Assembly: GCA_025359985.1 (NCBI GenBank)
Contig: JANYDB010000059.1
Location: 1-64,000, forward strand
Length of the DNA stretch: 64,000 nucleotides
Origin: Burkholderiales bacterium
GTDB lineage: Bacteria > Pseudomonadota > Gammaproteobacteria > Burkholderiales > Usitatibacteraceae
Direction: 5' to 3'
A program made the position numbers and the translations under genes. Positions 1 to 64,000 of this stretch are shown in pieces; positions within the stretch are counted from its first letter, which is position 1, and every line of letters begins with the position of its first letter. The notes beneath the pieces were generated by a model, which did not search any database, was not told the origin of the DNA, and saw nothing but the letters and a program-made list of their open reading frames with translations.

Positions 1-1293
1 ACTAAACCCCAAGACATTGCCTTAATGATGCGCGACATAGGGGTGCGTGCCAAGGCGAGCGCACGGACACTCGCACGCGCCACCACGGCACAAAAAAATG
101 CGGCGCTAATGGCGATAGCCGATGCCATCATCGCGGCCACACCACAGATACTCGCCGCCAATGCCTGCGACACAGCGCGCGCCGCAACTCGGACCACGGC
201 CAGGGGACATGATCAAGCTTTCATTGATCGTTTGACCCTGACCGAAAAAAGTATTGGCGCGATGGCCGACGGGATGCGCGAAGTGATGGCTTTGGCTGAC
301 CCGATTGGTGAAGTGTCCGAGCTGAAATTCCGTCCATCTGGCATTCAAGTGGGTAAGATGCAGGTGCCGCTGGGCGTAATCGGCATGATTTACGAATCTC
401 GGCCCAACGTCACCGCGGATGCGGCCGCGCTTTGTTTAAAATCGGGCAACGCCTGTATTCTGCGCGGCGGCTCGGAAGCGCTGGACAGCAATCAGGCGAT
501 TCACGCCTGCATCATGCACGGGTTGCAAGCTGCGCATTTGCCGGTCGATTGTGTTCAGCTCATCGCCACCACGGATCGTGCTGTTGTCACCGAAATGCTC
601 GGCATGCGCGGCGTGATTGATGTGATCATCCCGCGTGGCGGCAAAAGCCTCACCGCCAAAATTGCCGATGAGGCCAAGGTGCCGGTGATCAAGCATCTTG
701 ACGGTGTGTGCCATGTTTATATTGATGTTGCGGCGGATGTCGAAAAAGCGATCGCGATTGCAGACAACGCCAAGACGCAGCGCTACTCACCCTGCAACAC
801 CATGGAAACCTTATTAGTGGCGCGATCCATCGCCCGCGAGACCCTCATACCGATTGCAAAAATTTATGTGGCCAAACAGGTTGAAATGCGCTGCTGCCCC
901 GAAAGCCGCGCCCTGCTTGCTTCTTCAGGCATTGCTCCTCTGACGGAAGCAACCGCCGATGATTGGGCAGCCGAGTATCTGGCGCCGATTGTGGCGATTC
1001 GTATCGTGGCCAATCTGGATGAGGCCATTGCGCATATTGCGCAATATGGCTCGCAACATACCGATGCCATCGTTACCGAAAATCATACGCACGCGATGCG
1101 GTTTTTGCGCGAAGTTGATTCAGCATCCGTGATGATCAACGCATCAACCCGTTTTGCTGACGGCTTTGAATATGGTCTCGGTGCCGAGATTGGTATTTCT
1201 ACAGACAAACTCCACGCGCGAGGGCCGGTGGGTCTGGAAGGATTGACTTCGCAAAAGTGGATCGTGTTTGGTGATGGACAGATTCGTCGATAG
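1..1293 (+). CDS. proA: Glutamate-5-semialdehyde dehydrogenase (gamma-glutamyl phosphate reductase), 5' end probably outside window
   Basis: This enzyme makes glutamate-5-semialdehyde from gamma-glutamyl phosphate with NADPH, the second step of proline synthesis in the cytoplasm. The protein has the full ALDH-like fold of the family. The catalytic cysteine lies in [10 protein letters not shown] (about residue 257 of the listed ORF), and motifs such as YESRPNVT and PRGGKSL are present. The ORF track starts at ATG 25, but the frame is open back to base 1. The extra residues TKPQDIAL look like a natural ProA N-terminus, so the true start is probably just left of the window. It is followed after 6 bp by nadD, suggesting one transcript. 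Confidence in function is high; only the start is uncertain. Confidence 0.96.
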
Positions 1294-1299
1294 CCCAGC

Positions 1300-1956
1300 T
1301 TGAAATCTATTGTTCTTTTGGGGGGCACATTTGATCCGGTGCATAACGGACATGTGGCGATTGCCGAAGGAGCAGCGCATATTTTCAGCCCAGAGAAAAT
1401 GATCGTGCTGCCTGCGGGCAATCCGTATCAGCGGGCCCGCCTGCCGTTCGCCAGCAGCGGTGATCGAGTGGCGATGCTGGTGGCAGGAATAGGACTTAGC
1501 TCGATTAAAGTAGTGATTGACCGGCGTGAACTGAATCGCACCGGGCCGACCTATACCGTGGATACGCTGCAAGAGCTGCGCAAAGAATTAGGTGACGAAA
1601 TACCGCTGATCTGGCTGATCGGCTCGGATGCTTTTTCGAAACTCGACACCTGGCATCGCTGGCAGGATTTATTCGGGCTGACGCATTTTGCGGTGGTAAT
1701 GCGCCCCGGTGAAAGGCAGCTTGAAGCAACCGTAAGTGCGAACCTCAAGACTGCGATAGAACATCGCGTCGTAACCGCATCAGAACTCAATTGCCAGCCC
1801 GCTGGCAACATCGTTTATTTAGCGTTGATGCCGCCAAAAATTTCATCAACGCAGATTCGGGACAGATGCCAAAATGGCGAATCCATAAACGGTTTTGTGC
1901 CCGCCGCCGTTTGCGACTATATTGAGCAACATAAGCTTTATTTAAATAACGCCTAA
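1300..1956 (+). CDS. nadD: Nicotinate-nucleotide adenylyltransferase
   Basis: The enzyme transfers AMP from ATP to nicotinate mononucleotide, giving deamido-NAD in NAD biosynthesis. The N-terminus carries the nucleotidyltransferase signature GGTFDPVHNGH, and the C-terminal ISSTQIRDR matches the second conserved motif (ISST-x-hR). At 218 aa the length is normal. The start is a TTG six bases after the proA stop; no better ATG exists before the signature. The neighbour order proA-nadD-rsfS-rlmH is a common betaproteobacterial cluster linking NAD synthesis with ribosome maturation genes. Confidence 0.96.
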   Translation: MKSIVLLGGTFDPVHNGHVAIAEGAAHIFSPEKMIVLPAGNPYQRARLPFASSGDRVAMLVAGIGLSSIKVVIDRRELNRTGPTYTVDTLQELRKELGDEIPLIWLIGSDAFSKLDTWHRWQDLFGLTHFAVVMRPGERQLEATVSANLKTAIEHRVVTASELNCQPAGNIVYLALMPPKISSTQIRDRCQNGESINGFVPAAVCDYIEQHKLYLNNA

Positions 1957-2017
1957 CACCACATCTATCACTAACGACCCACGTCGCAGAACCTACTTTT
2001 AGGAGAAACACCCCAAG

Positions 2018-2599
2018 ATGGCTACCCAGAAAACACTATCCGCAATCGTTATCGATGCGCTTGAAGATATTAAAGCGCGCGATATTCAGCTCGTCAATGT
2101 CATGAAAATTACGTCCTTCTTTGATTACATCGCGATCGCCAGCGCTGACTCCACACGGCAGACCAAAGCGCTCGCCAACAACGTCATCGAAAAAGTGAAA
2201 GAAGCGGGCTTTCATATTATTGGTACCGAGGGCGAAGGCACCGGTGAATGGGTGCTAGTAGATTGCGGTGATATCGTGGTGCACATCATGCAACCCGCAG
2301 TACGCGAATACTACAAACTGGAAGAGCTATGGCGCGAAGGCAAGGTTGAATTTCCCAAACCGAAGGTGGTGAAAAAAATCTCGCTCGCTGACACTGTCGT
2401 TAAAAAACCGCCGGCTAAAAAGGCCGTTGCTAAAAAACCTGTTACGAAAAAACCAGCGGCCAAAAAGCCCGTTACTAAAAAATCCGCCGTAAAAAAACCA
2501 GCCGCTAAAAAACCCGCAGCAATAGCGCCCGTCGTAAAGAAACCAGTGGCCAAAAAACCGGTCGCAAAGAAACTCGCGACTCGCAAATCTGACTCGTGA
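2018..2599 (+). CDS. rsfS: Ribosomal silencing factor RsfS with Lys/Ala/Pro-rich C-terminal tail
   Basis: RsfS binds ribosomal protein uL14 and blocks subunit joining under starvation. Residues 1 to about 115 form the conserved Iojap domain, with FFDYIAIASADS, EGEGTGEWVLVD and a terminal REYYKLEELW block. The start ATG has a strong AGGAG Shine-Dalgarno. From about residue 125 to 193 the protein continues as repeats of the type KKPxAKKPV, a very basic, probably disordered tail. It resembles the repeats of bacterial histone-H1-like proteins. The family is usually only about 105-120 aa, so the tail is an addition. The stop overlaps the rlmH start by four bases. Confidence 0.95.
   Translation: MATQKTLSAIVIDALEDIKARDIQLVNVMKITSFFDYIAIASADSTRQTKALANNVIEKVKEAGFHIIGTEGEGTGEWVLVDCGDIVVHIMQPAVREYYKLEELWREGKVEFPKPKVVKKISLADTVVKKPPAKKAVAKKPVTKKPAAKKPVTKKSAVKKPAAKKPAAIAPVVKKPVAKKPVAKKLATRKSDS
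2398..2590 (+). repeat. Low-complexity AKKP-coding repeat inside rsfS
   Basis: The DNA repeats near-copies of a unit encoding Lys-Lys-Pro-Ala/Val followed by Ala/Thr-Lys-Lys, at least ten degenerate copies without frame break. The units are imperfect at wobble positions, so the array looks selected at the protein level rather than freshly expanded. A long minus-strand ORF over the same stretch (Phe/Gly/Thr-rich) is a shadow of the repeat. Confidence 0.8.
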
Positions 2600-3063
2600 G
2601 GCTATCAATTCTTGCTGTCGGTCATAAAATGCCCGCATGGATACAAGCGGGCTTTGAGGAATACAGCAAGCGTATGCCGCCTGAGGCACGAATTGATTTA
2701 ATTGAGTTAAAACCGGAAGATCGCGCCAGTAAACTGGTTCCTAAAGTGCTGGAACAGGAAGCCTTACGCATTGAGTCCGCCATTCCAAAAGGTGCTGTGC
2801 GCATTGTGCTCGATGAGCGCGGTGTGGCAGTAAAAACCACTCAACTCGCTGACTGGCTGCGCGCGTGGATGGCCGACGGCGTAAGCCCTTGCTTCATGAT
2901 TGGTAGTGCCGACGGCTTGGCTCCGTCGATCAAGACTGGCGCTGATAAAACCATGGCGTTATCGGGCTGCACCCTGCCTCACGGCATGGTCAGAGTGATG
3001 CTGGCGGAACAGCTTTATCGCGCATGGTCGATTACGCAGAATCACCCTTATCATCGGGAATAG
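2596..3063 (+). CDS. rlmH: 23S rRNA (pseudouridine-1915-N3)-methyltransferase
   Basis: RlmH is the SPOUT methyltransferase that methylates pseudouridine 1915 in helix 69 of 23S rRNA on assembled 70S ribosomes. The protein is 155 aa, exactly the usual length. It shows the trefoil-knot motifs LDERG (about residue 74), FMIGSADGL and the C-terminal EQLYRAWSI...HPYHRE. The start is a GTG overlapping the rsfS stop (GTGA), typical of translational coupling. Pairing with rsfS is conserved widely. Confidence 0.96.
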   Translation: MRLSILAVGHKMPAWIQAGFEEYSKRMPPEARIDLIELKPEDRASKLVPKVLEQEALRIESAIPKGAVRIVLDERGVAVKTTQLADWLRAWMADGVSPCFMIGSADGLAPSIKTGADKTMALSGCTLPHGMVRVMLAEQLYRAWSITQNHPYHRE

Positions 3064-3096
3064 ACGACCGATGTGTATTCAGGAAAACCAGGACGC

Positions 3097-3744
3097 ATGA
3101 GCCTACAACACAGCCAATCAAGGATCATATATCTCGCGTCGAAAAGTCCGCGTCGCCGCGAGCTGCTTAAACAAATTGGCGTGCCCTATGAATTATTGAT
3201 CATGCGTGAAGCGCAGCAACAGGCGCCGCGTGAAGATGGCGTCACCATGGATGTTGATGAATCGCCGCGCGAAGGTGAGCTGCCGCGTCACTATGTGGAG
3301 CGTGTGGTGCGTTTAAAAGCAGATACTGCGCATCGCATTATGCGTTCGCGAAAACTTTCCCCTCGCCCTATTTTGACTGCTGACACCACGGTTGCCATGG
3401 GTGAAGAAATTTTAGGCAAGCCACGGGATGCCGCTGATGCAACGCGTATTTTGAAACGCCTGTCTGGCCAAACCCATCAGGTCATGACCGCGATTGCGGT
3501 ATCCGCACAGGGCGATACGGACTTTGCGCTTTCTGTCAGCTTTGTTAGCTTCGCACTGCTGAGTGACGCCGATATCAAACGCTATATTGAAACGGGCGAG
3601 CCGATGGATAAAGCGGGCGCTTATGGCATTCAAGGTCATGCCGCAAAATTTATCAGCAAAATTTCGGGCAGTTATACCGGTGTAATGGGATTGCCATTAT
3701 TTGAGACCGCCGAGCTCTTGCGCAAGACGGGATTTGCAATTTAG
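3097..3744 (+). CDS. maf: Maf-family nucleotide pyrophosphatase (YhdE-like)
   Basis: Maf proteins hydrolyse non-canonical or excess nucleoside triphosphates such as dTTP/UTP to monophosphates. Visible family motifs are the N-terminal ASKSPRRRELL substrate loop, TADTTV with its catalytic acidic residue, GKPRD, and DKAGAYGIQG near the C-terminus. The ORF track begins at GTG 3073, but ATG 3097 has AGGA-type sequence upstream and gives the expected short lead before the motif, so I take it as start. It follows rlmH in the same direction. The exact substrate subgroup (YhdE versus YceF) is inferred from general similarity only. Confidence 0.92.
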   Translation: MSLQHSQSRIIYLASKSPRRRELLKQIGVPYELLIMREAQQQAPREDGVTMDVDESPREGELPRHYVERVVRLKADTAHRIMRSRKLSPRPILTADTTVAMGEEILGKPRDAADATRILKRLSGQTHQVMTAIAVSAQGDTDFALSVSFVSFALLSDADIKRYIETGEPMDKAGAYGIQGHAAKFISKISGSYTGVMGLPLFETAELLRKTGFAI

Positions 3745-3905
3745 GCAACATTTCGCCCCAGCATCGACGTTGCCTGCCAGGTTTGCGCGGTGAGCATCGC
3801 TGCTTTCTAATACGGTAGCTTACCGCCTGTCGGGCTTAAAGAGAATCAGTTGCAAGAGGAGCATCAGGTACACTTCATCCAACTAAAAAATAAATGAGGC
3901 ATGCC

Positions 3906-5357
3906 TTGAACGAACAAATTTTAATTAATGTCACGCCGCAGGAATCGCGGGTGGCGATCATGGAGCAGGGCACTGTGCAGGAGCTGCACGTCGAGCGCGG
4001 CTCCAATCGCGGTCTGGTTGGCAATGTGTATCTGGGGCGCGTCGGGCGGGTATTACCGGGTATGCAATCGGCGTTTATCGAGATTGGCCTCGCACGCGCG
4101 GCTTTTTTACATGTGGCTGAGGTTTGGTCTGGCAATAAAAGCGCGGAACAAAAGCCGATTGAAAAACTATTGCATGATGGCCAGAGCATCGTCGTGCAGG
4201 TAATCAAAGATCCGATTGGCAGCAAAGGCGCACGGCTTTCCATGCAAATTTCATTTGCCGGACGCCTTCTGGTCTATCTGCCACAAGACCAGCATATCGG
4301 CATTTCGCAACGCATCGAAGATGAAGCTGAGCGCGAGCATTTAAGGGAAAAAGTGCATGCACTCATGCCCGCCGGCGAAACGGGTGGATTCATTGTGCGC
4401 ACCGTCGCTGAAACCGCAACCGATGAAGAGCTCACGGCTGATATAGAGTATTTAATCAAGCTATGGCGCGGCATTCTTGAAAAATCCAAGACCGCCGCCC
4501 CGCAAGCGTTGCTCTATCAAGACCTTGATCTCACCTTGAGGGTATTGCGCGATCTGGTGACTAGCGACACCGAGCGCATCATCGTCGATTCCCGCGACAC
4601 GCACCTTAAAATGCTGCACTTTGCCGAAAACTACACGCGTAAATCATTGGATGTACTGGAGCATTACACCGGCGAGCGGCCGTTGTTTGATTTGTTCGGT
4701 ATCGAAGATGAAATTGAACGCGCACTGAAGCGCCGAGTCGACCTGAAATCAGGCGGCTATGTCATCATCGACCAAACCGAAGCGCTAACCACGGTGGACG
4801 TGAACACGGGTGCGTTTGTATCGGGCCGCAGCTTTGATGACACTATTTTCAAAACCAATCTTGAAGCAACACAGGCGATTGCACGACAACTCAGATTACG
4901 CAATTTGGGCGGCATCATCATTGTTGATTTTATTGATATGGATAATGATGAACACCAGGCTGCGGTGCTGGCAGAATTTAATAAAGCAATCCTGCATGAT
5001 CGCACCCGCATAACCGTAAACGGATTTACACAACTGGGCCTGGTAGAGATGACCCGAAAGCGCACCCGCGAGAGCCTAGCGCATGTGTTGTGCGAATCAT
5101 GCCCCACTTGCTCAGGTCGCGGAGAAATTAAAACAGCACAAACCGTCTGCTATGAAGTGCTGCGTGAAATCATGCGCTCGGCGCGTCAATTTGACGCAAA
5201 AGAATTTCGTATATTGGCGTCGCAAAGTGTGATTGACCGTTTTCTGGATGAAGAATCTCAGGGCATTACGATGCTTGAAGACTTCATCAAGAAACCGATT
5301 TCATTGTCAGTCGAAACCTCATACACCCAAGAGCAGTACGATGTTATTTTGGTTTGA
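3906..5357 (+). CDS. rng: Ribonuclease G
   Basis: RNase G is a 5'-sensing endonuclease that matures the 5' end of 16S rRNA and decays some mRNAs. The order seen is an S1 RNA-binding domain near residues 30-125 (GNVYLGRVGRVLPGMQSAF), the RNase H-like and DNase I-like catalytic part with VDVNTGAF and IIIVDFIDMD, and the zinc-link motif CPTCSGRG near residue 400. There is no long RNase E-type C-terminal scaffold, so it is G rather than E. The listed ORF starts at ATG 3894. TTG 3906 has GAGG six bases upstream and begins directly with NEQILINVTP, the family N-terminus, so I prefer TTG 3906. Confidence 0.95.
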   Translation: MNEQILINVTPQESRVAIMEQGTVQELHVERGSNRGLVGNVYLGRVGRVLPGMQSAFIEIGLARAAFLHVAEVWSGNKSAEQKPIEKLLHDGQSIVVQVIKDPIGSKGARLSMQISFAGRLLVYLPQDQHIGISQRIEDEAEREHLREKVHALMPAGETGGFIVRTVAETATDEELTADIEYLIKLWRGILEKSKTAAPQALLYQDLDLTLRVLRDLVTSDTERIIVDSRDTHLKMLHFAENYTRKSLDVLEHYTGERPLFDLFGIEDEIERALKRRVDLKSGGYVIIDQTEALTTVDVNTGAFVSGRSFDDTIFKTNLEATQAIARQLRLRNLGGIIIVDFIDMDNDEHQAAVLAEFNKAILHDRTRITVNGFTQLGLVEMTRKRTRESLAHVLCESCPTCSGRGEIKTAQTVCYEVLREIMRSARQFDAKEFRILASQSVIDRFLDEESQGITMLEDFIKKPISLSVETSYTQEQYDVILV

Positions 5358-5361
5358 TCAA

Positions 5362-5401
5362 CTGATGGCAGTTGATGGAAATTGATGGCAATTCATGACC
5401 A
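5362..5401. repeat. Four degenerate 10-bp tandem repeats at the 3' end of rng
   Basis: Directly after the rng stop the sequence reads ctgatggcag, ttgatggaaa, ttgatggcaa and ttcatgacca in tandem. The third copy TTGATGG can pair with CCATCAA at 5399-5405, so an RNA hairpin is possible. No T-tract follows, so I do not call it a terminator. The adjacent gene is convergent. Confidence 0.5.
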
Positions 5402-5462
5402 TCAACACCACTACCACTACGATTTACCCAGCCACGGCCTGTACGGTAGTGCCAGATTTGTC

Positions 5463-7595
5463 TTAAACGGGCGCGGCAAATTTCACTGTATCCAAATGCT
5501 CCGTCTGCTGAGGCAAGGCGGCAAACCGCGTGGTCTGCGTGAACTCGCTATCGCTCAACATGGGTGCGGGTGGTGCAGAAGATGTCGAGGACGCTAACGA
5601 AGTTGCAAACAACGTCGGCATCATCGGGGCCAATTTGTTTACCTCTTCAGGCGCAGATGCCGCAACCGTATCGGGCGCCGGGCCCACATCGCGCACCTTC
5701 AGGATCAGCCCGGTGATTAAATTCACCTGACTTTGAATTTTTTTGCGCTCCGCTTCCAGCTTGGCAACTTCTTCTTTAATCGCGCCGCTGCGTTCATTGA
5801 TTTTAGCCAGAGATGCCAGTCGCGATTCCAGCTGGGCCTTGTGATCACGAATCTGGGTTTCAAGCGGTAGGGGTACCGCTGCCAGCCAACGCTCGGTGTC
5901 AGTGCGCGCTTCGTTAAAAATTTTACGCGCCTGCTCAACCAGCATGCGCCAAAAGCGCCGCACCATAAACTGCTTAGCCGTCATCACCACATTGACCGGG
6001 TCTTTGCAGAATTGCTCTGTTTCGTAAACCAGTAATTGCAACTTGTTGCGCGGCCCTTCAAAATCAAGCGAGGGCATTTCCATAGTGGCGAACTGAAAGC
6101 GTTCATGGAAAGTGTTGTAAACACCCTCCATTAGCCGCAGCACATCTTCGCCCGCAAGGGTCACGCTGCTGAATTCGCCACTGACCCGCTTGATCAACTC
6201 TCGCATGCCGCGCGTAAGACCAGGCGTAGTCCACGAATCACTGATGGCCTGCAAACTCTGCGAGCACAAAATATCCAGCTTGACCGGGTTGAACACATCA
6301 ATCACCGCGTTGCGTTTTTGATTGAAGCTGCCGCGCTGCACTTTATATTCCGCCAAGGCGGCGTTATAGCTTTCTTTTTCTGCACTGACCTTTTGCCACA
6401 TCTTCATGGTCAGATCACGGCTTTTGCCTGCGAGCTGATTCAGCTCGTTAAGCTGGACCAGGTTTGCCTCAAGCTTCTGTGCGCAGCTCCGATGACTGGC
6501 GATCATCATTGTGCCAATTTCATTGGTAACCGCTTTAGCCAGAATTTGGCGCTTGATGGGAATAATCTTGGCCGCCAAATAGGTTTCGAGCCGCTCAATA
6601 CCTGAACGATCCACCATATCCCGATCTTCTTTAATACGACCTACCAGCGCTTTTTGTGCTGATAATGCGAACACTTTATCTTGGGTCAAATTCAATTGCT
6701 GGCAGGTAGTTTCAATCATGCGATCAATACCAAGCTTGATTTCCGGCGCGGATTTTAGCTCGTCCCACATCAGATCAATCTTGTTTAAAACCGCAATCTT
6801 GGCGGGCAACGTGGCTTTTACGTAACGATCCCAAATTTCAAGATCACTCTTGGTAACACCCGTATCAATGCCCAACAAAAAAAGCACCGCGTGCGCGCTC
6901 GGCACGGTTGACAAGGTAAGTTCAGGCTCCAGTCCCAGCGCATTCAAGCCGGGCGTATCCAGCACCGAGAGCCCACTGGTCAGCAGCGGATGAGGATAGT
7001 TAATGATCGCGTAGCGCCATGCGGGCACCTCAACCACATCGTCTTCATTGGGCGCTGAGCCCGACTCATCAAACATAGGAATCAAGCCCATCATGCGGGC
7101 ATCAAGCGCATAGACGCGCTTGGTATCGGCCAGCGCCGACATGGCTTGTTTCATTTGCTTGGCATCATCTACATTCAAGCGGATTTTTGACCATTCCACC
7201 GGCATATTTTTGAGCTGCGAGATAGACTCATCACGATAGCGAGTCTCGACTGACAGTAACTTTAGATAGGGCTCTTCATTTGGATCGTGAAATATTTCAG
7301 TGGGGCACATCGTCGTACGGCCCACATCTGACGGCAACAACCGTTCTTTAAAGCTCGAAAAAAACAAGGCATTAATCAGCTCTGATTTGCCGCGCGAAAA
7401 CTCCGCCAAAAACGCAAGCAGCATATGCCCCTTGTTAAGGGTCTCCAGCAAATCATAGAAACGAATAGATTGCTGCACATCAAGCTGGTTGGTCTGCTCC
7501 AGCCAATCATGATATTCATGCACTGATCGTGATAAGGCAGTGCGCCATTCATGATAACGGGCGATTTCGGATTCGAATTGAGAGGTTACGTTCAC
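5463..7595 (-). CDS. Dynamin-like large GTPase
   Basis: A 710-aa dynamin-superfamily GTPase of the bacterial type, probably involved in membrane remodelling or repair; the specific role is unknown. The GTPase domain spans about residues 55-330. It has a G1 loop AEFSRGKS (residues 64-71, Ala in place of the usual first Gly), a G2 region GRTTMCPTE, G3 LDTPG near 215 and G4 NKID near 270. The rest is largely helical, with long heptad-like stretches near 360-420 and 590-640, fitting a stalk. The tail is Pro/Ala/Ser-rich. No transmembrane segment is obvious. It is convergent with rng and separated from yggT by about 230 bp. Confidence 0.85.
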   Translation of the reverse strand: MNVTSQFESEIARYHEWRTALSRSVHEYHDWLEQTNQLDVQQSIRFYDLLETLNKGHMLLAFLAEFSRGKSELINALFFSSFKERLLPSDVGRTTMCPTEIFHDPNEEPYLKLLSVETRYRDESISQLKNMPVEWSKIRLNVDDAKQMKQAMSALADTKRVYALDARMMGLIPMFDESGSAPNEDDVVEVPAWRYAIINYPHPLLTSGLSVLDTPGLNALGLEPELTLSTVPSAHAVLFLLGIDTGVTKSDLEIWDRYVKATLPAKIAVLNKIDLMWDELKSAPEIKLGIDRMIETTCQQLNLTQDKVFALSAQKALVGRIKEDRDMVDRSGIERLETYLAAKIIPIKRQILAKAVTNEIGTMMIASHRSCAQKLEANLVQLNELNQLAGKSRDLTMKMWQKVSAEKESYNAALAEYKVQRGSFNQKRNAVIDVFNPVKLDILCSQSLQAISDSWTTPGLTRGMRELIKRVSGEFSSVTLAGEDVLRLMEGVYNTFHERFQFATMEMPSLDFEGPRNKLQLLVYETEQFCKDPVNVVMTAKQFMVRRFWRMLVEQARKIFNEARTDTERWLAAVPLPLETQIRDHKAQLESRLASLAKINERSGAIKEEVAKLEAERKKIQSQVNLITGLILKVRDVGPAPDTVAASAPEEVNKLAPMMPTLFATSLASSTSSAPPAPMLSDSEFTQTTRFAALPQQTEHLDTVKFAAPV

Positions 7596-7824
7596 GGATT
7601 TTTATTACCCTATCAGATGAGCAATTGCTAAACCACGGTCTGTCATGAAATAAAGGGAAGTCAAAAATATAACCAAACTATAAACGAACTATACCGCACG
7701 TCTGTCGAGTATGCTGCGGCGCTGTTTCTCTCTGGTTCACGCCGTTTCATTTACCCTGCCATGTTGCTTGAATCTTGCTACGGCTCGCCAGCGTTGCTGA
7801 TTCCCTCAAACCAGCCGTTGCAGA

Positions 7825-8412
7825 TTAGCGCGGCAATTGCTGCAGCATAGCCAGCACCTGATGTTGCAGTAAAGCGACAGGCAACATCAATAAAACCTGA
7901 AGCAAAATCAGCAACACCAATGGCGAAAGATCAACCCCGCCTATTAACGGGATGATGCGCTGGAGTGGACGCAAAAATACCCGGCAGAGTGAATCAAAAA
8001 AAGGCCGAATCGGATGATACGGATTAACCCACGACAATACCGCCTGTACGATCACGACACCGATCAATAAATAAATGGACAGTTTGAGAACCATCACCAG
8101 CGCAAGCGCGGCCAACACCGGCCAGAAAATAGGATTATCGTAAGCTGCTTCATTTTGGAGCGCCAACACAACGCCCCACAGAATCATTTGCGCAATCCAG
8201 GCCGTCAGAAAGGACGCGCTATCAAGCCCCATGATCGATGGCACCAAACGGCGCAATGGCTTTACGATCCAATCGGTTAATGCCACCGCAAATTGTGCTA
8301 TCGGATTACGGAATGAGGCCCGAAATACCTGCGCATAGAAGCGCAGCAGCACCGCCAGAACAAATAGCTCGACAAGGGTGGTTAGTACATAAATAACGGT
8401 CTGCATCAACAT
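7825..8412 (-). CDS. yggT: YggT family integral membrane protein
   Basis: A small inner-membrane protein of the YggT family, with two repeats of the YggT domain. Each has hydrophobic helices and the loop around NPIAQFAVALTDWIVKPLRR, repeated as NPYHPIRPFFDSLCRVFLRPLQR. Its role is poorly defined; homologues have been linked to osmotic tolerance and, in organisms with photosystems, to membrane complex placement. The listed ORF (8526) reads back into proC. ATG 8412 has a G-rich ribosome-binding stretch upstream and gives 195 aa, which fits the family. It lies downstream of proC on the same strand, as in many proteobacteria. Confidence 0.9.
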   Translation of the reverse strand: MLMQTVIYVLTTLVELFVLAVLLRFYAQVFRASFRNPIAQFAVALTDWIVKPLRRLVPSIMGLDSASFLTAWIAQMILWGVVLALQNEAAYDNPIFWPVLAALALVMVLKLSIYLLIGVVIVQAVLSWVNPYHPIRPFFDSLCRVFLRPLQRIIPLIGGVDLSPLVLLILLQVLLMLPVALLQHQVLAMLQQLPR

Positions 8413-8461
8413 GACTTGCGCCCCCCCATACATCTGACTGCAAGACTGTACTGGTTCATTT

Positions 8462-9334
8462 TTAATCTTTCCCCAGCTCTTCACCCAGCTCGCGTGAGCG
8501 GGCACATGCGGCTTTGACGCCATCAATAAAGGCCGACTTCAGCGCGACCGACTCGAAATGTTTTATCGCCCGCTCGGTAGTGCCATTCCGGGATGTTACC
8601 TTTACACGCAGCTCGGCAGGAGACTCAGCACTTAGCGCAGCCAATTTTGCGCCCCCTAAAAAAGTTTCCCCCGCAAACAAACGCGCATCATTTGGCGAAA
8701 AACCCATTTCAATAGCCGCCGTTTCAAGCGCTTCAATCAAATAAAAAACATACGCCGGGCCGCTGCCTGACACCGCCGTGACGGCATTCAACATATCTTC
8801 GCTTTCAAACCAAACGATTTTGCCCACCGCCGTCAGCAAATTTTCGGCGGCCGCACGTTCACTCAAGCTCACGCCAGGAGGCGCATAGAGGCCCGTAATG
8901 CCCGCATGAATGAGCGCTGGGGTGTTCGGCATGGTGCGAATAATATGCGCATATTTTTTTTGTTCCGGCCCGCCGGAAGCACCGAGCCAATACGCCATGG
9001 AATCAACACTGATGCCCGCCGCGATGCTGATCACGAGCTGAGTAGTCAGCTTTCCTGCCAGCGGCGCCAGTGCCGCTTTCATCATTTGCGGTTTTACGGC
9101 GAGCACAATGCTGTCTGCCAACAATAACCGCTCATCAAAAACAGCGGTTGCCGCGATTCCCCATTCGGCCAGCTTGGCGCGTGCGGCCTCGTCGGGGTCA
9201 ATCACAAAACAATCATTCGGTGATTGCCCTCTAGCGAGTAGTCCTCCCAAGATGGCCTGGCTCATATTGCCGCCACCAATAAAAGCTATTTTTGTAGTCG
9301 GCACAGTAGCGCCGACTATCGCATTTGACGCCAT
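8462..9334 (-). CDS. proC: Pyrroline-5-carboxylate reductase
   Basis: ProC reduces 1-pyrroline-5-carboxylate to proline, the last step of the pathway begun by proA. The N-terminal Rossmann motif IAFIGGGNMSQAILGGL is present near residues 16-32. The C-terminal dimer/active-site block has AVSGSGPAYVFYLIEAL and VTSRNGTTERAI, typical of the family. At 290 aa it is slightly longer than the usual 270 because of a short N-terminal lead. It sits between yggS and yggT in the usual yggS-proC-yggT order. Confidence 0.96.
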   Translation of the reverse strand: MASNAIVGATVPTTKIAFIGGGNMSQAILGGLLARGQSPNDCFVIDPDEAARAKLAEWGIAATAVFDERLLLADSIVLAVKPQMMKAALAPLAGKLTTQLVISIAAGISVDSMAYWLGASGGPEQKKYAHIIRTMPNTPALIHAGITGLYAPPGVSLSERAAAENLLTAVGKIVWFESEDMLNAVTAVSGSGPAYVFYLIEALETAAIEMGFSPNDARLFAGETFLGGAKLAALSAESPAELRVKVTSRNGTTERAIKHFESVALKSAFIDGVKAACARSRELGEELGKD

Positions 9335-9349
9335 TTTTAGAATTCCATT

Positions 9350-10120
9350 TTAATGTTTCGCGCCTGCTGACTCAACATCGCGCTGCCCAAAGATTGCGCT
9401 GCCTATTCGTATCATCGTAGCGCCCTCTTCAATGGCGACTTTAAAATCCTGCGACATACCCATCGACAAGGTATCGACCGGAAGACCGGCATTTTTAAGC
9501 TGAAGCTGATATTGCTGCATGCGCCTGAATTGTGCGCGCTGGGTAGCCGTATCCGGGGTATTTTCAATAATGGCCATAAGGCCCCTGAGCTTTAGACCCG
9601 GCAACACCGCAACCTGTTGGGAGAAACTCATTATATCGTCCGGCATGATTCCTCCTTTGCTGGCTTCGCCGCTCACATTGACCTGCACACAAATGTTCAG
9701 CGGCTGGCCGAAGGGTGCAGACACACGGTCCGCATGGCTTGCAGCACCGTCCTCACGAGCCCGTGATAGTGCCTGCGCGATTTTCAGACGATCCACTCCA
9801 TGTACCCAATCAAAATGCTGCGCCACCAGCTTCGCCTTATTGCTCTGCAGGGGGCCAATAAAATGCCACACTATTCGCGGCTCGCCCGATGCATGCAGAT
9901 CCGCCAGTTCGGCTATTTTAGCGATGCCTTCCTGCACATAATTTTCACCAAAATCTCGCTGCCCAGCCCGAAATGCTTCACGCAAGGCCGCCCCCGGCTG
10001 GGTCTTGGATACCGCCACCAATGTGACGTTTTGACGACGCTCCGGCGGCAGTCCCGCAATCGCGGCATCTCTCGCAAGGCGTATCTGTTGCAAGTTCGAT
10101 TCGATTGGGGACATAATCAT
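9350..10120 (-). CDS. yggS: YggS family PLP-binding homeostasis protein
   Basis: A fold-III PLP-binding protein (YggS/PLPHP/PROSC) that maintains pyridoxal phosphate balance and has no known catalysis. The PLP lysine lies in VAVSKTQP near residue 39. FGENYVQE, WHFIGPLQSNK, VQVNVSGEASKGG and LSMGMSQDF are all family hallmarks, with the terminal IRIGSAIFG phosphate loop. An ATG two codons in (MSPIES) is an alternative start. It is divergent from pilT across a 218-bp promoter region and followed by proC, the usual arrangement. Confidence 0.95.
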   Translation of the reverse strand: MIMSPIESNLQQIRLARDAAIAGLPPERRQNVTLVAVSKTQPGAALREAFRAGQRDFGENYVQEGIAKIAELADLHASGEPRIVWHFIGPLQSNKAKLVAQHFDWVHGVDRLKIAQALSRAREDGAASHADRVSAPFGQPLNICVQVNVSGEASKGGIMPDDIMSFSQQVAVLPGLKLRGLMAIIENTPDTATQRAQFRRMQQYQLQLKNAGLPVDTLSMGMSQDFKVAIEEGATMIRIGSAIFGQRDVESAGAKH

Positions 10121-10186
10121 TCGCTACTGTTGCGCACGCTTTAAAAGAACCATAATTTGCCTTGGCAAAAGCATGAATGCGGGATG

Positions 10187-10200
10187 TTAAGTTAACTTAA
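10187..10200. promoter_or_regulatory. 14-bp perfect palindrome between yggS and pilT
   Basis: TTAAGTTAACTTAA is its own reverse complement. It sits in the divergent yggS-pilT intergenic region, about 138 bp before the pilT start. Its position and symmetry suit a dimeric regulator's operator, but AT-rich palindromes also arise by chance and no known consensus is matched. Confidence 0.4.
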
Positions 10201-10338
10201 GTCACCTCAAGGCATATTGAGAGACAATACCAACAGAGAATCTAAAGCGGAAAATACCAAGCATAAAATTTGCATCCGCAAGTTTGAAACAAAAATATAT
10301 AGCGCATCAAAAATTCAAGCTCACCAAGGAAAGTATAA

Positions 10339-11379
10339 ATGGAAATCGCAGAACTCTTAGCTTTCGGCGTAAAAAACAAAGCCTCTGACTTGCACCTCTC
10401 CGCAGGCTTGCCTCCCATGATTCGGGTTCACGGTGACGTGCGGCGCATCAACGTGCCTGCCCTGACGCACGACGATGTTCACGGCATGGTTTATGACATC
10501 ATGAACGACGGACAGCGCAAAATGTATGAAGAAAATCTTGAGTGTGATTTTTCATTCGAGATTCCGAATCTGGCACGCTTCCGTGTCAATGCGTTCAACC
10601 ATCAGCGCGGTTCGGGTGCGGTGATGCGGACGATTCCGTCGAAGATTTTATCGCTTGAGGAACTTAACTGCCCGAAGATTTTTTCGGAGCTGGCCATGAC
10701 CCCGCGCGGCATGGTGCTCGTCACCGGGCCCACTGGGTCGGGCAAGTCCACCACCTTGGCCGCCATGGTCAACTATGTGAATGAAAACGAATTCGGCCAT
10801 ATTTTGACCGTTGAAGACCCGATTGAATTCGTTCACGAATCCAAAAAGTGTCTGATTAACCAGCGTGAGGTTGGGCCGCACACTTTATCGTTTGCGAATG
10901 CACTACGATCTGCACTACGCGAAGATCCGGACATCATTCTGGTGGGTGAAATGCGTGATCTGGAAACCATCCGTCTGGCCATGACGGCCGCTGAGACGGG
11001 CCACCTGGTGTTTGGCACGTTGCACACATCGTCTGCTGCCAAAACCGTTGACCGTATTATTGACGTCTTCCCAGCAGCTGAAAAAGAGATGATTCGCGCG
11101 ATGCTGTCAGAAAGCTTGCGCGCCGTGATTTCACAAACGCTGTGTAAAACCAAAGATGGCCAAGGTCGCGCTGCTGCCCATGAAATCATGATTGGTACGC
11201 CCGCGATTCGCAACCTGATCCGCGAAGCAAAAGTAGCGCAGATGTACTCGGCGATTCAAACTGGTCAGGCGATCGGCATGCAAACCATGGATCAATGCCT
11301 GAGTGATCTGGTGCGGCGCAATGTCATTAGCGTGGCAGAAGCCCGCAATAAAGCCGCCAACAAGGATGCGTTTAATTAA
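10339..11379 (+). CDS. pilT: Type IV pilus retraction ATPase PilT
   Basis: A hexameric AAA-type ATPase at the inner membrane that depolymerises type IV pili for twitching. It is 346 aa, the normal PilT length. It has an N-terminal PAS-like domain starting MEIAELLAFGVKNKASDLH, Walker A GPTGSGKST near residues 130-138, a Walker B region ILVGEMRDLET, and the AIRNLIREAK motif near the C-terminus that is typical of PilT. An RBS AAGGA precedes the ATG. pilU follows 72 bp downstream, the standard pair. It could serve a T4a pilus encoded elsewhere; a link to the MSHA-like locus 5.5 kb away is possible but unproven. Confidence 0.97.
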   Translation: MEIAELLAFGVKNKASDLHLSAGLPPMIRVHGDVRRINVPALTHDDVHGMVYDIMNDGQRKMYEENLECDFSFEIPNLARFRVNAFNHQRGSGAVMRTIPSKILSLEELNCPKIFSELAMTPRGMVLVTGPTGSGKSTTLAAMVNYVNENEFGHILTVEDPIEFVHESKKCLINQREVGPHTLSFANALRSALREDPDIILVGEMRDLETIRLAMTAAETGHLVFGTLHTSSAAKTVDRIIDVFPAAEKEMIRAMLSESLRAVISQTLCKTKDGQGRAAAHEIMIGTPAIRNLIREAKVAQMYSAIQTGQAIGMQTMDQCLSDLVRRNVISVAEARNKAANKDAFN

Positions 11380-11451
11380 CTTTGCGCTGCACGCAACTAA
11401 CAACCTGCATTTAATTTTTGCACGCTGCGCCATCGTGCGCAAGGAGAAATA

Positions 11452-12591
11452 ATGGAACGCGAACAAGCCCTCAAATTTGTACATGAATTATTGCGTGCCA
11501 TGGTTGCCAAAAAAGGCTCCGACCTTTTTATCACCGCCGGTTTCCCGCCCGCCATGAAAATTGACGGCAAGATGACGCCCGTTTCGCAATCAAGCCTGTC
11601 GCCCGTTCATACCGGTGAAATTGCGCGCTCGGTGATGACCGATAAGCAGACGGCCGAATTCGAGGCAACCAAAGAATGTAATTTTGCGATCTCGCCAGCT
11701 GGCATCGGGCGCTTCCGTGTCAATGCATTTTTTCAGCAAGGCCGCATTGGTTTGGTGATGCGTACCATCACCACCACAATTCCAAAAATGGAAGATTTAA
11801 ACCTTCCTGAAGTACTGAAAGATGTGTGCATGACTAAGCGCGGGCTGGTGATTTTAGTCGGCGGTACCGGCTCCGGCAAATCAACCTCGCTGGCGGCCAT
11901 GATTGGCTATCGCAATGAAAATACCTTCGGCCACATCATTACCATCGAAGATCCGGTGGAGTATGTGCATGAGCATAAAAACTGTGTGGTGACCCAGCGC
12001 GAGATTGGCGTTGATACCGATAACTGGTTTGCAGCTCTTAAAAATACCCTGCGTCAGGCGCCCGATGTGATTTTAATCGGCGAGATTCGTGATCGCGAAA
12101 CCATGGATTACGCTATTGCGTTTGCTGAAACCGGCCATTTGTGTATGTCCACCCTGCATGCCAATTCGACCAACCAGGCGCTGGACCGGATTATCAACTT
12201 TTTCCCTGAGGAGCGACGTCATCAATTGCTGATGGATTTATCGCTTAATTTAAAAGCGTTTGTTTCACAGCGTTTGATCCCGAAAAAAGAGGGCAAGGGC
12301 CGGGTTGCGGCGATTGAAATTTTATTGAATTCGCCGCTGATTCAGGATCTGATTTTCAAAGGCGAGGTGCATGAAATCAAGGAAGTGATGAAGCGCTCCC
12401 GCGAAATCGGCATGCAAACATTCGATATGGCGCTGTTCGATTTATACGAGGCTGATTTAATTTCGTACGAAGACGCGCTGCGCAACGCGGATTCCCTGAA
12501 CGATCTGCGGCTTAAAATAAAACTCGAAGGCAAATCATCAAAAGAAAAAGATTTGGCATCCGGTCTGGAGCATCTGGAGATTGTGAAGTAA
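11452..12591 (+). CDS. pilU: PilT-dependent retraction ATPase PilU
   Basis: A paralogue of PilT that assists retraction under load. At 379 aa it is longer than PilT at the C-terminus, as PilU normally is. Motifs are GGTGSGKST (Walker A), IITIEDPVEYVHEHKNCVVTQRE-type Asp box sequence and ILIGEIRDRETM (Walker B). A clear AAGGAG stands six bases before the ATG. It is convergent with the downstream methyltransferase gene. Confidence 0.96.
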   Translation: MEREQALKFVHELLRAMVAKKGSDLFITAGFPPAMKIDGKMTPVSQSSLSPVHTGEIARSVMTDKQTAEFEATKECNFAISPAGIGRFRVNAFFQQGRIGLVMRTITTTIPKMEDLNLPEVLKDVCMTKRGLVILVGGTGSGKSTSLAAMIGYRNENTFGHIITIEDPVEYVHEHKNCVVTQREIGVDTDNWFAALKNTLRQAPDVILIGEIRDRETMDYAIAFAETGHLCMSTLHANSTNQALDRIINFFPEERRHQLLMDLSLNLKAFVSQRLIPKKEGKGRVAAIEILLNSPLIQDLIFKGEVHEIKEVMKRSREIGMQTFDMALFDLYEADLISYEDALRNADSLNDLRLKIKLEGKSSKEKDLASGLEHLEIVK

Positions 12592-12608
12592 CGCCTTGAT
12601 TAGCCGTT

Positions 12609-13826
12609 TCAGCTTTTTAAAGTAGGCACAACCGGCGCAGCAGGTGAAGCAGATGCACCAGGTGTAGCAGATACGGGGGGCGCACCATCGCGTCGGTTGC
12701 TGCCCGCAATGATCTTGTACTCATAAAGTCGGCACTCGATCTTGCCGTTGAACAAAGGTGTTTTCTTGGAGGCTGACAGGCGCACGCCTTTCGGTAAGGC
12801 CGTATCGCCGGTAAAAAAATAGGCTCGCCATCCAGAAAATTTTTGCTTCAATAAATCACCCAGCTTGGGGTAGAGCTCCGTTAGTTCAGTGGTCTCGCCC
12901 AAGCGCTCACCGTACGGCGGATTAGTGACCATCACACCGGTTTCTTCGGGCGCCGAAATTTCCAGCATATTGGCTTGCTTCAGGCGCACGCAATCGCCCA
13001 AGCCATTGGCCAATAAATTGGCGTGCGCATCATCGAGGGCAAAACCATAAAGATCGGAGCCATAAATCGGCAACAGTGTCTTCGGTTTTTCAGCGTCACG
13101 TGCCGCAGTCAACATGTGGCTCCAGGCGGCTGAATCAAAATTTTTCAGTTTCTGAAACGCGAACTGGCGACGCGAGCCCGGCGCGATATTGAGCGCGATT
13201 TCAGCGGCTTCCACCAGAAAAGTACCGCTGCCGCACATGGGATCCAGAAACGCTTCACCAGGCTGCCAACCCGAGAGCGCAATAATGCCTGCCGCCAAAT
13301 TTTTCTTCAATGGCGCGACACCGGTATGCTCGCGCGAACCGCGTTTAAACAACGGTTCACCGGAAAGATCGAGGTAAATAGTGGCGTCGGTCGCGTTCAG
13401 AAAAGCGTGAATGCGCACATCAGGCTCACGTGTCGCAACCGATGGGCGCGAGCCAATCACTTCACGGAATTTATCGCAGACCGCATCCTTAATACGCAGG
13501 GTGGTGAAATCGAGGCTTTTCAGCGGACTACGCTGTGCGTTCATTTCCACTTTAATGGTGCGCGTCACATCAAAGCGCTGCGGCCACGGCAATAACATCA
13601 CGGCATCATAAATCTGATGTTCGTTGTCATAGGCAAAATGCGCCACTTGCCACAAGATACGGCTGGCGATTCGTGAATGCAGATTAGCGCGATAGGCGTC
13701 GGTAAGCTCGCCTTCAAAGGCGACCCCAGAGTCATCCGCTTTGATGTTTTGCGCGCCCAGAGCGGCGAGCTCCTGCGCTAACGGCGCGGATAATCCGCGG
13801 GGGCAAGGAGCGAAAAATTTTTCCAT
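12609..13826 (-). CDS. rlmL: THUMP-domain class I SAM-dependent RNA methyltransferase (RlmL-type)
   Basis: This is likely the enzyme that makes m2G2445 in 23S rRNA. The order is an N-terminal ferredoxin-like/THUMP region (about 1-160), then a Rossmann methyltransferase with FLDPMCGSGTFLVEAAEIA (SAM binding) and the catalytic NPPYGERLG. The E. coli protein is an RlmK-RlmL fusion of about 700 aa. Here only the RlmL half (about 375 aa) is present, followed by a Pro/Ala/Ser-rich tail of about 30 residues. It heads the minus-strand run with hemJ, kdsC and kdsD upstream. The exact target base is inferred by family. Confidence 0.85.
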   Translation of the reverse strand: MEKFFAPCPRGLSAPLAQELAALGAQNIKADDSGVAFEGELTDAYRANLHSRIASRILWQVAHFAYDNEHQIYDAVMLLPWPQRFDVTRTIKVEMNAQRSPLKSLDFTTLRIKDAVCDKFREVIGSRPSVATREPDVRIHAFLNATDATIYLDLSGEPLFKRGSREHTGVAPLKKNLAAGIIALSGWQPGEAFLDPMCGSGTFLVEAAEIALNIAPGSRRQFAFQKLKNFDSAAWSHMLTAARDAEKPKTLLPIYGSDLYGFALDDAHANLLANGLGDCVRLKQANMLEISAPEETGVMVTNPPYGERLGETTELTELYPKLGDLLKQKFSGWRAYFFTGDTALPKGVRLSASKKTPLFNGKIECRLYEYKIIAGSNRRDGAPPVSATPGASASPAAPVVPTLKS

Positions 13827-13836
13827 TTGTTATCTG

Positions 13837-14253
13837 CTAGAACGGTTTTACAATTACCAAAATAACGATGCCAATCAAAAGCGGCAAAGTCGGAATTTCA
13901 TTGAGCCAACGGTAAAAAACATGTCCGTGTGTGTTGCGATCATGCTTAAAATCACGCATGAGTTTGCCCAGATAAAAATGTTGCACCACCAAAATCGCCA
14001 CCAGCGCCAGCTTGGCATGCAGCCACCCACCGCGATAGCCATACCCTAACCATAGCCAGATGCCCAGAATCAGGGTAATCACCATGCAGGGGGTCATGAT
14101 GCCAAAGTACAGCTTGCGCTCCATGATTTTAAAACGCTCGATAGATATTTTGTCTTCGGCTTGCGCGTGGTACACAAACAGGCGTGGCAAATAAAACAAG
14201 CCTGCAAACCAGGCCACCATAAAAATAATATGAAACGATTTGATATAAAGCAC
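13837..14253 (-). CDS. hemJ: Protoporphyrinogen IX oxidase HemJ (CopD-like membrane protein)
   Basis: A 138-aa four-helix membrane protein of the HemJ (UPF0093) family, which oxidises protoporphyrinogen IX to protoporphyrin IX in heme synthesis. The first helix has KSFHIIFMVAWFAGLFYLPRLFVYH with the conserved His, Trp and Arg. RFKIMERKLY and the later HAKL and RWLNEIP segments are also typical. Short spacings (10-12 bp) to its neighbours suggest cotranscription. No other protoporphyrinogen oxidase is seen in the window. Confidence 0.9.
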   Translation of the reverse strand: MLYIKSFHIIFMVAWFAGLFYLPRLFVYHAQAEDKISIERFKIMERKLYFGIMTPCMVITLILGIWLWLGYGYRGGWLHAKLALVAILVVQHFYLGKLMRDFKHDRNTHGHVFYRWLNEIPTLPLLIGIVILVIVKPF

Positions 14254-14265
14254 GGCAACTCCGGA

Positions 14266-14811
14266 TTACCCTAAATATTTATTCAGCGCAGCATCGAGCG
14301 TGCCTTGCGCCATCATGATGACTTCACAAAATTCGCGCACCGCGCCATGCCCGCCTTCAGCTTCGGTCACATAGTGCATACGCTCGCGCACGAATGCGGG
14401 TGCGGCCGGTACGCAGGCCGCAAAACCGCAGCGCATCAGAATTGGCAAATCGACGACATCATCGCCAATGCTCGCGACTTGATGCGCTTCGAGGGTTAAG
14501 CTTTGGAGTAATTGTGCAAAAACCTTGCCCTTATTGTCTGCATGCTGAAAGAGCTGCGAAATGCCTAAATCAGCCGCGCGTTTTTCCAGCGCTTTGGAAC
14601 CGCGGCCGGAAATGATTGCCAGCTCAACCCCGCTAGCCTGAAGCATTTTCATGCCATGACCGTCAAGGGCGTTAAAAACTTTAATGCTGTCGCCGTCTTC
14701 GCGATAAACCAGCGAGCCATCCGTCATCACCCCATCGACATCAAACACAGCCAATTTTATCTCACGCATGCGCGCCGAAATACTTGCTAACTTAGCTTCA
14801 GTTAACCGCAT
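14266..14811 (-). CDS. kdsC: 3-deoxy-D-manno-octulosonate 8-phosphate phosphatase
   Basis: A HAD phosphatase giving free KDO for lipopolysaccharide. The nucleophile motif is VFDVDGVMTDGSL near residues 21-33. Motif II is ISGRGS, the Lys motif is in DNKG, and motif IV is GDDVVDLPIL. About 181 aa is the normal KdsC length. The ORF track begins one TTG codon earlier, but the ATG at 14811 overlaps the upstream kdsD stop as TGATG, so I use that. Paired with kdsD, so the KDO branch is cotranscribed. Confidence 0.95.
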   Translation of the reverse strand: MRLTEAKLASISARMREIKLAVFDVDGVMTDGSLVYREDGDSIKVFNALDGHGMKMLQASGVELAIISGRGSKALEKRAADLGISQLFQHADNKGKVFAQLLQSLTLEAHQVASIGDDVVDLPILMRCGFAACVPAAPAFVRERMHYVTEAEGGHGAVREFCEVIMMAQGTLDAALNKYLG

Positions 14812-15827
14812 CAAAGCACGCCCATGCGCATTAAATCCAGCACATGAATAGCACCGACTATTTTTCCGGCTGCATCCACTACCAATAAACCACTGGAGCC
14901 GATTTTGTGGCGTTCAATCAGCTCTGCCGCCTCAGCAGCCAGTTTATCGGCGGTGATGGTTTTGGGGGTTTTGGTCATGACATCGACCACCCTGGTTTCG
15001 CGAAAATTATCGTGGGTCTCTAAAGCACGGCGCAAATCGCCATCACTGAATACGCCCAGCAATTTATCGTCGGCATCCACGACGGCAGTCATGCCGAGGC
15101 CTTTGCGCGACATCTCCATAAACGCCTGCGGCAACAGCGCATCAGATGGCACTTTGGGCAAGCGTTCGCCGGTCACCATGACGTCGGACACATGCACCAG
15201 TAAACGTCGCCCCAGGGAGCCGCCTGGATGATGCATGGCGTAGTCTGTTTCACCAAAGCCGCGCGCATCCAGTAGCGTTACCGCCAACGCGTCGCCCAAC
15301 GCCAAGGTGGCGGTGGTACTGGCGGTTGGCGCCAGATTCAAAGGGCAGGCCTCGCGCTCGACACCGGCATCCAGATGCACGGTTGCGGCCAAAGCCAGGG
15401 TTGAACGAGGTTTACCGGTGATAGCCACAATGGGCGTGCCACGACGCTTTAGCTGCGGCAAAATTTTAAGTATTTCATCGGACTCACCCGAATTGGAGAT
15501 CGCGATAACCACATCGTCTTTGGTGATCATGCCTAAATCACCGTGGCTGGCTTCGCCGGGATGCATGAAAAACGCGGGCGTGCCTGTAGAGGCCAGGGTT
15601 GAGGCGATTTTGCCGCCAATATGTCCGCTCTTGCCCATGCCGGTAACCACCACCCGGCCGTTATTGGCGAGCACCTCAAACAAAAGCTTATGCGCCGCAA
15701 TAAAGCTGACGCCCAGTTTGTCTCGCAAGCCCAACACGGCCTCGGCTTCGATTTCAAAAGTTTCCTGCGCGAGCTTGAGGGTGCGCGCGGTGTCCGCAAT
15801 GGATCGGGGATGTAATAGACTCTGCAT
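14811..15827 (-). CDS. kdsD: Arabinose-5-phosphate isomerase (KpsF/GutQ family)
   Basis: The enzyme converts ribulose-5-phosphate to arabinose-5-phosphate, the first committed step to KDO. A SIS sugar-isomerase domain covers about residues 40-170, with VTGMGKSGHIGGKIA and AISNSGESDEILKILP. Two CBS domains follow (about 205-260 and 275-335). At 338 aa it has the family length. The downstream kdsC overlaps its stop. It is divergent from the Kef-type antiporter gene. Confidence 0.95.
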   Translation of the reverse strand: MQSLLHPRSIADTARTLKLAQETFEIEAEAVLGLRDKLGVSFIAAHKLLFEVLANNGRVVVTGMGKSGHIGGKIASTLASTGTPAFFMHPGEASHGDLGMITKDDVVIAISNSGESDEILKILPQLKRRGTPIVAITGKPRSTLALAATVHLDAGVEREACPLNLAPTASTTATLALGDALAVTLLDARGFGETDYAMHHPGGSLGRRLLVHVSDVMVTGERLPKVPSDALLPQAFMEMSRKGLGMTAVVDADDKLLGVFSDGDLRRALETHDNFRETRVVDVMTKTPKTITADKLAAEAAELIERHKIGSSGLLVVDAAGKIVGAIHVLDLMRMGVL

Positions 15828-15900
15828 ACTGAGATTGTAATGTTTTAGCTCTCAATAATCTAAAAAAACTGCGGCCGAATTAATTGTCGGATAAATTACC

Positions 15901-15913
15901 AGGTAAATTACCT
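15901..15913. promoter_or_regulatory. Short inverted repeat in the kdsD-kef intergenic region
   Basis: AGGTAA-A-TTACCT is a perfect six-base inverted repeat with one central base, 12 bp before the preferred ATG of the antiporter gene. The half TAAATTACC also occurs once just upstream. It would lie within the coding part if the TTG at 15884 were the start. It is a weak operator candidate. Confidence 0.3.
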
Positions 15914-15925
15914 AACAACGCGATC

Positions 15926-17896
15926 ATGCATTCCACCTTGCTCCTCATTGTTATTTTGCTCGCGGCTGCGGTCGTTACGGTGGCGCTGTTTCGACGCTTT
16001 AACATGCCGCCGATTTTGGGCTATCTGATCGTCGGCATGGCAATTGGCCCGTATGCGCTCGGCATTATTCCGGATTCAGAAAGCACCCGTTATCTGGCGG
16101 AATTTGGGGTGGTTTTTTTGATGTTCTCGATTGGTCTTGAATTTTCATTGCCACAATTAAAAGCGATGCGCCATATAGTGCTGGGCTTTGGCAGCGCACA
16201 GGTCATCGTCACCATGGCAGTGGTATTTGTTCTCACTCAATTAGCCGGCCAAAGCTGGCAGACCAGCGTGATTATTGGCGGCGTGATTGCCATGTCGTCC
16301 ACCGCCATAATCTCAAAGGTATTAGCGGAGCAAACCAAACTGCACTCCGCACATGGCAAGCAGATTATGGGGGTGCTGTTGTTTCAGGATATTGCGGTTA
16401 TCCCGCTACTGGTACTGGTGCCCGCGCTCGCACTGTCAGGCGAGCAGCTCATCGTAGAAGTGGGCTTCGCGCTACTGAAAGCGGCGGCGGCGCTCACCGT
16501 TATTTTGCTGATTGGCCAGCGCATCATGCGACCCTTGTTTCATGTGATCGCCGCACAAAAATCGTCGGAGTTATTCGTACTGGCGGTGTTGCTGGTCACG
16601 CTGGGATTGGCGCTAGCCACGGAGCTGGCAGGGGTGTCGATGGCGCTAGGCGCTTTCCTGGCGGGCATGTTGATTTCGGAAACAGAATATCGCTATCAGG
16701 TTGAGGATTACATCAAGCCGTTCCGCGATGTGCTGCTGGGTTTGTTCTTTGTCACCATCGGCATGCTGCTCAATTTTAGCGCGGTGTTTGAACGACTGAC
16801 GCTGGTGCTGCTGATACTGATTGCGCTGCTGGCGTTAAAATTTTCCCTCATCGCGGGTCTCGCGCTGGTGTTTAAAAATGATCGCGGGGTCGCGCTGCGC
16901 TGCGCATTGGCGTTAGCACCAGCCGGTGAGTTCGGGTTTGTGCTGCTCTCACTGGCAGGCAAAATCAACGCCATACCTGAATCGACGCTGCAAGTGGTGC
17001 TTGCGGCCATGCTGATCTCGATGTTGGTCGCGCCACTGCTGCTCGCTCATAGTGAAAAAATAGTGATGCGTTTAGTGTCGAGCGAATGGGAGCAGCGCGC
17101 AGTGCAATTACAGCAGCTGGCGATTCGCAGCATGGCGCAGCGCGGGCATGTGATTATTTGTGGCTATGGCCGCTCAGGGCAAAGCCTGGCGCGGTTCCTG
17201 GAGCAGGAATCGATCAGCATCATTGCCCTTGATGCCGACCCGATGCGCGTCAAGCAAGCGGCCGCGGCGGGCGATTCGGTGGTGTTCGGCAATGCGTCAC
17301 GCAAAGAGGTTTTAACCGCCGCCGGGCTTTCACGCGCCGCCGCGATTGTGGTGAGTTTTGCCGACACTCATGCTGCCATGACGATCTTGGCCCACGCCCG
17401 CGAACTACGCCCGGATGTGCCGGTGATTGTGCGCACCTTTGATGATACGGATGTTGATAAACTCAAAAAAGCCGGGGCCGCAGAAATTGTGGCTGAAGTG
17501 GTGGAAGGCTCACTCATGCTGGCAACCCAGACCATGCTACTGCTCGGCATTCCACTCAACAAGGTGCTGACGCGTTTGCGCACGGTGCGGGGTGAGCGCT
17601 ATCAGTTAATGCGCGGCTTTTTTCCGGGCGCAACCGATGCCGATGACACCGCGCTTGATGCCCAGCAACCACGCTTGCAATCGATCATCGTGGAAGCCGG
17701 TGCCGCTGCGGTAGGCAGCACCATTGAAGCACTTAACCTGAGCGAAATCGACATTACCTTAACCGCGTTACGCCGCCACGGCGTGCGCGACATGAGCCCC
17801 GCAGAGGACACTTGCCTGGAGGCATCCGATGTGCTGATCCTGACCGGCACACCGCAAGCGCTGGCTCGGGCGGAGATGCGGATCATGCAGGGATGA
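15926..17896 (+). CDS. kefB: Monovalent cation:proton antiporter-2 (Kef-type) with TrkA-N domain
   Basis: A CPA2-family membrane antiporter, probably for K+/H+ efflux. About twelve hydrophobic helices cover residues 1 to roughly 375, including FMFSIGLEFSLPQL-type sequence and GVSMALGAFLAGMLISE. A soluble TrkA-N (RCK) domain follows with Rossmann motif GYGRSGQSLARFL, and then a TrkA-C-like domain ending in ADVLILTG-type sequence. The ORF track starts at TTG 15884. ATG 15926 (MHSTLLLI) gives the usual short lead before helix 1, though its ribosome-binding site is weak. Whether it is glutathione-gated like KefB/KefC cannot be told, and no KefF/G partner is adjacent. Confidence 0.88.
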   Translation: MHSTLLLIVILLAAAVVTVALFRRFNMPPILGYLIVGMAIGPYALGIIPDSESTRYLAEFGVVFLMFSIGLEFSLPQLKAMRHIVLGFGSAQVIVTMAVVFVLTQLAGQSWQTSVIIGGVIAMSSTAIISKVLAEQTKLHSAHGKQIMGVLLFQDIAVIPLLVLVPALALSGEQLIVEVGFALLKAAAALTVILLIGQRIMRPLFHVIAAQKSSELFVLAVLLVTLGLALATELAGVSMALGAFLAGMLISETEYRYQVEDYIKPFRDVLLGLFFVTIGMLLNFSAVFERLTLVLLILIALLALKFSLIAGLALVFKNDRGVALRCALALAPAGEFGFVLLSLAGKINAIPESTLQVVLAAMLISMLVAPLLLAHSEKIVMRLVSSEWEQRAVQLQQLAIRSMAQRGHVIICGYGRSGQSLARFLEQESISIIALDADPMRVKQAAAAGDSVVFGNASRKEVLTAAGLSRAAAIVVSFADTHAAMTILAHARELRPDVPVIVRTFDDTDVDKLKKAGAAEIVAEVVEGSLMLATQTMLLLGIPLNKVLTRLRTVRGERYQLMRGFFPGATDADDTALDAQQPRLQSIIVEAGAAAVGSTIEALNLSEIDITLTALRRHGVRDMSPAEDTCLEASDVLILTGTPQALARAEMRIMQG

Positions 17897-18032
17897 AACG
17901 AAAATCTAAAGCGTAGAATGCCTATTGACGGTCAGTTTGAAGCAAAAATGGCTTAAACAGCAGGCTGGGCGCGGAGTTTGTAATCGTAACGCAGCAGACG
18001 ATGACCAACATGAAATACCGGCGCTCGCCCAT

Positions 18033-18060
18033 AAAAAAACCCGCCGAAGCGGGCTTTTCT
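18033..18060 (-). terminator. Intrinsic terminator of the pilin gene
   Basis: Read on the minus strand, CCCGC-TTCG-GCGGG (with an extra flanking G-T pair) forms a GC-rich stem with a UUCG tetraloop and is followed by seven Ts. It begins about 16 bp after the pilin stop. On the plus strand the same hairpin is followed by CTTTTC, so it may weakly act on kefB readthrough as well. Confidence 0.88.
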
Positions 18061-18075
18061 CTCGGCGCTTTTAAA

Positions 18076-18762
18076 TCAAAACGTCATACAAACCGTATAG
18101 CCAGTGTTGTCGTCAACCGCTGTAGTAACGGTAGCTGCAACGGGTGCTGCTACTGCAGCACCCACTACAAGATCACGAACTCGAATTGATCCTGTTGCCG
18201 TATTGCCATCGTCTAGAGTGGTGTCAAGCTGCTTGGCGTATTTGCCCAGGATGGTGCTGGAACAAAATACATAAGTACCTGACATGCCGATAATCGGGGT
18301 CTGCGCAACAGTAGCACTGGTAATACCAATACGACCACCCTCTACATTCTGTGGATAGTAGCCGGGCAGCGTGGCTGGATCAGTTGGCCCTGCAGCAAAG
18401 TTTGTAGCGCGAACAGCACGCCAGAACTTGGCGGACTCATCGGTCGCGGTTTCCGAATTCCACTCGCCATCAATACGACCGTTAGCATTCCCATTGTCGC
18501 CTGCTGTAGGCGCTGGCGCTGTGCCACTTGGCAAATTGGTAAGTGCCCTACCGTCATCACCGGGAATAGCCTTAAAACGGTCTTGATAGCCATAAATATA
18601 GAGCGGGATCGTTTTGAAATCTTGCGCAAGGTTTTTCACCTTCGCACTATTGATCAACTCTTGCCCTTTTAAAATACCGCCAAGCAACAGCCCGATGATC
18701 ACGAGCACAATGGCAATCTCGACGAGCGTAAAGCCTGATTGTTGGTTTTTCATACTTTTCAT
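18076..18762 (-). CDS. Type IV prepilin, candidate major pilin of the MSHA-like system
   Basis: The class III N-terminal signal is short: MKSMKNQQSG followed by FTLVEIAIVLVIIGLLL, with Glu at +5. This is the prepilin peptidase site and the helix that packs in the pilus core. The mature part has a Gly/Asp-rich loop and two cysteines, in YVFCSS and close to the C-terminus (YTVCMTF), suiting a C-terminal disulphide-bounded loop. The ORF track starts at 18789, but ATG 18762 has AAGGA eight bases upstream. A sigma-54 type -24/-12 element lies 146 bp before the ATG and a terminator follows the stop, so it is its own transcription unit. That strong, separate regulation suggests the major subunit. 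The name MshA is not supported by alignment here. Confidence 0.88.
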   Translation of the reverse strand: MKSMKNQQSGFTLVEIAIVLVIIGLLLGGILKGQELINSAKVKNLAQDFKTIPLYIYGYQDRFKAIPGDDGRALTNLPSGTAPAPTAGDNGNANGRIDGEWNSETATDESAKFWRAVRATNFAAGPTDPATLPGYYPQNVEGGRIGITSATVAQTPIIGMSGTYVFCSSTILGKYAKQLDTTLDDGNTATGSIRVRDLVVGAAVAAPVAATVTTAVDDNTGYTVCMTF

Positions 18763-18789
18763 TATATTTTTCCTTTTTAGAGCGCGCAT

Positions 18790-19181
18790 TACGATTAGAC
18801 GATTAGGGTATTAAATAAAACTCTGCATAAAAACGAATGACAGCGGAGGATGGGCACACTACCTTGCTGCTTTATAAATTCTGATTCATGTTTCGTATTC
18901 TTACTAATGCAAAGGCTGTGCCAACTATTTAACTTGTTGTTTATGCATTACTTTAGCTATGCCATGTCATGCAAAAACCTTTAATCGGCATAGGCGTGTC
19001 GAGACTTGAGACAGGCTAATGTCCAAATTCTCGACATATCATGATGACCCGCCGATTTCGCGACGCTATTACCGGGCACTACTTGGCACTCCCGTCGGTT
19101 CGGGTTAGTCTTCGTTAAGGATCGGACTTATTTTGTTCATCTGTTTATCTGCTCAGTCATTCAACATATCACTCTTTATTT
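18790..19181. other. Divergent intergenic region between pilin and histidine kinase genes
   Basis: About 390 bp without a credible gene. It holds a strong minus-strand sigma-54 element (18908-18923) and an AT-rich tract around 18800-18835 that would be pilin leader. Toward the kinase gene there is no convincing -24/-12 or sigma-70 pair: GGGCAC and TTGGCAC strings near 19075-19090 lack a correctly spaced -12 GC. Confidence 0.6.
18908..18923 (-). promoter_or_regulatory. Sigma-54 (RpoN) promoter of the pilin gene
   Basis: On the minus strand the sequence is TGGCACA-GCCT-TTGCA, matching the consensus TGGCACG-N4-TTGCW at all but one position. The invariant GG and GC are at the right 12-base spacing. 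It would start transcription near 18896, leaving a leader of about 135 nt before the pilin ATG. A sigma-54 activator gene belongs to the same locus, which raises confidence. Confidence 0.8.
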
Positions 19182-20951
19182 ATGCATTCCGCACTCAATT
19201 CATCGAAAAAAAATCGGGCTTCAACGCTGCCAAGTTTTTTGCTTAAGGCGCGCCGCTGGGTCATCCTGGCGATGTTGCTCTCGTTGCATGCGGGTTTGAT
19301 GGCGCCGACGGGCAGTGATTTTGAGCGGATTTGGCTACTCGTTCATTTCGGTTTGTTTTTAATGTGGCAGCCGTTTATCAGCGCGGACCGCGAGCTGAAT
19401 GTGGTAGCCGTAGTCATGCTGTTGGGTATCACTACGGTTGTAATGTATTCGCTGGCAGGATGGATGTTGGTGGCATGGGTCGCGATTTTGATTGGCATCA
19501 TGGGCGGCAAAGTATTTACCCTGCAGGCAGCGCGGCGTGGACGATTTTATTTGGTAGCCGTATTTTATTTATTTGCCGTGCTACTGACCTGGACAGTGCC
19601 GGTTTCGCTGTTGAGTATTGGCAGCCTGCCGCCGGGCTTACAAACACTGGTGGCCGTGTTTTTACCACTCACCTTGGGCGCACTGGTGTTTTTACCTTTC
19701 CAGGGCAAAGACGAAGCCACCACCCAGGTGTTTGATTTTTTCTATAGCCTGTTTGTGTTTCAGTTGGTGGTGGTACTGGTCCTCGGCAGCATTGCTGCGA
19801 TGCGGGTTACTGATAATAAATATTTTCAGGCGGTACTACTCACGGTGCTGGCGTTTGCGGTAGCGTTATTTATCCTCTCGGTGATGTGGGGGCCACGCGC
19901 GGGCTTTGGCGGATTGCGCACTTATTTTTCACGATACCTGATGACGGTGGGCATGCCGTTTGAGTTGTGGATGCGCCGTATCGCAGCACTCTCGGAAACG
20001 GAAAGTAGCTCAGCGCGTTTTCTGGCGCTCGCGATGGAAGAGGTTTCGCTAACGCCCTGGATTGTCGGCAGTGAATGGAAATCGGCCGATGCGGAAATGG
20101 ATGATGACAAGAAAGGCCGCTTTGGTAAACAGACCAACCATTCAGCCAGCTTTCGATATCACGAACTGGAGATTATTTTTTTCACCGAGATCAGGCTCTC
20201 ACCCGCGCTATTCCTGCATCTGCGATTACTAGCACAGGTGGTTGGTGAATTCTATGAGGGCAAGCGCCGTGAGCAGGTGCTTAAGCAAAATGCGTATATG
20301 CAAGCTGTGCATGAAACCGGCGCACGTTTAACCCATGACATTAAAAATTTATTGCAATCGCTTTACGCGCTGACTTCTGCTGGTGTCGCACAACAGCAAG
20401 CTAATCTGCCCGAAACAGATCGCCGCAAATCATCTGCCTATGAAGCGATGCTGAATCGGCAGCTACCGCAGCTCAGTAAACGCCTGCAAACCACACTGGA
20501 TAAACTACAAAACCCAGCGATCGGTAAAGCCGGCGTGGCAATGAGCGCAAACGATTGGTGGGCTGATATAACCGCTCGCCATGTCAGCAGCGGCGCGACT
20601 TTCAAGGCGCGCGGCGATATGAATCTCATCATTCCCGCCTCGCTATTCGACACGGTGCTGGAAAACTGTTTGGAAAACGCCCGCAAGAAAAAAGACCGTG
20701 AGCCTGATATTTTTATCAGCGTCGAGCTATCAACCGAGCCCACGCCATCACTCGCGATTATTGATAGCGGTAGCCCGATTCCCAGCGGCATGATCGAAAA
20801 TTTATTTGATGCCCCCGTCGCAAACTCACGACGTGGCGGGCTGGGTATTGGGCTTTACCAAACCAGCCAACTAGCAGAGCAGCAAGGCTATTGGCTAGCG
20901 CTCGCTGCCAATCAATTGGGAAATGTTAAGTTCAAGGTGGCGAGACGATAG
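19182..20951 (+). CDS. Membrane-bound sensor histidine kinase
   Basis: A 589-aa two-component kinase. The first 250 or so residues contain about six or more hydrophobic helices, forming a membrane sensor with no recognisable periplasmic domain. A cytoplasmic linker follows. The dimerisation H-box is RLTHDIKNLLQS with phospho-acceptor His385. The ATP-binding domain has an N-box ENCLENARKKK near 493, a D-box IIDSGSPIPSG and a G-box RGGLGIGLYQ near 550. No receiver domain is attached. It is the only plus-strand gene in the pilus locus, divergent from the pilin gene. Its partner is probably the sigma-54 response regulator at 35541-37052, by location. The start is supported by position only. Confidence 0.88.
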   Translation: MHSALNSSKKNRASTLPSFLLKARRWVILAMLLSLHAGLMAPTGSDFERIWLLVHFGLFLMWQPFISADRELNVVAVVMLLGITTVVMYSLAGWMLVAWVAILIGIMGGKVFTLQAARRGRFYLVAVFYLFAVLLTWTVPVSLLSIGSLPPGLQTLVAVFLPLTLGALVFLPFQGKDEATTQVFDFFYSLFVFQLVVVLVLGSIAAMRVTDNKYFQAVLLTVLAFAVALFILSVMWGPRAGFGGLRTYFSRYLMTVGMPFELWMRRIAALSETESSSARFLALAMEEVSLTPWIVGSEWKSADAEMDDDKKGRFGKQTNHSASFRYHELEIIFFTEIRLSPALFLHLRLLAQVVGEFYEGKRREQVLKQNAYMQAVHETGARLTHDIKNLLQSLYALTSAGVAQQQANLPETDRRKSSAYEAMLNRQLPQLSKRLQTTLDKLQNPAIGKAGVAMSANDWWADITARHVSSGATFKARGDMNLIIPASLFDTVLENCLENARKKKDREPDIFISVELSTEPTPSLAIIDSGSPIPSGMIENLFDAPVANSRRGGLGIGLYQTSQLAEQQGYWLALAANQLGNVKFKVARR

Positions 20952-20991
20952 CTCGGTTGCTAACATTAAAACAGTTTAAAAAATGACCGCA

Positions 20992-21783
20992 CTACGGTAG
21001 CCGACCAACCTGCACCATGCGCGCAAAAATAGTATTGATCGAAGGCCAGGTTACCAAGTCATCAAACTCGCCCGATGGTGAGCCTAAGGCCGTTGGCGTA
21101 TGCGAAACAAAATAACTATCCGAGTCAATATTGTGAGCTTCGTCTGTTAACGGTAGACCACCAGTGGCAGCATTTTTACCGAGGGAAAATACGACAAAGG
21201 GCGCTTTAGTTGTTAAGGGTGCTGTGCAGCCTGTTGCGGAGCCTGCAGCGCCGGTTGGCGTTACTGCGCAGACCGTCAGCATGTTGACTGCGGTATTAGG
21301 GTCTGCAAGACAATTCATCGCAGCCGATCTCATACCGTCCGTCTTAGTAAGAACCTTAGCAACCGAGTTTGTGCATGCGACAGGAGTACCTGCAGTAATC
21401 GACAAATTCGCAACCGCATAACGAATTCTGTTTTGCGAAAGGCCCCAGCCGTCAACCGCGAATCCATTGGAATCAATTGGGCTCAGCCCTAAAGTAACTG
21501 CAGGAACGAAACCAACATAAGCGTTGCAGTCGCCGACGCTAGGGCCGCTAATTTTTAGTGACTCAAGCCCGTTGTCTGCTAGTCTCGCCGCGCAGGGAAA
21601 CCGGCCATTAGCTAACGCAAACCCAATAATCGCCTCTTTGATTGTTTCAAGCTGTTTGTTGGTTTCAGTGATCCGTTGTTGCTCAAGCTGTGTTGCCAAC
21701 GGTACCGCAACAATCGCCACCAGCACCGAGATGATCACCAGTACGATTGCGACCTCGATCAGACTAAATCCGCGGGTGCTCAT
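20992..21783 (-). CDS. Type IV pilin-like / type II pseudopilin protein
   Basis: The N-terminus MSTRG then FSLIEVAIVLVIISVLVAI is a classic prepilin signal with Glu at +5. It is followed by an amphipathic helix (TNKQLETIKEAIIGFALANGRFPCA) common in minor pilins of this kind. The remaining 190 residues are Ala/Thr/Gly-rich with several cysteines. It lies 18 bp after the large pilin-like gene and is the last gene of the minus-strand assembly cluster. Probably a minor pilin of the MSHA-like system; the exact Msh counterpart is not identified. Confidence 0.82.
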   Translation of the reverse strand: MSTRGFSLIEVAIVLVIISVLVAIVAVPLATQLEQQRITETNKQLETIKEAIIGFALANGRFPCAARLADNGLESLKISGPSVGDCNAYVGFVPAVTLGLSPIDSNGFAVDGWGLSQNRIRYAVANLSITAGTPVACTNSVAKVLTKTDGMRSAAMNCLADPNTAVNMLTVCAVTPTGAAGSATGCTAPLTTKAPFVVFSLGKNAATGGLPLTDEAHNIDSDSYFVSHTPTALGSPSGEFDDLVTWPSINTIFARMVQVGRLP

Positions 21784-21801
21784 TTTTAGGTTGCCCTCAT
21801 A

Positions 21802-23820
21802 TCAAGGTGAAACTACAAACACTTGATCGTTTATGACTGGATTTGTTGTGAGTCCAGATGCGGAGAAAGCACAACTAGAACCTGCCGAAAAATTGGGCTC
21901 TTCAAGATAATCAGCAAGAGACGGGCTGGGCCGGGTTTGCGAGGGGAGTCGTCCGCCCGCAAGGATTGCAAGAAACGCGATGTTGCCGGTACTGCCCGAC
22001 GTCAATTTTGTTACGCTCCCGCATGGTGTTACCGGAGACGGCGCGTTTGCAGGCGCGACTGCTGCAAACGCTGAAAGATACCATTCGTTTGAATAGAACC
22101 AATAGGGCATCAGTGGCTGATATCGCATTTTGTTTACGAACGCGAGTTTATTCGCCGCATTAATTCTTGCCGTCTCGCTTGTGCCCGCAATCGCTGCGCC
22201 ACCGGTTGTAAAAAGCGAATAGGCCACGTCAATATAAAAAGCGGTACCACTATTCACCGAACTGCATTGCCAATTCCACCTTGAAAAATCTGATACTGAT
22301 CCTGATGCAGCCGCATACGTTACCGTTGGCAAAGAATTGCAAGTGGCACCGATTGCAACAGTAATCGACGTTGGCTTAATTACATATGTTGATGTAGCCC
22401 CGGATAGCGTAGAGCATGAGGCTGAAGTGTACTGAGCGAAAGTCTGGGTTGAAGATAATGGTGTTGAATTTGTGTAGTCACACGTGACTGCGGAGGGGCC
22501 GTTAACTTGCCACGCGCATGTTGGGTTGGCGCCCGATGCCGAACCCGTTTTATACAAGCTCAACAAAAATTGCCTAGTATCCACGTACAGCCCGCCGCCA
22601 GTATCGACACAATTTTTGGTAAGCGCCGCACTTGGTATCGACCAATCAAAATCAGTTGAAACAGAGGGGGCAGTAGTCCCCACTGAAGGCATAACGGTGA
22701 AAGGGAACAAACCAAATGTACTGTTTGCGGTGGACTTGAATGCCGAAATATTCGTAGGCGATGTGAAGGGCGCCATCCATGGGTATTGGCCGATACCCGT
22801 TGTATTATAAAAATTAATGGTGGCTGATTTCATCTCTGACAATACTCTACGTTCCAAATAGGGCATCAACTCATCAATGGTGATGTAAACCAATACATCG
22901 TTAAATTTTATGGGCTGCCCTGCGAGAGAAGCATTTTCAGCGTTTGTGGGATATTTCGTACCGAGAGGAATCTGTACGAAAACATTTGATAAATTAGCGT
23001 TGTCGTAAGTGCCCGTACAAGAGCTTACACAACCCAGTGGCAGTGATATGGCATCCAAATAATCTGTCACATTTGGATAAGTGGCTAATCGACTTTGGGT
23101 TCTGCTTCCAGTCTCTATGGGCGGGCCTGGCATGATCAGTACTGCAGCAACGTTGGACACTGTTTTTCCATACTGATCAACCACAGACATCCATGGATAG
23201 GGCAATTTGTTTGCAGCGGCTGGACAGCTGGGTACACCACTTACCGCCCAATTAACCGTGTCAGAATTTAAGATTGCCAAACACTTGTTCCAATAATTTA
23301 AATTAGACGATATTGCCAGCCAGGGAACTTGACCAGTAGGATCGTTAGTGTCCGGGTTACCGACATCAAGGCTAAAATCTCGCCACGGAAATTTCCCTAA
23401 ACAACGCTGAGAAGGTTGAAGTGATGATGTGCTTGTCGCCACTCCAGGGATCCCATTTGGTAAGTTTGAAAGGCATTTATTTGATGCATTTACGTCGCCG
23501 TTTCCATCGCCGTATCCGTCGTATTTAATTTGGGTTCCCGCCTTATTTAAAATATCAGGAATGGGCAAATTTCCAAGGCGATACCCACTACCTCCATCAG
23601 TACCCTGCAACACATAGCCCAGCAGCGCCGCCTTCGCAGCCAACAACACATCATTCGCTGCCTGCGCTTGTGCTACCTGCCGTTGCGACCCGCTCAGCGA
23701 AGTGCCCACACCATTCAAAAAAACCACGCCGGCAATAGCCAACATGGTCAACACAATCAGCAGCAACACAAACCCTTGTGCGGGTCGTTTCAGGCTTTTC
23801 TTGTTCGCGGGTATTTTCAT
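21802..23820 (-). CDS. Large pilin-like protein with PilX-type N-terminus, possible tip adhesin
   Basis: A 672-aa protein. Its start MKIPANKKSLKRPAQG plus the hydrophobic FVLLLIVLTMLAIAGVVFLNG resembles prepilins of the PilX/MshP sort, which lack the +5 Glu. Then comes QAQAANDVLLAAKAALLGYV, a helix also seen in the neighbouring pseudopilin. The remaining 600 residues are Ser/Thr/Asn/Pro-rich with many paired cysteines, an exported, possibly disulphide-bonded beta-rich region. No catalytic motif is recognised. Base composition looks more AT-rich than the surrounding genes. It overlaps the MshK-like gene by four bases, so it is part of the operon. A pilus-tip or adhesin role is inference from size and position. 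Confidence 0.75.
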   Translation of the reverse strand: MKIPANKKSLKRPAQGFVLLLIVLTMLAIAGVVFLNGVGTSLSGSQRQVAQAQAANDVLLAAKAALLGYVLQGTDGGSGYRLGNLPIPDILNKAGTQIKYDGYGDGNGDVNASNKCLSNLPNGIPGVATSTSSLQPSQRCLGKFPWRDFSLDVGNPDTNDPTGQVPWLAISSNLNYWNKCLAILNSDTVNWAVSGVPSCPAAANKLPYPWMSVVDQYGKTVSNVAAVLIMPGPPIETGSRTQSRLATYPNVTDYLDAISLPLGCVSSCTGTYDNANLSNVFVQIPLGTKYPTNAENASLAGQPIKFNDVLVYITIDELMPYLERRVLSEMKSATINFYNTTGIGQYPWMAPFTSPTNISAFKSTANSTFGLFPFTVMPSVGTTAPSVSTDFDWSIPSAALTKNCVDTGGGLYVDTRQFLLSLYKTGSASGANPTCAWQVNGPSAVTCDYTNSTPLSSTQTFAQYTSASCSTLSGATSTYVIKPTSITVAIGATCNSLPTVTYAAASGSVSDFSRWNWQCSSVNSGTAFYIDVAYSLFTTGGAAIAGTSETARINAANKLAFVNKMRYQPLMPYWFYSNEWYLSAFAAVAPANAPSPVTPCGSVTKLTSGSTGNIAFLAILAGGRLPSQTRPSPSLADYLEEPNFSAGSSCAFSASGLTTNPVINDQVFVVSP

Positions 23821-24401
23821 TTACTGTTGCCCAATAATCGTGGCTTGAATGATTTTGTTTTGTTTAATCTACGCTGCTTTTTGATGGGCGATTTGGATAT
23901 TACGATCGCCCGATTAGACACTGGGGCAGGCTTTGAGCTGACATGCAGCCATTGGTTACTGCCGCCCACCGACATCGGCACGATTTCATCTGACAGCTCT
24001 TTGGAGATATCGCGTTGAATCCCGCCATCAACCCAAACCACATTTTTGCCATCACTGCGCTTGACGAAACCGTTAATAATGGATGGCTGGTTTCTCACGG
24101 CCATTACTACATCTTCTTCAACCACGACCTCGCCGCGTTGACGGGCGCGATCCATGCGCTCGCGCTGTTCCCGGCTAAAGAATAAGGTGCCTGAAAGCGG
24201 CTCGGCTATATTGGTGATTTTGCGGGGTGGTGGTGGCATGGCGGGGTCTGGCGCGAAGTTTGGCGCGGGGTCTAGCGTTGAGGCTGCCCATGCGTTGCTG
24301 CTGATGCCTATGCCGACGCTCATACAGCCGATGACAGCGAAAAAGAATAGGTTTGAAATCAAGCCTGCGCGGATGGATTGCATGGTAAGTTGCATAATCA
24401 T
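23817..24401 (-). CDS. mshK: MshK-like pilus biogenesis protein
   Basis: A small exported protein. From ATG 24401 it begins with an N-terminal hydrophobic signal (LISNLFFFAVIGCMSVGI) ending near SSNAWAAS. A Pro-rich segment, a short coiled region rich in Arg/Glu and then a compact domain (INGFVKRSDGKNVVWVDG) follow, the last like PilP/MshK family proteins that tie the platform to the secretin. The C-terminus is basic. The listed ORF extends to 24605 through mshJ in another frame and without a signal, so I shortened it. The name rests on position between mshJ and the pilin-like genes and on the general pattern, not on strong sequence motifs. Confidence 0.65.
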   Translation of the reverse strand: MIMQLTMQSIRAGLISNLFFFAVIGCMSVGIGISSNAWAASTLDPAPNFAPDPAMPPPPRKITNIAEPLSGTLFFSREQRERMDRARQRGEVVVEEDVVMAVRNQPSIINGFVKRSDGKNVVWVDGGIQRDISKELSDEIVPMSVGGSNQWLHVSSKPAPVSNRAIVISKSPIKKQRRLNKTKSFKPRLLGNSK

Positions 24402-24411
24402 CACGCTGCCA

Positions 24412-25182
24412 TTACTGTCGCGCCGCAGACATGGGCTTAGACACGGGCACAGACACGGCAGGCGCCGCAGGGTTGCGCTTATCAGCCAAGGTAATCCACT
24501 CCAATGAGCATTCTGCCTCCAAAGTGGCGCTCGCATTTTGTTGATTCCCGCGCGGGCTTGGCTCGGCAGTTTGATTATTGTTGCTGACAGCAGCAGCGCC
24601 CTCACCAGACGTTGCTACACCATTGGCGGGGCCATTGTTCGCGGCGGCGTCGAGTTCAGCGCTGCGTTTAATGACGCATCGATCCAGTGGGAAAAATCCG
24701 CGTTGCATCCGCGGGAATTCATCTAAAAATGCCACGAGGTCTCCATCATGTAAGGTGCGCACTTTGAATTTGATGCGGCTGCCCAGCACCTCTACGGCGG
24801 TAAGACTGGTGTTGCCGCTCAGTTTAAGCGCGCGTTGCGGCTGAACCTCATATTCAAGTGCAACTAGTCTGTGCCGAGTTTTAAGCTCGGCGAATGCTTC
24901 TACCCAATCCAGCCGCTGTTCGGGCGAAAATACGCCTCGAGCGGTGATGATTTTGTAGGTTTGTTCAGAATCGCGAAGATCATCACGCTCGCGCTGCGCG
25001 GTGGCCAGCCTGGTTTGCGACTCTTGCTGCAATGACTTGGACTTCTGGTTGTTGCGTTTTTCTGCCTGCCAATACCAATAGCTGCCGACCACCAGAAATG
25101 CCGCAACGGCAATACCGGCCAGGGTCACACCATAAACAACACGCAATGCGCGGAGCCCGCCCTGTGTAAAAATCATACTCAT
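24412..25182 (-). CDS. mshJ: MshJ-like (PilO/GspM-type) inner-membrane platform protein
   Basis: A bitopic protein. It has a short cytoplasmic lead, one transmembrane helix (VVYGVTLAGIAVAAFLVVGS) near residues 15-35, a coiled coil with KSLQQESQTRLATAQRERDD, then a periplasmic ferredoxin-like domain. The last 70 residues are low-complexity Ala/Asn/Gly sequence. This architecture is that of PilO/GspM/MshJ. Its start overlaps the mshI stop by four bases. It probably pairs with MshI in the membrane. Confidence 0.75.
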   Translation of the reverse strand: MSMIFTQGGLRALRVVYGVTLAGIAVAAFLVVGSYWYWQAEKRNNQKSKSLQQESQTRLATAQRERDDLRDSEQTYKIITARGVFSPEQRLDWVEAFAELKTRHRLVALEYEVQPQRALKLSGNTSLTAVEVLGSRIKFKVRTLHDGDLVAFLDEFPRMQRGFFPLDRCVIKRSAELDAAANNGPANGVATSGEGAAAVSNNNQTAEPSPRGNQQNASATLEAECSLEWITLADKRNPAAPAVSVPVSKPMSAARQ

Positions 25183-26849
25183 GTTCCGGCCACCGTGCTG
25201 ACGAGCTTGAGAACAAATCGAGCATCACGCGATGGCTTGTCTGATTTACTCATGCGGGCGCGTAAAGTTGCCGATGATTCTATATTTAAAGGCATCGCAA
25301 CGATGGTTGCTTTCATACCGGGAATTTGGTTAAAGCGATCTTTAAAAGCTTCGATACCAGCAAGCAGTTTGCGGAAATCACCATCAAAATTGGTGATCGA
25401 AGCTTCAATCACACCGATCTGAAATTTATTGCCGGGCAAGGGTGGATTTATTTCAGTCGCCGCTTGTTGGGTAATGGCCATGCCGCCACTGCCGACGGGC
25501 GCGTTAGCGGGCGTGGCAGACGCAGCACCAGGACCCGACTTGGAGTCTGAGGTAACTTCCAAGGTTGCCTGCGTTGGCATAGGCATGAAGTAAGGCAGCC
25601 CGCTGGCGTCATTACCCACGGCCCACACCACCTGCAGCAAGCGCACCTGGGGTGCGTCCGCCAGAATACGGCTCATATCGCGCAGGAAGCCGCCCGGCGC
25701 TGCGGGCTGCGGGCGCATTTGACTATTAAAAAATATGCTTGCATCACGCACCGTATCAGAGGCTAATTTTTGTTCGCGTAGGGCATTGGATATAGTTTGA
25801 TACTCACTTTGCAGCTTGCGCGATGCCGCTTCATGCTTTTCAATTTCAGTGGAAATTTGCGCTGATTGATACAAATTAAATAACGCCCCGGCCGCGCCCG
25901 CAACCAACACCCCTGCCGTGAGTGCGAACAGGCCAATGCGGGCACGGCGAAACAACGCGAAGCGGGTTGCCTCGGGTTCGGCAAAGTGATTTTCCAGGCG
26001 ATTTTGAGCATATAAATGCGCCAGAATTTCCTCTGCATGCGAAGACGTCGGTACGGGTTTTAGCTTGATTTTGCCGGCGATTTCGGCAATATCCAGAAAA
26101 CGATATTTAAGCAGCGGATAGCTGCGCACCGCTTCGGCAATCATCTGTTGATCACGCTCATGAACCAGAATACAAACTTCCAGCGTATCGCCGTTGCCAA
26201 AAAAACGCAGGCTGTCCAAATACTGCCAGGTGCGGCTGGTTTCGGCCGCAATTAACGCGCCGACTGACTGGCCTTCATCAAACACAATCTGCGTTACACG
26301 GCTGAACTTGATCTGCTTGTTATGAAAGTAGGTTTGTCTGAGCCCGAAATCCGGCACGATGGTCACCAGCAACACATGCGCAGGACTAATATCGAGCTGA
26401 TTAAGCAAATGGACGGACAACACCGGCGAGGAATAGACGCCTTCAAGCGGCACCTCAACCTCTTCCAACGCGGCCAGCCAATGCTTTAACAGATCCGGAT
26501 TAGTTACCGCATGGTAAAGAACTTTACTGTCGCGCCGCCCCTCTTCCTCACGTCCCTGAATGATGGCATGACGAAAATTCGAGGCGCGGTACAGTTGGCC
26601 CAATTTACGGCTAGTAACAGCCTCGGCGTCACTGCCACGCAAATGCGGCATGGTGTCGAGGCGAAAATCTTCTTCGATTAAATCGACCACGAGGAAAGTA
26701 GGGACTTGGCGATGCTTAACCAGATAGTCATGGAAAATGGGCGATGCCGCTTCGCTTGCCATAAAAACATCGCGACTGATGATCGTCCCCGACTTCCACA
26801 GCAGGGTGACAAGCTTATCGTTGGTCAGATATAAAAAATGTTTCAGCAT
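25179..26849 (-). CDS. mshI: MshI-like platform protein (PilM-like plus PilN-like fusion)
   Basis: A 556-aa protein with two parts. Residues 1 to about 290 resemble the actin-like cytoplasmic PilM/GspL domain, with FLVVDLIEEDFRLDT and a long region ending near LENHF. A single transmembrane helix (IGLFALTAGVLVAGAAGALF) near 308-328 follows, then a coiled coil and a PilN-like periplasmic domain with LADAPQVRLLQVVW. The fused form is larger than the Vibrio MshI. It connects to mshG upstream (8 bp) and mshJ downstream (overlap). The symbol is given by architecture and order. Confidence 0.75.
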   Translation of the reverse strand: MLKHFLYLTNDKLVTLLWKSGTIISRDVFMASEAASPIFHDYLVKHRQVPTFLVVDLIEEDFRLDTMPHLRGSDAEAVTSRKLGQLYRASNFRHAIIQGREEEGRRDSKVLYHAVTNPDLLKHWLAALEEVEVPLEGVYSSPVLSVHLLNQLDISPAHVLLVTIVPDFGLRQTYFHNKQIKFSRVTQIVFDEGQSVGALIAAETSRTWQYLDSLRFFGNGDTLEVCILVHERDQQMIAEAVRSYPLLKYRFLDIAEIAGKIKLKPVPTSSHAEEILAHLYAQNRLENHFAEPEATRFALFRRARIGLFALTAGVLVAGAAGALFNLYQSAQISTEIEKHEAASRKLQSEYQTISNALREQKLASDTVRDASIFFNSQMRPQPAAPGGFLRDMSRILADAPQVRLLQVVWAVGNDASGLPYFMPMPTQATLEVTSDSKSGPGAASATPANAPVGSGGMAITQQAATEINPPLPGNKFQIGVIEASITNFDGDFRKLLAGIEAFKDRFNQIPGMKATIVAMPLNIESSATLRARMSKSDKPSRDARFVLKLVSTVAGT

Positions 26850-26857
26850 GATCTACT

Positions 26858-28072
26858 CTAGCGCCCGCCCGTGGTATTTACTTTTGCGATCACGTCGTAC
26901 ATCGGGCTAAACACCGTCATTAAAATAAGAATCAGAATTCCGCCCAGCACGACTGTTAATACAGGCTGGATCATTTCCTGCAATCGACCCATCATTTCTT
27001 TAACATCGCGATTATAAAAATAGCTGACGTTTAACAGCGCTGTATCCAGTCCGCCCGAAGTTTCGCCAACTTTCAACATACGGATCACCAACGGCGGAAA
27101 CAGGCGTACGTTCTGAAAAGCCTGGGTGATGCCGGAGCCGTCATTGATTTCACGGCCGACTCGCTGGAGACCTTGCTCGATGACCCGATTGCCGACAATT
27201 TTTTCAGAGATGCGAATACACTCCAGGACGCCAATGCCCGATTGATACATCAACGCGAAATAGGTCGAAAATCGCGCCAAAATAATTTTGTTGTTTAGCG
27301 GCCCCATGATCGGCAGCTTCAACATAAGTGCGTCAATGCGATAGCGGACTTCTTCATTGGTTTTAGCCAGAATCACCAGCGTGATAACGCCAACAACGGG
27401 CACGCCAATAACGAGATACCAATAGTTTTTCATCCACGCCGACACGGCGATCAAGGCCATGGTTTGCGCCGGCGGATTGGGGGTTAACGCCTTCATGGTC
27501 ACGGCCAGTTGCGGCACCAAAAAAATCATCAGTGCAAACACCACCGCAATAATCACCGTGCCCGCAAATATCGGATAGGTCATGGCTTTTTTTACCTGCG
27601 CTGCGAGCTCATCCTGCCACTTGAGATTTTCGGTCAGCTTGGATAACACTTCGGGAAGCTGGCCGGTTTGTTCCCCCGTGCCAATCAGCGCAACAAACAC
27701 ATTATCAAATGCGCTCGGGTGGTTCGCCATCGCTTCGGACAGCTTGAGCCCGCCTTCGATATCTTCGAGCAGGCTTGCCACAATTTGCCGAAACGCCGGA
27801 TTCTCAACCGAATCGCGTAGATCGGTTAAGGCATCAATAATCGGCACGCCCGCCCGCATCAACTGATCCATATGAAAACAAAAGGTCACCAATTCCTTGC
27901 GCGAGATACGTTTGGCCGCCAGCATGGCCGATTTTTTGATCGAGTCAAACGTGATCAGTTCGAGACCCATCCGCTTTAAGCGCAATTCGAGGTCGACCGC
28001 ATTCATGGCATCGATATTGCCACGCTGCATCAGCCCTTCTTCGTCTATCGCGCGGTATGCAAATGAAGCCAT
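26858..28072 (-). CDS. mshG: MshG-like (GspF/PilC family) inner-membrane platform protein
   Basis: A polytopic protein of the GspF family that anchors the assembly ATPase. Two homologous cytoplasmic domains are visible, the first with FCFHMDQLMRAGVPIIDALTDLRD and EGGLKLSEAMANHPSAFDNVF, the second with ILARFSTYFALMYQSGIGVLE and RLFPPLVIRMLKVGETSGGLD. Three transmembrane helices lie at about 170, 220 and 375. At 404 aa it has the usual length. It sits between mshE and mshI, matching MSHA order. Confidence 0.9.
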   Translation of the reverse strand: MASFAYRAIDEEGLMQRGNIDAMNAVDLELRLKRMGLELITFDSIKKSAMLAAKRISRKELVTFCFHMDQLMRAGVPIIDALTDLRDSVENPAFRQIVASLLEDIEGGLKLSEAMANHPSAFDNVFVALIGTGEQTGQLPEVLSKLTENLKWQDELAAQVKKAMTYPIFAGTVIIAVVFALMIFLVPQLAVTMKALTPNPPAQTMALIAVSAWMKNYWYLVIGVPVVGVITLVILAKTNEEVRYRIDALMLKLPIMGPLNNKIILARFSTYFALMYQSGIGVLECIRISEKIVGNRVIEQGLQRVGREINDGSGITQAFQNVRLFPPLVIRMLKVGETSGGLDTALLNVSYFYNRDVKEMMGRLQEMIQPVLTVVLGGILILILMTVFSPMYDVIAKVNTTGGR

Positions 28073-28138
28073 GATCTCTGTGTCTATCGATTAGTTTTTA
28101 ATAGGTGCCGCCAGTTTGCGGGCGTCGCGTTCTAACCA

Positions 28139-29857
28139 TCAGGTAACGCGATCAGTTAAATCAACAATGCGTGAAATTTCATCAAGGTCGGTTTGGCCCG
28201 CCAGCACGCGCGCGATTGCATCTTCAGCCAAGGTGCGATAACCGGTTTTGCGCGCGGCCTCACGTATTTCGCGACCCGTTGCGCGCCGAGCTATCAGTTC
28301 ATCAATATCCTGATCCATTTTGAATAGCTCCATAATCGCCAAGCGCCCGCGATAGCCGGTGTTATCACATTGTTCGCAACCATCAGAGCGGAAAATTTCG
28401 CCATTCCACATTGAATCAACACCAAGAATTTTGCGGGTCATGTCGTCAGCCGAACCATCTGTCAGCCGATAGGGCTCTTTGCAATGTGCGCATAACCTCC
28501 GCACGAGGCGTTGCGCGACGACGCCGATGATATTGCCTGCCATGATGTCGGGCAGCACGCCTAAATCCTGCAAACGTGAAATCGCTCCGATGGCAGAATT
28601 AGTGTGCAAGGTGGAATAAACCTGATGGCCTGTCATGGCGGCGCGAAAAGCCATTTCTGCCGTTTCCTGATCTCGTATCTCGCCGACCAGAATCACGTCT
28701 GGATCCTGACGCATCATCGAACGTATGCCCGATGCAAAATCAAGTTTAGCGGATTCATTGACTGAGGTTTGCCGAATCATCGACATCGGATATTCGACCG
28801 GGTCTTCCAGCGTCATAATATTAACGCCTTCGGTATTGATGTGATTCAGGATCGAATAAAGCGTAGTGGTTTTGCCTGAGCCGGTGGGGCCCGTAACCAA
28901 AATAATACCTTCCGGTCGCGCCATCATCAGCCGCAGGGTTTTCAATTCATCTTCCTGCAGGCTCAAATCTTCCAGTGCGACAATACCTTTTTGCCGATCC
29001 AGAATCCGCAACACAATATTTTCACCATGGGTAGTGGGCTGCGCCGAAACCCGAAAATCAACCGCACGACCCGATAGCGATAATGAGATGCGTCCGTCCT
29101 GCGGCGCACGGGTTTCGGCAATGTTCATGCCGCTCATCACTTTCAAACGCACTACCATCGCGCTCCAATAATTCTTGTGCAGCGAGCGAATCTGGCGAAG
29201 CACGCCATCTACGCGATAACGAATCCGTAAAAAGCCCTGTTCTGGCTCGAAATGAATATCGGACGCGTTACGTTTAACGGCATCGTGTAATAAAGCATCA
29301 ACCAGGCGCACAACGGGCTGACTGTATTCTTCAAAATCAGACGTGATGGATTGATAATCAATTTCACCTGTTTCTATCTCGTTGAGAATGCCGTCGATGG
29401 ATAATTCAAATCCATAATGCTGTTCAATGCCAATTGAAATGTCGGATTCGCGCGCCAGCACTTGCTCTATGCGTACATCGTCTTTTATCAATGCGCGAAT
29501 TTGATCCAGCGCCACTACATTGGATGGATCTGCGACGGCCAGTAATAGTTTGCGGTTTTGCTGATCGTAATCAACCGGCAACACCTGGTAGCGCCGAGCA
29601 ATATCCTTGGGCACCAGTGCCAAAGCGGCATGATCAATGATGGTGTTGGATAAATCGATCGCAATCTGGCCAAGGCTTTCGGACAAGGTATCGCGAATGG
29701 TCGCCTCGGTCGCGAACCCAAGCTGCACCAAAATTTTGCCAAGCGGGGTCTTTAGCTTGCGCTGCTCGGTCAGCGCAATATTAAGTTGATCTTGTGAGAC
29801 AACGCCGCGCGCAAGCAGGTTTTGTCCAAGTGGAAGTTGTGAAATTGGCGAATTCAT
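28139..29857 (-). CDS. mshE: MshE-like (GspE/PilB family) pilus extension ATPase
   Basis: The ATPase powers pilus assembly at the inner membrane. An N-terminal MshEN-type domain (about 1-150, with LLARGVVSQDQLNIAL and LGQIAIDLSN) often binds c-di-GMP in MshE homologues. The catalytic half has Walker A GPTGSGKTT, an Asp box, Walker B VILVGEIRDQET, and a four-cysteine zinc site (LCAHC and CEQC). It is 572 aa. Unlike most of its neighbours it is preceded by a 146-bp gap that holds a weak sigma-54-like element and a small hairpin. Confidence 0.92.
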   Translation of the reverse strand: MNSPISQLPLGQNLLARGVVSQDQLNIALTEQRKLKTPLGKILVQLGFATEATIRDTLSESLGQIAIDLSNTIIDHAALALVPKDIARRYQVLPVDYDQQNRKLLLAVADPSNVVALDQIRALIKDDVRIEQVLARESDISIGIEQHYGFELSIDGILNEIETGEIDYQSITSDFEEYSQPVVRLVDALLHDAVKRNASDIHFEPEQGFLRIRYRVDGVLRQIRSLHKNYWSAMVVRLKVMSGMNIAETRAPQDGRISLSLSGRAVDFRVSAQPTTHGENIVLRILDRQKGIVALEDLSLQEDELKTLRLMMARPEGIILVTGPTGSGKTTTLYSILNHINTEGVNIMTLEDPVEYPMSMIRQTSVNESAKLDFASGIRSMMRQDPDVILVGEIRDQETAEMAFRAAMTGHQVYSTLHTNSAIGAISRLQDLGVLPDIMAGNIIGVVAQRLVRRLCAHCKEPYRLTDGSADDMTRKILGVDSMWNGEIFRSDGCEQCDNTGYRGRLAIMELFKMDQDIDELIARRATGREIREAARKTGYRTLAEDAIARVLAGQTDLDEISRIVDLTDRVT

Positions 29858-29879
29858 TTAGTTTATGGTTGCCGCACTT

Positions 29880-29895
29880 TTAGCCGACAGGCTAA
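29880..29895. repeat. Small hairpin in the mshE leader
   Basis: TTAGCC-GACA-GGCTAA is a perfect 6-bp stem with four-base loop, 23 bp before the mshE ATG. On the minus strand no T-run follows, so it is not a terminator. It could influence ribosome access, since no clear Shine-Dalgarno is seen before mshE. Confidence 0.3.
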
Positions 29896-29971
29896 GTTAG
29901 AAAAATATCTCAAAACGATTGTAACGAGCTGCCATTGTCTGCCGCCGCGTTTACGTAATGCTCAGCACCGT

Positions 29972-29987
29972 AGCGCATGCAATGCCA
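29972..29987 (-). promoter_or_regulatory. Possible sigma-54 promoter before mshE
   Basis: On the minus strand TGGCATTGCATGCGCT has the invariant GG and GC at the right distance but differs from consensus at the -24 flank (T, T) and the TT of the -12 box. It lies right after the mshN stop in an unusually long gap for this operon. Chance occurrence is quite possible. Confidence 0.28.
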
Positions 29988-30003
29988 ACAATATCTTAAC
30001 GAT

Positions 30004-31578
30004 TTAACTCGTCTTGGAAGCCGCCGTCAGCTCACCAATTCGACGCTGCACAGAGGCGCGATCAAACTGCCCGCCGGTTTTTCCTGATTGAACTAGCGCT
30101 TTCTGGTAATAGTCAAGTGCGAGCTTTATTTGATTGAGCTGATCCAAGCTGACAGCCAGGTTGTATAAATAATCGGCACTGGCTGAATCGATTCGATACG
30201 CTTCGAAATAAGCTTGCTGAGCTTCAGTCCAGCGTTTCTGGCCCGCGTATAAATTGCCCAATGAAAATTGTAACGATGCGGAATCCGGTGTTTTTGAAAT
30301 CAGGGTTTTTAGTTCACCCTCTAACGACTCCGGTTTCACTTCGCTGCTTACCGCCAGCAGGCCTGATATTGCGCTGCTATTGCGCGGATCTATTTCCAGC
30401 GCCCGCCGATAATGCCTGGCGGCAGTCGAATTATCACCCGTGCGCGCGGCCGCTGTCGCCAATCCGAGCTGTGCATCCAAATTAAAAGGTTCCGCTTGCG
30501 CAACTTCGGTATAGCGCTGCTTTGCTTGCGCATAATCGCCGCGGCCAAGCGCGGTGTACGCCGCCAATAGGACAGGGTTGACTTTGGGTGGCTCAATTGT
30601 CTGTGACAGCCTGAGGCTAACCGGCGCTTCTTTTGCTGAACGGGTCGCGCTGGACGCAATTAATCGTTTAGCCAGAAACTCGCGTTCGGTCAGTGTTGGG
30701 CCGTTCACTATTTGCCTGGTTGATGCCAATTTAGGAAGCGGCATTTCCTTGGCGGGCGGCGGCAATAATGGTGGAAGCGCCAGCTCTGTGACGATGATGA
30801 CCGGCGCTACGTCAGCCGATTTGGCTGCGACCGAATTGCCCGCGGGAGCAGCTGCTGATGGGCCGGAATTCGGCGAGACATTGCTGGCGCGGGAAGCGGT
30901 TGTAACATACGTAGAACGTGACGAAATAGTCACCTGATTCCATACATACCAACCACCCGCGCCTATGGCTACCAGGGCGAATGCAATCACGGGCAGCAAC
31001 CATTTTGCCGGACGCGACGTGGCTGAAATTTTCTTCGAATTTTGTTTCGCTGCAAAAACGTTTTTGGCTACATCACGCTGCATGGACTCCTGCACGGCGG
31101 ATAAATCTGCCAACTCCTCCATGCTCCAGTCCACTTGCGCGTTTTGTCTAGATAGGGCGGATGTCTCGCTTGATGGCGGAGCCTGATTGGATGCCATTCT
31201 CGTACCCGCGGGTGTATGTGCACGCGTGCCACTCGGTGTCCGTACGCCAGTGGGTGTACGCGTGTCGATGGACAAGTCTGCGCCGCGCGTTTCGACCGCG
31301 CCAATTTGTGTCGCCTCGTCCATCAAGGATAACGGGCGATGATGAGCAACGCCCGCTGATGGCTCTAACAACACGTTATTCGATGAAATTTTTGGCGAGG
31401 GTATTTGTACTGTCCCAGGCTGAACATGCGGCGGCTCATGCAAGTTCTCAAGTGAGAGATCTGCTTGAGCTTGTGATTCTGCTGCATTTGAGGACGTCGG
31501 CTCTAAATGGGATGAGTCACTTTTTTTTGCGCGTTTGGCATCTTCCGCGCGCTTTAGTGCGTCGAGCAGAAGACTCAC
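30004..31578 (-). CDS. mshN: MshN-like TPR protein of the pilus locus
   Basis: A 524-aa bitopic protein. The first residues MSLLLDALKRAEDAKR are typical of this family's cytoplasmic start. A disordered Thr/Pro/Ser region follows, including three TPxG(T/V)R-like units near residue 105-130. There is one transmembrane helix (WLLPVIAFALVAIGAGGWYVW) near 205, a Pro/Ala linker, then at least four TPR repeats from about 340 to 515 (GDYAQAKQRYTEVAQAEP, DNSTAARHYRRALEIDPR). The TPR part would be periplasmic and may help secretin assembly. Its start overlaps mshL by four bases. Confidence 0.78.
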   Translation of the reverse strand: MSLLLDALKRAEDAKRAKKSDSSHLEPTSSNAAESQAQADLSLENLHEPPHVQPGTVQIPSPKISSNNVLLEPSAGVAHHRPLSLMDEATQIGAVETRGADLSIDTRTPTGVRTPSGTRAHTPAGTRMASNQAPPSSETSALSRQNAQVDWSMEELADLSAVQESMQRDVAKNVFAAKQNSKKISATSRPAKWLLPVIAFALVAIGAGGWYVWNQVTISSRSTYVTTASRASNVSPNSGPSAAAPAGNSVAAKSADVAPVIIVTELALPPLLPPPAKEMPLPKLASTRQIVNGPTLTEREFLAKRLIASSATRSAKEAPVSLRLSQTIEPPKVNPVLLAAYTALGRGDYAQAKQRYTEVAQAEPFNLDAQLGLATAAARTGDNSTAARHYRRALEIDPRNSSAISGLLAVSSEVKPESLEGELKTLISKTPDSASLQFSLGNLYAGQKRWTEAQQAYFEAYRIDSASADYLYNLAVSLDQLNQIKLALDYYQKALVQSGKTGGQFDRASVQRRIGELTAASKTS

Positions 31579-33587
31579 GGCGTGGGCCTTACCGGAGAAG
31601 AAATAGATGTTGCATCATCGCGCGTATCCGTTTTGGGATACAACGACGGAATTAATGGCTCAGCCTCTTTGAAAAATTGGCGATCCGGCAGCAGCCGACG
31701 ATAGTCCGAAAAATCGGTTTCGACGCTGGCGTCCTTAATGACCAACGGACGCAAGAAAATCACGAGCTCTGTTTTGCGACCGGTATCGTTACGATAGCTG
31801 ACGGCATCCCCAAATAATTTCCATCTCGAAATGATCGGCAAACCATCGCGTGAAGCGGAAAAACTATCCTGCATCAGCCCACCCAAAACGGCAGTTTGGC
31901 CACTAGCCACCCGTAACACCGTTTCGAATTCACGAGTCTGAATCTGCGGCACTCTATTGATCACATTGGCTCTGGCCAAATCGGGATTGGGGTCATTTAC
32001 ATAGCTTACAATACGGGTAATGCTAGGCCGCACGTTAAGCGTAATGATATCGCCTTCGCTGATCTGCGCCGTGACATTCATTACGAATCCTTCAGGCACG
32101 ACATTCGGTGTAGACGTATACGAAACCAGCGCTGTAGATACGCCAGCAGCATTGGTAGTGCCCGTGGTCACATCCGCTTTCACAGTAAAATAAACTTTGT
32201 TCTCCACCACTTTCATCACCGCTGTCTGGTTATTCAGCGTCGTGATACGCGGGCTCGATAGCACCTTGGTTGAACCAAATGAATCAAGCAGTTTGATACT
32301 GCTGGATATCGAGCCGCCGACAGCCGCGTTGGGATTGCTATATTGAATGCCGAAGAACGGAGCACTAGCGAGGTTTTGGCCGGTGAACGCTTGCGTAAAT
32401 GAATAACCAACGCCTTTAAGACCTAACGCCGACCAATCTACGCCAGACTGATAATTGTCATTTAGCGTGACCTCAACCACGGTTGCTTCAATCAACACTT
32501 GGCGACTTGCTGCACCTGCTACTTGGGAGATAAATTCTGCCACTTTTTCGTGCTGGCGGGAGGTCGCACGAACCGAGACGGTACCGGTTTCAGGATTGAT
32601 AATAACCGAAGCCGCTTCACGAAACGTGAGCCGCTGCTCGACTGATTCATTAACCGAATCCCCTTGGGTTATACCCGGGCCGGTGACTTGGGTTGAGGCC
32701 GCGGTATTGTTGCGACGCGGCTGATTGCGTTGCTGCGCCTGGGTAGTGGCCGACTGTTGGGCTCCGCGTGCCTGTACAAAAGTTTCCGAGCTGCCTTCGG
32801 GCAGTTGTTTATCCGTTTCACGCAGTAATTCTTTGACGTTTTTATCCAATGATTCCCAAAAACGGTTCTTTGAGGCGTTGTCAATTTTAAGCTGTGTGCT
32901 GTTTTGCGCGCCGCCCGCACCGGCCGCTCCTGCCCCCACACCTGCAGGACCTACAACCTGGGTTTGAATGCCAATGGAGCCCGATGAATCGCGCGTCATA
33001 TTAACGTAATCAACTTTATAAAGCTTGAGATAGGGAGAGTCCGGCATCACCACCAAATTAGGCCCGTCAACCTCAAAGCGCATATCAACTTGCTTGGAAA
33101 TGCGAGTTAAAATTTGTTTAAGTGTTTGGTCGATGGCATTAAGCGTGACTCGCCCTTCGATACCGTTATGCACATCAATATTGACCTTGGTGTCTCGGCT
33201 GATCGCAAATAATAAATCCTGCACGGGCACATCTTTAACCGTAACCGAATAACGGATTTCATCAATGCGCGATTGCGGAGGTGGTGGCAACGGTACTTGA
33301 CGTACCGGCTGCGGAATAGCGGCGGATGACTTCGAACCAGGTCTGGCCGAATCATTTACATCGCCTCGCAAATGGCCGTCAATCTTGGCAACCGGCGCGG
33401 CACCGCAGGCCGTCAACCCTGCTGCCACTAATAGCGACACCGGCATGCGGAACGCGACGCTCGCTTGCGTGGCGTCAACCTTTAACGAAAACGGCTTACC
33501 TTTAACTTTGCGAGCTAACGCTGGTATCAGCACAGACGGTCCCCGATAAGAGCTGTTAAATAAAATTCGTTGCAATAAATTAAGCAT
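31575..33587 (-). CDS. mshL: MshL-like secretin of the MSHA-type pilus
   Basis: An outer-membrane channel protein. A lipobox LTAC follows a hydrophobic stretch near residue 59, so it is probably a lipoprotein. Next come a short STN-like segment (VQDLLFAISRDTKVNIDVHNGIEG region), an N-domain with TEVNVRATSRQHEK-like VSVRATSRQHEKVAEFI, and the C-terminal secretin core with VLSSPRITTLNNQTA, VPEGFVMNVTAQIS and GQTAVLGGLMQDS. A Gln/Asn-rich insert lies near 260-300. The start is uncertain: the track's ATG leaves over 40 residues before the signal, while a later ATG (33446) leaves a signal without positive charges. Confidence 0.88.
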   Translation of the reverse strand: MLNLLQRILFNSSYRGPSVLIPALARKVKGKPFSLKVDATQASVAFRMPVSLLVAAGLTACGAAPVAKIDGHLRGDVNDSARPGSKSSAAIPQPVRQVPLPPPPQSRIDEIRYSVTVKDVPVQDLLFAISRDTKVNIDVHNGIEGRVTLNAIDQTLKQILTRISKQVDMRFEVDGPNLVVMPDSPYLKLYKVDYVNMTRDSSGSIGIQTQVVGPAGVGAGAAGAGGAQNSTQLKIDNASKNRFWESLDKNVKELLRETDKQLPEGSSETFVQARGAQQSATTQAQQRNQPRRNNTAASTQVTGPGITQGDSVNESVEQRLTFREAASVIINPETGTVSVRATSRQHEKVAEFISQVAGAASRQVLIEATVVEVTLNDNYQSGVDWSALGLKGVGYSFTQAFTGQNLASAPFFGIQYSNPNAAVGGSISSSIKLLDSFGSTKVLSSPRITTLNNQTAVMKVVENKVYFTVKADVTTGTTNAAGVSTALVSYTSTPNVVPEGFVMNVTAQISEGDIITLNVRPSITRIVSYVNDPNPDLARANVINRVPQIQTREFETVLRVASGQTAVLGGLMQDSFSASRDGLPIISRWKLFGDAVSYRNDTGRKTELVIFLRPLVIKDASVETDFSDYRRLLPDRQFFKEAEPLIPSLYPKTDTRDDATSISSPVRPTP

Positions 33588-33804
33588 GCTGTTTATGGTT
33601 AGGGTCGCTCGGTTTTATGCGCGACAGTGTCGCGTGTGCGTCAATTCCAGAACGCTCATTAATTTTGCAGTACCGCCTCATGCTGGATGCCTGCCCCAAC
33701 TTTCTTTATAAGACGATTAGCCAATAAAAGCAATGGCTTGTCGGCAATATCGCCAAAATTACTTTAAACGGCCTGCGCCTTTATTACTTTTCGCTCAAAC
33801 CCGG

Positions 33805-35364
33805 TTATTGGCCGGGACGAATATCATCTCTAATCGCCTGTAAAGAACGTGTGTAGGGATTAAATTTCAACAGCTTTGACTGAAGACGCGCAATTTCGCC
33901 GTTTGCATCAGCACGCTCGGTGTAATTACCGTAGAGCACACTGACTCTAGGGTTGTCGTCTGTACCGGTGGGATAAACCATAATTCGATCCGGGTTTAAT
34001 TCTTTGGCAACCATGCGCAAATAATTCTCGATAGCAGGTTTTTCGCGTGCGTCAGCAGTCATAAGCTGAATGGCGTAATGGGACCCTCGCAAGGCCTTCA
34101 ACCGCAGCAAGTCAGCTTGCATGCGCGTGCCTAGCCAGTCTTTTTCAATACCGCCATTAACCATACTCGCGCGACCGGGTGCATCCGACAGCACGGCAGT
34201 AGCCTGAAGCGGAGACTGGCTGGCCAGTTGAGGTGGTGTTGGTATTTTTAAGTTCTCAGTAGACTTGAGCGTTCGGGGTTCATTCTGAAGCTGAGTCGGG
34301 GCCGAACTCGTCGTAACAGCGGTTGACGACTCTCCGGCAGGCGAGGCTGAGGACATTACAGCCGAGTTAGTCTGCGTATTGGCTGCTGCGTTGATCGGCG
34401 TAGTCAGGGGCGCAACCGGTGCGGCAAGGCTTGTGGCTGAAAGATCTGACGGCATAGAAAAACGCCCCGCGACAAACCCGATAACCAAACCGGCCACTAA
34501 CGCAATAGATGTCAAGGCCCATAGACGCCGGGAATGATAAACACTTTGAGGGAGCAGAATTTGGGTATCGCTGATGGCGGCTCGTACATGGTCCGTCGTG
34601 ACGGTATGGGTCCCGCCTGCGTAGGCCGCCAGCAAGGTTTTATCCGCGTAAATATTGATGCGGCGGGTTAAACCTTCTGACGCATCAGCAATCAATTTCA
34701 ACGCTTCCTGACCGAATAGATCGGGACCTTTGTAGCCCGCAGCACGCACCCGAAAATTTAAATAGTCTTTAATGTCACGGGCCGGCAGTGGCAACAAATT
34801 AAAGCTGTGGGTGATGCGTTCTTTCAACTGCCGCATATTGGGCAAGGACAAATGCTGATCGAGCTCAGGCTGACCAAACAAAACTATCTGCATCAATTTA
34901 TCATGACTGGTTTCCAAATTGGACAGGAGACGAATTTGTTCCAAAGTCTCTAACGGCATCGCATGAGCTTCGTCAATCAAGGCCACGACTTGTTTGCCCT
35001 GTGCGTGAATATCGATTAGCCGATCCTGCAGCGCGCGCACTAATTTAGTGGTGTTGCCACCTTGCGTATCAATCCCCAGATCGTCGGCAATGACGGCCAG
35101 CAATTCATCTCTTGAAAGTGAAGGCACGGCCAAATAAATAGTTTCAACCGTGTCAGGCAGGCGCTCCATTAAAACTCGGCAGAGCATGGTTTTCCCAGCG
35201 CCAACTTCACCGGTTACTTTTACCATGCCCTCGCCGCTGGTAATGGCGTACATCAACGCCTCTAGCGTTTCGCCGCGATTTGCACCGGCGAAAAAAAACT
35301 CGGTATGCGGAGTAATTTTGAACGGGGCCTCGGTGAAACCAAAATGTTCAAGGTACATCGTCAT
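33805..35364 (-). CDS. mshM: MshM-like (ExeA/GspA-type) AAA ATPase with C-terminal SPOR-like domain
   Basis: A 519-aa inner-membrane protein. The N-terminal AAA domain has MYLEHFGFTEAPFKITP, Walker A VTGEVGAGKTM, Walker B ALIDEAHAMPLE and the TRRINIYADKTLLAAY segment, as in ExeA. A transmembrane helix (LWALTSIALVAGLVIGFVAG) lies near 285-305. A Ser/Thr/Ala-rich linker follows, then a SPOR-like end (SHYAIQLMTADAREKPAIENYL) that could bind peptidoglycan. In related systems this protein helps the secretin pass the cell wall. It is first of the assembly genes, after the response regulator gene and a 176-bp gap. Confidence 0.85.
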   Translation of the reverse strand: MTMYLEHFGFTEAPFKITPHTEFFFAGANRGETLEALMYAITSGEGMVKVTGEVGAGKTMLCRVLMERLPDTVETIYLAVPSLSRDELLAVIADDLGIDTQGGNTTKLVRALQDRLIDIHAQGKQVVALIDEAHAMPLETLEQIRLLSNLETSHDKLMQIVLFGQPELDQHLSLPNMRQLKERITHSFNLLPLPARDIKDYLNFRVRAAGYKGPDLFGQEALKLIADASEGLTRRINIYADKTLLAAYAGGTHTVTTDHVRAAISDTQILLPQSVYHSRRLWALTSIALVAGLVIGFVAGRFSMPSDLSATSLAAPVAPLTTPINAAANTQTNSAVMSSASPAGESSTAVTTSSAPTQLQNEPRTLKSTENLKIPTPPQLASQSPLQATAVLSDAPGRASMVNGGIEKDWLGTRMQADLLRLKALRGSHYAIQLMTADAREKPAIENYLRMVAKELNPDRIMVYPTGTDDNPRVSVLYGNYTERADANGEIARLQSKLLKFNPYTRSLQAIRDDIRPGQ

Positions 35365-35540
35365 GGTTTTAGAATTTCAGGGTGCGCCAGTTGAGATTTT
35401 GCTCTAAAAATTGTGCCTGACTGTTGTTTAAAGATACTGTCAACAATGTACACAGCACACTATTCAAGCCTGCTTTTAATACTAAATCAGAATATTTTTT
35501 GGGTCTCTTGTTTGCTTTATCCAAGCGAAATGTATTGCCA

Positions 35541-37052
35541 CTATTCTGCCTTGCCGCTGCTGGTTCGCAATGCGTCCAGACGGCTGTACAGAGTGGAGCG
35601 TGACATCCCCAGTACACGCGCTGCTTGAGACATATTGCCCTGCGCAATAGCAATCGCGGCATCAATGTACTGAAGCTCTACTTCGCGAAGCTTTACATCG
35701 AGACTGAATAAGGCGCTTTTTTCAATATCAGCACGCGCATCAACATTGCTGCCAATGGCATCTCCCTTAGCGAGAGCGCCATATATCGGCTGATTTGAAA
35801 CATCCTCAACTGTCGAGAAGGATTCAAATTCCGACAGCAGATCAGACAAGCCAACGGTATAACCCGCGTATTTAGCGGTCAAGCGAATCACGATATTTTT
35901 GAGCTCGCGCACATTGCCCGGGAAAGGGTATGACAACCAGGCCGCGCGTGCCGGCAAATCCAAGTCAAATGGCTGTGTTGGTTTCGCCGACGACTGAGCG
36001 GCTGCGTAGTTTGCTAAATAGTTAACGGCATATTGCAGACGATAATGTTCCATCAATTTAAGTTTGTCATCGCCAAGCTCACGCAGTGGCGGCACTGAAA
36101 TCGAAAATACAGACAGCCGATGATAGAGATCGCCGCGAAACCTGCCGGCTTTAACTTCAGTTTTTAGATCCCGATTAGTTGCGGCCACAATCCGCGCACG
36201 AGATTGTCGCGATTGCGTCTCGCCGACCCGTTGAAATTCACCATTCTCCAGAACACGCAATAACTTGGGCTGCAAATCCAGCGGTAATTCGCCGATTTCA
36301 TCCAAAAACAAAGTGCCTTCACCTGCGTCTTCAAAATAACCGGTTTTAGCTGTAGCCGCGCCCGTAAATGCGCCCTTGGCATAGCCGAATAAAGTAGGCT
36401 CTACCAGGTTAGCTGAAATGGCCGCGCAATTGAGCGCTAAAAAAGGCAATTTAGCGCGAGGGCTCAGTTCATGCAGCGCTCGGGCAACGCGCTCTTTGCC
36501 GCTACCTGACTCGCCTTCAATCAAGGCGGGGAAAGTAGACGAGGTATAAAGATCAATTTGGTTTTTCAATTTACGCATCGGCAAACTATCGCCGATCAAA
36601 CCGTGCAGCGCATCATCATGCTCAGCGGCATCTTCAGCTTTTTGCCCAGCCAAGGCGGCCAATAACAGCCGTTTTAAATGGCCGGGCTCGCAGGGTTTTG
36701 GCACCATATCCGCCGCACCGAGTGCGCGCGCACGACGCGCATTGGATTCCTCGTTTTGCCCCGACAAGACGAGGATACGAATATCTGCAGCCCACGACAG
36801 CAAATCACCGACCAGCTTGAAGCCTTCTGTAGGCGAATCGGGAAATGGCGGGAGCCCAAGATCAATCAGGGCCAGCGCAGGTTTAAACGCGCCGCTCTTG
36901 AGCAGCGCCATGGCCGCGCCGCGTGAGCTGCGAACCTCCACAACAAAATCAGCCGCCAAAACGAACGACAGGCTCTCGCCAATCAGCGGATCATCGTCGA
37001 CGATTAACAGCGTGGGCCTGGAATGGGTTATGGCTTGCGGTGCGCGCGACAC
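35541..37052 (-). CDS. Sigma-54-dependent response regulator (NtrC family)
   Basis: A 503-aa activator. The receiver domain (about 12-135) has the acidic pair VDDDP, phospho-acceptor Asp64 in LALIDLGLPP and Lys in VPKPCEP. The AAA+ domain has Walker A GESGSGKE (180-187), the sigma-54 contact loop GAFTGA (227-232) and Walker B GTLFLDEIGEL. A Fis-type helix-turn-helix ends the protein (NMSQAARVLGMSRSTLYSRL). It is fully equipped to drive RpoN promoters. Its location beside mshM and the -24/-12 element before the pilin suggest control of the pilus locus, with the kinase at 19182 as partner. It resembles PilR/PrsR types, but orthology cannot be assigned by eye. Confidence 0.92.
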   Translation of the reverse strand: MSRAPQAITHSRPTLLIVDDDPLIGESLSFVLAADFVVEVRSSRGAAMALLKSGAFKPALALIDLGLPPFPDSPTEGFKLVGDLLSWAADIRILVLSGQNEESNARRARALGAADMVPKPCEPGHLKRLLLAALAGQKAEDAAEHDDALHGLIGDSLPMRKLKNQIDLYTSSTFPALIEGESGSGKERVARALHELSPRAKLPFLALNCAAISANLVEPTLFGYAKGAFTGAATAKTGYFEDAGEGTLFLDEIGELPLDLQPKLLRVLENGEFQRVGETQSRQSRARIVAATNRDLKTEVKAGRFRGDLYHRLSVFSISVPPLRELGDDKLKLMEHYRLQYAVNYLANYAAAQSSAKPTQPFDLDLPARAAWLSYPFPGNVRELKNIVIRLTAKYAGYTVGLSDLLSEFESFSTVEDVSNQPIYGALAKGDAIGSNVDARADIEKSALFSLDVKLREVELQYIDAAIAIAQGNMSQAARVLGMSRSTLYSRLDALRTSSGKAE

Positions 37053-37409
37053 GTATTGTTTATAGCTTTCAAGAAACGGCTGAAAAACTCGAAAAATGAT
37101 TACGGGAACAAACGACTAATTCGATTATAGGCAATATAAAATTCTGCGCGTACTAATTCGATTGCCGATTGTTCCGACCTCAAACTAGCGTGACTCTAGC
37201 TCCGAATCTGACGCAGTGTTAACATATCCGGTGTTGATGAATATATCAATACGCTTATTGTCCATTGCGTATGATGATTTCAGTTATTTTGAATCTATTA
37301 GGCTTTGCTTTAAAACGCTTCACTTTATAGCGCCATCAGACACAAAGTCATGTCTCGCACATTAATTGTGTTCATATCCACAAATATCCCCAAATAACGG
37401 TTCTACACT
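37053..37409. other. Divergent intergenic region between response regulator and mlaF
   Basis: About 357 bp with no gene. It is AT-rich and contains a 12-bp direct repeat ACTAATTCGATT at 37115-37126 and 37152-37163 (start-to-start 37 bp). This places the pair about 65-110 bp before the response regulator start, a reasonable place for a regulator site. No clear sigma-54 element was found. The mla promoter is presumably in the AT-rich part near 37240-37330 but cannot be fixed. Confidence 0.45.
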
Positions 37410-38249
37410 TTGTCTACCCTGCCTGATTCTCTTCTTGTTGAGATTGAAAACGTTGATTTTGCCTACGGCAAACGTGCCATCCTGAAAGGCATCAGCCTGA
37501 CGGTTCCACGTGGCAAAGTCGTCGCTATCATGGGCGGCTCAGGCTGCGGTAAAACAACGCTGCTGCGCCTGATTGGCGGCCAGTTAATCGCGTCCAAAGG
37601 TACAGTGCGCGTCAACGACCAGGATGTGGCATCACTGGATCGAGAAGGCATGTACCAAATGCGCCGCAAAATGGGCATGCTGTTTCAATTTGGCGCTTTA
37701 TTCACCGACATGAATGTGTTCGATAACATTGCTTTCCAGTTGCGCGAGCATACGGATTTACCCGAAGACATGATTAGAGACTTGGTATTGATGAAACTTA
37801 ACGCTGTCGGTTTACGCGGTACGGCAAAACTATTTCCGTCCGAATTATCAGGCGGCATGGCGCGCCGCGTCGCGCTCGCCCGCGCTGCCGTGCTCGACCC
37901 GACCCTAATTATGTATGACGAACCGTTCGCCGGGCTTGATCCTATTTCGCTCGCCGTGGTGGGCCAGACCATTCGCAAATTAAATGATGCTTTGGGCGCG
38001 ACCTCCATCGTCGTCACCCATGATGTTGTAGAGTCGTTGCAGATTGTCGATTACCTATATTTTATTTCGGATGGCAAAATTGTCGGGCAAGGCACCCCCG
38101 ACGAAATTCGCGCCTCTACCGAACCGTATGTAAAACAATTTGTTCATGCCGAAATGGACGGGCCTGTACCGTTCCACTATCCCGCCAAAGATTATGCTGT
38201 CGATTTAAATCTGTCTACATCTACCTCGCTAAAAAAGTCCGTCTCATGA
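37410..38249 (+). CDS. mlaF: Phospholipid ABC transporter ATP-binding protein MlaF
   Basis: The ATPase of the Mla system, which moves phospholipids between outer and inner membrane to keep outer-membrane asymmetry. Walker A is GGSGCGKTTLL, the signature is LSGGMARR and Walker B LIMYDEPFAGLDP, with an H-loop VVTHDV. At 279 aa it has the normal length plus a short tail. The start is TTG 37410; no ATG lies in a better place. Its stop overlaps the mlaE start as ATGA. It is the first of five mla genes in order F-E-D-C-B. Confidence 0.95.
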   Translation: MSTLPDSLLVEIENVDFAYGKRAILKGISLTVPRGKVVAIMGGSGCGKTTLLRLIGGQLIASKGTVRVNDQDVASLDREGMYQMRRKMGMLFQFGALFTDMNVFDNIAFQLREHTDLPEDMIRDLVLMKLNAVGLRGTAKLFPSELSGGMARRVALARAAVLDPTLIMYDEPFAGLDPISLAVVGQTIRKLNDALGATSIVVTHDVVESLQIVDYLYFISDGKIVGQGTPDEIRASTEPYVKQFVHAEMDGPVPFHYPAKDYAVDLNLSTSTSLKKSVS

Positions 38250-39043
38250 TTACGCAAAATCTCGGCAAGGCCATACGGAATCTGGGCGCGCGTGGCATTG
38301 AAACCATTTGGCGCGGTGGCGCGATGGCGCGTTTTTTCTGGTTGGTTTTGACGCAATCAGGCATGAGCTTTCGCCGTATCGGTTTGTCGATCCGCGAAAT
38401 CTATTTTTCGGGCGTTATGTCGCTGGTGATTATCATGGTATCAGGCCTGTTTATTGGCATGGTGCTGGGTTTGCAGGGCTTCGAAACCTTGCAAAAATAT
38501 GGTGCAGAAGAAACCATGGGTGTTTTAGTCGCACTTTCACTTGTCCGGGAATTAGGCCCGGTGGTCACGGCGTTGCTGTTCGCCAGCCGCGCTGGTTCTG
38601 CCATTACGGCTGAAATTGGCTTGATGAAAGCGACCGAGCAATTAAAAGCGATGGATATGATGGCTGTTGATCCGATCGCCCGTGTGGTTGCGCCGCGGTT
38701 TTGGGCAGGCGTTGTTTCTATGCCGCTACTGGCAGCATTATTCTCGTCTATGGGTATATTTGGCGGCTATATTGTAGGCACCGTGCTGGTCGGAATTGAT
38801 TCAGGTGTGTTTTGGAGCAATATGCAAGCAGCGGTAGATTTTCGCTACGATGTCATGAGTGGCATTGTGAAATCCATCGTATTTGGTATTGCCATTTCGG
38901 TGATTGCAACCTTTGAAGGCTTCGATGCCGAGCCCACTGCAGAAGGTGTTTCGCGGGCAACCACACGAACCGTAGTAACGTCAGCACTTACCGTATTGGC
39001 ACTCGATTTGATGCTTACCGGATTCATGCTGCGATCGCTTTAA
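38246..39043 (+). CDS. mlaE: Phospholipid ABC transporter permease MlaE
   Basis: The inner-membrane permease of the Mla complex. It is a 265-aa protein with about five or six hydrophobic helices and the MlaE-family EQ loop region (RELGPVVTALLFASRAGSAITAEIG, MKATEQLKAMDMM). The start overlaps mlaF and is translationally coupled. The short plus-strand ORF at 38308 and the minus-strand ORFs over it are shadows. Confidence 0.95.
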   Translation: MITQNLGKAIRNLGARGIETIWRGGAMARFFWLVLTQSGMSFRRIGLSIREIYFSGVMSLVIIMVSGLFIGMVLGLQGFETLQKYGAEETMGVLVALSLVRELGPVVTALLFASRAGSAITAEIGLMKATEQLKAMDMMAVDPIARVVAPRFWAGVVSMPLLAALFSSMGIFGGYIVGTVLVGIDSGVFWSNMQAAVDFRYDVMSGIVKSIVFGIAISVIATFEGFDAEPTAEGVSRATTRTVVTSALTVLALDLMLTGFMLRSL

Positions 39044-39088
39044 AACGTTATCGTTAATTAAAAAATACTCACCAAGACGGAAAACTGT

Positions 39089-39556
39089 ATGGAACGTAAA
39101 ACTATGGATTTTTGGGTCGGCCTCTTCATTTTGATGGGGTTTGCGGCATTACTGATGTTGGCGCTGCGCGTCAGTATCGGCAGTGACCACGTCGAAAATA
39201 CCTACTCTGTTGAGGCGCGATTTGAGAATATCGGCGGCCTTAAGGCCAAAGCGCCGGTGAAAAGCGCGGGCGTACTGATTGGTCGAGTGACTAATATTCA
39301 CTTCGACAATGAAAAATTTCAGGCCGTTGCCACCCTGACTCTTGATAAGCGATACATCTTTCCCAAGGACAGTAGCGCATCCATTCTGACCTCTGGTTTA
39401 CTGGGTGAGGTCTATATTGGGCTTGACGCGGGCGGCGATGATAAAAAACTCGTTGCTGGCGATAAAATTAAACTGACACAATCGGCGGTTGTCCTTGAAC
39501 GTCTTATCGGGCAATTAATGTTCGGCAAAGCTGCTGAAGGAGCAGACAAGAAGTAA
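39089..39556 (+). CDS. mlaD: MCE-domain lipid-binding protein MlaD
   Basis: A single-pass inner-membrane protein (MDFWVGLFILMGFAALLMLAL near residues 6-26) followed by an MCE domain with GLKAKAPVKSAGVLIGRV and SGLLGEVYIGL. It forms the hexameric ring of the Mla transporter. At 155 aa it is slightly shorter than the E. coli protein. A purine-rich stretch before the ATG provides ribosome binding. It lies 45 bp after mlaE. Confidence 0.94.
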   Translation: MERKTMDFWVGLFILMGFAALLMLALRVSIGSDHVENTYSVEARFENIGGLKAKAPVKSAGVLIGRVTNIHFDNEKFQAVATLTLDKRYIFPKDSSASILTSGLLGEVYIGLDAGGDDKKLVAGDKIKLTQSAVVLERLIGQLMFGKAAEGADKK

Positions 39557-39661
39557 TTGCTAACATTTGTGTCCATTGTCAGTTGACGTAAACCTACTGA
39601 TCCAGCACTCCGTTAATAGCCCCAGGCAGTACCCTTCCAATTTTTGAAAAGTGAACCAACC

Positions 39662-40279
39662 ATGTTGAAGCGAATCTTGACCGTCGCCAGTATTGCGGCC
39701 ACCTTAATTGGCAGCGCAGCGGTATTTGCGCAAACCGCACCAGATGAAATTGTGCGTAAAAGCACGACAGATATTTTGGCCGCCATCAAAGCCGACAAAG
39801 ACTTGATCGCGGGCGATCAAAAGAAAATCGAGAAGTTGGCAGAAGAAAAAGTGCTGCCGTATTTCAACTTCCCGCACATGACCCAGCTGGCGGTGGGCCG
39901 CAACTGGAAAGCGGCGTCAGATGCCCAAAAGGCAGCATTGACTGAGCAATTTCGTATCTTGCTGGTTCGCACCTACTCAACCTCATTAACGCAATTTCGC
40001 AACCAGACTATCGAGGTAAAGCCTCTCAAAATGGCGGCGACTGAGACTGAAGTCGTGGTCAAAACTCAGGTCGTTCAACCGGGCGGCCAACCGATTCCAA
40101 TTGATTACAGCATGGAAAAAATCGCCGAAGGCTGGAAAGTTTATGATGTACTGATTGATGGAGTCTCGCTGGTGACCAATTATCGCAGCTCATTTAATAC
40201 CGAAATCAACGCAACCGGCGTCGATGGATTGATTAAATCGCTGTCCGAGCGTAATGCAAAAAACGCTGCCAAGAAATAA
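39662..40279 (+). CDS. mlaC: Periplasmic phospholipid-binding protein MlaC
   Basis: The soluble carrier between MlaA at the outer membrane and MlaD. The start MLKRILTVASIAATLIGSAAVFAQT is a Sec signal peptide, cleaved after the Ala of VFA. The mature protein has family motifs LPYFNFPHMTQLAVGRNWK and the FRILLVRTYSTSL helix. The track begins at TTG 39644; ATG 39662 starts directly with the signal peptide and is preferred. It overlaps the mlaB ORF at its end. Confidence 0.93.
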   Translation: MLKRILTVASIAATLIGSAAVFAQTAPDEIVRKSTTDILAAIKADKDLIAGDQKKIEKLAEEKVLPYFNFPHMTQLAVGRNWKAASDAQKAALTEQFRILLVRTYSTSLTQFRNQTIEVKPLKMAATETEVVVKTQVVQPGGQPIPIDYSMEKIAEGWKVYDVLIDGVSLVTNYRSSFNTEINATGVDGLIKSLSERNAKNAAKK

Positions 40280-40694
40280 TCAGAAAACCAACGTGGCCGT
40301 TAATTCAGCAACCGATCTTTACAGCACTATCGTCGGCGAGACCTTAAAGCTCGCCGGCGCGCTTAACTTGGCGAGCATGCCTCGCCTGTTGAGCGAGACA
40401 GCGTTGTATGCCTCTCAAGCAAACCTGCCGGATTGCTTATCGATTGATTTCGCTGACGTAACTGATATTGATTCATCAGGCGTTGCTTTATTACTTCATT
40501 GGAGACGTGAAGCGCAGAAGCTGGGCAAGGCATTGCGCTATGTACACCTTCCGCCAAATTTATCATCGCTGGCGGACCTGTATGGTGTTGATGAGCTGAT
40601 TCATTGCCCGTTCAGCAAAACCGGTAATCCCGGTGAGCCCTGCCGTGAAAGCGAAGAGAATACACAGCTCTCAAAACCTGACACCCAGCATTGA
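40254..40694 (+). CDS. mlaB: STAS-domain protein MlaB
   Basis: The small cytoplasmic subunit that supports MlaF assembly and activity. The STAS fold is shown by LAGALNLASMPRLL and the conserved IDFADVTDIDSSGVALLLHW with the Asp-Ser-Ser-Gly turn. The ATG at 40254 overlaps mlaC by 26 bp; an in-frame GTG at 40293 avoids overlap and is an alternative. The C-terminal 35 residues are polar and probably disordered. No mlaA was seen in the window. Confidence 0.86.
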   Translation: MQKTLPRNNQKTNVAVNSATDLYSTIVGETLKLAGALNLASMPRLLSETALYASQANLPDCLSIDFADVTDIDSSGVALLLHWRREAQKLGKALRYVHLPPNLSSLADLYGVDELIHCPFSKTGNPGEPCRESEENTQLSKPDTQH

Positions 40695-40766
40695 ATACGT
40701 GGTAGCCAACTCCCGGCATTTAACACCCCTCGTTTCGTTTTTCGCTGCGGCAAGCAGTGTTTTCTC

Positions 40767-41738
40767 ATGACTTATGCGATCGACGTTCAAAACGTCGAAA
40801 AAAAATACGGTTCTTTCACCGCGCTTGCGGGCATTTCGTTGCGCGTGGAACAAGGCGAGTTTTTTGCGCTGCTGGGCCCTAATGGCGCGGGCAAAACTAC
40901 GCTCATCTCAATTTTGGCTGGCCTCACCCGGGCTGATGCGGGCACGCTGCAGGTAATGGGACATGATGTAGTCGCCGACTATCAGGCTGCACGTCGAGCG
41001 CTGGGCATCGTGCCGCAGGAAATTGTGTTCGATCCCTTCTTTTCGGTACGTGAAACGCTGCAGTTTCAGGCGGGCTACTTCGGTATTGCGCGTACCCCTG
41101 CACTTGATTCATGGATCGATGAATTATTGGCCAAACTATCGCTCACCGATAAAGCCGACAAAAATATGCGTCAATTGTCAGGCGGCATGAAGAGACGGGT
41201 GTTGGTTGCGCAGGCGTTGGTGCATCGTCCGCCGGTTATTGTGCTTGACGAGCCCACAGCGGGTGTTGATGTCGAATTGCGCCAAACTCTGTGGGGTTTT
41301 ATTCGTGAGCTCAACGCCAAAGGGCACACGATTTTGCTCACCACCCACTATCTGGAAGAAGCACAGCAGCTCTGCTCACGCATCGCGATGATGAAATTGG
41401 GCCGAATTGTGGCGATGGACACCACCGAGCATTTGCTGAGTGCCTTTTCGGAACGCGTATTGCGCGTAAAACTGGTCGCCGAATTGCCAACCTCATTGCT
41501 GGCTTTGCGTATCCGGCAGGAAGGCATAAACGAAAATTCTTGGCACACTTTTTCAATCCACGATTACAACGAGGTGGAGATACTGTTATCACGTATCCGT
41601 GAAGCGGGCGCGACCATCACCAATCTGGAAGTGACCGAGCCCGAGCTGGAAGAGGTATTCGTCAAAATAATGAATCAGGGTGACAGCGTGCCGAATGCGA
41701 CCGAGCAAAGTATTTACCCGCGCGGTATCAATCCATGA
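40767..41738 (+). CDS. yadG: ABC transporter ATP-binding protein (YadG-like, ABC-2 type)
   Basis: A 323-aa ATPase with Walker A GPNGAGKTTL, signature QLSGGMKRR and Walker B VIVLDEPTAGVD, followed by HYLEEAQQLC, the arrangement of ABC-2 exporters of the YadG/CcmA/NodI sort. The C-terminal 90 residues form the usual accessory domain. It overlaps the permease gene by four bases. In many betaproteobacteria this pair lies between mla and bolA-murA. The substrate is unknown. Confidence 0.9.
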   Translation: MTYAIDVQNVEKKYGSFTALAGISLRVEQGEFFALLGPNGAGKTTLISILAGLTRADAGTLQVMGHDVVADYQAARRALGIVPQEIVFDPFFSVRETLQFQAGYFGIARTPALDSWIDELLAKLSLTDKADKNMRQLSGGMKRRVLVAQALVHRPPVIVLDEPTAGVDVELRQTLWGFIRELNAKGHTILLTTHYLEEAQQLCSRIAMMKLGRIVAMDTTEHLLSAFSERVLRVKLVAELPTSLLALRIRQEGINENSWHTFSIHDYNEVEILLSRIREAGATITNLEVTEPELEEVFVKIMNQGDSVPNATEQSIYPRGINP

Positions 41739-42490
41739 TCGGTTTCCAAACCCTGCTAAAAAAAGAGGTTTTACGGTTTTGGAAAGTTGCCTTTCAAACG
41801 GTGGCGGCTCCAGTGCTAACCGCGATGTTATATCTGCTGATATTTGCTCACGTCATGGCCAATTCGACTGCGGCGTTTCCCGGCATTAATTATGAGCAGT
41901 TTCTGATCCCGGGATTGGCGATGATGTCGATGCTGCAAAACGCGTTTGCCAATACCTCGTCATCCTTGATTCAGTCAAAAATTACCGGCAATATTTTATT
42001 CATTTTATTGCCACCTTTAACCCCGTGGAATTTTTATGGTGCTTACGTACTCGCGGCCGTAATACGCGGGCTAGCGGTCGGCTTAGGCGTGTTTGCAGTG
42101 GGTATTTTTATAGCCCATGTGCCGACACACAATATCGTCTGGATATTAGTTTTTGCAGTGCTTGGCTGCGCCATGATGGCAGCACTCGGCGTGATCGCAG
42201 GATTATGGGCGGACAGGTTTGATCAGATCGCCGCATTTCAAAATTTCATTATTATGCCGCTGACATTTTTATCAGGCGTGTTTTATTCGATTCATTCTTT
42301 ACCGGATTTCTGGCAGAGACTCTCGCACTTCAATCCATTTTTCTACATGATTGATGGTTTCCGCTATGGTTTTTTTGGTAAATCAGATGTTTCTGTGTGG
42401 CTGTCACTGGCTGTCACGGCAGGCGCATTTTTATGCCTTTCGGCAGTCACCTTGTCTCTGTTAAAATCAGGCTATAAATTACGTCAATAA
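41735..42490 (+). CDS. yadH: ABC-2 type transporter permease (YadH-like)
   Basis: A 251-aa permease with six hydrophobic helices. It carries the ABC-2 family pattern, an N-terminal amphipathic lead (LLKKEVLRFWKVAFQTVAAP) and the conserved FLSGVFYSIHSLPDFWQRLSHFNP near residue 190. It forms an exporter with the preceding ATPase. The start overlaps the ATPase stop (ATGA). Confidence 0.9.
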   Translation: MIGFQTLLKKEVLRFWKVAFQTVAAPVLTAMLYLLIFAHVMANSTAAFPGINYEQFLIPGLAMMSMLQNAFANTSSSLIQSKITGNILFILLPPLTPWNFYGAYVLAAVIRGLAVGLGVFAVGIFIAHVPTHNIVWILVFAVLGCAMMAALGVIAGLWADRFDQIAAFQNFIIMPLTFLSGVFYSIHSLPDFWQRLSHFNPFFYMIDGFRYGFFGKSDVSVWLSLAVTAGAFLCLSAVTLSLLKSGYKLRQ

Positions 42491-42515
42491 TTGCTCCCGA
42501 CTTAGAAAGAAACCC

Positions 42516-42758
42516 GTGGTCACGCCAGAACAAATTGAAGGTTATCTCCGCGCCAAGCTTGAGTGTGGGCATCTCGCCATTGAGGGTGATGGCGCACATT
42601 TCCAGGCGGTCATCGTCTGCAGCGCTTTTGAAGGCAAGTCACGTGTGCAGCGGCATCAGATGGTATATGGTGCGCTCGGCGACCGGATGCGCGAAGAAAT
42701 TCATGCCCTGTCGATGCAGACTTATACCGCGCCTGAGTGGCATGCTTTACAAACCTGA
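42516..42758 (+). CDS. ibaG: BolA/IbaG family protein
   Basis: An 80-aa BolA-like protein with the conserved helix-turn segment FEGKSRVQRHQMVYGALG, where the His is a likely iron-sulphur ligand when partnered with a monothiol glutaredoxin. The short form placed before murA is the IbaG/YrbA type, linked to acid response and cell envelope. It starts with GTG at 42516, 25 bp after the permease gene. Confidence 0.9.
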   Translation: MVTPEQIEGYLRAKLECGHLAIEGDGAHFQAVIVCSAFEGKSRVQRHQMVYGALGDRMREEIHALSMQTYTAPEWHALQT

Positions 42759-44078
<1,320 letters not shown>

Positions 44079-44107
44079 ACGAAAAATGAACACGAAATGA
44101 TTATGAA

Positions 44108-44749
44108 ATGATTACGATTGCCTTGTCCAAAGGCCGTATTTTTGATGACACCGTACCGCTGCTCAAGGCAGCTGGCATCACCGCGCATGATGATCCGGAA
44201 AAATCGCGTAAGCTAATTCTTGATACTAATCGCGCCGATGTAAAATTAGTCATTGTGCGCGCCTCCGACGTACCCACATATGTGCAATACGGTGCGGCTG
44301 ATTTAGGCGTGGCCGGTAAAGATGTGCTGCTCGAAACCGATAGCATGGGACTTTATCAACCGCTGGATTTGAATATCGGCAAATGCCGCATGATGGTTGC
44401 GGTACGCGAGGGCTTCGATTATGCGGCGGCGGTCAAACGTGGCGCCCGGCTAAATGTGGCGACGAAATATGTGCAAGTTGCACGCGAGCACTTTGCACAA
44501 AAAGGCATGCACGTTAATCTCATCAAACTTTATGGCTCGATGGAATTAGCGCCCTTGACCGGGCTGGCGGATGCCATTGTTGATCTGGTGTCGACGGGCA
44601 ATACGCTGAAGGCCAACCAGCTCATTGCAGTGGAAGAAATCATGCCGATTTCAAGCCGCCTGATCGTAAACCGCGCCGCGCTGAAAGTTAAGCGCGATCA
44701 GATTCAGCCGATGATTGATGCGTTCGAGCGGGCGGCTCAAGCATCTTGA
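44108..44749 (+). CDS. hisG: ATP phosphoribosyltransferase, short form (HisG-S)
   Basis: It joins ATP and PRPP, the first step of histidine synthesis. The protein is 213 aa and has the two-lobed catalytic core ([29 protein letters not shown], the PRPP loop [22 protein letters not shown]). It lacks the C-terminal regulatory domain of the long form, so the family needs a separate HisZ subunit for activity and feedback; none is in the window. It opens the his cluster. Confidence 0.96.
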
Positions 44750-44857
44750 TGAAATCGGTCTGCGTCGATCTAATTTTGAAACTCCCTAACCAGCGCGGCT
44801 TTTAGGGCAAAAATGCCTCAATTGCCTCACCTACGCTAGTGTTTAAATAATTTTTTT

Positions 44858-46156
44858 ATGCTTATGATTCAACATCTCGATTCCACCAGCGCTGACTTTG
44901 AGAGCGATCTGGCCAAACTATTGGCGTTTGAAGCAGCACAAGATCCTAAAGTAGAAACCGTTGCACGCGATATTCTGTCGCAAATAAAATCCCGTGGTGA
45001 TGCAGCCTTGCTCGATTACACGGCACGCTTTGATCGCTGGACACCGGCTTCGGCAAGCGCCCTGGAAATAGACCCAGCGAACTTGCAAGCCGCGCTGGAT
45101 AAAATTTCCAGTCCCGTCCGTACCGCCCTTGAAACAGCCGCCGCACGGATTAGCGCCTATCACGAACATCAAGTTCAGCCGTCCTGGCAATACACTGAGG
45201 CTGACGGCACCATACTCGGCCAGCAGATTACCGCCATTGATCGCGCCGGGCTGTATGTGCCCGGCGGCAAAGCAGCGTATCCGTCGTCAGTACTGATGAA
45301 TGCGATAGCGGCCAAAGTTGCAGGCGTGGCCGAACTCATCATGGTGACGCCAACGCCTGATGGCGTCATCAATGACACCGTACTCGCTGCTGCTGCGCTG
45401 GCGGGTGTTGATCGGGTGTTTCGTATCGGTGGTGCACAGGCCATTGGCGCACTGGCATTTGGCACCGCCACTGTGCCCGCCGTCGATAAAATTGTCGGCC
45501 CCGGCAACGCCTATGTGGCGGCAGCTAAGCGTTTTGTATTTGGCCAGGTTGGCATCGATATGGTGGCTGGCCCCTCAGAAATTTTGGTTATCGCGGATGG
45601 CAAGACCGATCCTGACTGGGTTGCGATGGATTTGTTTTCGCAAGCCGAACATGATGAGATCGCACAATCTATTTTGCTTTGTCCTGATGCGGGCTATATC
45701 GAACAAGTTTTGCGCAGTATGGAAAAATTGCTGTTGACGATGCCGCGTGCCGCTATTATTCGCGCCGCTCTAACCAATCGTGGCGCGCTGATTAAGGTGC
45801 GGCATCTGGCGCAAGCTTGCGTGATCTCGAACCGGATTGCGCCAGAGCATCTGGAATTATCGGTGGCCGATCCTGACGCGCTGCTGCCGCAGATTCGTCA
45901 TGCAGGCGCGATTTTTATGGGGGGTTTTTCATCTGAATCGATTGGTGATTATTGCGCCGGGCCCAACCATGTCTTGCCAACCTCGCGCACCTCGCGCTTC
46001 TCGTCGCCATTAGGTGTTTATGATTTTCAGAAGCGCTCAAGCATCGTGCATGTCTCGCGCGAAGGCGCACAGACTCTGGGCCGCGTTGCCGCCACTCTAG
46101 CGCGTGCTGAGGGCCTGGAAGCGCACGCGCAATCAGCAGATTTCCGCCTGAAATAA
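44858..46156 (+). CDS. hisD: Histidinol dehydrogenase
   Basis: It oxidises L-histidinol to histidine in two NAD-dependent steps. The 432-aa protein has [29 protein letters not shown], the zinc-site region [11 protein letters not shown] with [10 protein letters not shown], and the terminal [21 protein letters not shown] second Met two codons in is an alternative start. About 108 bp of AT-rich sequence separates it from hisG. Confidence 0.97.
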
Positions 46157-46162
46157 TTTGTG

Positions 46163-47239
46163 ATGATCCCGCCAGATATTATTCGGCCCGAAATCGCAGC
46201 GTTGTCTGCCTATCCTGTGCAATCAGCCTCAGGTTTTATCAAACTGGATGCGATGGAAAACCCGTATGCTTTTCCCGCGATGCTCCAAGCTCGGCTACTG
46301 GCGAGGCTTTCCGAGGCATCGCTGAATCGTTATCCGAGCGCCGATGCGCCTGAATTGAAAGCGGCGATTCGCCAGGCCATGAGCATTCCGGCTGAGCTTG
46401 ATATTTTGCTAGGCAACGGTTCGGATGAAATTATTCAACTCATCGCGTTGGCCTGCGCACGACCGGGTGCAAGCCTGTTGTCTGTCGAACCTGCGTTCGT
46501 GATGTTCAAAATGATCGCTAAATTTTGCGGCCTGAAATATGTGGGCGTACCGCTGAAAACTGATTTTTCAATCCACATTGAAGCCATGATCGCAGCGATT
46601 GAGCGCGACCAGCCCGCCGTTACTTTCATCGCCAATCCCAACAATCCCACTGGCAATTGTTTTGATCGTACATCGCTTCATCGTCTCATCACCACAGCTG
46701 AAAAAAATCACGGCCTAGTGGTTATTGATGAAGCTTATTTTGCATTCTCCCGCGAATCATTTTTGCGCGACATTGCGCAATATCCGAATGCAGTTTTAAT
46801 GCGCACCGTGTCGAAACTCGGCCTCGCGGGCGTGCGGCTTGGCATGCTGATCGGCCGACGGGAATGGCTGCAGGAGTTTGATAAATTGCGCTTGCCCTAC
46901 AACATTAATTGCCTGACGCAAGCGGCCGCCATTTTTGCGCTGGAGCACTACGATGCCTTGCTATTGCAGGCAGAATCCATCAAACAGGAGCGTAGCCGCC
47001 TGACGACAATGCTCAAGCAAATTGCCGGCCTTCAACCATTCCCCAGCGACGCTAATTTCATTCTGGTGCGCGTAGCCGCTGCAGACAAAATTTTTAACGC
47101 CCTGCTCTCGCGTAAAATCTTAGTGAAGCACACTAGCAAGTCACACCCGCTGATGGCGAACACACTGCGTTTAACCGTTGGCACCCCTGCCGAAAACGAT
47201 GCGATGATAAGCGCATTAAAATATTCAATAAGCCTATGA
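46163..47239 (+). CDS. hisC: Histidinol-phosphate aminotransferase
   Basis: A class I/II PLP aminotransferase converting imidazole acetol phosphate to histidinol phosphate. It shows the N-terminal [24 protein letters not shown], the NPNNPTGN substrate loop, [10 protein letters not shown] and the PLP lysine in [14 protein letters not shown]. At about 358 aa it has normal length. The track starts at GTG 46160; ATG 46163 directly follows and is equally good. It overlaps hisB by four bases. Confidence 0.96.
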
Positions 47240-47826
47240 ACCGAACCGCCGATATCACCCGCAACACCCAGGAAACCCGGATTCACGTGGCCTTGAATTT
47301 AGACGGCAAGGGCGTGGCCAAACTCGATTCAGGCATTCCGTTTCTGGATCATATGATTGATCAAATTGCGCGTCACGGCATGATCGATATTGAATTAAAA
47401 GCCACCGGTGATTTACATATTGATGCGCATCACACGGTTGAAGATATTGGCATCACACTCGGTCAAGCCATCACTCAGGCGCTCGGCGACAAGATGGGCA
47501 TTGTGCGTTACGGGCACGCCTATGTGCCGCTGGATGAAGCCCTGTCGCGCGTAGTGATTGATCTGTCGGGTCGGCCTGGCTTGTCGTATCACGTCAACTT
47601 CACGCGCGCACGGGTCGGCGATTTGGATGTCGATTTATTCATCGAATTTTTTCAGGGCTTCGCGAATCACGCATTGGCAACGGTGCACATCGATAATATT
47701 CGCGGCGTGAATGCACATCATCAAGCCGAGACCATTTTTAAAGCGTTCGGACGCGCATTGCGGATGGCGTGCGAGCGGGATGCGCGTGCGACAGGTATCC
47801 TGCCCTCAACCAAAGGTTCGCTTTAA
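47236..47826 (+). CDS. hisB: Imidazoleglycerol-phosphate dehydratase
   Basis: It dehydrates imidazole glycerol phosphate. The 196-aa monofunctional form has the paired metal motifs [13 protein letters not shown] with [11 protein letters not shown], and [11 protein letters not shown] with [13 protein letters not shown], each supplying the HxxxH/E ligands of the dimanganese site. There is no N-terminal phosphatase domain, unlike enteric HisB, so histidinol phosphate phosphatase must be elsewhere. After the stop comes an unusual 132-bp gap before hisH. Confidence 0.97.
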
Positions 47827-47847
47827 TAAAATGCAAACTCCAGCAAA

Positions 47848-47887
47848 GACGGGAATCTTGAAGCGTTTTTGCTTCAAGATTCCCGTC
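47848..47887. repeat. 17-bp perfect inverted repeat (hairpin) between hisB and hisH
   Basis: GACGGGAATCTTGAAGC (47848-47864) and its exact reverse complement (47871-47887) flank a six-base loop GTTTTT. The stem is long and stable. No T-run follows on either strand, so it is not a normal terminator. It could be a processing or stability element, or a small mobile repeat copy. Confidence 0.85.
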
Positions 47888-47914
47888 AATAGAAGGGTTA
47901 GCATTGTCTATTCG

Positions 47915-47953
47915 CTGTACTGATTAGCTGTATTGATTAGCCGTGTTGATTAC
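47915..47953. repeat. Three tandem 13-bp repeats just before hisH
   Basis: CTGTACTGATTAG, CTGTATTGATTAG and CCGTGTTGATTAC follow each other directly and end five bases before the hisH ATG. Copy 1 and 2 differ at one base; copy 3 differs from copy 2 at three. The array occupies the site where the hisH Shine-Dalgarno would be, and none is obvious there. Confidence 0.8.
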
Positions 47954-47958
47954 CTTTT

Positions 47959-48612
47959 ATGCAAAAAATCGTTGTTGTTGATTACGGGATGGGCAATCTG
48001 CGCTCAGTGGCGAAAGCCTTTGAATTCGTGGTGCGTGAACATGCGTTACCGTTTGAGGTCGCGATTTCTGACTCGCCCGACGAGGTGCGTAAAGCTGACC
48101 GCGTGATTTTTCCGGGTCAAGGCGCGATGCCGGATTGCATGCGCTATCTGCGCGAAAGCGGCCTGGAAGATGCCGTCCGCGAGAGCGCCGCCGCCAAACC
48201 GTTTTTGGGTATTTGTGTGGGCATGCAGATGTTGTTCGATGTTTCTGAAGAGGGCAACACGCCGGGCTTGAGCATTTTTGCAGGCACGGTAAAACGCTTT
48301 CAGCCGACAGATGCCTCTCTGAAAGTGCCCCACATGGGTTGGAATGAAGTCATGCAAACCCGTGCACATCCGCTATGGAAAAACATTCCCGATGCAGAGC
48401 GTTTTTATTTCGTGCATAGTTATTACTGTGAACCTAGTGAAAACCCGAACATCATTACCGACCCCAAAGTCACTACTGCCGTGGCAGACTATGGTCAACG
48501 CTTCACCGCTGCGGTGGCGCGCGACAATATTTTTGCGACACAATTTCACCCTGAGAAAAGTCATCACGCCGGCTTGACGTTATATAAAAATTTCCTTGAA
48601 TGGATACCTTAA
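47959..48612 (+). CDS. hisH: Imidazole glycerol phosphate synthase subunit HisH (glutamine amidotransferase)
   Basis: It supplies ammonia to HisF from glutamine. A class I amidotransferase of 217 aa, with the oxyanion loop [10 protein letters not shown], nucleophile Cys86 in FLGICVGMQ, and the catalytic His197 and Glu199 in TQFHPEKS. The start ATG follows the tandem 13-mer array with no clear ribosome-binding site, so its translation may be tuned differently from the tightly coupled genes around it. Confidence 0.96.
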
Positions 48613-48716
48613 GTTTTATTTGCGTTCTTGCCGGGTGCGCCTAGGTTTCTGTTTAAATTCTTTTTTAAAATGCGCTTTCTTCCCACTTTTTTCCCCACAT
48701 ATATACGCCCCAAACG

Positions 48717-49457
48717 ATGTTGATCATCCCTGCAATTGATATCAAAGACGGTCAATGCGTGCGCCTTGAAAAAGGTGAAATGGCATCGGCTACTGTGTTC
48801 TCTGACAACGCTGCCAGCACCGCGCGCAAATGGCTTGAGATGGGCGCGCGACGTTTGCATGTTGTTGATCTCAATGGCGCATTCGCCGGCAAGCCGCGTA
48901 ATGAAAGCGTGGTCAAGGAAATTATTGCTGAAGTCGGCAGTGAATTGCCGATTCAGCTCGGCGGCGGCATTCGCGACCTGGATACGATAGAGCGCTATCT
49001 GGATGATGGTGTTGCCTACATCGTCATCGGCACCGCCGCGGTAAAAATATCTGGCTTTCTGCATGAGGCCTGCGATGCATTTCCGGGGCACATCATCGTC
49101 GCGCTCGATGCAAAAGACGGCAAAGTCGCCACCGATGGCTGGTCAAAGCTCACCGGGCATGATGTGATTGACCTGGCGGTACGGTTTCAGGATTACGGCG
49201 TGGAAGCGGTGCTCTATACCGATATTGGACGCGACGGCATGATGACTGGTGTGAATATTGAGGCCACCGTCAAACTCGCCAAAGCCCTCACGATTCCGGT
49301 GATCGCCAGTGGCGGGCTCAATGATATTGAAGATGTGAAACGCCTCATGGCGGTGGAAGATGAGGGCATCATGGGGGCGATTACGGGCCGCGCCATTTAT
49401 GAAGGCAAGCTCGATTTCAAAAAAGCCTGTGAGCTGGCGCATGCGGTTGGAATGTGA
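48717..49457 (+). CDS. hisA: Phosphoribosylformimino-5-aminoimidazole carboxamide ribotide isomerase
   Basis: A (beta/alpha)8 barrel isomerase of 246 aa. The N-terminal [16 protein letters not shown] has the first catalytic Asp. [11 protein letters not shown] and [14 protein letters not shown] (second Asp) are the phosphate loops repeated in both halves. It lies 104 bp after hisH. The following hisF is homologous, as expected. Confidence 0.97.
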
Positions 49458-49529
49458 CTGCGAATGTGACTGAAAATTGGTTTGTCTGAAGCGTCGCCAC
49501 GCGCAGATTGTTCATTTATTAGGGTTGTC

Positions 49530-50288
49530 ATGCTTGCCAAGAGAATCATTCCCTGCCTGGATGTCAATGCAGGCCGTGTCGTCAAAGGCGTCAACTTCTT
49601 GAATCTGCGCGATGCCGGCGATCCCGTTGAGATTGCGAAAAAATATAACGATGAAGGTGCCGATGAAATTACTTTCCTCGACATTACCGCCAGCTCGGAT
49701 CAGCGCGGCCTTATCCTCGATATCATTGCGCGCGTGGCCGAGCAGGTTTTTATTCCCTTAACGGTGGGTGGCGGCGTGCGCGAAGTCAACGATGTGCGCC
49801 GCCTGCTGAATGCCGGTGCCGACAAGATCAGCATCAATACTTCAGCCGTGACCAATCCGCAGCTGGTTCAGGCAGCGGCTGATAAATTTGGCTCACAGGC
49901 GATTGTGGTGGCGATTGACGCTCGCCAGACAACGGCTGGCGCATGGGAAGTGTTTACCCACGGTGGCCGCACCGCCACTGGGCTTGATGCGGTGGCCTGG
50001 GCACGGCACATGAATGCGTGCGGCGCAGGCGAAATTTTACTCACCAGCATGGATCGCGATGGCACCAAATCCGGCTTTGATTTAGCGCTGACTCGCGCCG
50101 TGGCTGAGGCCGTCAGCGTGCCGGTGATTGCGTCTGGCGGTGTGGGCAGCCTGAATGATTTAGCCGATGGGGTGATTGAGGGCAAAGCCGATGCGGTGCT
50201 GGCGGCTTCGATTTTTCACTTTGGTGAATTTACAATAAAGCAAGCCAAACTGCATATGGCAGCGCGTGGCATTGAAATGCGCTTGTGA
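49530..50288 (+). CDS. hisF: Imidazole glycerol phosphate synthase subunit HisF (cyclase)
   Basis: It cyclises PRFAR with ammonia from HisH to give imidazole glycerol phosphate and AICAR. It begins [20 protein letters not shown], the standard HisF N-terminus with Asp11, preceded by AGGG. The track's upstream start (49482) adds 16 non-conserved residues. [27 protein letters not shown] and [11 protein letters not shown] are present. It overlaps hisI by one base. Confidence 0.96.
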
Positions 50289-50680
50289 TGGATACACGCT
50301 CTCATGCCATGCTGCTTGATGCTATTAAATGGAACGACTATGGTTTGGTCGCCGCGATTGCACAGGATGCCACCAGCAAAGACGTGCTGATGATGGCCTG
50401 GATGAACCGTGAATCGCTGATGTTGACGCTATCAACCGGTGACGCGCATTATTGGTCGCGTTCACGTCAGGCGCTCTGGAAAAAAGGCGAATCATCGGGC
50501 CACATCCAGCACGTACAGGAACTCAGGCTGGATTGTGACGGCGACACGATTTTGCTAAAGGTTGAGCAGGTCGGGGGCATTGCCTGCCACACGGGCCGCG
50601 CTAACTGCTTTTTCAACCTGCAGCAGAATGGAAACTGGGTCGTCACTTTACCCGTGCTAACATCGCCCGGAAAATTTTAA
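50288..50680 (+). CDS. hisI: Phosphoribosyl-AMP cyclohydrolase
   Basis: It opens the purine ring of PR-AMP. The 130-aa monofunctional enzyme has [31 protein letters not shown], the Asp ligand region [14 protein letters not shown] and the zinc cysteines in [12 protein letters not shown]. The ATG overlaps the hisF stop (TGATG); a later Met (50309) is another possible start. Separate hisI and hisE genes contrast with the enteric fusion. Confidence 0.95.
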
Positions 50681-50697
50681 AGCAGATCGAAAATACA

Positions 50698-51018
50698 ATG
50701 AACGACAGCCTGCAACGACTTGAAGCTACCATTGCCGCGCGGCAACACGCCGCGCCGGAATCGTCTTATGTGGCAAAGCTAAACGCCAAAGGACTTGACA
50801 CGATTTTGAAAAAATTGGGTGAAGAAGCCATTGAAACCGTGATTGCCGCCAAGTCCGGCGCGCGCGAAGCGACTATCTACGAAACTGCGGATCTGCTGTT
50901 TCACACGCTCGTCATGCTAGGCCATCAACATATTGCCTTAGCTGAGGTGCTGGCTGAGCTGGATCGCCGCGAAGGCACTTCGGGAATTGATGAAAAAAAT
51001 GCCAGGCTCTTCATATGA
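50698..51018 (+). CDS. hisE: Phosphoribosyl-ATP pyrophosphatase
   Basis: It hydrolyses PR-ATP to PR-AMP. A 106-aa all-helical MazG-like protein with [32 protein letters not shown] and [13 protein letters not shown], the Glu and Asp residues binding Mg. Its stop overlaps the next gene's start as ATGA, so the HIT gene is coupled to the his operon. Confidence 0.96.
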
Positions 51019-51422
51019 ACACCCGCATTAACAACAGCGTAAACGCCGACATGAAAGCCGACTTGAACACCACCATATTCGGTAAAATTTTACGCGGTGA
51101 AATTCCTTGTCAAAAAATTTACGAAGATGATGAGCTGTTTGCATTCCACGATATTCACCCGATTGCGGAGGTGCATTTTTTGATTATCCCGAAAAAATTT
51201 ATTCCGACGCTGGCGGATGTCACTGCGGATGATTCGGCATTATTGGGCAAAATGCTAAGCCTCGCGCCACTATTAGCGAAACAACAAGGTCTGATCGAAG
51301 GTTTTCGTACGGCTATTAATACCGGCAAGCTGGGCGGTCAAGACGTGTATCATTTACATATTCATGTGTTTGGCAATCGCCCGGGCGCGAATGCATTGCG
51401 GGCAATGGGTGCGCTCACTTAA
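51015..51422 (+). CDS. hinT: HIT family (HinT-like) purine nucleoside phosphoramidase
   Basis: A 135-aa histidine-triad hydrolase, acting on nucleoside phosphoramidates. It has [20 protein letters not shown] at the N-terminus, [18 protein letters not shown], and the triad [10 protein letters not shown] near the C-terminus. The start overlaps hisE; an internal ATG at 51051 is an alternative that omits a polar lead of 12 residues. It commonly follows hisE in betaproteobacteria. Confidence 0.95.
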
Positions 51423-51570
51423 TAAGCGTTCAATACGTTCAACCGAGTTTGTACTGGAACCTTGACTGACCCAGTGCATCCAAGTAATGGCTTCACGAAA
51501 CTTTGTACTCATCCCCCACATAAAGCGTGACCACACCGCGATTGATCCATCACTGTTATAGGAGATTTTC

Positions 51571-51795
51571 ATGGGAAGTTTTAGCATTTGGCACTGGTTG
51601 ATTGTGTTGGTGATTGTATTGCTGGTATTTGGCACCAAGAAACTCAAAAACATCGGCAGCGATTTAGGCGGTGCGGTAAAAGGATTCAAAGATGGCATGA
51701 AAACAGATGAAGCCGACAAGAAGCCAGAGCAGCTTGCCGCTGAGAAAACTGGCCAGACCATTGATGGAGAAGTTAAGGATAAGCAAAAGTCGTAA
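51571..51795 (+). CDS. tatA: Twin-arginine translocase subunit TatA
   Basis: A 74-aa protein with one N-terminal transmembrane helix ([16 protein letters not shown]), the FGTKKL hinge, an amphipathic helix ([12 protein letters not shown]) and a charged tail. TatA polymers form the pore for folded proteins. AGGAG lies upstream of the ATG. The likely local client is the Rieske protein PetA, which carries a twin-arginine signal. Confidence 0.95.
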
Positions 51796-51877
51796 TCGCG
51801 ATTGGGTGGCCTGTCTACCTTTTGGATCCCATTTTTCTCTCATCAATCCGGCCCACGACTGCTAGCACTTTAACTTT

Positions 51878-52453
51878 ATGCTCGACATCAGTTTTTCTGA
51901 AATCGCCGTAATCGGTGCCGTCGCGCTGGTGGTGCTCGGCCCGGAGCGCTTGCCAAAAGTGGCGCGGACGGCAGGGCATCTATTTGGCCGTTTGCAGCGC
52001 TACGTTAATGGCGTGAAAGCGGATATAGCGCGCGAGATTGAAGGCTCGGAACTGGCCAAAATCAAGCAGGAAGTACAAGATGCTGCCCGCTCTTTCGAGC
52101 AAACAGTGCAGAAACATGCGGGCGATGTTGAGTCAGAAGCAAAGTTAATCCAAACGCATACCGAAACGCTAGCTGCCAACACCAACTCACCAGCAGCAAT
52201 CGGCGCTGGTGTAGATGCCGATACAGGCGCGACTGAGGCGACATCAAACAGCACTCTCAAGTCAGAATTCAAGTCCGCATGTACAGCTATTGAAGCCCAT
52301 GCATCGTCTAAGGTTATTGTCGAGGCCGCGCATTCATCCGCCAACCCGGCCGTGTTTGGCCAAGGATTTTTTGATTTTGGAATCGAGCCGCTAAGGCACG
52401 CCACTACTCAATCTCCCACAACGGCTGCACACATTGCTGCGGCGGCGGCATAA
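51878..52453 (+). CDS. tatB: Twin-arginine translocase subunit TatB
   Basis: A 191-aa protein. MLDISFSEIAVIGAVALVVLGPERLPKVARTAG has the short helix with the Glu and the GPERLP hinge that mark TatB, then an amphipathic helix (VNGVKADIAREIEGSELAKI) and a long Ala/Thr-rich disordered tail. It forms the substrate receptor with TatC, 8 bp downstream. Confidence 0.93.
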   Translation: MLDISFSEIAVIGAVALVVLGPERLPKVARTAGHLFGRLQRYVNGVKADIAREIEGSELAKIKQEVQDAARSFEQTVQKHAGDVESEAKLIQTHTETLAANTNSPAAIGAGVDADTGATEATSNSTLKSEFKSACTAIEAHASSKVIVEAAHSSANPAVFGQGFFDFGIEPLRHATTQSPTTAAHIAAAAA

Positions 52454-52461
52454 ATAAATCC

Positions 52462-53229
52462 ATGGCCGAACTTATTGAGCCCAGCGGGCAGGACACCTTC
52501 GTTTCGCACCTGGTGGAATTGCGGGATCGATTGGTTAAAGCCATTTTTGCATGGCTGGTTGTGCTAATTCCCTTGATCACACCGCCCTGGTTTTTAGCGG
52601 GCAAGATCTATGATTTTGTCGCTCAGCCGATGATTGACGCTTTGCCTGCTGGATCAAAAATGATCGCGACAGGTGTGATCGCACCGTTTTTTATCCCGCT
52701 AAAAATTGCCATGTTGGCGGCCTTTTTGGTGGCATTACCGATTATCTTGTATCAGGCTTGGGCGTTTGTTGCACCGGGGCTCTATAAACATGAAAAGCGC
52801 TTTGTGCTGCCCCTCATTTTTACGAGCACGCTGCTGTTTTTTGTCGGCATGGGGTTTTGCTATTTCTTTGTCTTCAAGATGGTGTTTAGTTTTATTGCAC
52901 AAATGGCGCCCAGCTCGATTACGGTGGCTCCAGACATCGAAAACTATTTCAGTTTTGTCATGGGTATGTTTTTAGCGTTTGGCCTCGCATTTGAAACCCC
53001 GGTGGTGGTGGTGGTATTAGTAGCCACTAGGCTCGTCAGCATTGAGACTTTACGGGAAGTCCGTCGCTATGTGATTGTAGGTGCATTCGTGGTGGCTGCT
53101 ATTGCCACGCCGCCTGACGTTACGTCACAGCTAGCGCTCGCTATTCCACTTTGTATTCTATATGAGCTGGGCATAATCTTTGCGCGATTTTTTGTCAAAC
53201 CCAGAACCGCCGACATCGTTACAGAATAA
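52462..53229 (+). CDS. tatC: Twin-arginine translocase subunit TatC
   Basis: A 255-aa polytopic protein with six helices. The N-terminal FVSHLVELRDRLVKAI region reads signal peptides. Also seen are PLKIAMLAAFLVALPIILYQAWAF and FGLAFETPVVVVVLV with the conserved Phe-Glu. It completes tatABC and is convergent with the HtrA-type protease gene. Confidence 0.96.
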   Translation: MAELIEPSGQDTFVSHLVELRDRLVKAIFAWLVVLIPLITPPWFLAGKIYDFVAQPMIDALPAGSKMIATGVIAPFFIPLKIAMLAAFLVALPIILYQAWAFVAPGLYKHEKRFVLPLIFTSTLLFFVGMGFCYFFVFKMVFSFIAQMAPSSITVAPDIENYFSFVMGMFLAFGLAFETPVVVVVLVATRLVSIETLREVRRYVIVGAFVVAAIATPPDVTSQLALAIPLCILYELGIIFARFFVKPRTADIVTE

Positions 53230-53270
53230 ATAGGCGCGTTAATTTAAGTTGGCTAGTAAAGTAAAAACGA

Positions 53271-54455
53271 CTATCGCTGCCTGAGCTCTTTCGCCCGTTT
53301 ACCAATATTGACATTGATCGTCATTTCTTTCTGATTGCGAATGACTAAAAATTTAGCCGCCGTTCCAGGCTTCAAGGCTGCAATAACCGCCATGGCCGCC
53401 ACACTATCCAGAATCTGTTTGCTATCAATCGCGGTAATTACATCACCAGCCTTTAGCCCGGCTTTATCGGCGGGATAGCCTTTGCTGACGCCCTCAATCA
53501 AGGCTCCACGGGCAACCGGGAGCTTTAATGCTTCGGCTAATTCAGGCGTAATATCTTTGGGTGAAATGCCGACAAAACCCCGCGTGACAGAGCCCTCCGC
53601 AATAATCTGCTCCATCACGCCTTTGGCCATTGAAACGGGGATTGCAAATCCGATCCCCAACGAGCCGCCTGATTGCGAATAAATAACGCTGTTAATACCG
53701 ATCAGATTGCCATTCACATCCACCAATGCGCCGCCGGAATTACCCGGGTTTATCGCAGCATCGGTCTGAATAAAATTTTCATAGCGGTTTACACCCAAGC
53801 GGTTACGCCCCAACGCACTCACAATGCCCATAGTCACCGTTTGACCCACGCCAAAGGGATCACCAACCGCGAGCACGACATCGCCTACCTGAGCTTTTTC
53901 AGACTGGCCAAAGGTAATCGGGGTCAGGCCCTGGCCTTCAATACGCAATACCGCCAAATCACTTTCCGGGTCAGTCCCCACCACCTTTGCGGGCATGACA
54001 CGGCCATCTGCAAATGAAATTTGGATGTCGCTAGCACCGTTCACCACGTGGTCATTAGTTAGTACGTACCCTCCTTTATCGTCAGCAGTAACAATAACTC
54101 CGGAGCCCAACCCCGATTGCCGATCAAGCTGTGCATCGCCGTCTTCTTCAGGCTGTGGAAAAAAACGACGAAACAAAGGATCACCCAATAATGGGTGCCC
54201 CTTAGGCAATCGTACATCGCGGGAAGACGATACATTTACGACCGAAATCATCGCTTTCTTGGCGGCTTCAGCATAAGTCGTGCGCACCGTATTTCCACTA
54301 CCCACACTGAGTAATCCACCAGGTAGCAAGGATTCGCGGATTTCCACTACGTTTTTGCGCCAGGGATTCCAGTCGGGACGAATCAACGTCACCACAAACA
54401 CAATGGCGAGCGTGATGGTGACAAATTCAGCAAAAATAACCCAGAGACGACGCAT
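53271..54455 (-). CDS. Membrane-anchored HtrA/Deg-family serine protease (DegS-like)
   Basis: A trypsin-like protease with one PDZ domain. It has an N-terminal helix (LWVIFAEFVTITLAIVFVV) that probably anchors it to the inner membrane, facing the periplasm. The catalytic triad from ATG 54455 is His136 in LTNDHVVNG, Asp166 in PESDLAVLRI and Ser240 in NPGNSGGAL. The PDZ domain covers about residues 285-385. One PDZ and an anchor are like DegS, but the N-terminal Arg/Pro-rich loop is like other betaproteobacterial Deg paralogues, so I give no symbol. The track's earlier start (54497) adds 14 residues that spoil the anchor's N-terminus. Confidence 0.9.
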   Translation of the reverse strand: MRRLWVIFAEFVTITLAIVFVVTLIRPDWNPWRKNVVEIRESLLPGGLLSVGSGNTVRTTYAEAAKKAMISVVNVSSSRDVRLPKGHPLLGDPLFRRFFPQPEEDGDAQLDRQSGLGSGVIVTADDKGGYVLTNDHVVNGASDIQISFADGRVMPAKVVGTDPESDLAVLRIEGQGLTPITFGQSEKAQVGDVVLAVGDPFGVGQTVTMGIVSALGRNRLGVNRYENFIQTDAAINPGNSGGALVDVNGNLIGINSVIYSQSGGSLGIGFAIPVSMAKGVMEQIIAEGSVTRGFVGISPKDITPELAEALKLPVARGALIEGVSKGYPADKAGLKAGDVITAIDSKQILDSVAAMAVIAALKPGTAAKFLVIRNQKEMTINVNIGKRAKELRQR

Positions 54456-54520
54456 AGAAATTGGCCTAAAGTAATACCAAAAAAAACAAGAGCGCAATCA
54501 CAATTTACGCTTAAAAATAC

Positions 54521-54545
54521 AAATGACCCTTAAATTGGGTCATTT
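54521..54545. terminator. 9-bp hairpin upstream of the Deg gene
   Basis: AAATGACCC and GGGTCATTT flank loop TTAAATT. It lies about 175 bp after the mscL stop and 66 bp before the protease ATG, both genes on the minus strand. On that strand the stem is followed by GTATTTTTAA, a moderate T-run, so it could end mscL transcription. Confidence 0.45.
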
Positions 54546-54719
54546 ATCATGCCGCATTTAGTTGTTATTTGGGGACGTAATTTCATAAAACAATGGAAGC
54601 TTTCCGCCACAAATCTCCCATCGTATTGCTTATTATGTGACGACACATCCATACCAGCCTGCAAACATCCATAACAAAATTAATCGTCCACCACGCTTGA
54701 TGCGTGGCTCACCATTTCT

Positions 54720-55133
54720 CTATTTTTTGAGGGAATCACGAATTTCACGCAGCAGAATTACATCTTCCGGCGTGGTGGCAAGTGCGGCAGGCGGCACATC
54801 TTTCTTCAATTTATTCATTTGCTTAACCAATAGGAAAATAATCAGTGCCAAGATGACGAAATTGAGCGCGACGGTGATGAAATTACCATAGGCAATAACC
54901 GCCCCCGCTTTTTTGGCTTCAGCCAACAACAAGCCGCTGGCTTGACCATTAAGCGGGATGTACATACTCGAAAAATCCAATCCGCCAAATATCTTACCGA
55001 CAACCGGCATAATTAAGTCGCCCACGACGGAATCAACAATCTTACCAAAAGCCGCGCCAATAATGACGCCAACTGCCAAGTCCATTACGTTGCCTTTGAC
55101 GGCAAATTCTTTAAATTCGGATGCTAAGCTCAT
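54720..55133 (-). CDS. mscL: Large-conductance mechanosensitive channel
   Basis: A 137-aa MscL with the N-terminal amphipathic helix [29 protein letters not shown], a second transmembrane helix ([19 protein letters not shown]) and a cytoplasmic bundle ending in [12 protein letters not shown]. It opens under hypo-osmotic shock. It stands alone, with over 200 bp on each side. Confidence 0.96.
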
Positions 55134-55512
55134 TTCGATCCCTTTTGTTCTAAATATTTTTAGAAAAGTTGTAAATGCCCTATGAGGGTATGCTCTGCTG
55201 TATTTAGAGTCAAATAATGTGGTGTCATTTTAGAAATGTTTACTGCGCATACTAAAGTAGTAACGTCAGAACTGACCGCTTCAGCGACCGCTGTACGCCC
55301 CCAGAAACCGCCAAGATCCATCAAAATGGGTGTCGGGAGTACAAAACTCACCAATAAACCAAGGTTTATCGCTCAGGGGGCTTAAGTTTATTGTTCGGTT
55401 CAGATAAAATATGACTCCGACGCGTGCTCTCTACACCGCACGGCAAACTGTGTTCCAGCGTTTGCAGCGAGCCCCGCGACGCCAATTGAATTACACACCA
55501 TAGAGACTGCTT
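55134..55512. other. Intergenic region between mscL and petA
   Basis: About 379 bp with no gene I can support. A 64-codon minus-strand ORF (55160-55354) has no recognised motif, no ribosome-binding site and is probably chance. The petA promoter probably lies near the TAAAAT box at about 55405, but a matching -35 is not clear. Confidence 0.45.
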
Positions 55513-56115
55513 ATGAGCGCTATCGTCCTAAATCAAGTTGACCCCAAAAAACGCCGCCTTTTAATAATCGGCACGGCGGGCGTAGGCGCTGTCGCCGCCG
55601 CATCGGTTGCCATTCCACTTGCAATCAGCATGAAACCTTCAGCGCGCGCATTGGCCGCTGGCGCAGCGGTACCGGTGCAGCTTGGCACTATGGAACCGGG
55701 CCAAATGCTGACTATTGAATTTCGCGGTGCACCGCATTGGATCCTTCGCCGAACCCCGGAAATGATTGCACAGCTTGCAAAAAATGACGCTCTGCTGGCT
55801 GACCCCACTTCTGCCTCATCAAAACAACCCGCCTATATCAAAGGCGCAGGTCGTGCGATCAAAGACGAGTGGCTGGTTCTCAAAGGCGTGTGCACACATT
55901 TGGGTTGCTCGCCCACGCTTCGTAAAGAAATTGGTGCCGCCGATTTGGGCGCTGATTGGCCGGGCGGCTTTTTTTGCCCGTGTCATCAATCCAAATTCGA
56001 TTTGGCTGGCCGTGTTTTTAAAGGGATGCCCGCACCATTGAATCTCTCAATTCCCTCATACACATTCGTCTCCGATACGCAGTTGATGATCGGCGAAGAT
56101 CCCAAAGGAGCATAA
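55513..56115 (+). CDS. petA: Ubiquinol-cytochrome c reductase iron-sulphur (Rieske) subunit
   Basis: The 2Fe-2S subunit of the bc1 complex. It is exported by Tat: KKRRLLIIG is a twin-arginine motif before the membrane anchor helix (TAGVGAVAAASVAIPLAI). The cluster is held by Cys127-Thr-His129-Leu-Gly-Cys132 and Cys155-Pro-Cys157-His158. At 200 aa it is of usual length. It is first of petABC, followed after three bases by petB. Confidence 0.96.
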   Translation: MSAIVLNQVDPKKRRLLIIGTAGVGAVAAASVAIPLAISMKPSARALAAGAAVPVQLGTMEPGQMLTIEFRGAPHWILRRTPEMIAQLAKNDALLADPTSASSKQPAYIKGAGRAIKDEWLVLKGVCTHLGCSPTLRKEIGAADLGADWPGGFFCPCHQSKFDLAGRVFKGMPAPLNLSIPSYTFVSDTQLMIGEDPKGA

Positions 56116-56118
56116 CGT

Positions 56119-57438
56119 ATGGCCAGCATTCCAAAACCGGCCGTCTCACCGTCTGTTGACGGCTTGGGCGGAAAAATTCTTGGCTGGGTCGATGATCGAT
56201 TCCCGCTTTCCGCTCTTTATAAAGAGCATTTGTCTGAGTACTACGCACCAAAGAATTTTAACCTCTGGTATTACTTTGGCTCGCTTGCGTTGCTGATTTT
56301 AGTCATGCAGATCGTAACCGGTATTTTTCTCACGATGAATTACAAACCTGACGCCAAGTTTGCTTTCGCTTCGGTTGAGTACATTATGCGCGATGTATCT
56401 TGGGGGTGGCTGATTCGCTACATGCATTCCACCGGCGCCTCCATGTTTTTTCTGGTGGTGTATTTGCATATGATGCGCGGGCTAATGTATGGCTCCTATC
56501 GCAAGCCGCGCGAATTGTTGTGGATTTTCGGTTGCATGATTTATTTGGCGTTGATGGCCGAAGCATTCTTCGGCTATCTCCTTCCATGGGGCCAAATGTC
56601 GTACTGGGGCGCACAGGTTATTATTAATTTATTTGGCGCCATCCCATTTATCGGTGAGGATTTAGCGGTCTGGATTCGCGGCGATTACAATATTGGCGAT
56701 GCTACCCTTAACCGCTTCTTTGCGTTTCACGTGATTGCTATACCGATGGTCCTGCTGGGCCTGGTTGCCGCGCATTTAGTGGCCTTGCATGAAGTAGGGT
56801 CAAACAATCCCGACGGCATCGAGATCAAGCAAAATATAGATCCCGTTGACGGCAAGCCCGTTGACGGCATCCCATTTCACCCCTATTACACGGTTAAAGA
56901 TTTGGTTGGCTTGGTGGTATTTCTGGCGGTATTTACGGCAATTATATTTTTCGCGCCAGAGATGGGTGGTTACTTTCTGGAAGGCCCCAATTTTGTACCG
57001 GCTGACCCTCTGGTAACGCCGGCACATATTGCGCCCGTTTGGTATTTCACACCGTTCTACGCCATGCTGCGCGCGGTCCCATCCATGTTTGGCTCGCAGT
57101 TTCCCGGCGTGGCCGTGATGGGTGGCGCAACCCTGATTCTGTTTACGCTGCCATGGCTTGATCGCGGCAAGGTTCGATCGGTGCGCTACCGCGGGCCGAT
57201 TTACAAAGGGTTCTTGACTGCGTTCATTGCGAGCTTTCTGGTGCTAGGGTATTTAGGCGTTGTGCCCACCACCGTGTGGGGTCAGCTTCCGAAAAACGTG
57301 CCGCTTCTGGGCGGAGTAGATACCGCCACCTTGGTATCCCGCATCTTGACGGTGGTGTATTTCTCTTTCTTCATTTTGATGCCTTGGTACACCAAGATCG
57401 ATAAAGAAAAACCAGAACCGACACGGGTTACCTACTGA
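56119..57438 (+). CDS. petB: Cytochrome b of the bc1 complex
   Basis: A 439-aa membrane protein with eight helices, the fused cyt b6/subunit IV form. The b-heme histidines are in RYMHSTGASMFFLVVYLHMMRG and FFAFHVIAIPMVLLGLVAAHL. The Qo motif is present with PVWYFTPFYAMLRAVP-type sequence (the PEWY equivalent here reads PVWY). A strong AGGAG precedes the ATG. Its stop overlaps the petC start by one base. Confidence 0.96.
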   Translation: MASIPKPAVSPSVDGLGGKILGWVDDRFPLSALYKEHLSEYYAPKNFNLWYYFGSLALLILVMQIVTGIFLTMNYKPDAKFAFASVEYIMRDVSWGWLIRYMHSTGASMFFLVVYLHMMRGLMYGSYRKPRELLWIFGCMIYLALMAEAFFGYLLPWGQMSYWGAQVIINLFGAIPFIGEDLAVWIRGDYNIGDATLNRFFAFHVIAIPMVLLGLVAAHLVALHEVGSNNPDGIEIKQNIDPVDGKPVDGIPFHPYYTVKDLVGLVVFLAVFTAIIFFAPEMGGYFLEGPNFVPADPLVTPAHIAPVWYFTPFYAMLRAVPSMFGSQFPGVAVMGGATLILFTLPWLDRGKVRSVRYRGPIYKGFLTAFIASFLVLGYLGVVPTTVWGQLPKNVPLLGGVDTATLVSRILTVVYFSFFILMPWYTKIDKEKPEPTRVTY

Positions 57439-58199
57439 TGAAAACGCCGATCAAAAAACTCCTTGTAACAACCTTGCTGGCGCTGGTATTTCTAGGTGCC
57501 AATGCTGGCCCGGCATTCGCCAATAGTGAAGAGGTGCGGCTCGACACCGCGCCCATTAACCTGCGCGATCAAGCCTCACTGCAACGCGGTGCAAAAATCT
57601 TCATCAACAACTGCCTCAATTGTCATAACGCGCAATTCATGCGCTATAGCCATTTGACGCAAATCGGCTTGACCGAAGATCAGATTAAGCAAAACCTGAT
57701 GTTCACAACCGACAAAATTGCGGACAGTTTGGTCACCGCGCTCGATCCACAGGATGCCAAGGATTGGTTTGGCAAGGTACCGCCCGATTTGACGCTGGTG
57801 GCCAGGGTCCGGGGCTCTGATTGGCTATACACCTATTTGCGCAGCTATTATCGCGACGATACAAGCCCGACCGGATGGAATAACGAGGTCTTCAAAAACG
57901 TTGGCATGCCCCATGTGCTGCATGATTTGCAGGGCACCCAAGTTTTATCCAAAGTAGGCGAAAAAACGGTTCATGGTCATACAGAGCCGGTCATGAAATT
58001 GACGCTGGATAAACCCGGCACCATGACCGCACTGGCGTATGACGCTTATGTCGCTGACCTGGTGAATTACCTGACTTACATGGGCGAGCCCGCTCGTCCG
58101 CAACGCACTCAGCTAGGCGTGATTGTGCTGTTCTTTCTGGTGCTGGCATTTTTTGCCACGCTATGGTTAAAGAATGAATACTGGAAAGATGTGAAGTAA
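57438..58199 (+). CDS. petC: Cytochrome c1 of the bc1 complex
   Basis: A c-type cytochrome of 253 aa. It has a Sec signal (LLVTTLLALVFLGANAGPAFA), heme-binding Cys59-Leu-Asn-Cys62-His63, a probable Met ligand region in the second half, and a C-terminal membrane anchor (LGVIVLFFLVLAFFATLWL). It carries electrons from Rieske to soluble cytochrome c. Only this three-subunit complex is encoded here. Confidence 0.95.
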   Translation: MKTPIKKLLVTTLLALVFLGANAGPAFANSEEVRLDTAPINLRDQASLQRGAKIFINNCLNCHNAQFMRYSHLTQIGLTEDQIKQNLMFTTDKIADSLVTALDPQDAKDWFGKVPPDLTLVARVRGSDWLYTYLRSYYRDDTSPTGWNNEVFKNVGMPHVLHDLQGTQVLSKVGEKTVHGHTEPVMKLTLDKPGTMTALAYDAYVADLVNYLTYMGEPARPQRTQLGVIVLFFLVLAFFATLWLKNEYWKDVK

Positions 58200-58231
58200 T
58201 TGGTCTTATTTTAGTACGAAGTTTTGTGAAC

Positions 58232-58250
58232 GCCGCGCGGCTTGCGCGGC
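58232..58250. terminator. GC-rich hairpin between petC and sspA
   Basis: GCCGCGC-GGCTT-GCGCGGC forms a 7-bp all-GC stem 32 bp after the petC stop. It is followed by TTCGCATTT, a poor T-run. It may be an attenuating or stabilising structure that separates petABC from sspAB rather than a full terminator. Confidence 0.45.
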
Positions 58251-58310
58251 TTCGCATTTATAGGTTTTGTAGGCCTTGGAAGTTTTATAAAAGAAAGTTG
58301 GTTATTCATC

Positions 58311-58910
58311 ATGATGACGCTCTATTCCGGAACCACCTGTCCGTTTAGTCACCGCTGCCGTATTGTGCTGTACGAAAAAGGGATGGATTTCCAGATTCTG
58401 GATGTTGATCTCATGAATAAGCCGGAAGATTTGGCCGTCATGAACCCGTACAACCGCACGCCTGTATTAGTCGAACGCGATTTGATTTTGTATGAATCTA
58501 ACATCATCAATGAATACATTGATGAGCGTTTTCCGCATCCACAATTAATGCCCGCCGATCCGGTTATGCGTGCTCGCGCACGGTTGATTTTGTTCCGGAT
58601 GGAAAATGAAATTTTTAATCATGTCGATATTCTGGAGCGCGGCAAATCCAACACTCACGAAAAAGCGCGCCTTTATGTGCGTGAAAATCTGATCCAGCTT
58701 GCGCCTATTTTTGTAAAGCAAAAGCATATGCTGGGCGACGAGTTTTCGATGCTGGATGTCGCGATTGCGCCGCTACTGTGGCGTCTTGAACACTACCAGA
58801 TTGAAATGCCCAAAACCGCAGCGCCGCTGCTGAAATATGCAGAGCGTTTATTCTCGCGCCAGGCGTTTATTGATTCCATGACGGCGTCCGAGAAGGCAAT
58901 GCGAAAGTAA
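58311..58910 (+). CDS. sspA: Stringent starvation protein A (glutathione S-transferase fold)
   Basis: SspA binds RNA polymerase during starvation and acid stress; it has a GST fold without normal GST activity. The protein is about 199 aa from ATG 58311 and has LYSGTTCPFSHRCRIVLYEKGMDF (thioredoxin-like half) and the helical half with YVRENLIQLAPIF and FSMLDVAIAPLLWRLEHY. The track's longer start (58242) covers the hairpin region and is not credible. sspB follows 52 bp downstream. Confidence 0.95.
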   Translation: MMTLYSGTTCPFSHRCRIVLYEKGMDFQILDVDLMNKPEDLAVMNPYNRTPVLVERDLILYESNIINEYIDERFPHPQLMPADPVMRARARLILFRMENEIFNHVDILERGKSNTHEKARLYVRENLIQLAPIFVKQKHMLGDEFSMLDVAIAPLLWRLEHYQIEMPKTAAPLLKYAERLFSRQAFIDSMTASEKAMRK

Positions 58911-58962
58911 CCGTTTGTCCGGAATATTTTCACCTACTGCATGAGCCCTGAATAACTTTTAA

Positions 58963-59592
58963 ATGACCGAGCTTTCCACCAAGCCTTACCTGATCCGCGC
59001 CATTTATGAATGGTGCGCTGACGCCGGTTTTACGCCGTATATCGGCGTGCATGTCGATCAAAATACTCGCGTACCGGTTGAATACGTGAAAAATGGCGAG
59101 ATCGTTTTATCCATCGGCATGCAGGCCACCCGCGATCTCACCATCGGTAACGATCTCGTGCAGTTTTCTGCGCGATTCGGCGGCGTCTCACGCGAAATTG
59201 CGGTGCCGATTTATGCTATCGCCAGTATTTTCGCGCGCGAAAATGGCAAAGGCATGTACTTCGAGCCAGAATTGCCACCACTGGCAAGCGCCTCAACCCT
59301 GCACGCAGGCGTTCCACAGCTCGCCCCCCAGCCTGCTTTGCAGGCAGTGCCTAGTCGCGCGTTGGTAGCCGCGCCGGCCACATCATCAACAACAGCCCCG
59401 ACCCCCTCCACCGAAGGCGCTGACGGCAACGAAAAAATAACAGTGGCCAGCTTCGCTGCGATTTCCAGCGAAGCGCGCGATGCCCAAAGTAATACCGACG
59501 CCGGCGACAACAACAAGGCAAGTGGTGCAGAAGACGGCGCGTCCAAGAAGCCCAAAGGCCCACCGCGCGGCAAGCTCAGAGTGATCAAATAA
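58963..59592 (+). CDS. sspB: ClpXP protease specificity-enhancing factor SspB
   Basis: The adaptor that delivers ssrA-tagged proteins to ClpXP. The folded domain (about 1-110) has KPYLIRAIYEWCADAGFTPYI, GEIVLSIGMQATRDL and RFGGVSREIAVPI, as in E. coli SspB. A long Ala/Pro/Thr-rich linker leads to the extreme C-terminus KLRVIK, matching the short ClpX-binding motif at the end of the E. coli protein. This confirms that the full adaptor is intact. The linker is long compared with the enteric one. Confidence 0.95.
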   Translation: MTELSTKPYLIRAIYEWCADAGFTPYIGVHVDQNTRVPVEYVKNGEIVLSIGMQATRDLTIGNDLVQFSARFGGVSREIAVPIYAIASIFARENGKGMYFEPELPPLASASTLHAGVPQLAPQPALQAVPSRALVAAPATSSTTAPTPSTEGADGNEKITVASFAAISSEARDAQSNTDAGDNNKASGAEDGASKKPKGPPRGKLRVIK

Positions 59593-59757
59593 GCCGCGTC
59601 TATAAACTGTATTGCTATCACCGAGTCAGTAATCAACGCATTTATAGTATTGCCAGGTTAGCCACAAATGAATTGATTGCATATCGCCTGGCAACTTTTG
59701 TTATGCTTTAGTTGTGTTGATGCGGTTTCATCTCTCCTTATATTTTAGATTGCGATC

Positions 59758-60213
59758 ATGAGCGCTACCGTCGCCGAATTACTCAAGGATAAAGCCAGGC
59801 AAGCGCCTAACAACAAACTCTATTCTGTAGGGCCTGATGTATCGGTATCCGATGCCGTCAACATGATGGTAAAAAACACCATCAGCTCAGTCGTCGTTAT
59901 GGACAATCACGTTATGGTGGGCCTGATTACGCTGCGTGAGCTGCTGCAGGGGCTCTACCAGCACAGCGAAAAATTGACGCAGGCAAAATGCCATGATGTG
60001 ATGAAAACCAACCCGCCAGTGGCTCATCTTGAAGACACCGTGGATCATCTGCGCGGCCTCATGACCGAGCTGCATATCACCCACGTGCCGGTGATGAATC
60101 AGGACGCGCTAGTGGGCATTTTGTCATTTCATGACATCGCCCGTAGCGCGATCAAAGATGCCGATTTCGAGAACAAGTTACTCAAGCAATACATCCGCAA
60201 TTGGCCAGAATAA
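59758..60213 (+). CDS. CBS-domain pair protein
   Basis: A 151-aa soluble protein made of two CBS domains (about 15-70 and 80-140) and nothing else. The motifs are SVSDAVNMMVKNTISSVVVMDNHVMVGLITLRE and the second THVPVMNQDALVGILSFHDIAR. Such proteins bind adenine nucleotides and act as energy sensors, but the partner here is unknown. It follows sspB after 165 bp that contain an inverted repeat TTGCCAGG/CCTGGCAA (59650-59694). Confidence 0.85.
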   Translation: MSATVAELLKDKARQAPNNKLYSVGPDVSVSDAVNMMVKNTISSVVVMDNHVMVGLITLRELLQGLYQHSEKLTQAKCHDVMKTNPPVAHLEDTVDHLRGLMTELHITHVPVMNQDALVGILSFHDIARSAIKDADFENKLLKQYIRNWPE

Positions 60214-60313
60214 TTTTTGTAGCCGAATTCTGCTCTTGGTTTGCCGTTTGAGCCATTTATGCCCTGAACACCGCGCCAGATATAGAGTTTTATCTGCATT
60301 GTTTGCAAAAAAG

Positions 60314-61825
60314 CTACCCCAAGAATAATTGATACGCCGGATTATGAGTTTCATCAACATACGCATAGCCGAGCGTTTTAAGAAATTTTGCAAACCCGGC
60401 ACGCTCATTTTTCGGCACCTGCAGGCCGACTAAAATTCGCCCGATATCTGCGCCGTGATTGCGGTAATGGAACAAACTGATATTCCAGTTCGGGCTCATG
60501 CTGGTAAGGAATCGCATCAGCGCACCGGGCCGATCCGGAAATTCAAATCGATAGATAGCTTCTTCATGGGCCAATGGAGAACGTCCGCCAACCAAATGGC
60601 GCACGTGCAGTTTCGCCATTTCATCATCAGTTAGATCCAGGGTTTTAAAACCTTTTTTATTGAAATTGGCGACGAGCGTTTTTGCCTCATCGCGGCCGTG
60701 GATCTGTACGCCCACAAATAAATGCGCCACTTTGGCATCTGTCATCCGGTAATTGAATTCGGTAAGATTGCGCGGTCCAATCAGCTCGCAAAAGCGCCTG
60801 AAACTGCCGCGCGTTTCAGGCACCGTAATGGCCAGCAGCGCTTCATGATGCTCGCCTACTTGGGCACGTTCCGCAACAAAACGCAGGCGATCAAAATTCA
60901 TATTCGCGCCACAGCAAATCGCCACGTAGGTTTTGCCCGTCGATTTTTCGCGACTGACATAATGTTTGATACCCGCCAGCGCCAAGCCGCCCGATGGCTC
61001 CATCACGGAACGAGTGTCCTGATAAATATCTTTGATTGCCGCACAGATTTCATCGGTGGTTACCAGCACCACTTCATCCACCCATTTTTTGGCCATGCGA
61101 AAAGTTTCTTTGCCGACTTGCTTGACCGCCACCCCATCCGCAAATAAATTCACATGCGAAAGCGTTACGCGTTTATTCGCTTTCAGTGATTGATACATCG
61201 CGTTTGAATCTACAGGTTCCACGCCAATAATTTTTGTTGCTGGTGACAGCGCTTTAACGTAAGCCGCAATCCCGGCGATCAAACCACCGCCGCCAATCGG
61301 TACGAAAATCGCATCAATCGGATGCTGAAACTGGCGCAAAATTTCCATACCGATGGTGCCCTGCCCGGCGATTACCAGTGGATCATCATAAGGATGCACA
61401 TAAGTGAGTTTTTTGGCGGCAGACAGTTTTTGGGCAAACAGACTGGCCTCATGATAACTATCGCCTTCCAACATCACGGTTGCACCGCGCCGCGCCACCG
61501 CATCAACTTTGATTTTTGGGGTCGTGACCGGCATGACGATGGTCGCTTTGCAGCCCAGCTTTTGCGCCGCTAGCGCCACGCCTTGCGCATGGTTACCTGC
61601 ACTGGCACAGATCACGCCACGCTTTAATTCAGCAGGTGATAAATGCGCCATTTTGTTATAGGCGCCTCGAATTTTGAACGAGAAAACGGGCTGCATGTCT
61701 TCACGTTTAAGCAGTACTTTGTGGCGCAGATTTTCAGAAATGCCGACAGCGATTTCCAATGGGCTTTCGATCGCGACATCGTACACGCGCGCGCTCAGGA
61801 TGCGCTTCAGGTATTCGTCTTTCAT
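60314..61825 (-). CDS. ilvA: Threonine ammonia-lyase, biosynthetic
   Basis: It deaminates threonine to 2-oxobutanoate, the first step to isoleucine. A PLP fold-II enzyme of about 503 aa. The PLP lysine is Lys51 in SFKIRGAYNK, with the SAGNHAQGVAL loop and glycine loop PIGGGGLIAG. The C-terminal 180 residues form two ACT-like regulatory domains (ETRGSFRRFCELIG and FEFPDRPGALMRFL), so feedback by isoleucine is expected. ATG 61825 has GAGGG just upstream; the track's longer start does not. Confidence 0.95.
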   Translation of the reverse strand: MKDEYLKRILSARVYDVAIESPLEIAVGISENLRHKVLLKREDMQPVFSFKIRGAYNKMAHLSPAELKRGVICASAGNHAQGVALAAQKLGCKATIVMPVTTPKIKVDAVARRGATVMLEGDSYHEASLFAQKLSAAKKLTYVHPYDDPLVIAGQGTIGMEILRQFQHPIDAIFVPIGGGGLIAGIAAYVKALSPATKIIGVEPVDSNAMYQSLKANKRVTLSHVNLFADGVAVKQVGKETFRMAKKWVDEVVLVTTDEICAAIKDIYQDTRSVMEPSGGLALAGIKHYVSREKSTGKTYVAICCGANMNFDRLRFVAERAQVGEHHEALLAITVPETRGSFRRFCELIGPRNLTEFNYRMTDAKVAHLFVGVQIHGRDEAKTLVANFNKKGFKTLDLTDDEMAKLHVRHLVGGRSPLAHEEAIYRFEFPDRPGALMRFLTSMSPNWNISLFHYRNHGADIGRILVGLQVPKNERAGFAKFLKTLGYAYVDETHNPAYQLFLG

Positions 61826-61958
61826 GTTCCCTCTTAAATGGATCGTATTAGCCAACGCCGAGCATCAAATTTAGCAGGAATTGGGCTATGCTTTCCGAAT
61901 TGGCTAATTCTCTATTCTCATTTCTCAAATATCAATTCTATAAAAGCCCTTAATTACC

Positions 61959-62639
61959 ATGGATCAAAACGGACTCAAGCTTGCCGCCGCCGCCGCCGCG
62001 TTGCAATACATCGAAGACGACACCATCATCGGCGTTGGCACGGGCTCCACGGTAAATTTTTTTATCGCCGAGCTTCTCAAGGTCAAGCATCGTATTAAAG
62101 CCGCCGTATCCAGCTCCGAAGCCAGCAGCAAGCTGCTGCGTGCGGGTGGCGTGGAGGTCATGGAGCTTAACGACGCCGGAACGCTTTCGCTGTATGTGGA
62201 TGGCGCGGATGAGGTAACGGCGAATCTAGCGATGATCAAAGGCGGCGGTGCCGCACTGACCCGCGAAAAAATTGTAGCGGCGGCCAGTAAAATATTCATT
62301 TGTATCGCCGACGAATCCAAGCTGGTTCAGGTGCTCGGCACTTTCCCGTTGCCGGTTGAAGTCATCCCGATGGCGCGCAGCTTTGTGGCGCGCGAGCTGG
62401 TCAAACTAGGTGGCCACCCCGAATGGCGAGTCCGCGAAATTGACGGCGTTATGAAACCGGTAATTACCGACAACGGCAATTGGATTCTTGATGTGCACGG
62501 CCTAAAGATTACCGATCCGGTGGCGGTGGAGACGATCATTAATCAGATCACCGGCGTACTCACCAATGGTCTGTTTGCACGTCGTGGGGCGAATGTCCTG
62601 CTACTCGCTACCTCGGACGGTGTGAAAACGATTGTTTAA
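61959..62639 (+). CDS. rpiA: Ribose-5-phosphate isomerase A
   Basis: It interconverts ribose-5-phosphate and ribulose-5-phosphate, supplying PRPP-consuming pathways such as histidine synthesis. The 226-aa protein has [10 protein letters not shown], the catalytic YVDGADEV and [13 protein letters not shown], and the final [13 protein letters not shown]. It is divergent from ilvA. Confidence 0.96.
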
Positions 62640-62674
62640 CAAACTGCTGCGCATGATCCACGCGCCAGCAGCAA

Positions 62675-62692
62675 CGTCACATTTTTGTCATA
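62675..62692 (+). promoter_or_regulatory. Candidate Pho box before phoU
   Basis: ACGTCAC-ATTT-TTGTCAT is two GTCA-centred 7-mers spaced 11 bp start to start with a 4-bp AT spacer, the layout of the PhoB site CTGTCAT-N4-CTGTCAT. The second copy matches 6 of 7, the first only 4 of 7. A TAAACT -10-like box follows about 9 bp later. It lies 110 bp before phoU. Confidence 0.42.
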
Positions 62693-62802
62693 CTGCAGGG
62701 CTAAACTTATTTTTTTATGCGATTAGCGTTATAAACCATCATCGCGTATCGCAGAAGCAATGCAATTAAATTGAATAAGCAAACTGAATAAATAAACTGA
62801 CC

Positions 62803-63510
62803 ATGGCTAACGAACATATCTCGAAAAAATTTGACGCTGAACTGGAAGCAGTACGCTCACGCGTATTGCAGATGGGCGGATTGGTAGAACAGCAAATTAC
62901 CCGCGCCATGGAATCATTGGCACTGGGTGACATGGCGCTCGCCGACCAGGTAATTGTTGATGATCATCGAGTTAACGCGATGGAAGTCGGCATCGATGAA
63001 GATTGCGTTCATATCATCGCCAAACGCCAGCCCACCGCGAGCGATTTACGGATGGTGATGGCCGTGGTTAAAACCATTACCGATCTGGAGCGTATCGGCG
63101 ACGAAGCGCAAAAAATTGCGCGCATGTCTAAACAGATTCATGCCCAGGATCAGCGCCTTTCGACGCGGTTCGCAGAAGTACGTTACGCCAGCAATGTGGC
63201 GCTGGAAATGCTCAACACCGCATTAGACGCATTTGCCAGACTGGATTTGGCCGCCGCCGCCAAGGTGGTAAAACAGGACCAAATTGTGGATGAACAATTC
63301 CGTGGCATTTTGCGCCAGCTGGTGACGTTCATGATGGAAGACCCGCGCACGATTTCATCCGCGATCGATATCTTATTCATCGCCAAAGCCATCGAACGCA
63401 TCGGTGACCACGCCAAAAATATGTCCGAATACGTGGTCTATCTGGTAAAAGGTAAGGATGTGCGTCACATTACCCCCGAAGAATTTGAGCGCGAAACGCA
63501 AACGCCTTAA
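62803..63510 (+). CDS. phoU: Phosphate transport system regulator PhoU
   Basis: A 235-aa cytoplasmic helical protein that restrains PhoR signalling via the Pst transporter. It has two PhoU repeats, with metal-binding ERIGDEAQKIAR (first) and ERIGDHAKNMSEY (second). No pst genes or phoBR are adjacent, so here it is a separate unit. A Pho-box-like repeat before it and a terminator after it support that. Confidence 0.95.
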   Translation: MANEHISKKFDAELEAVRSRVLQMGGLVEQQITRAMESLALGDMALADQVIVDDHRVNAMEVGIDEDCVHIIAKRQPTASDLRMVMAVVKTITDLERIGDEAQKIARMSKQIHAQDQRLSTRFAEVRYASNVALEMLNTALDAFARLDLAAAAKVVKQDQIVDEQFRGILRQLVTFMMEDPRTISSAIDILFIAKAIERIGDHAKNMSEYVVYLVKGKDVRHITPEEFERETQTP

Positions 63511-63536
63511 GCGCTTCCAAACTTCAGCCCGTAAAA

Positions 63537-63576
63537 AAACGCCGCAATACTTAAACGTAATTGCGGCGTTTCTATT
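63537..63576 (+). terminator. Terminator after phoU
   Basis: AAACGCCGCAA and TTGCGGCGTTT form a perfect 11-bp stem with a 13-nt loop, followed by TTTCTATTT. It starts 27 bp after the phoU stop. The A-rich 5' flank allows it to work in both directions. Confidence 0.82.
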
Positions 63577-63660
63577 TATGGCTTGGCTTTCATTTGGATA
63601 GCCGTCTGAGTTGTGTGCAAAGACGCATTGCAGTAAGCTTTGTAAAAATTTTCTTGTTGT

Positions 63661-64000
63661 ATGAAAAGAAAGCAGCCAAATATGATGCTTTTGGAGGCAT
63701 GGCTTATTGAATTGGGCTTGGAAAAATATCTTTCGGTATTGGTCCAAAATGATATTGATCTTCAGGTTCTGCCCACCTTGAGCGATGCCGATTTTGAGAA
63801 GCTCGGCCTTTCCCTCGGGCATCGTCGCAAAATAATGGCTGCTTCTGCGCGCATAGGAGATGCAGTAGCACCCGTCGTCTCACCCCCCGACAACATGCGC
63901 GATACGTTGCCACAGGTAGAGCGCCGGCAGGTGACCGTACTGTTCGCCGATCTGGTCGGCTCGACCGCCATATCTGGTGCGCTTGACCCTGAGGATATGA
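63661..64000 (+). CDS. SAM-domain / class III nucleotide cyclase protein, 3' part outside window
   Basis: Open to the window edge, so it is absent from the ORF track. The visible 113 residues begin with a sterile alpha motif domain (LEAWLIELGLEKYLSVL, about residues 10-65, and LGHRRKIMAA), then a short linker, then the start of an adenylate/guanylate cyclase domain (RRQVTVLFADLVGSTAIS) with the first metal-binding Asp. Proteins of this layout usually continue into an AAA ATPase and TPR repeats, making a very large signalling protein; this is known of the family and not seen here. ATG 63661 follows an in-frame stop (63643); ATG 63682 is another choice. Confidence 0.82.
   Translation, partial: MKRKQPNMMLLEAWLIELGLEKYLSVLVQNDIDLQVLPTLSDADFEKLGLSLGHRRKIMAASARIGDAVAPVVSPPDNMRDTLPQVERRQVTVLFADLVGSTAISGALDPEDM

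Follow-up and report, generated by a model that had tools for sequence, protein, structure and literature searches.

A perfect hairpin between hisB and hisH belongs to an apparently undescribed, genus-wide family of 66-nt palindromic repeats

The closest described systems to the element reported here are short palindromic repeats that lie near bacterial genes. REPs are 20-40 bp long, with stems of 5-13 bp and an unpaired GTAG or CGTC head; REPs and BIMEs are short, palindromic and intergenic with more than 100 copies per genome, as is our element, and mRNA-stabilising roles have been proposed for REPs (PMC2817692, PMC3733652). Our element differs from them in its 66-nt core, its 30-pair stem and the lack of a tag. 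Palindromes of the MITE type, including NEMIS/Correia, ERIC and YPAL, share with it the palindromic form, conserved inverted ends and a position next to genes, a likeness of description and not of directly compared sequence; they are transcribed, and can either stabilise or destabilise mRNA (PMC3733652, PMC2649163). Surveys of stem-loop families (PMC2267715) cover the same general class of repeated, mostly intergenic stem-loops. Intrinsic terminators are likewise stable hairpins shortly past a stop codon, whereas the hairpin described here has no T-run and lies inside an operon.

The window (the whole 64-kb stretch of DNA that was analysed) contains this hairpin in the gap between the hisB stop at 47826 and the hisH start at 47959. 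The sequence GACGGGAATCTTGAAGC-GTTTTT-GCTTCAAGATTCCCGTC is the exact content of positions 47848-47887 and its arms match at 17/17 positions, so that the 17-bp perfect hairpin with a six-base GTTTTT loop, described in an earlier note on this DNA, is present exactly there. A perfect hairpin with an arm of 17 and a loop of 3-10 is expected by chance 3e-5 times per 64 kb, and the window has no second hairpin whose arms reach at least 12 with a loop of 3-10. The predicted RNA fold has an energy of -31.1 kcal/mol (z -9.5), with one G-U pair added to the 17-bp stem. The feature is wider than the earlier note had it, with a repeat core at 47835-47900 that includes an outer stem. In the fold of these 66 nt (-35.4 kcal/mol, z -8.1) positions 47842-47847 and 47888-47893 are unpaired, and a short outer stem closes beyond them. 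No Rfam match at gathering score was found in the window. The features are as follows, with scores from R1, the first of two covariance models of the repeat:

44779-44844, minus strand: another copy of the element, in a more decayed state, between hisG and hisD (R1 38.2 bits, E 6.2e-7)
47236-47826, plus strand: hisB (imidazoleglycerol-phosphate dehydratase), ORF upstream of the element, named by content and operon order
47835-47900, plus strand: 66-nt palindromic repeat element, AAACTCCAGC...AGGGTTA (R1 86.8 bits, E 5.8e-19)
47848-47864, plus strand: left arm of the inner stem (17-bp perfect stem)
47865-47870, plus strand: loop GTTTTT, six bases, T-rich (family consensus loop ATTTTT)
47871-47887, plus strand: right arm of the inner stem (17-bp perfect stem)
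47959-48612, plus strand: hisH, ORF downstream of the element

The outer-stem register of R1 is one column off, and this is corrected in the second model, R2, under which the hisB-hisH element scores 73.7 bits and the hisG-hisD copy 58.1 bits (E 1.4e-11). The hisB-hisH element has the top R1 score in the family among the matches listed, and it starts 8 nt past the hisB stop, a typical placement for the family. We do not count the weak R1 match at 17914-17983 (E 0.97) as a further copy. Homologues of hisB are present in 60 of 61 related genomes, and congeners yielded a hisH homologue unless their operon is broken. Three tandem 13-bp units (GCTGTACTGATTA / GCTGTATTGATTA / GCCGTGTTGATTA) occupy 47914-47952, after the hairpin and ahead of the hisH start codon.

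A genome search with the exact arm, as the earlier note had proposed, returned nothing beyond near matches to a single arm, and alone would have suggested a unique hairpin; it was a DNA search of the genus that revealed the family. With 301 bases around the hairpin as query, the segment 47829-47899 recurs several times in this genome and in several congeners, and the unit read from these copies is 66 nt long, starts with AAAC, ends with GTTT, and is palindromic throughout with a T-rich loop. Of the possibilities raised in the earlier note, the third, a copy of a dispersed palindromic repeat, is thus the right one, with many copies here and in every congener. R1 gives at least 128 strand-matches in this genome and at least 146 in Betaproteobacteria bacterium UKL13-2 (CP012157.1, a complete genome of the same genus, G003 below), and R2 at least 148 and at least 150 respectively; the element is palindromic and one copy is often matched on both strands, so strand-matches are not distinct copies. 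Distinct copies under R2 were counted in 332 kb of this genome (contigs C45, C60 and C115, of which C60 and C115 were chosen because they held matches), where there are 22, and in three blocks of UKL13-2 totalling 400 kb, where there are 35; this extrapolates to about 200-230 and about 300 copies per genome, respectively. With R1, all 13 genomes of this freshwater genus give matches and the 48 genomes from elsewhere, 15 of which belong to the same family, give none; one scan of viral contigs found no copy. The genus-wide family of 66-nt palindromes is apparently undescribed so far, and we know of no stem-loop family survey in which this genus appears. UKL13-2 is a cyanobacterium-associated freshwater strain, and its genome paper reports many repeats and makes no mention of palindromes or hairpins (PMC5248499).

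Fifty-three copies align without gaps over 72 columns with a mean column identity of 69%. Columns A7 and T69 do not vary at all, and A5, A6, C10, G21, T28, A47, C54, G65, T68 and T70 are nearly invariant, the conserved columns being symmetric positions of the palindrome. The consensus has near-invariant AAA/TTT ends, a 30-pair stem and a T-rich 6-nt loop (ATTTTT). Many individual stems are decayed, with a median longest run of 6 bp and a median of 19 of the 30 pairs formed. Over the 30-pair stem 73.3% of cells are paired, compared with 69.1% after shuffling, and there are 135 two-sided pair changes compared with 85 +/- 10, in the proper register only; this covariation beyond shuffles is genuine, with the caveat that the copies had been picked by a structural model. 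DNA-level template switching of imperfect palindromes, or subfamily ancestry, could be the source of part of it. The nearest-neighbour identity among copies is about 50/72 (about 70%) and there are hardly any near-identical pairs, and thus no sign of recent bursts. The recent origin that the earlier note suggested from the perfect arms is not supported, as the closest of the other sampled copies matches the hisB-hisH copy at only 53/72 positions and there is no fresh duplicate. Long perfect arms are also seen in other species, in two near-perfect full-length elements of different sequence: one in the hisA-hisF gap of G002 (L186:8216-8287, with 21 contiguous pairs) and one in the hisG-hisD gap of G012 (L187:9614-9685). 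Because length, ends and pairing are kept while compensatory changes alter the stem sequence, even at one and the same site, we also considered that an enzyme or RNA system of the genus recognises the hairpin and keeps several hundred copies in shape, much as structure is recognised in integron attC sites or REPINs; we regard this as rather improbable. Identity with attC itself, considered for the AAC/GTT ends, was set aside on inspection of the sequence (the R'' core RYYYAAC misfits the consensus, and the copies are dispersed and not arrayed).

Placement was scored against a gene map from a home-made gene caller (87% coding). Of 61 copies 56 are intergenic, whereas random 66-mers overlap genes in 88% of cases. 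Thirty-five per cent of copies are within 10 nt of a stop codon (10% expected) and 5% are near start codons (12% expected). Fourteen are in convergent, 36 in tandem and 5 in divergent gaps, where 14%, 63% and 23% are expected, so that convergent gaps are enriched and divergent gaps depleted; the orientation of the element relative to genes is not fixed. The enrichment after stops and in convergent gaps is what would be expected if the palindromes were the gene-end terminators of the genus, with the his copy trimming hisH-hisE expression, and the flank after copies close to a stop is somewhat T-rich (5.8 T in 14 nt). However, only 11 of 63 copies end in five consecutive T, and two copies in the his operon of the window, and three in that of G004, separate genes that should be transcribed together. 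In the window copy neither the inner nor the outer stem is followed by a T-run, which bears out what the earlier note had said of it; the 47848-47887 hairpin was not called as a terminator, and an intrinsic terminator was rejected for this copy. We therefore consider a role of the family in termination or attenuation unlikely.

A DNA-level site to which a dimeric chromosome or supercoiling protein binds, with contacts at 5-7/68-70, 10/65, 21/54 and 28/47 of the 72-mer, would account for the symmetric conservation peaks, the near-symmetric palindrome and the absence of a fixed orientation. However, the covarying pairs imply that many inner bases were replaced together, which is unusual for a plain binding site, and insertion tolerance or RNA better accounts for the strong gene exclusion and the bias towards stop codons; such a site is in our view a doubtful explanation.

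We compared the his operon across the genus, including the hisB-hisH gap, and the occupancy differs between congeners. In the hisG-hisD gap there is a copy in eight genomes (that of the window, G003, G004, G006, G007, G008, G009 and G012), and in G001, G005 and G010 this gap is about 15 nt without an element. The hisB side is occupied in three (that of the window, G004, and G011, where the copy is decayed) and lacks a copy in G001, G002, G005, G006 and G010; the hisA-hisF gap is occupied in G002, G004, G005 and G012. Strong selection on the hisB-hisH copy, the other reading the earlier note gave for its perfect arms, is likewise without support: sister species lack it or have a very different and often decayed copy there. 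Most copies in the hisG-hisD gap resemble one another no more than unrelated copies do (e.g. 37/66, with a mean of 40), the clearest exception being the G003-G009 pair (49), and therefore would represent either independent arrivals at a favoured site or divergence to saturation with the architecture kept. The recurrence of copies in the his gaps of most congeners might suggest a his-specific RNA element that is kept because it regulates histidine synthesis. This seems very unlikely, with hundreds of copies elsewhere, an occupied gap that varies by species, three congeners with 15-nt hisG-hisD gaps and no element, and no Rfam match.

Several other differences in these operons are apparent. In G008, G009, G003 and G007 (L192-L195) hisB is followed by an apparent murJ/mviN-type gene and not by hisH, from which the his operon appears to be split, and in G008 there is no hisC between hisD and hisB. 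The hisA-hisF gap of G006 (L184:10255-10380) has a different long palindrome of about 70 nt (GGATTCAGGA...TCTGAATCC), possibly of another repeat family.

We rejected identification of the 66-nt element as a REP. It is too long for the 20-40 bp and short stem of these repeats, and has no unpaired GTAG or CGTC head: the AAAC...GTTT ends of the consensus are paired, and the CGTC of the window copy is inside the stem (PMC3733652). RAYT genes (PF01797) are present in 12 of the 13 genomes of the genus, and they are not paired with the repeat: only 3 of 20 RAYT loci have a copy no more than 1.5 kb away. As in MITEs, there are terminal inverted repeats, with near-invariant AAA/TTT ends and the whole element forming an inverted repeat, and presence/absence polymorphism, seen at hisG-hisD, hisB-hisH and hisA-hisF and not implying a direction of gain or loss. 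A scan for target-site duplications of 2-9 nt at offsets -4 to +4 gave only 3-4 of 63 copies at the best settings of a large scan, and no cognate transposase or parental transposon was identified, RAYTs being the genes examined. We call the element REP/MITE-like and file it as neither. With no cognate transposase, no target-site duplication and hardly any young copies, the case for mobility is indirect.

The explanation we favour, with a probability of roughly 0.6, is that the hisB-hisH hairpin is a copy of a genus-specific palindromic repeat, an old non-autonomous mobile element found at gene ends and acting as a passive RNA hairpin. Such an element would have settled preferentially just downstream of stop codons and been tolerated there. 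With cotranscribed his genes on both sides, this copy should appear in the mRNA, as a very stable hairpin directly downstream of hisB that would block 3'-to-5' exonucleases and may be an RNase III cut site. The hisB and hisH mRNA segments would then decay separately, with no termination and no dedicated his-regulatory role. A role in mRNA stability or processing is plausible on this analysis; a passive effect on decay of the two segments is the most likely form of it, and a dedicated his role is unlikely. It is possible, although we think it less probable, that the hairpin is an inert genomic passenger, a palindromic mobile remnant that is harmless near gene ends and forms an RNA hairpin without consequence. 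Orthologous gaps that vary freely between species, the dissimilar hisG-hisD copies and the commonly decayed stems are all consistent with this, but free decay should give indels too, and the length is kept almost without them at about 70% identity, together with near-invariant ends and covarying pairs.

The element is of a known kind and what is new is the family itself, with several hundred copies genus-wide and no mobiliser in sight. Since its copies differ strongly in sequence and yet keep one length and conserve their pairing, they are well suited as a natural set for asking how such repeats persist: through RNA-level selection, through mobility, or through template-switch repair. The family is also a warning that a perfect hairpin inside an operon should not be read as a dedicated regulator.

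We note two further features of UKL13-2. At 139-159 kb there are four identical 66-nt copies with near-identical flanks, 5-8 kb apart (L130:5646, 10821 and 19049; L129:18999), which point to a larger duplicated segment. There is also a second palindromic repeat of about 134 bp with the ends GGGAACTTCTAAAAACC (L123-L142; e.g. L137:18295-18440 and L123:16873-17006), whose end motif did not turn up in those parts of the window's genome that were sampled. By eye, it has apparent 4-bp target duplications at several sites, and very often it is about 7-9 nt past the GTTT end of 66-nt repeats; it resembles a MITE with the 66-nt palindromes as its target.
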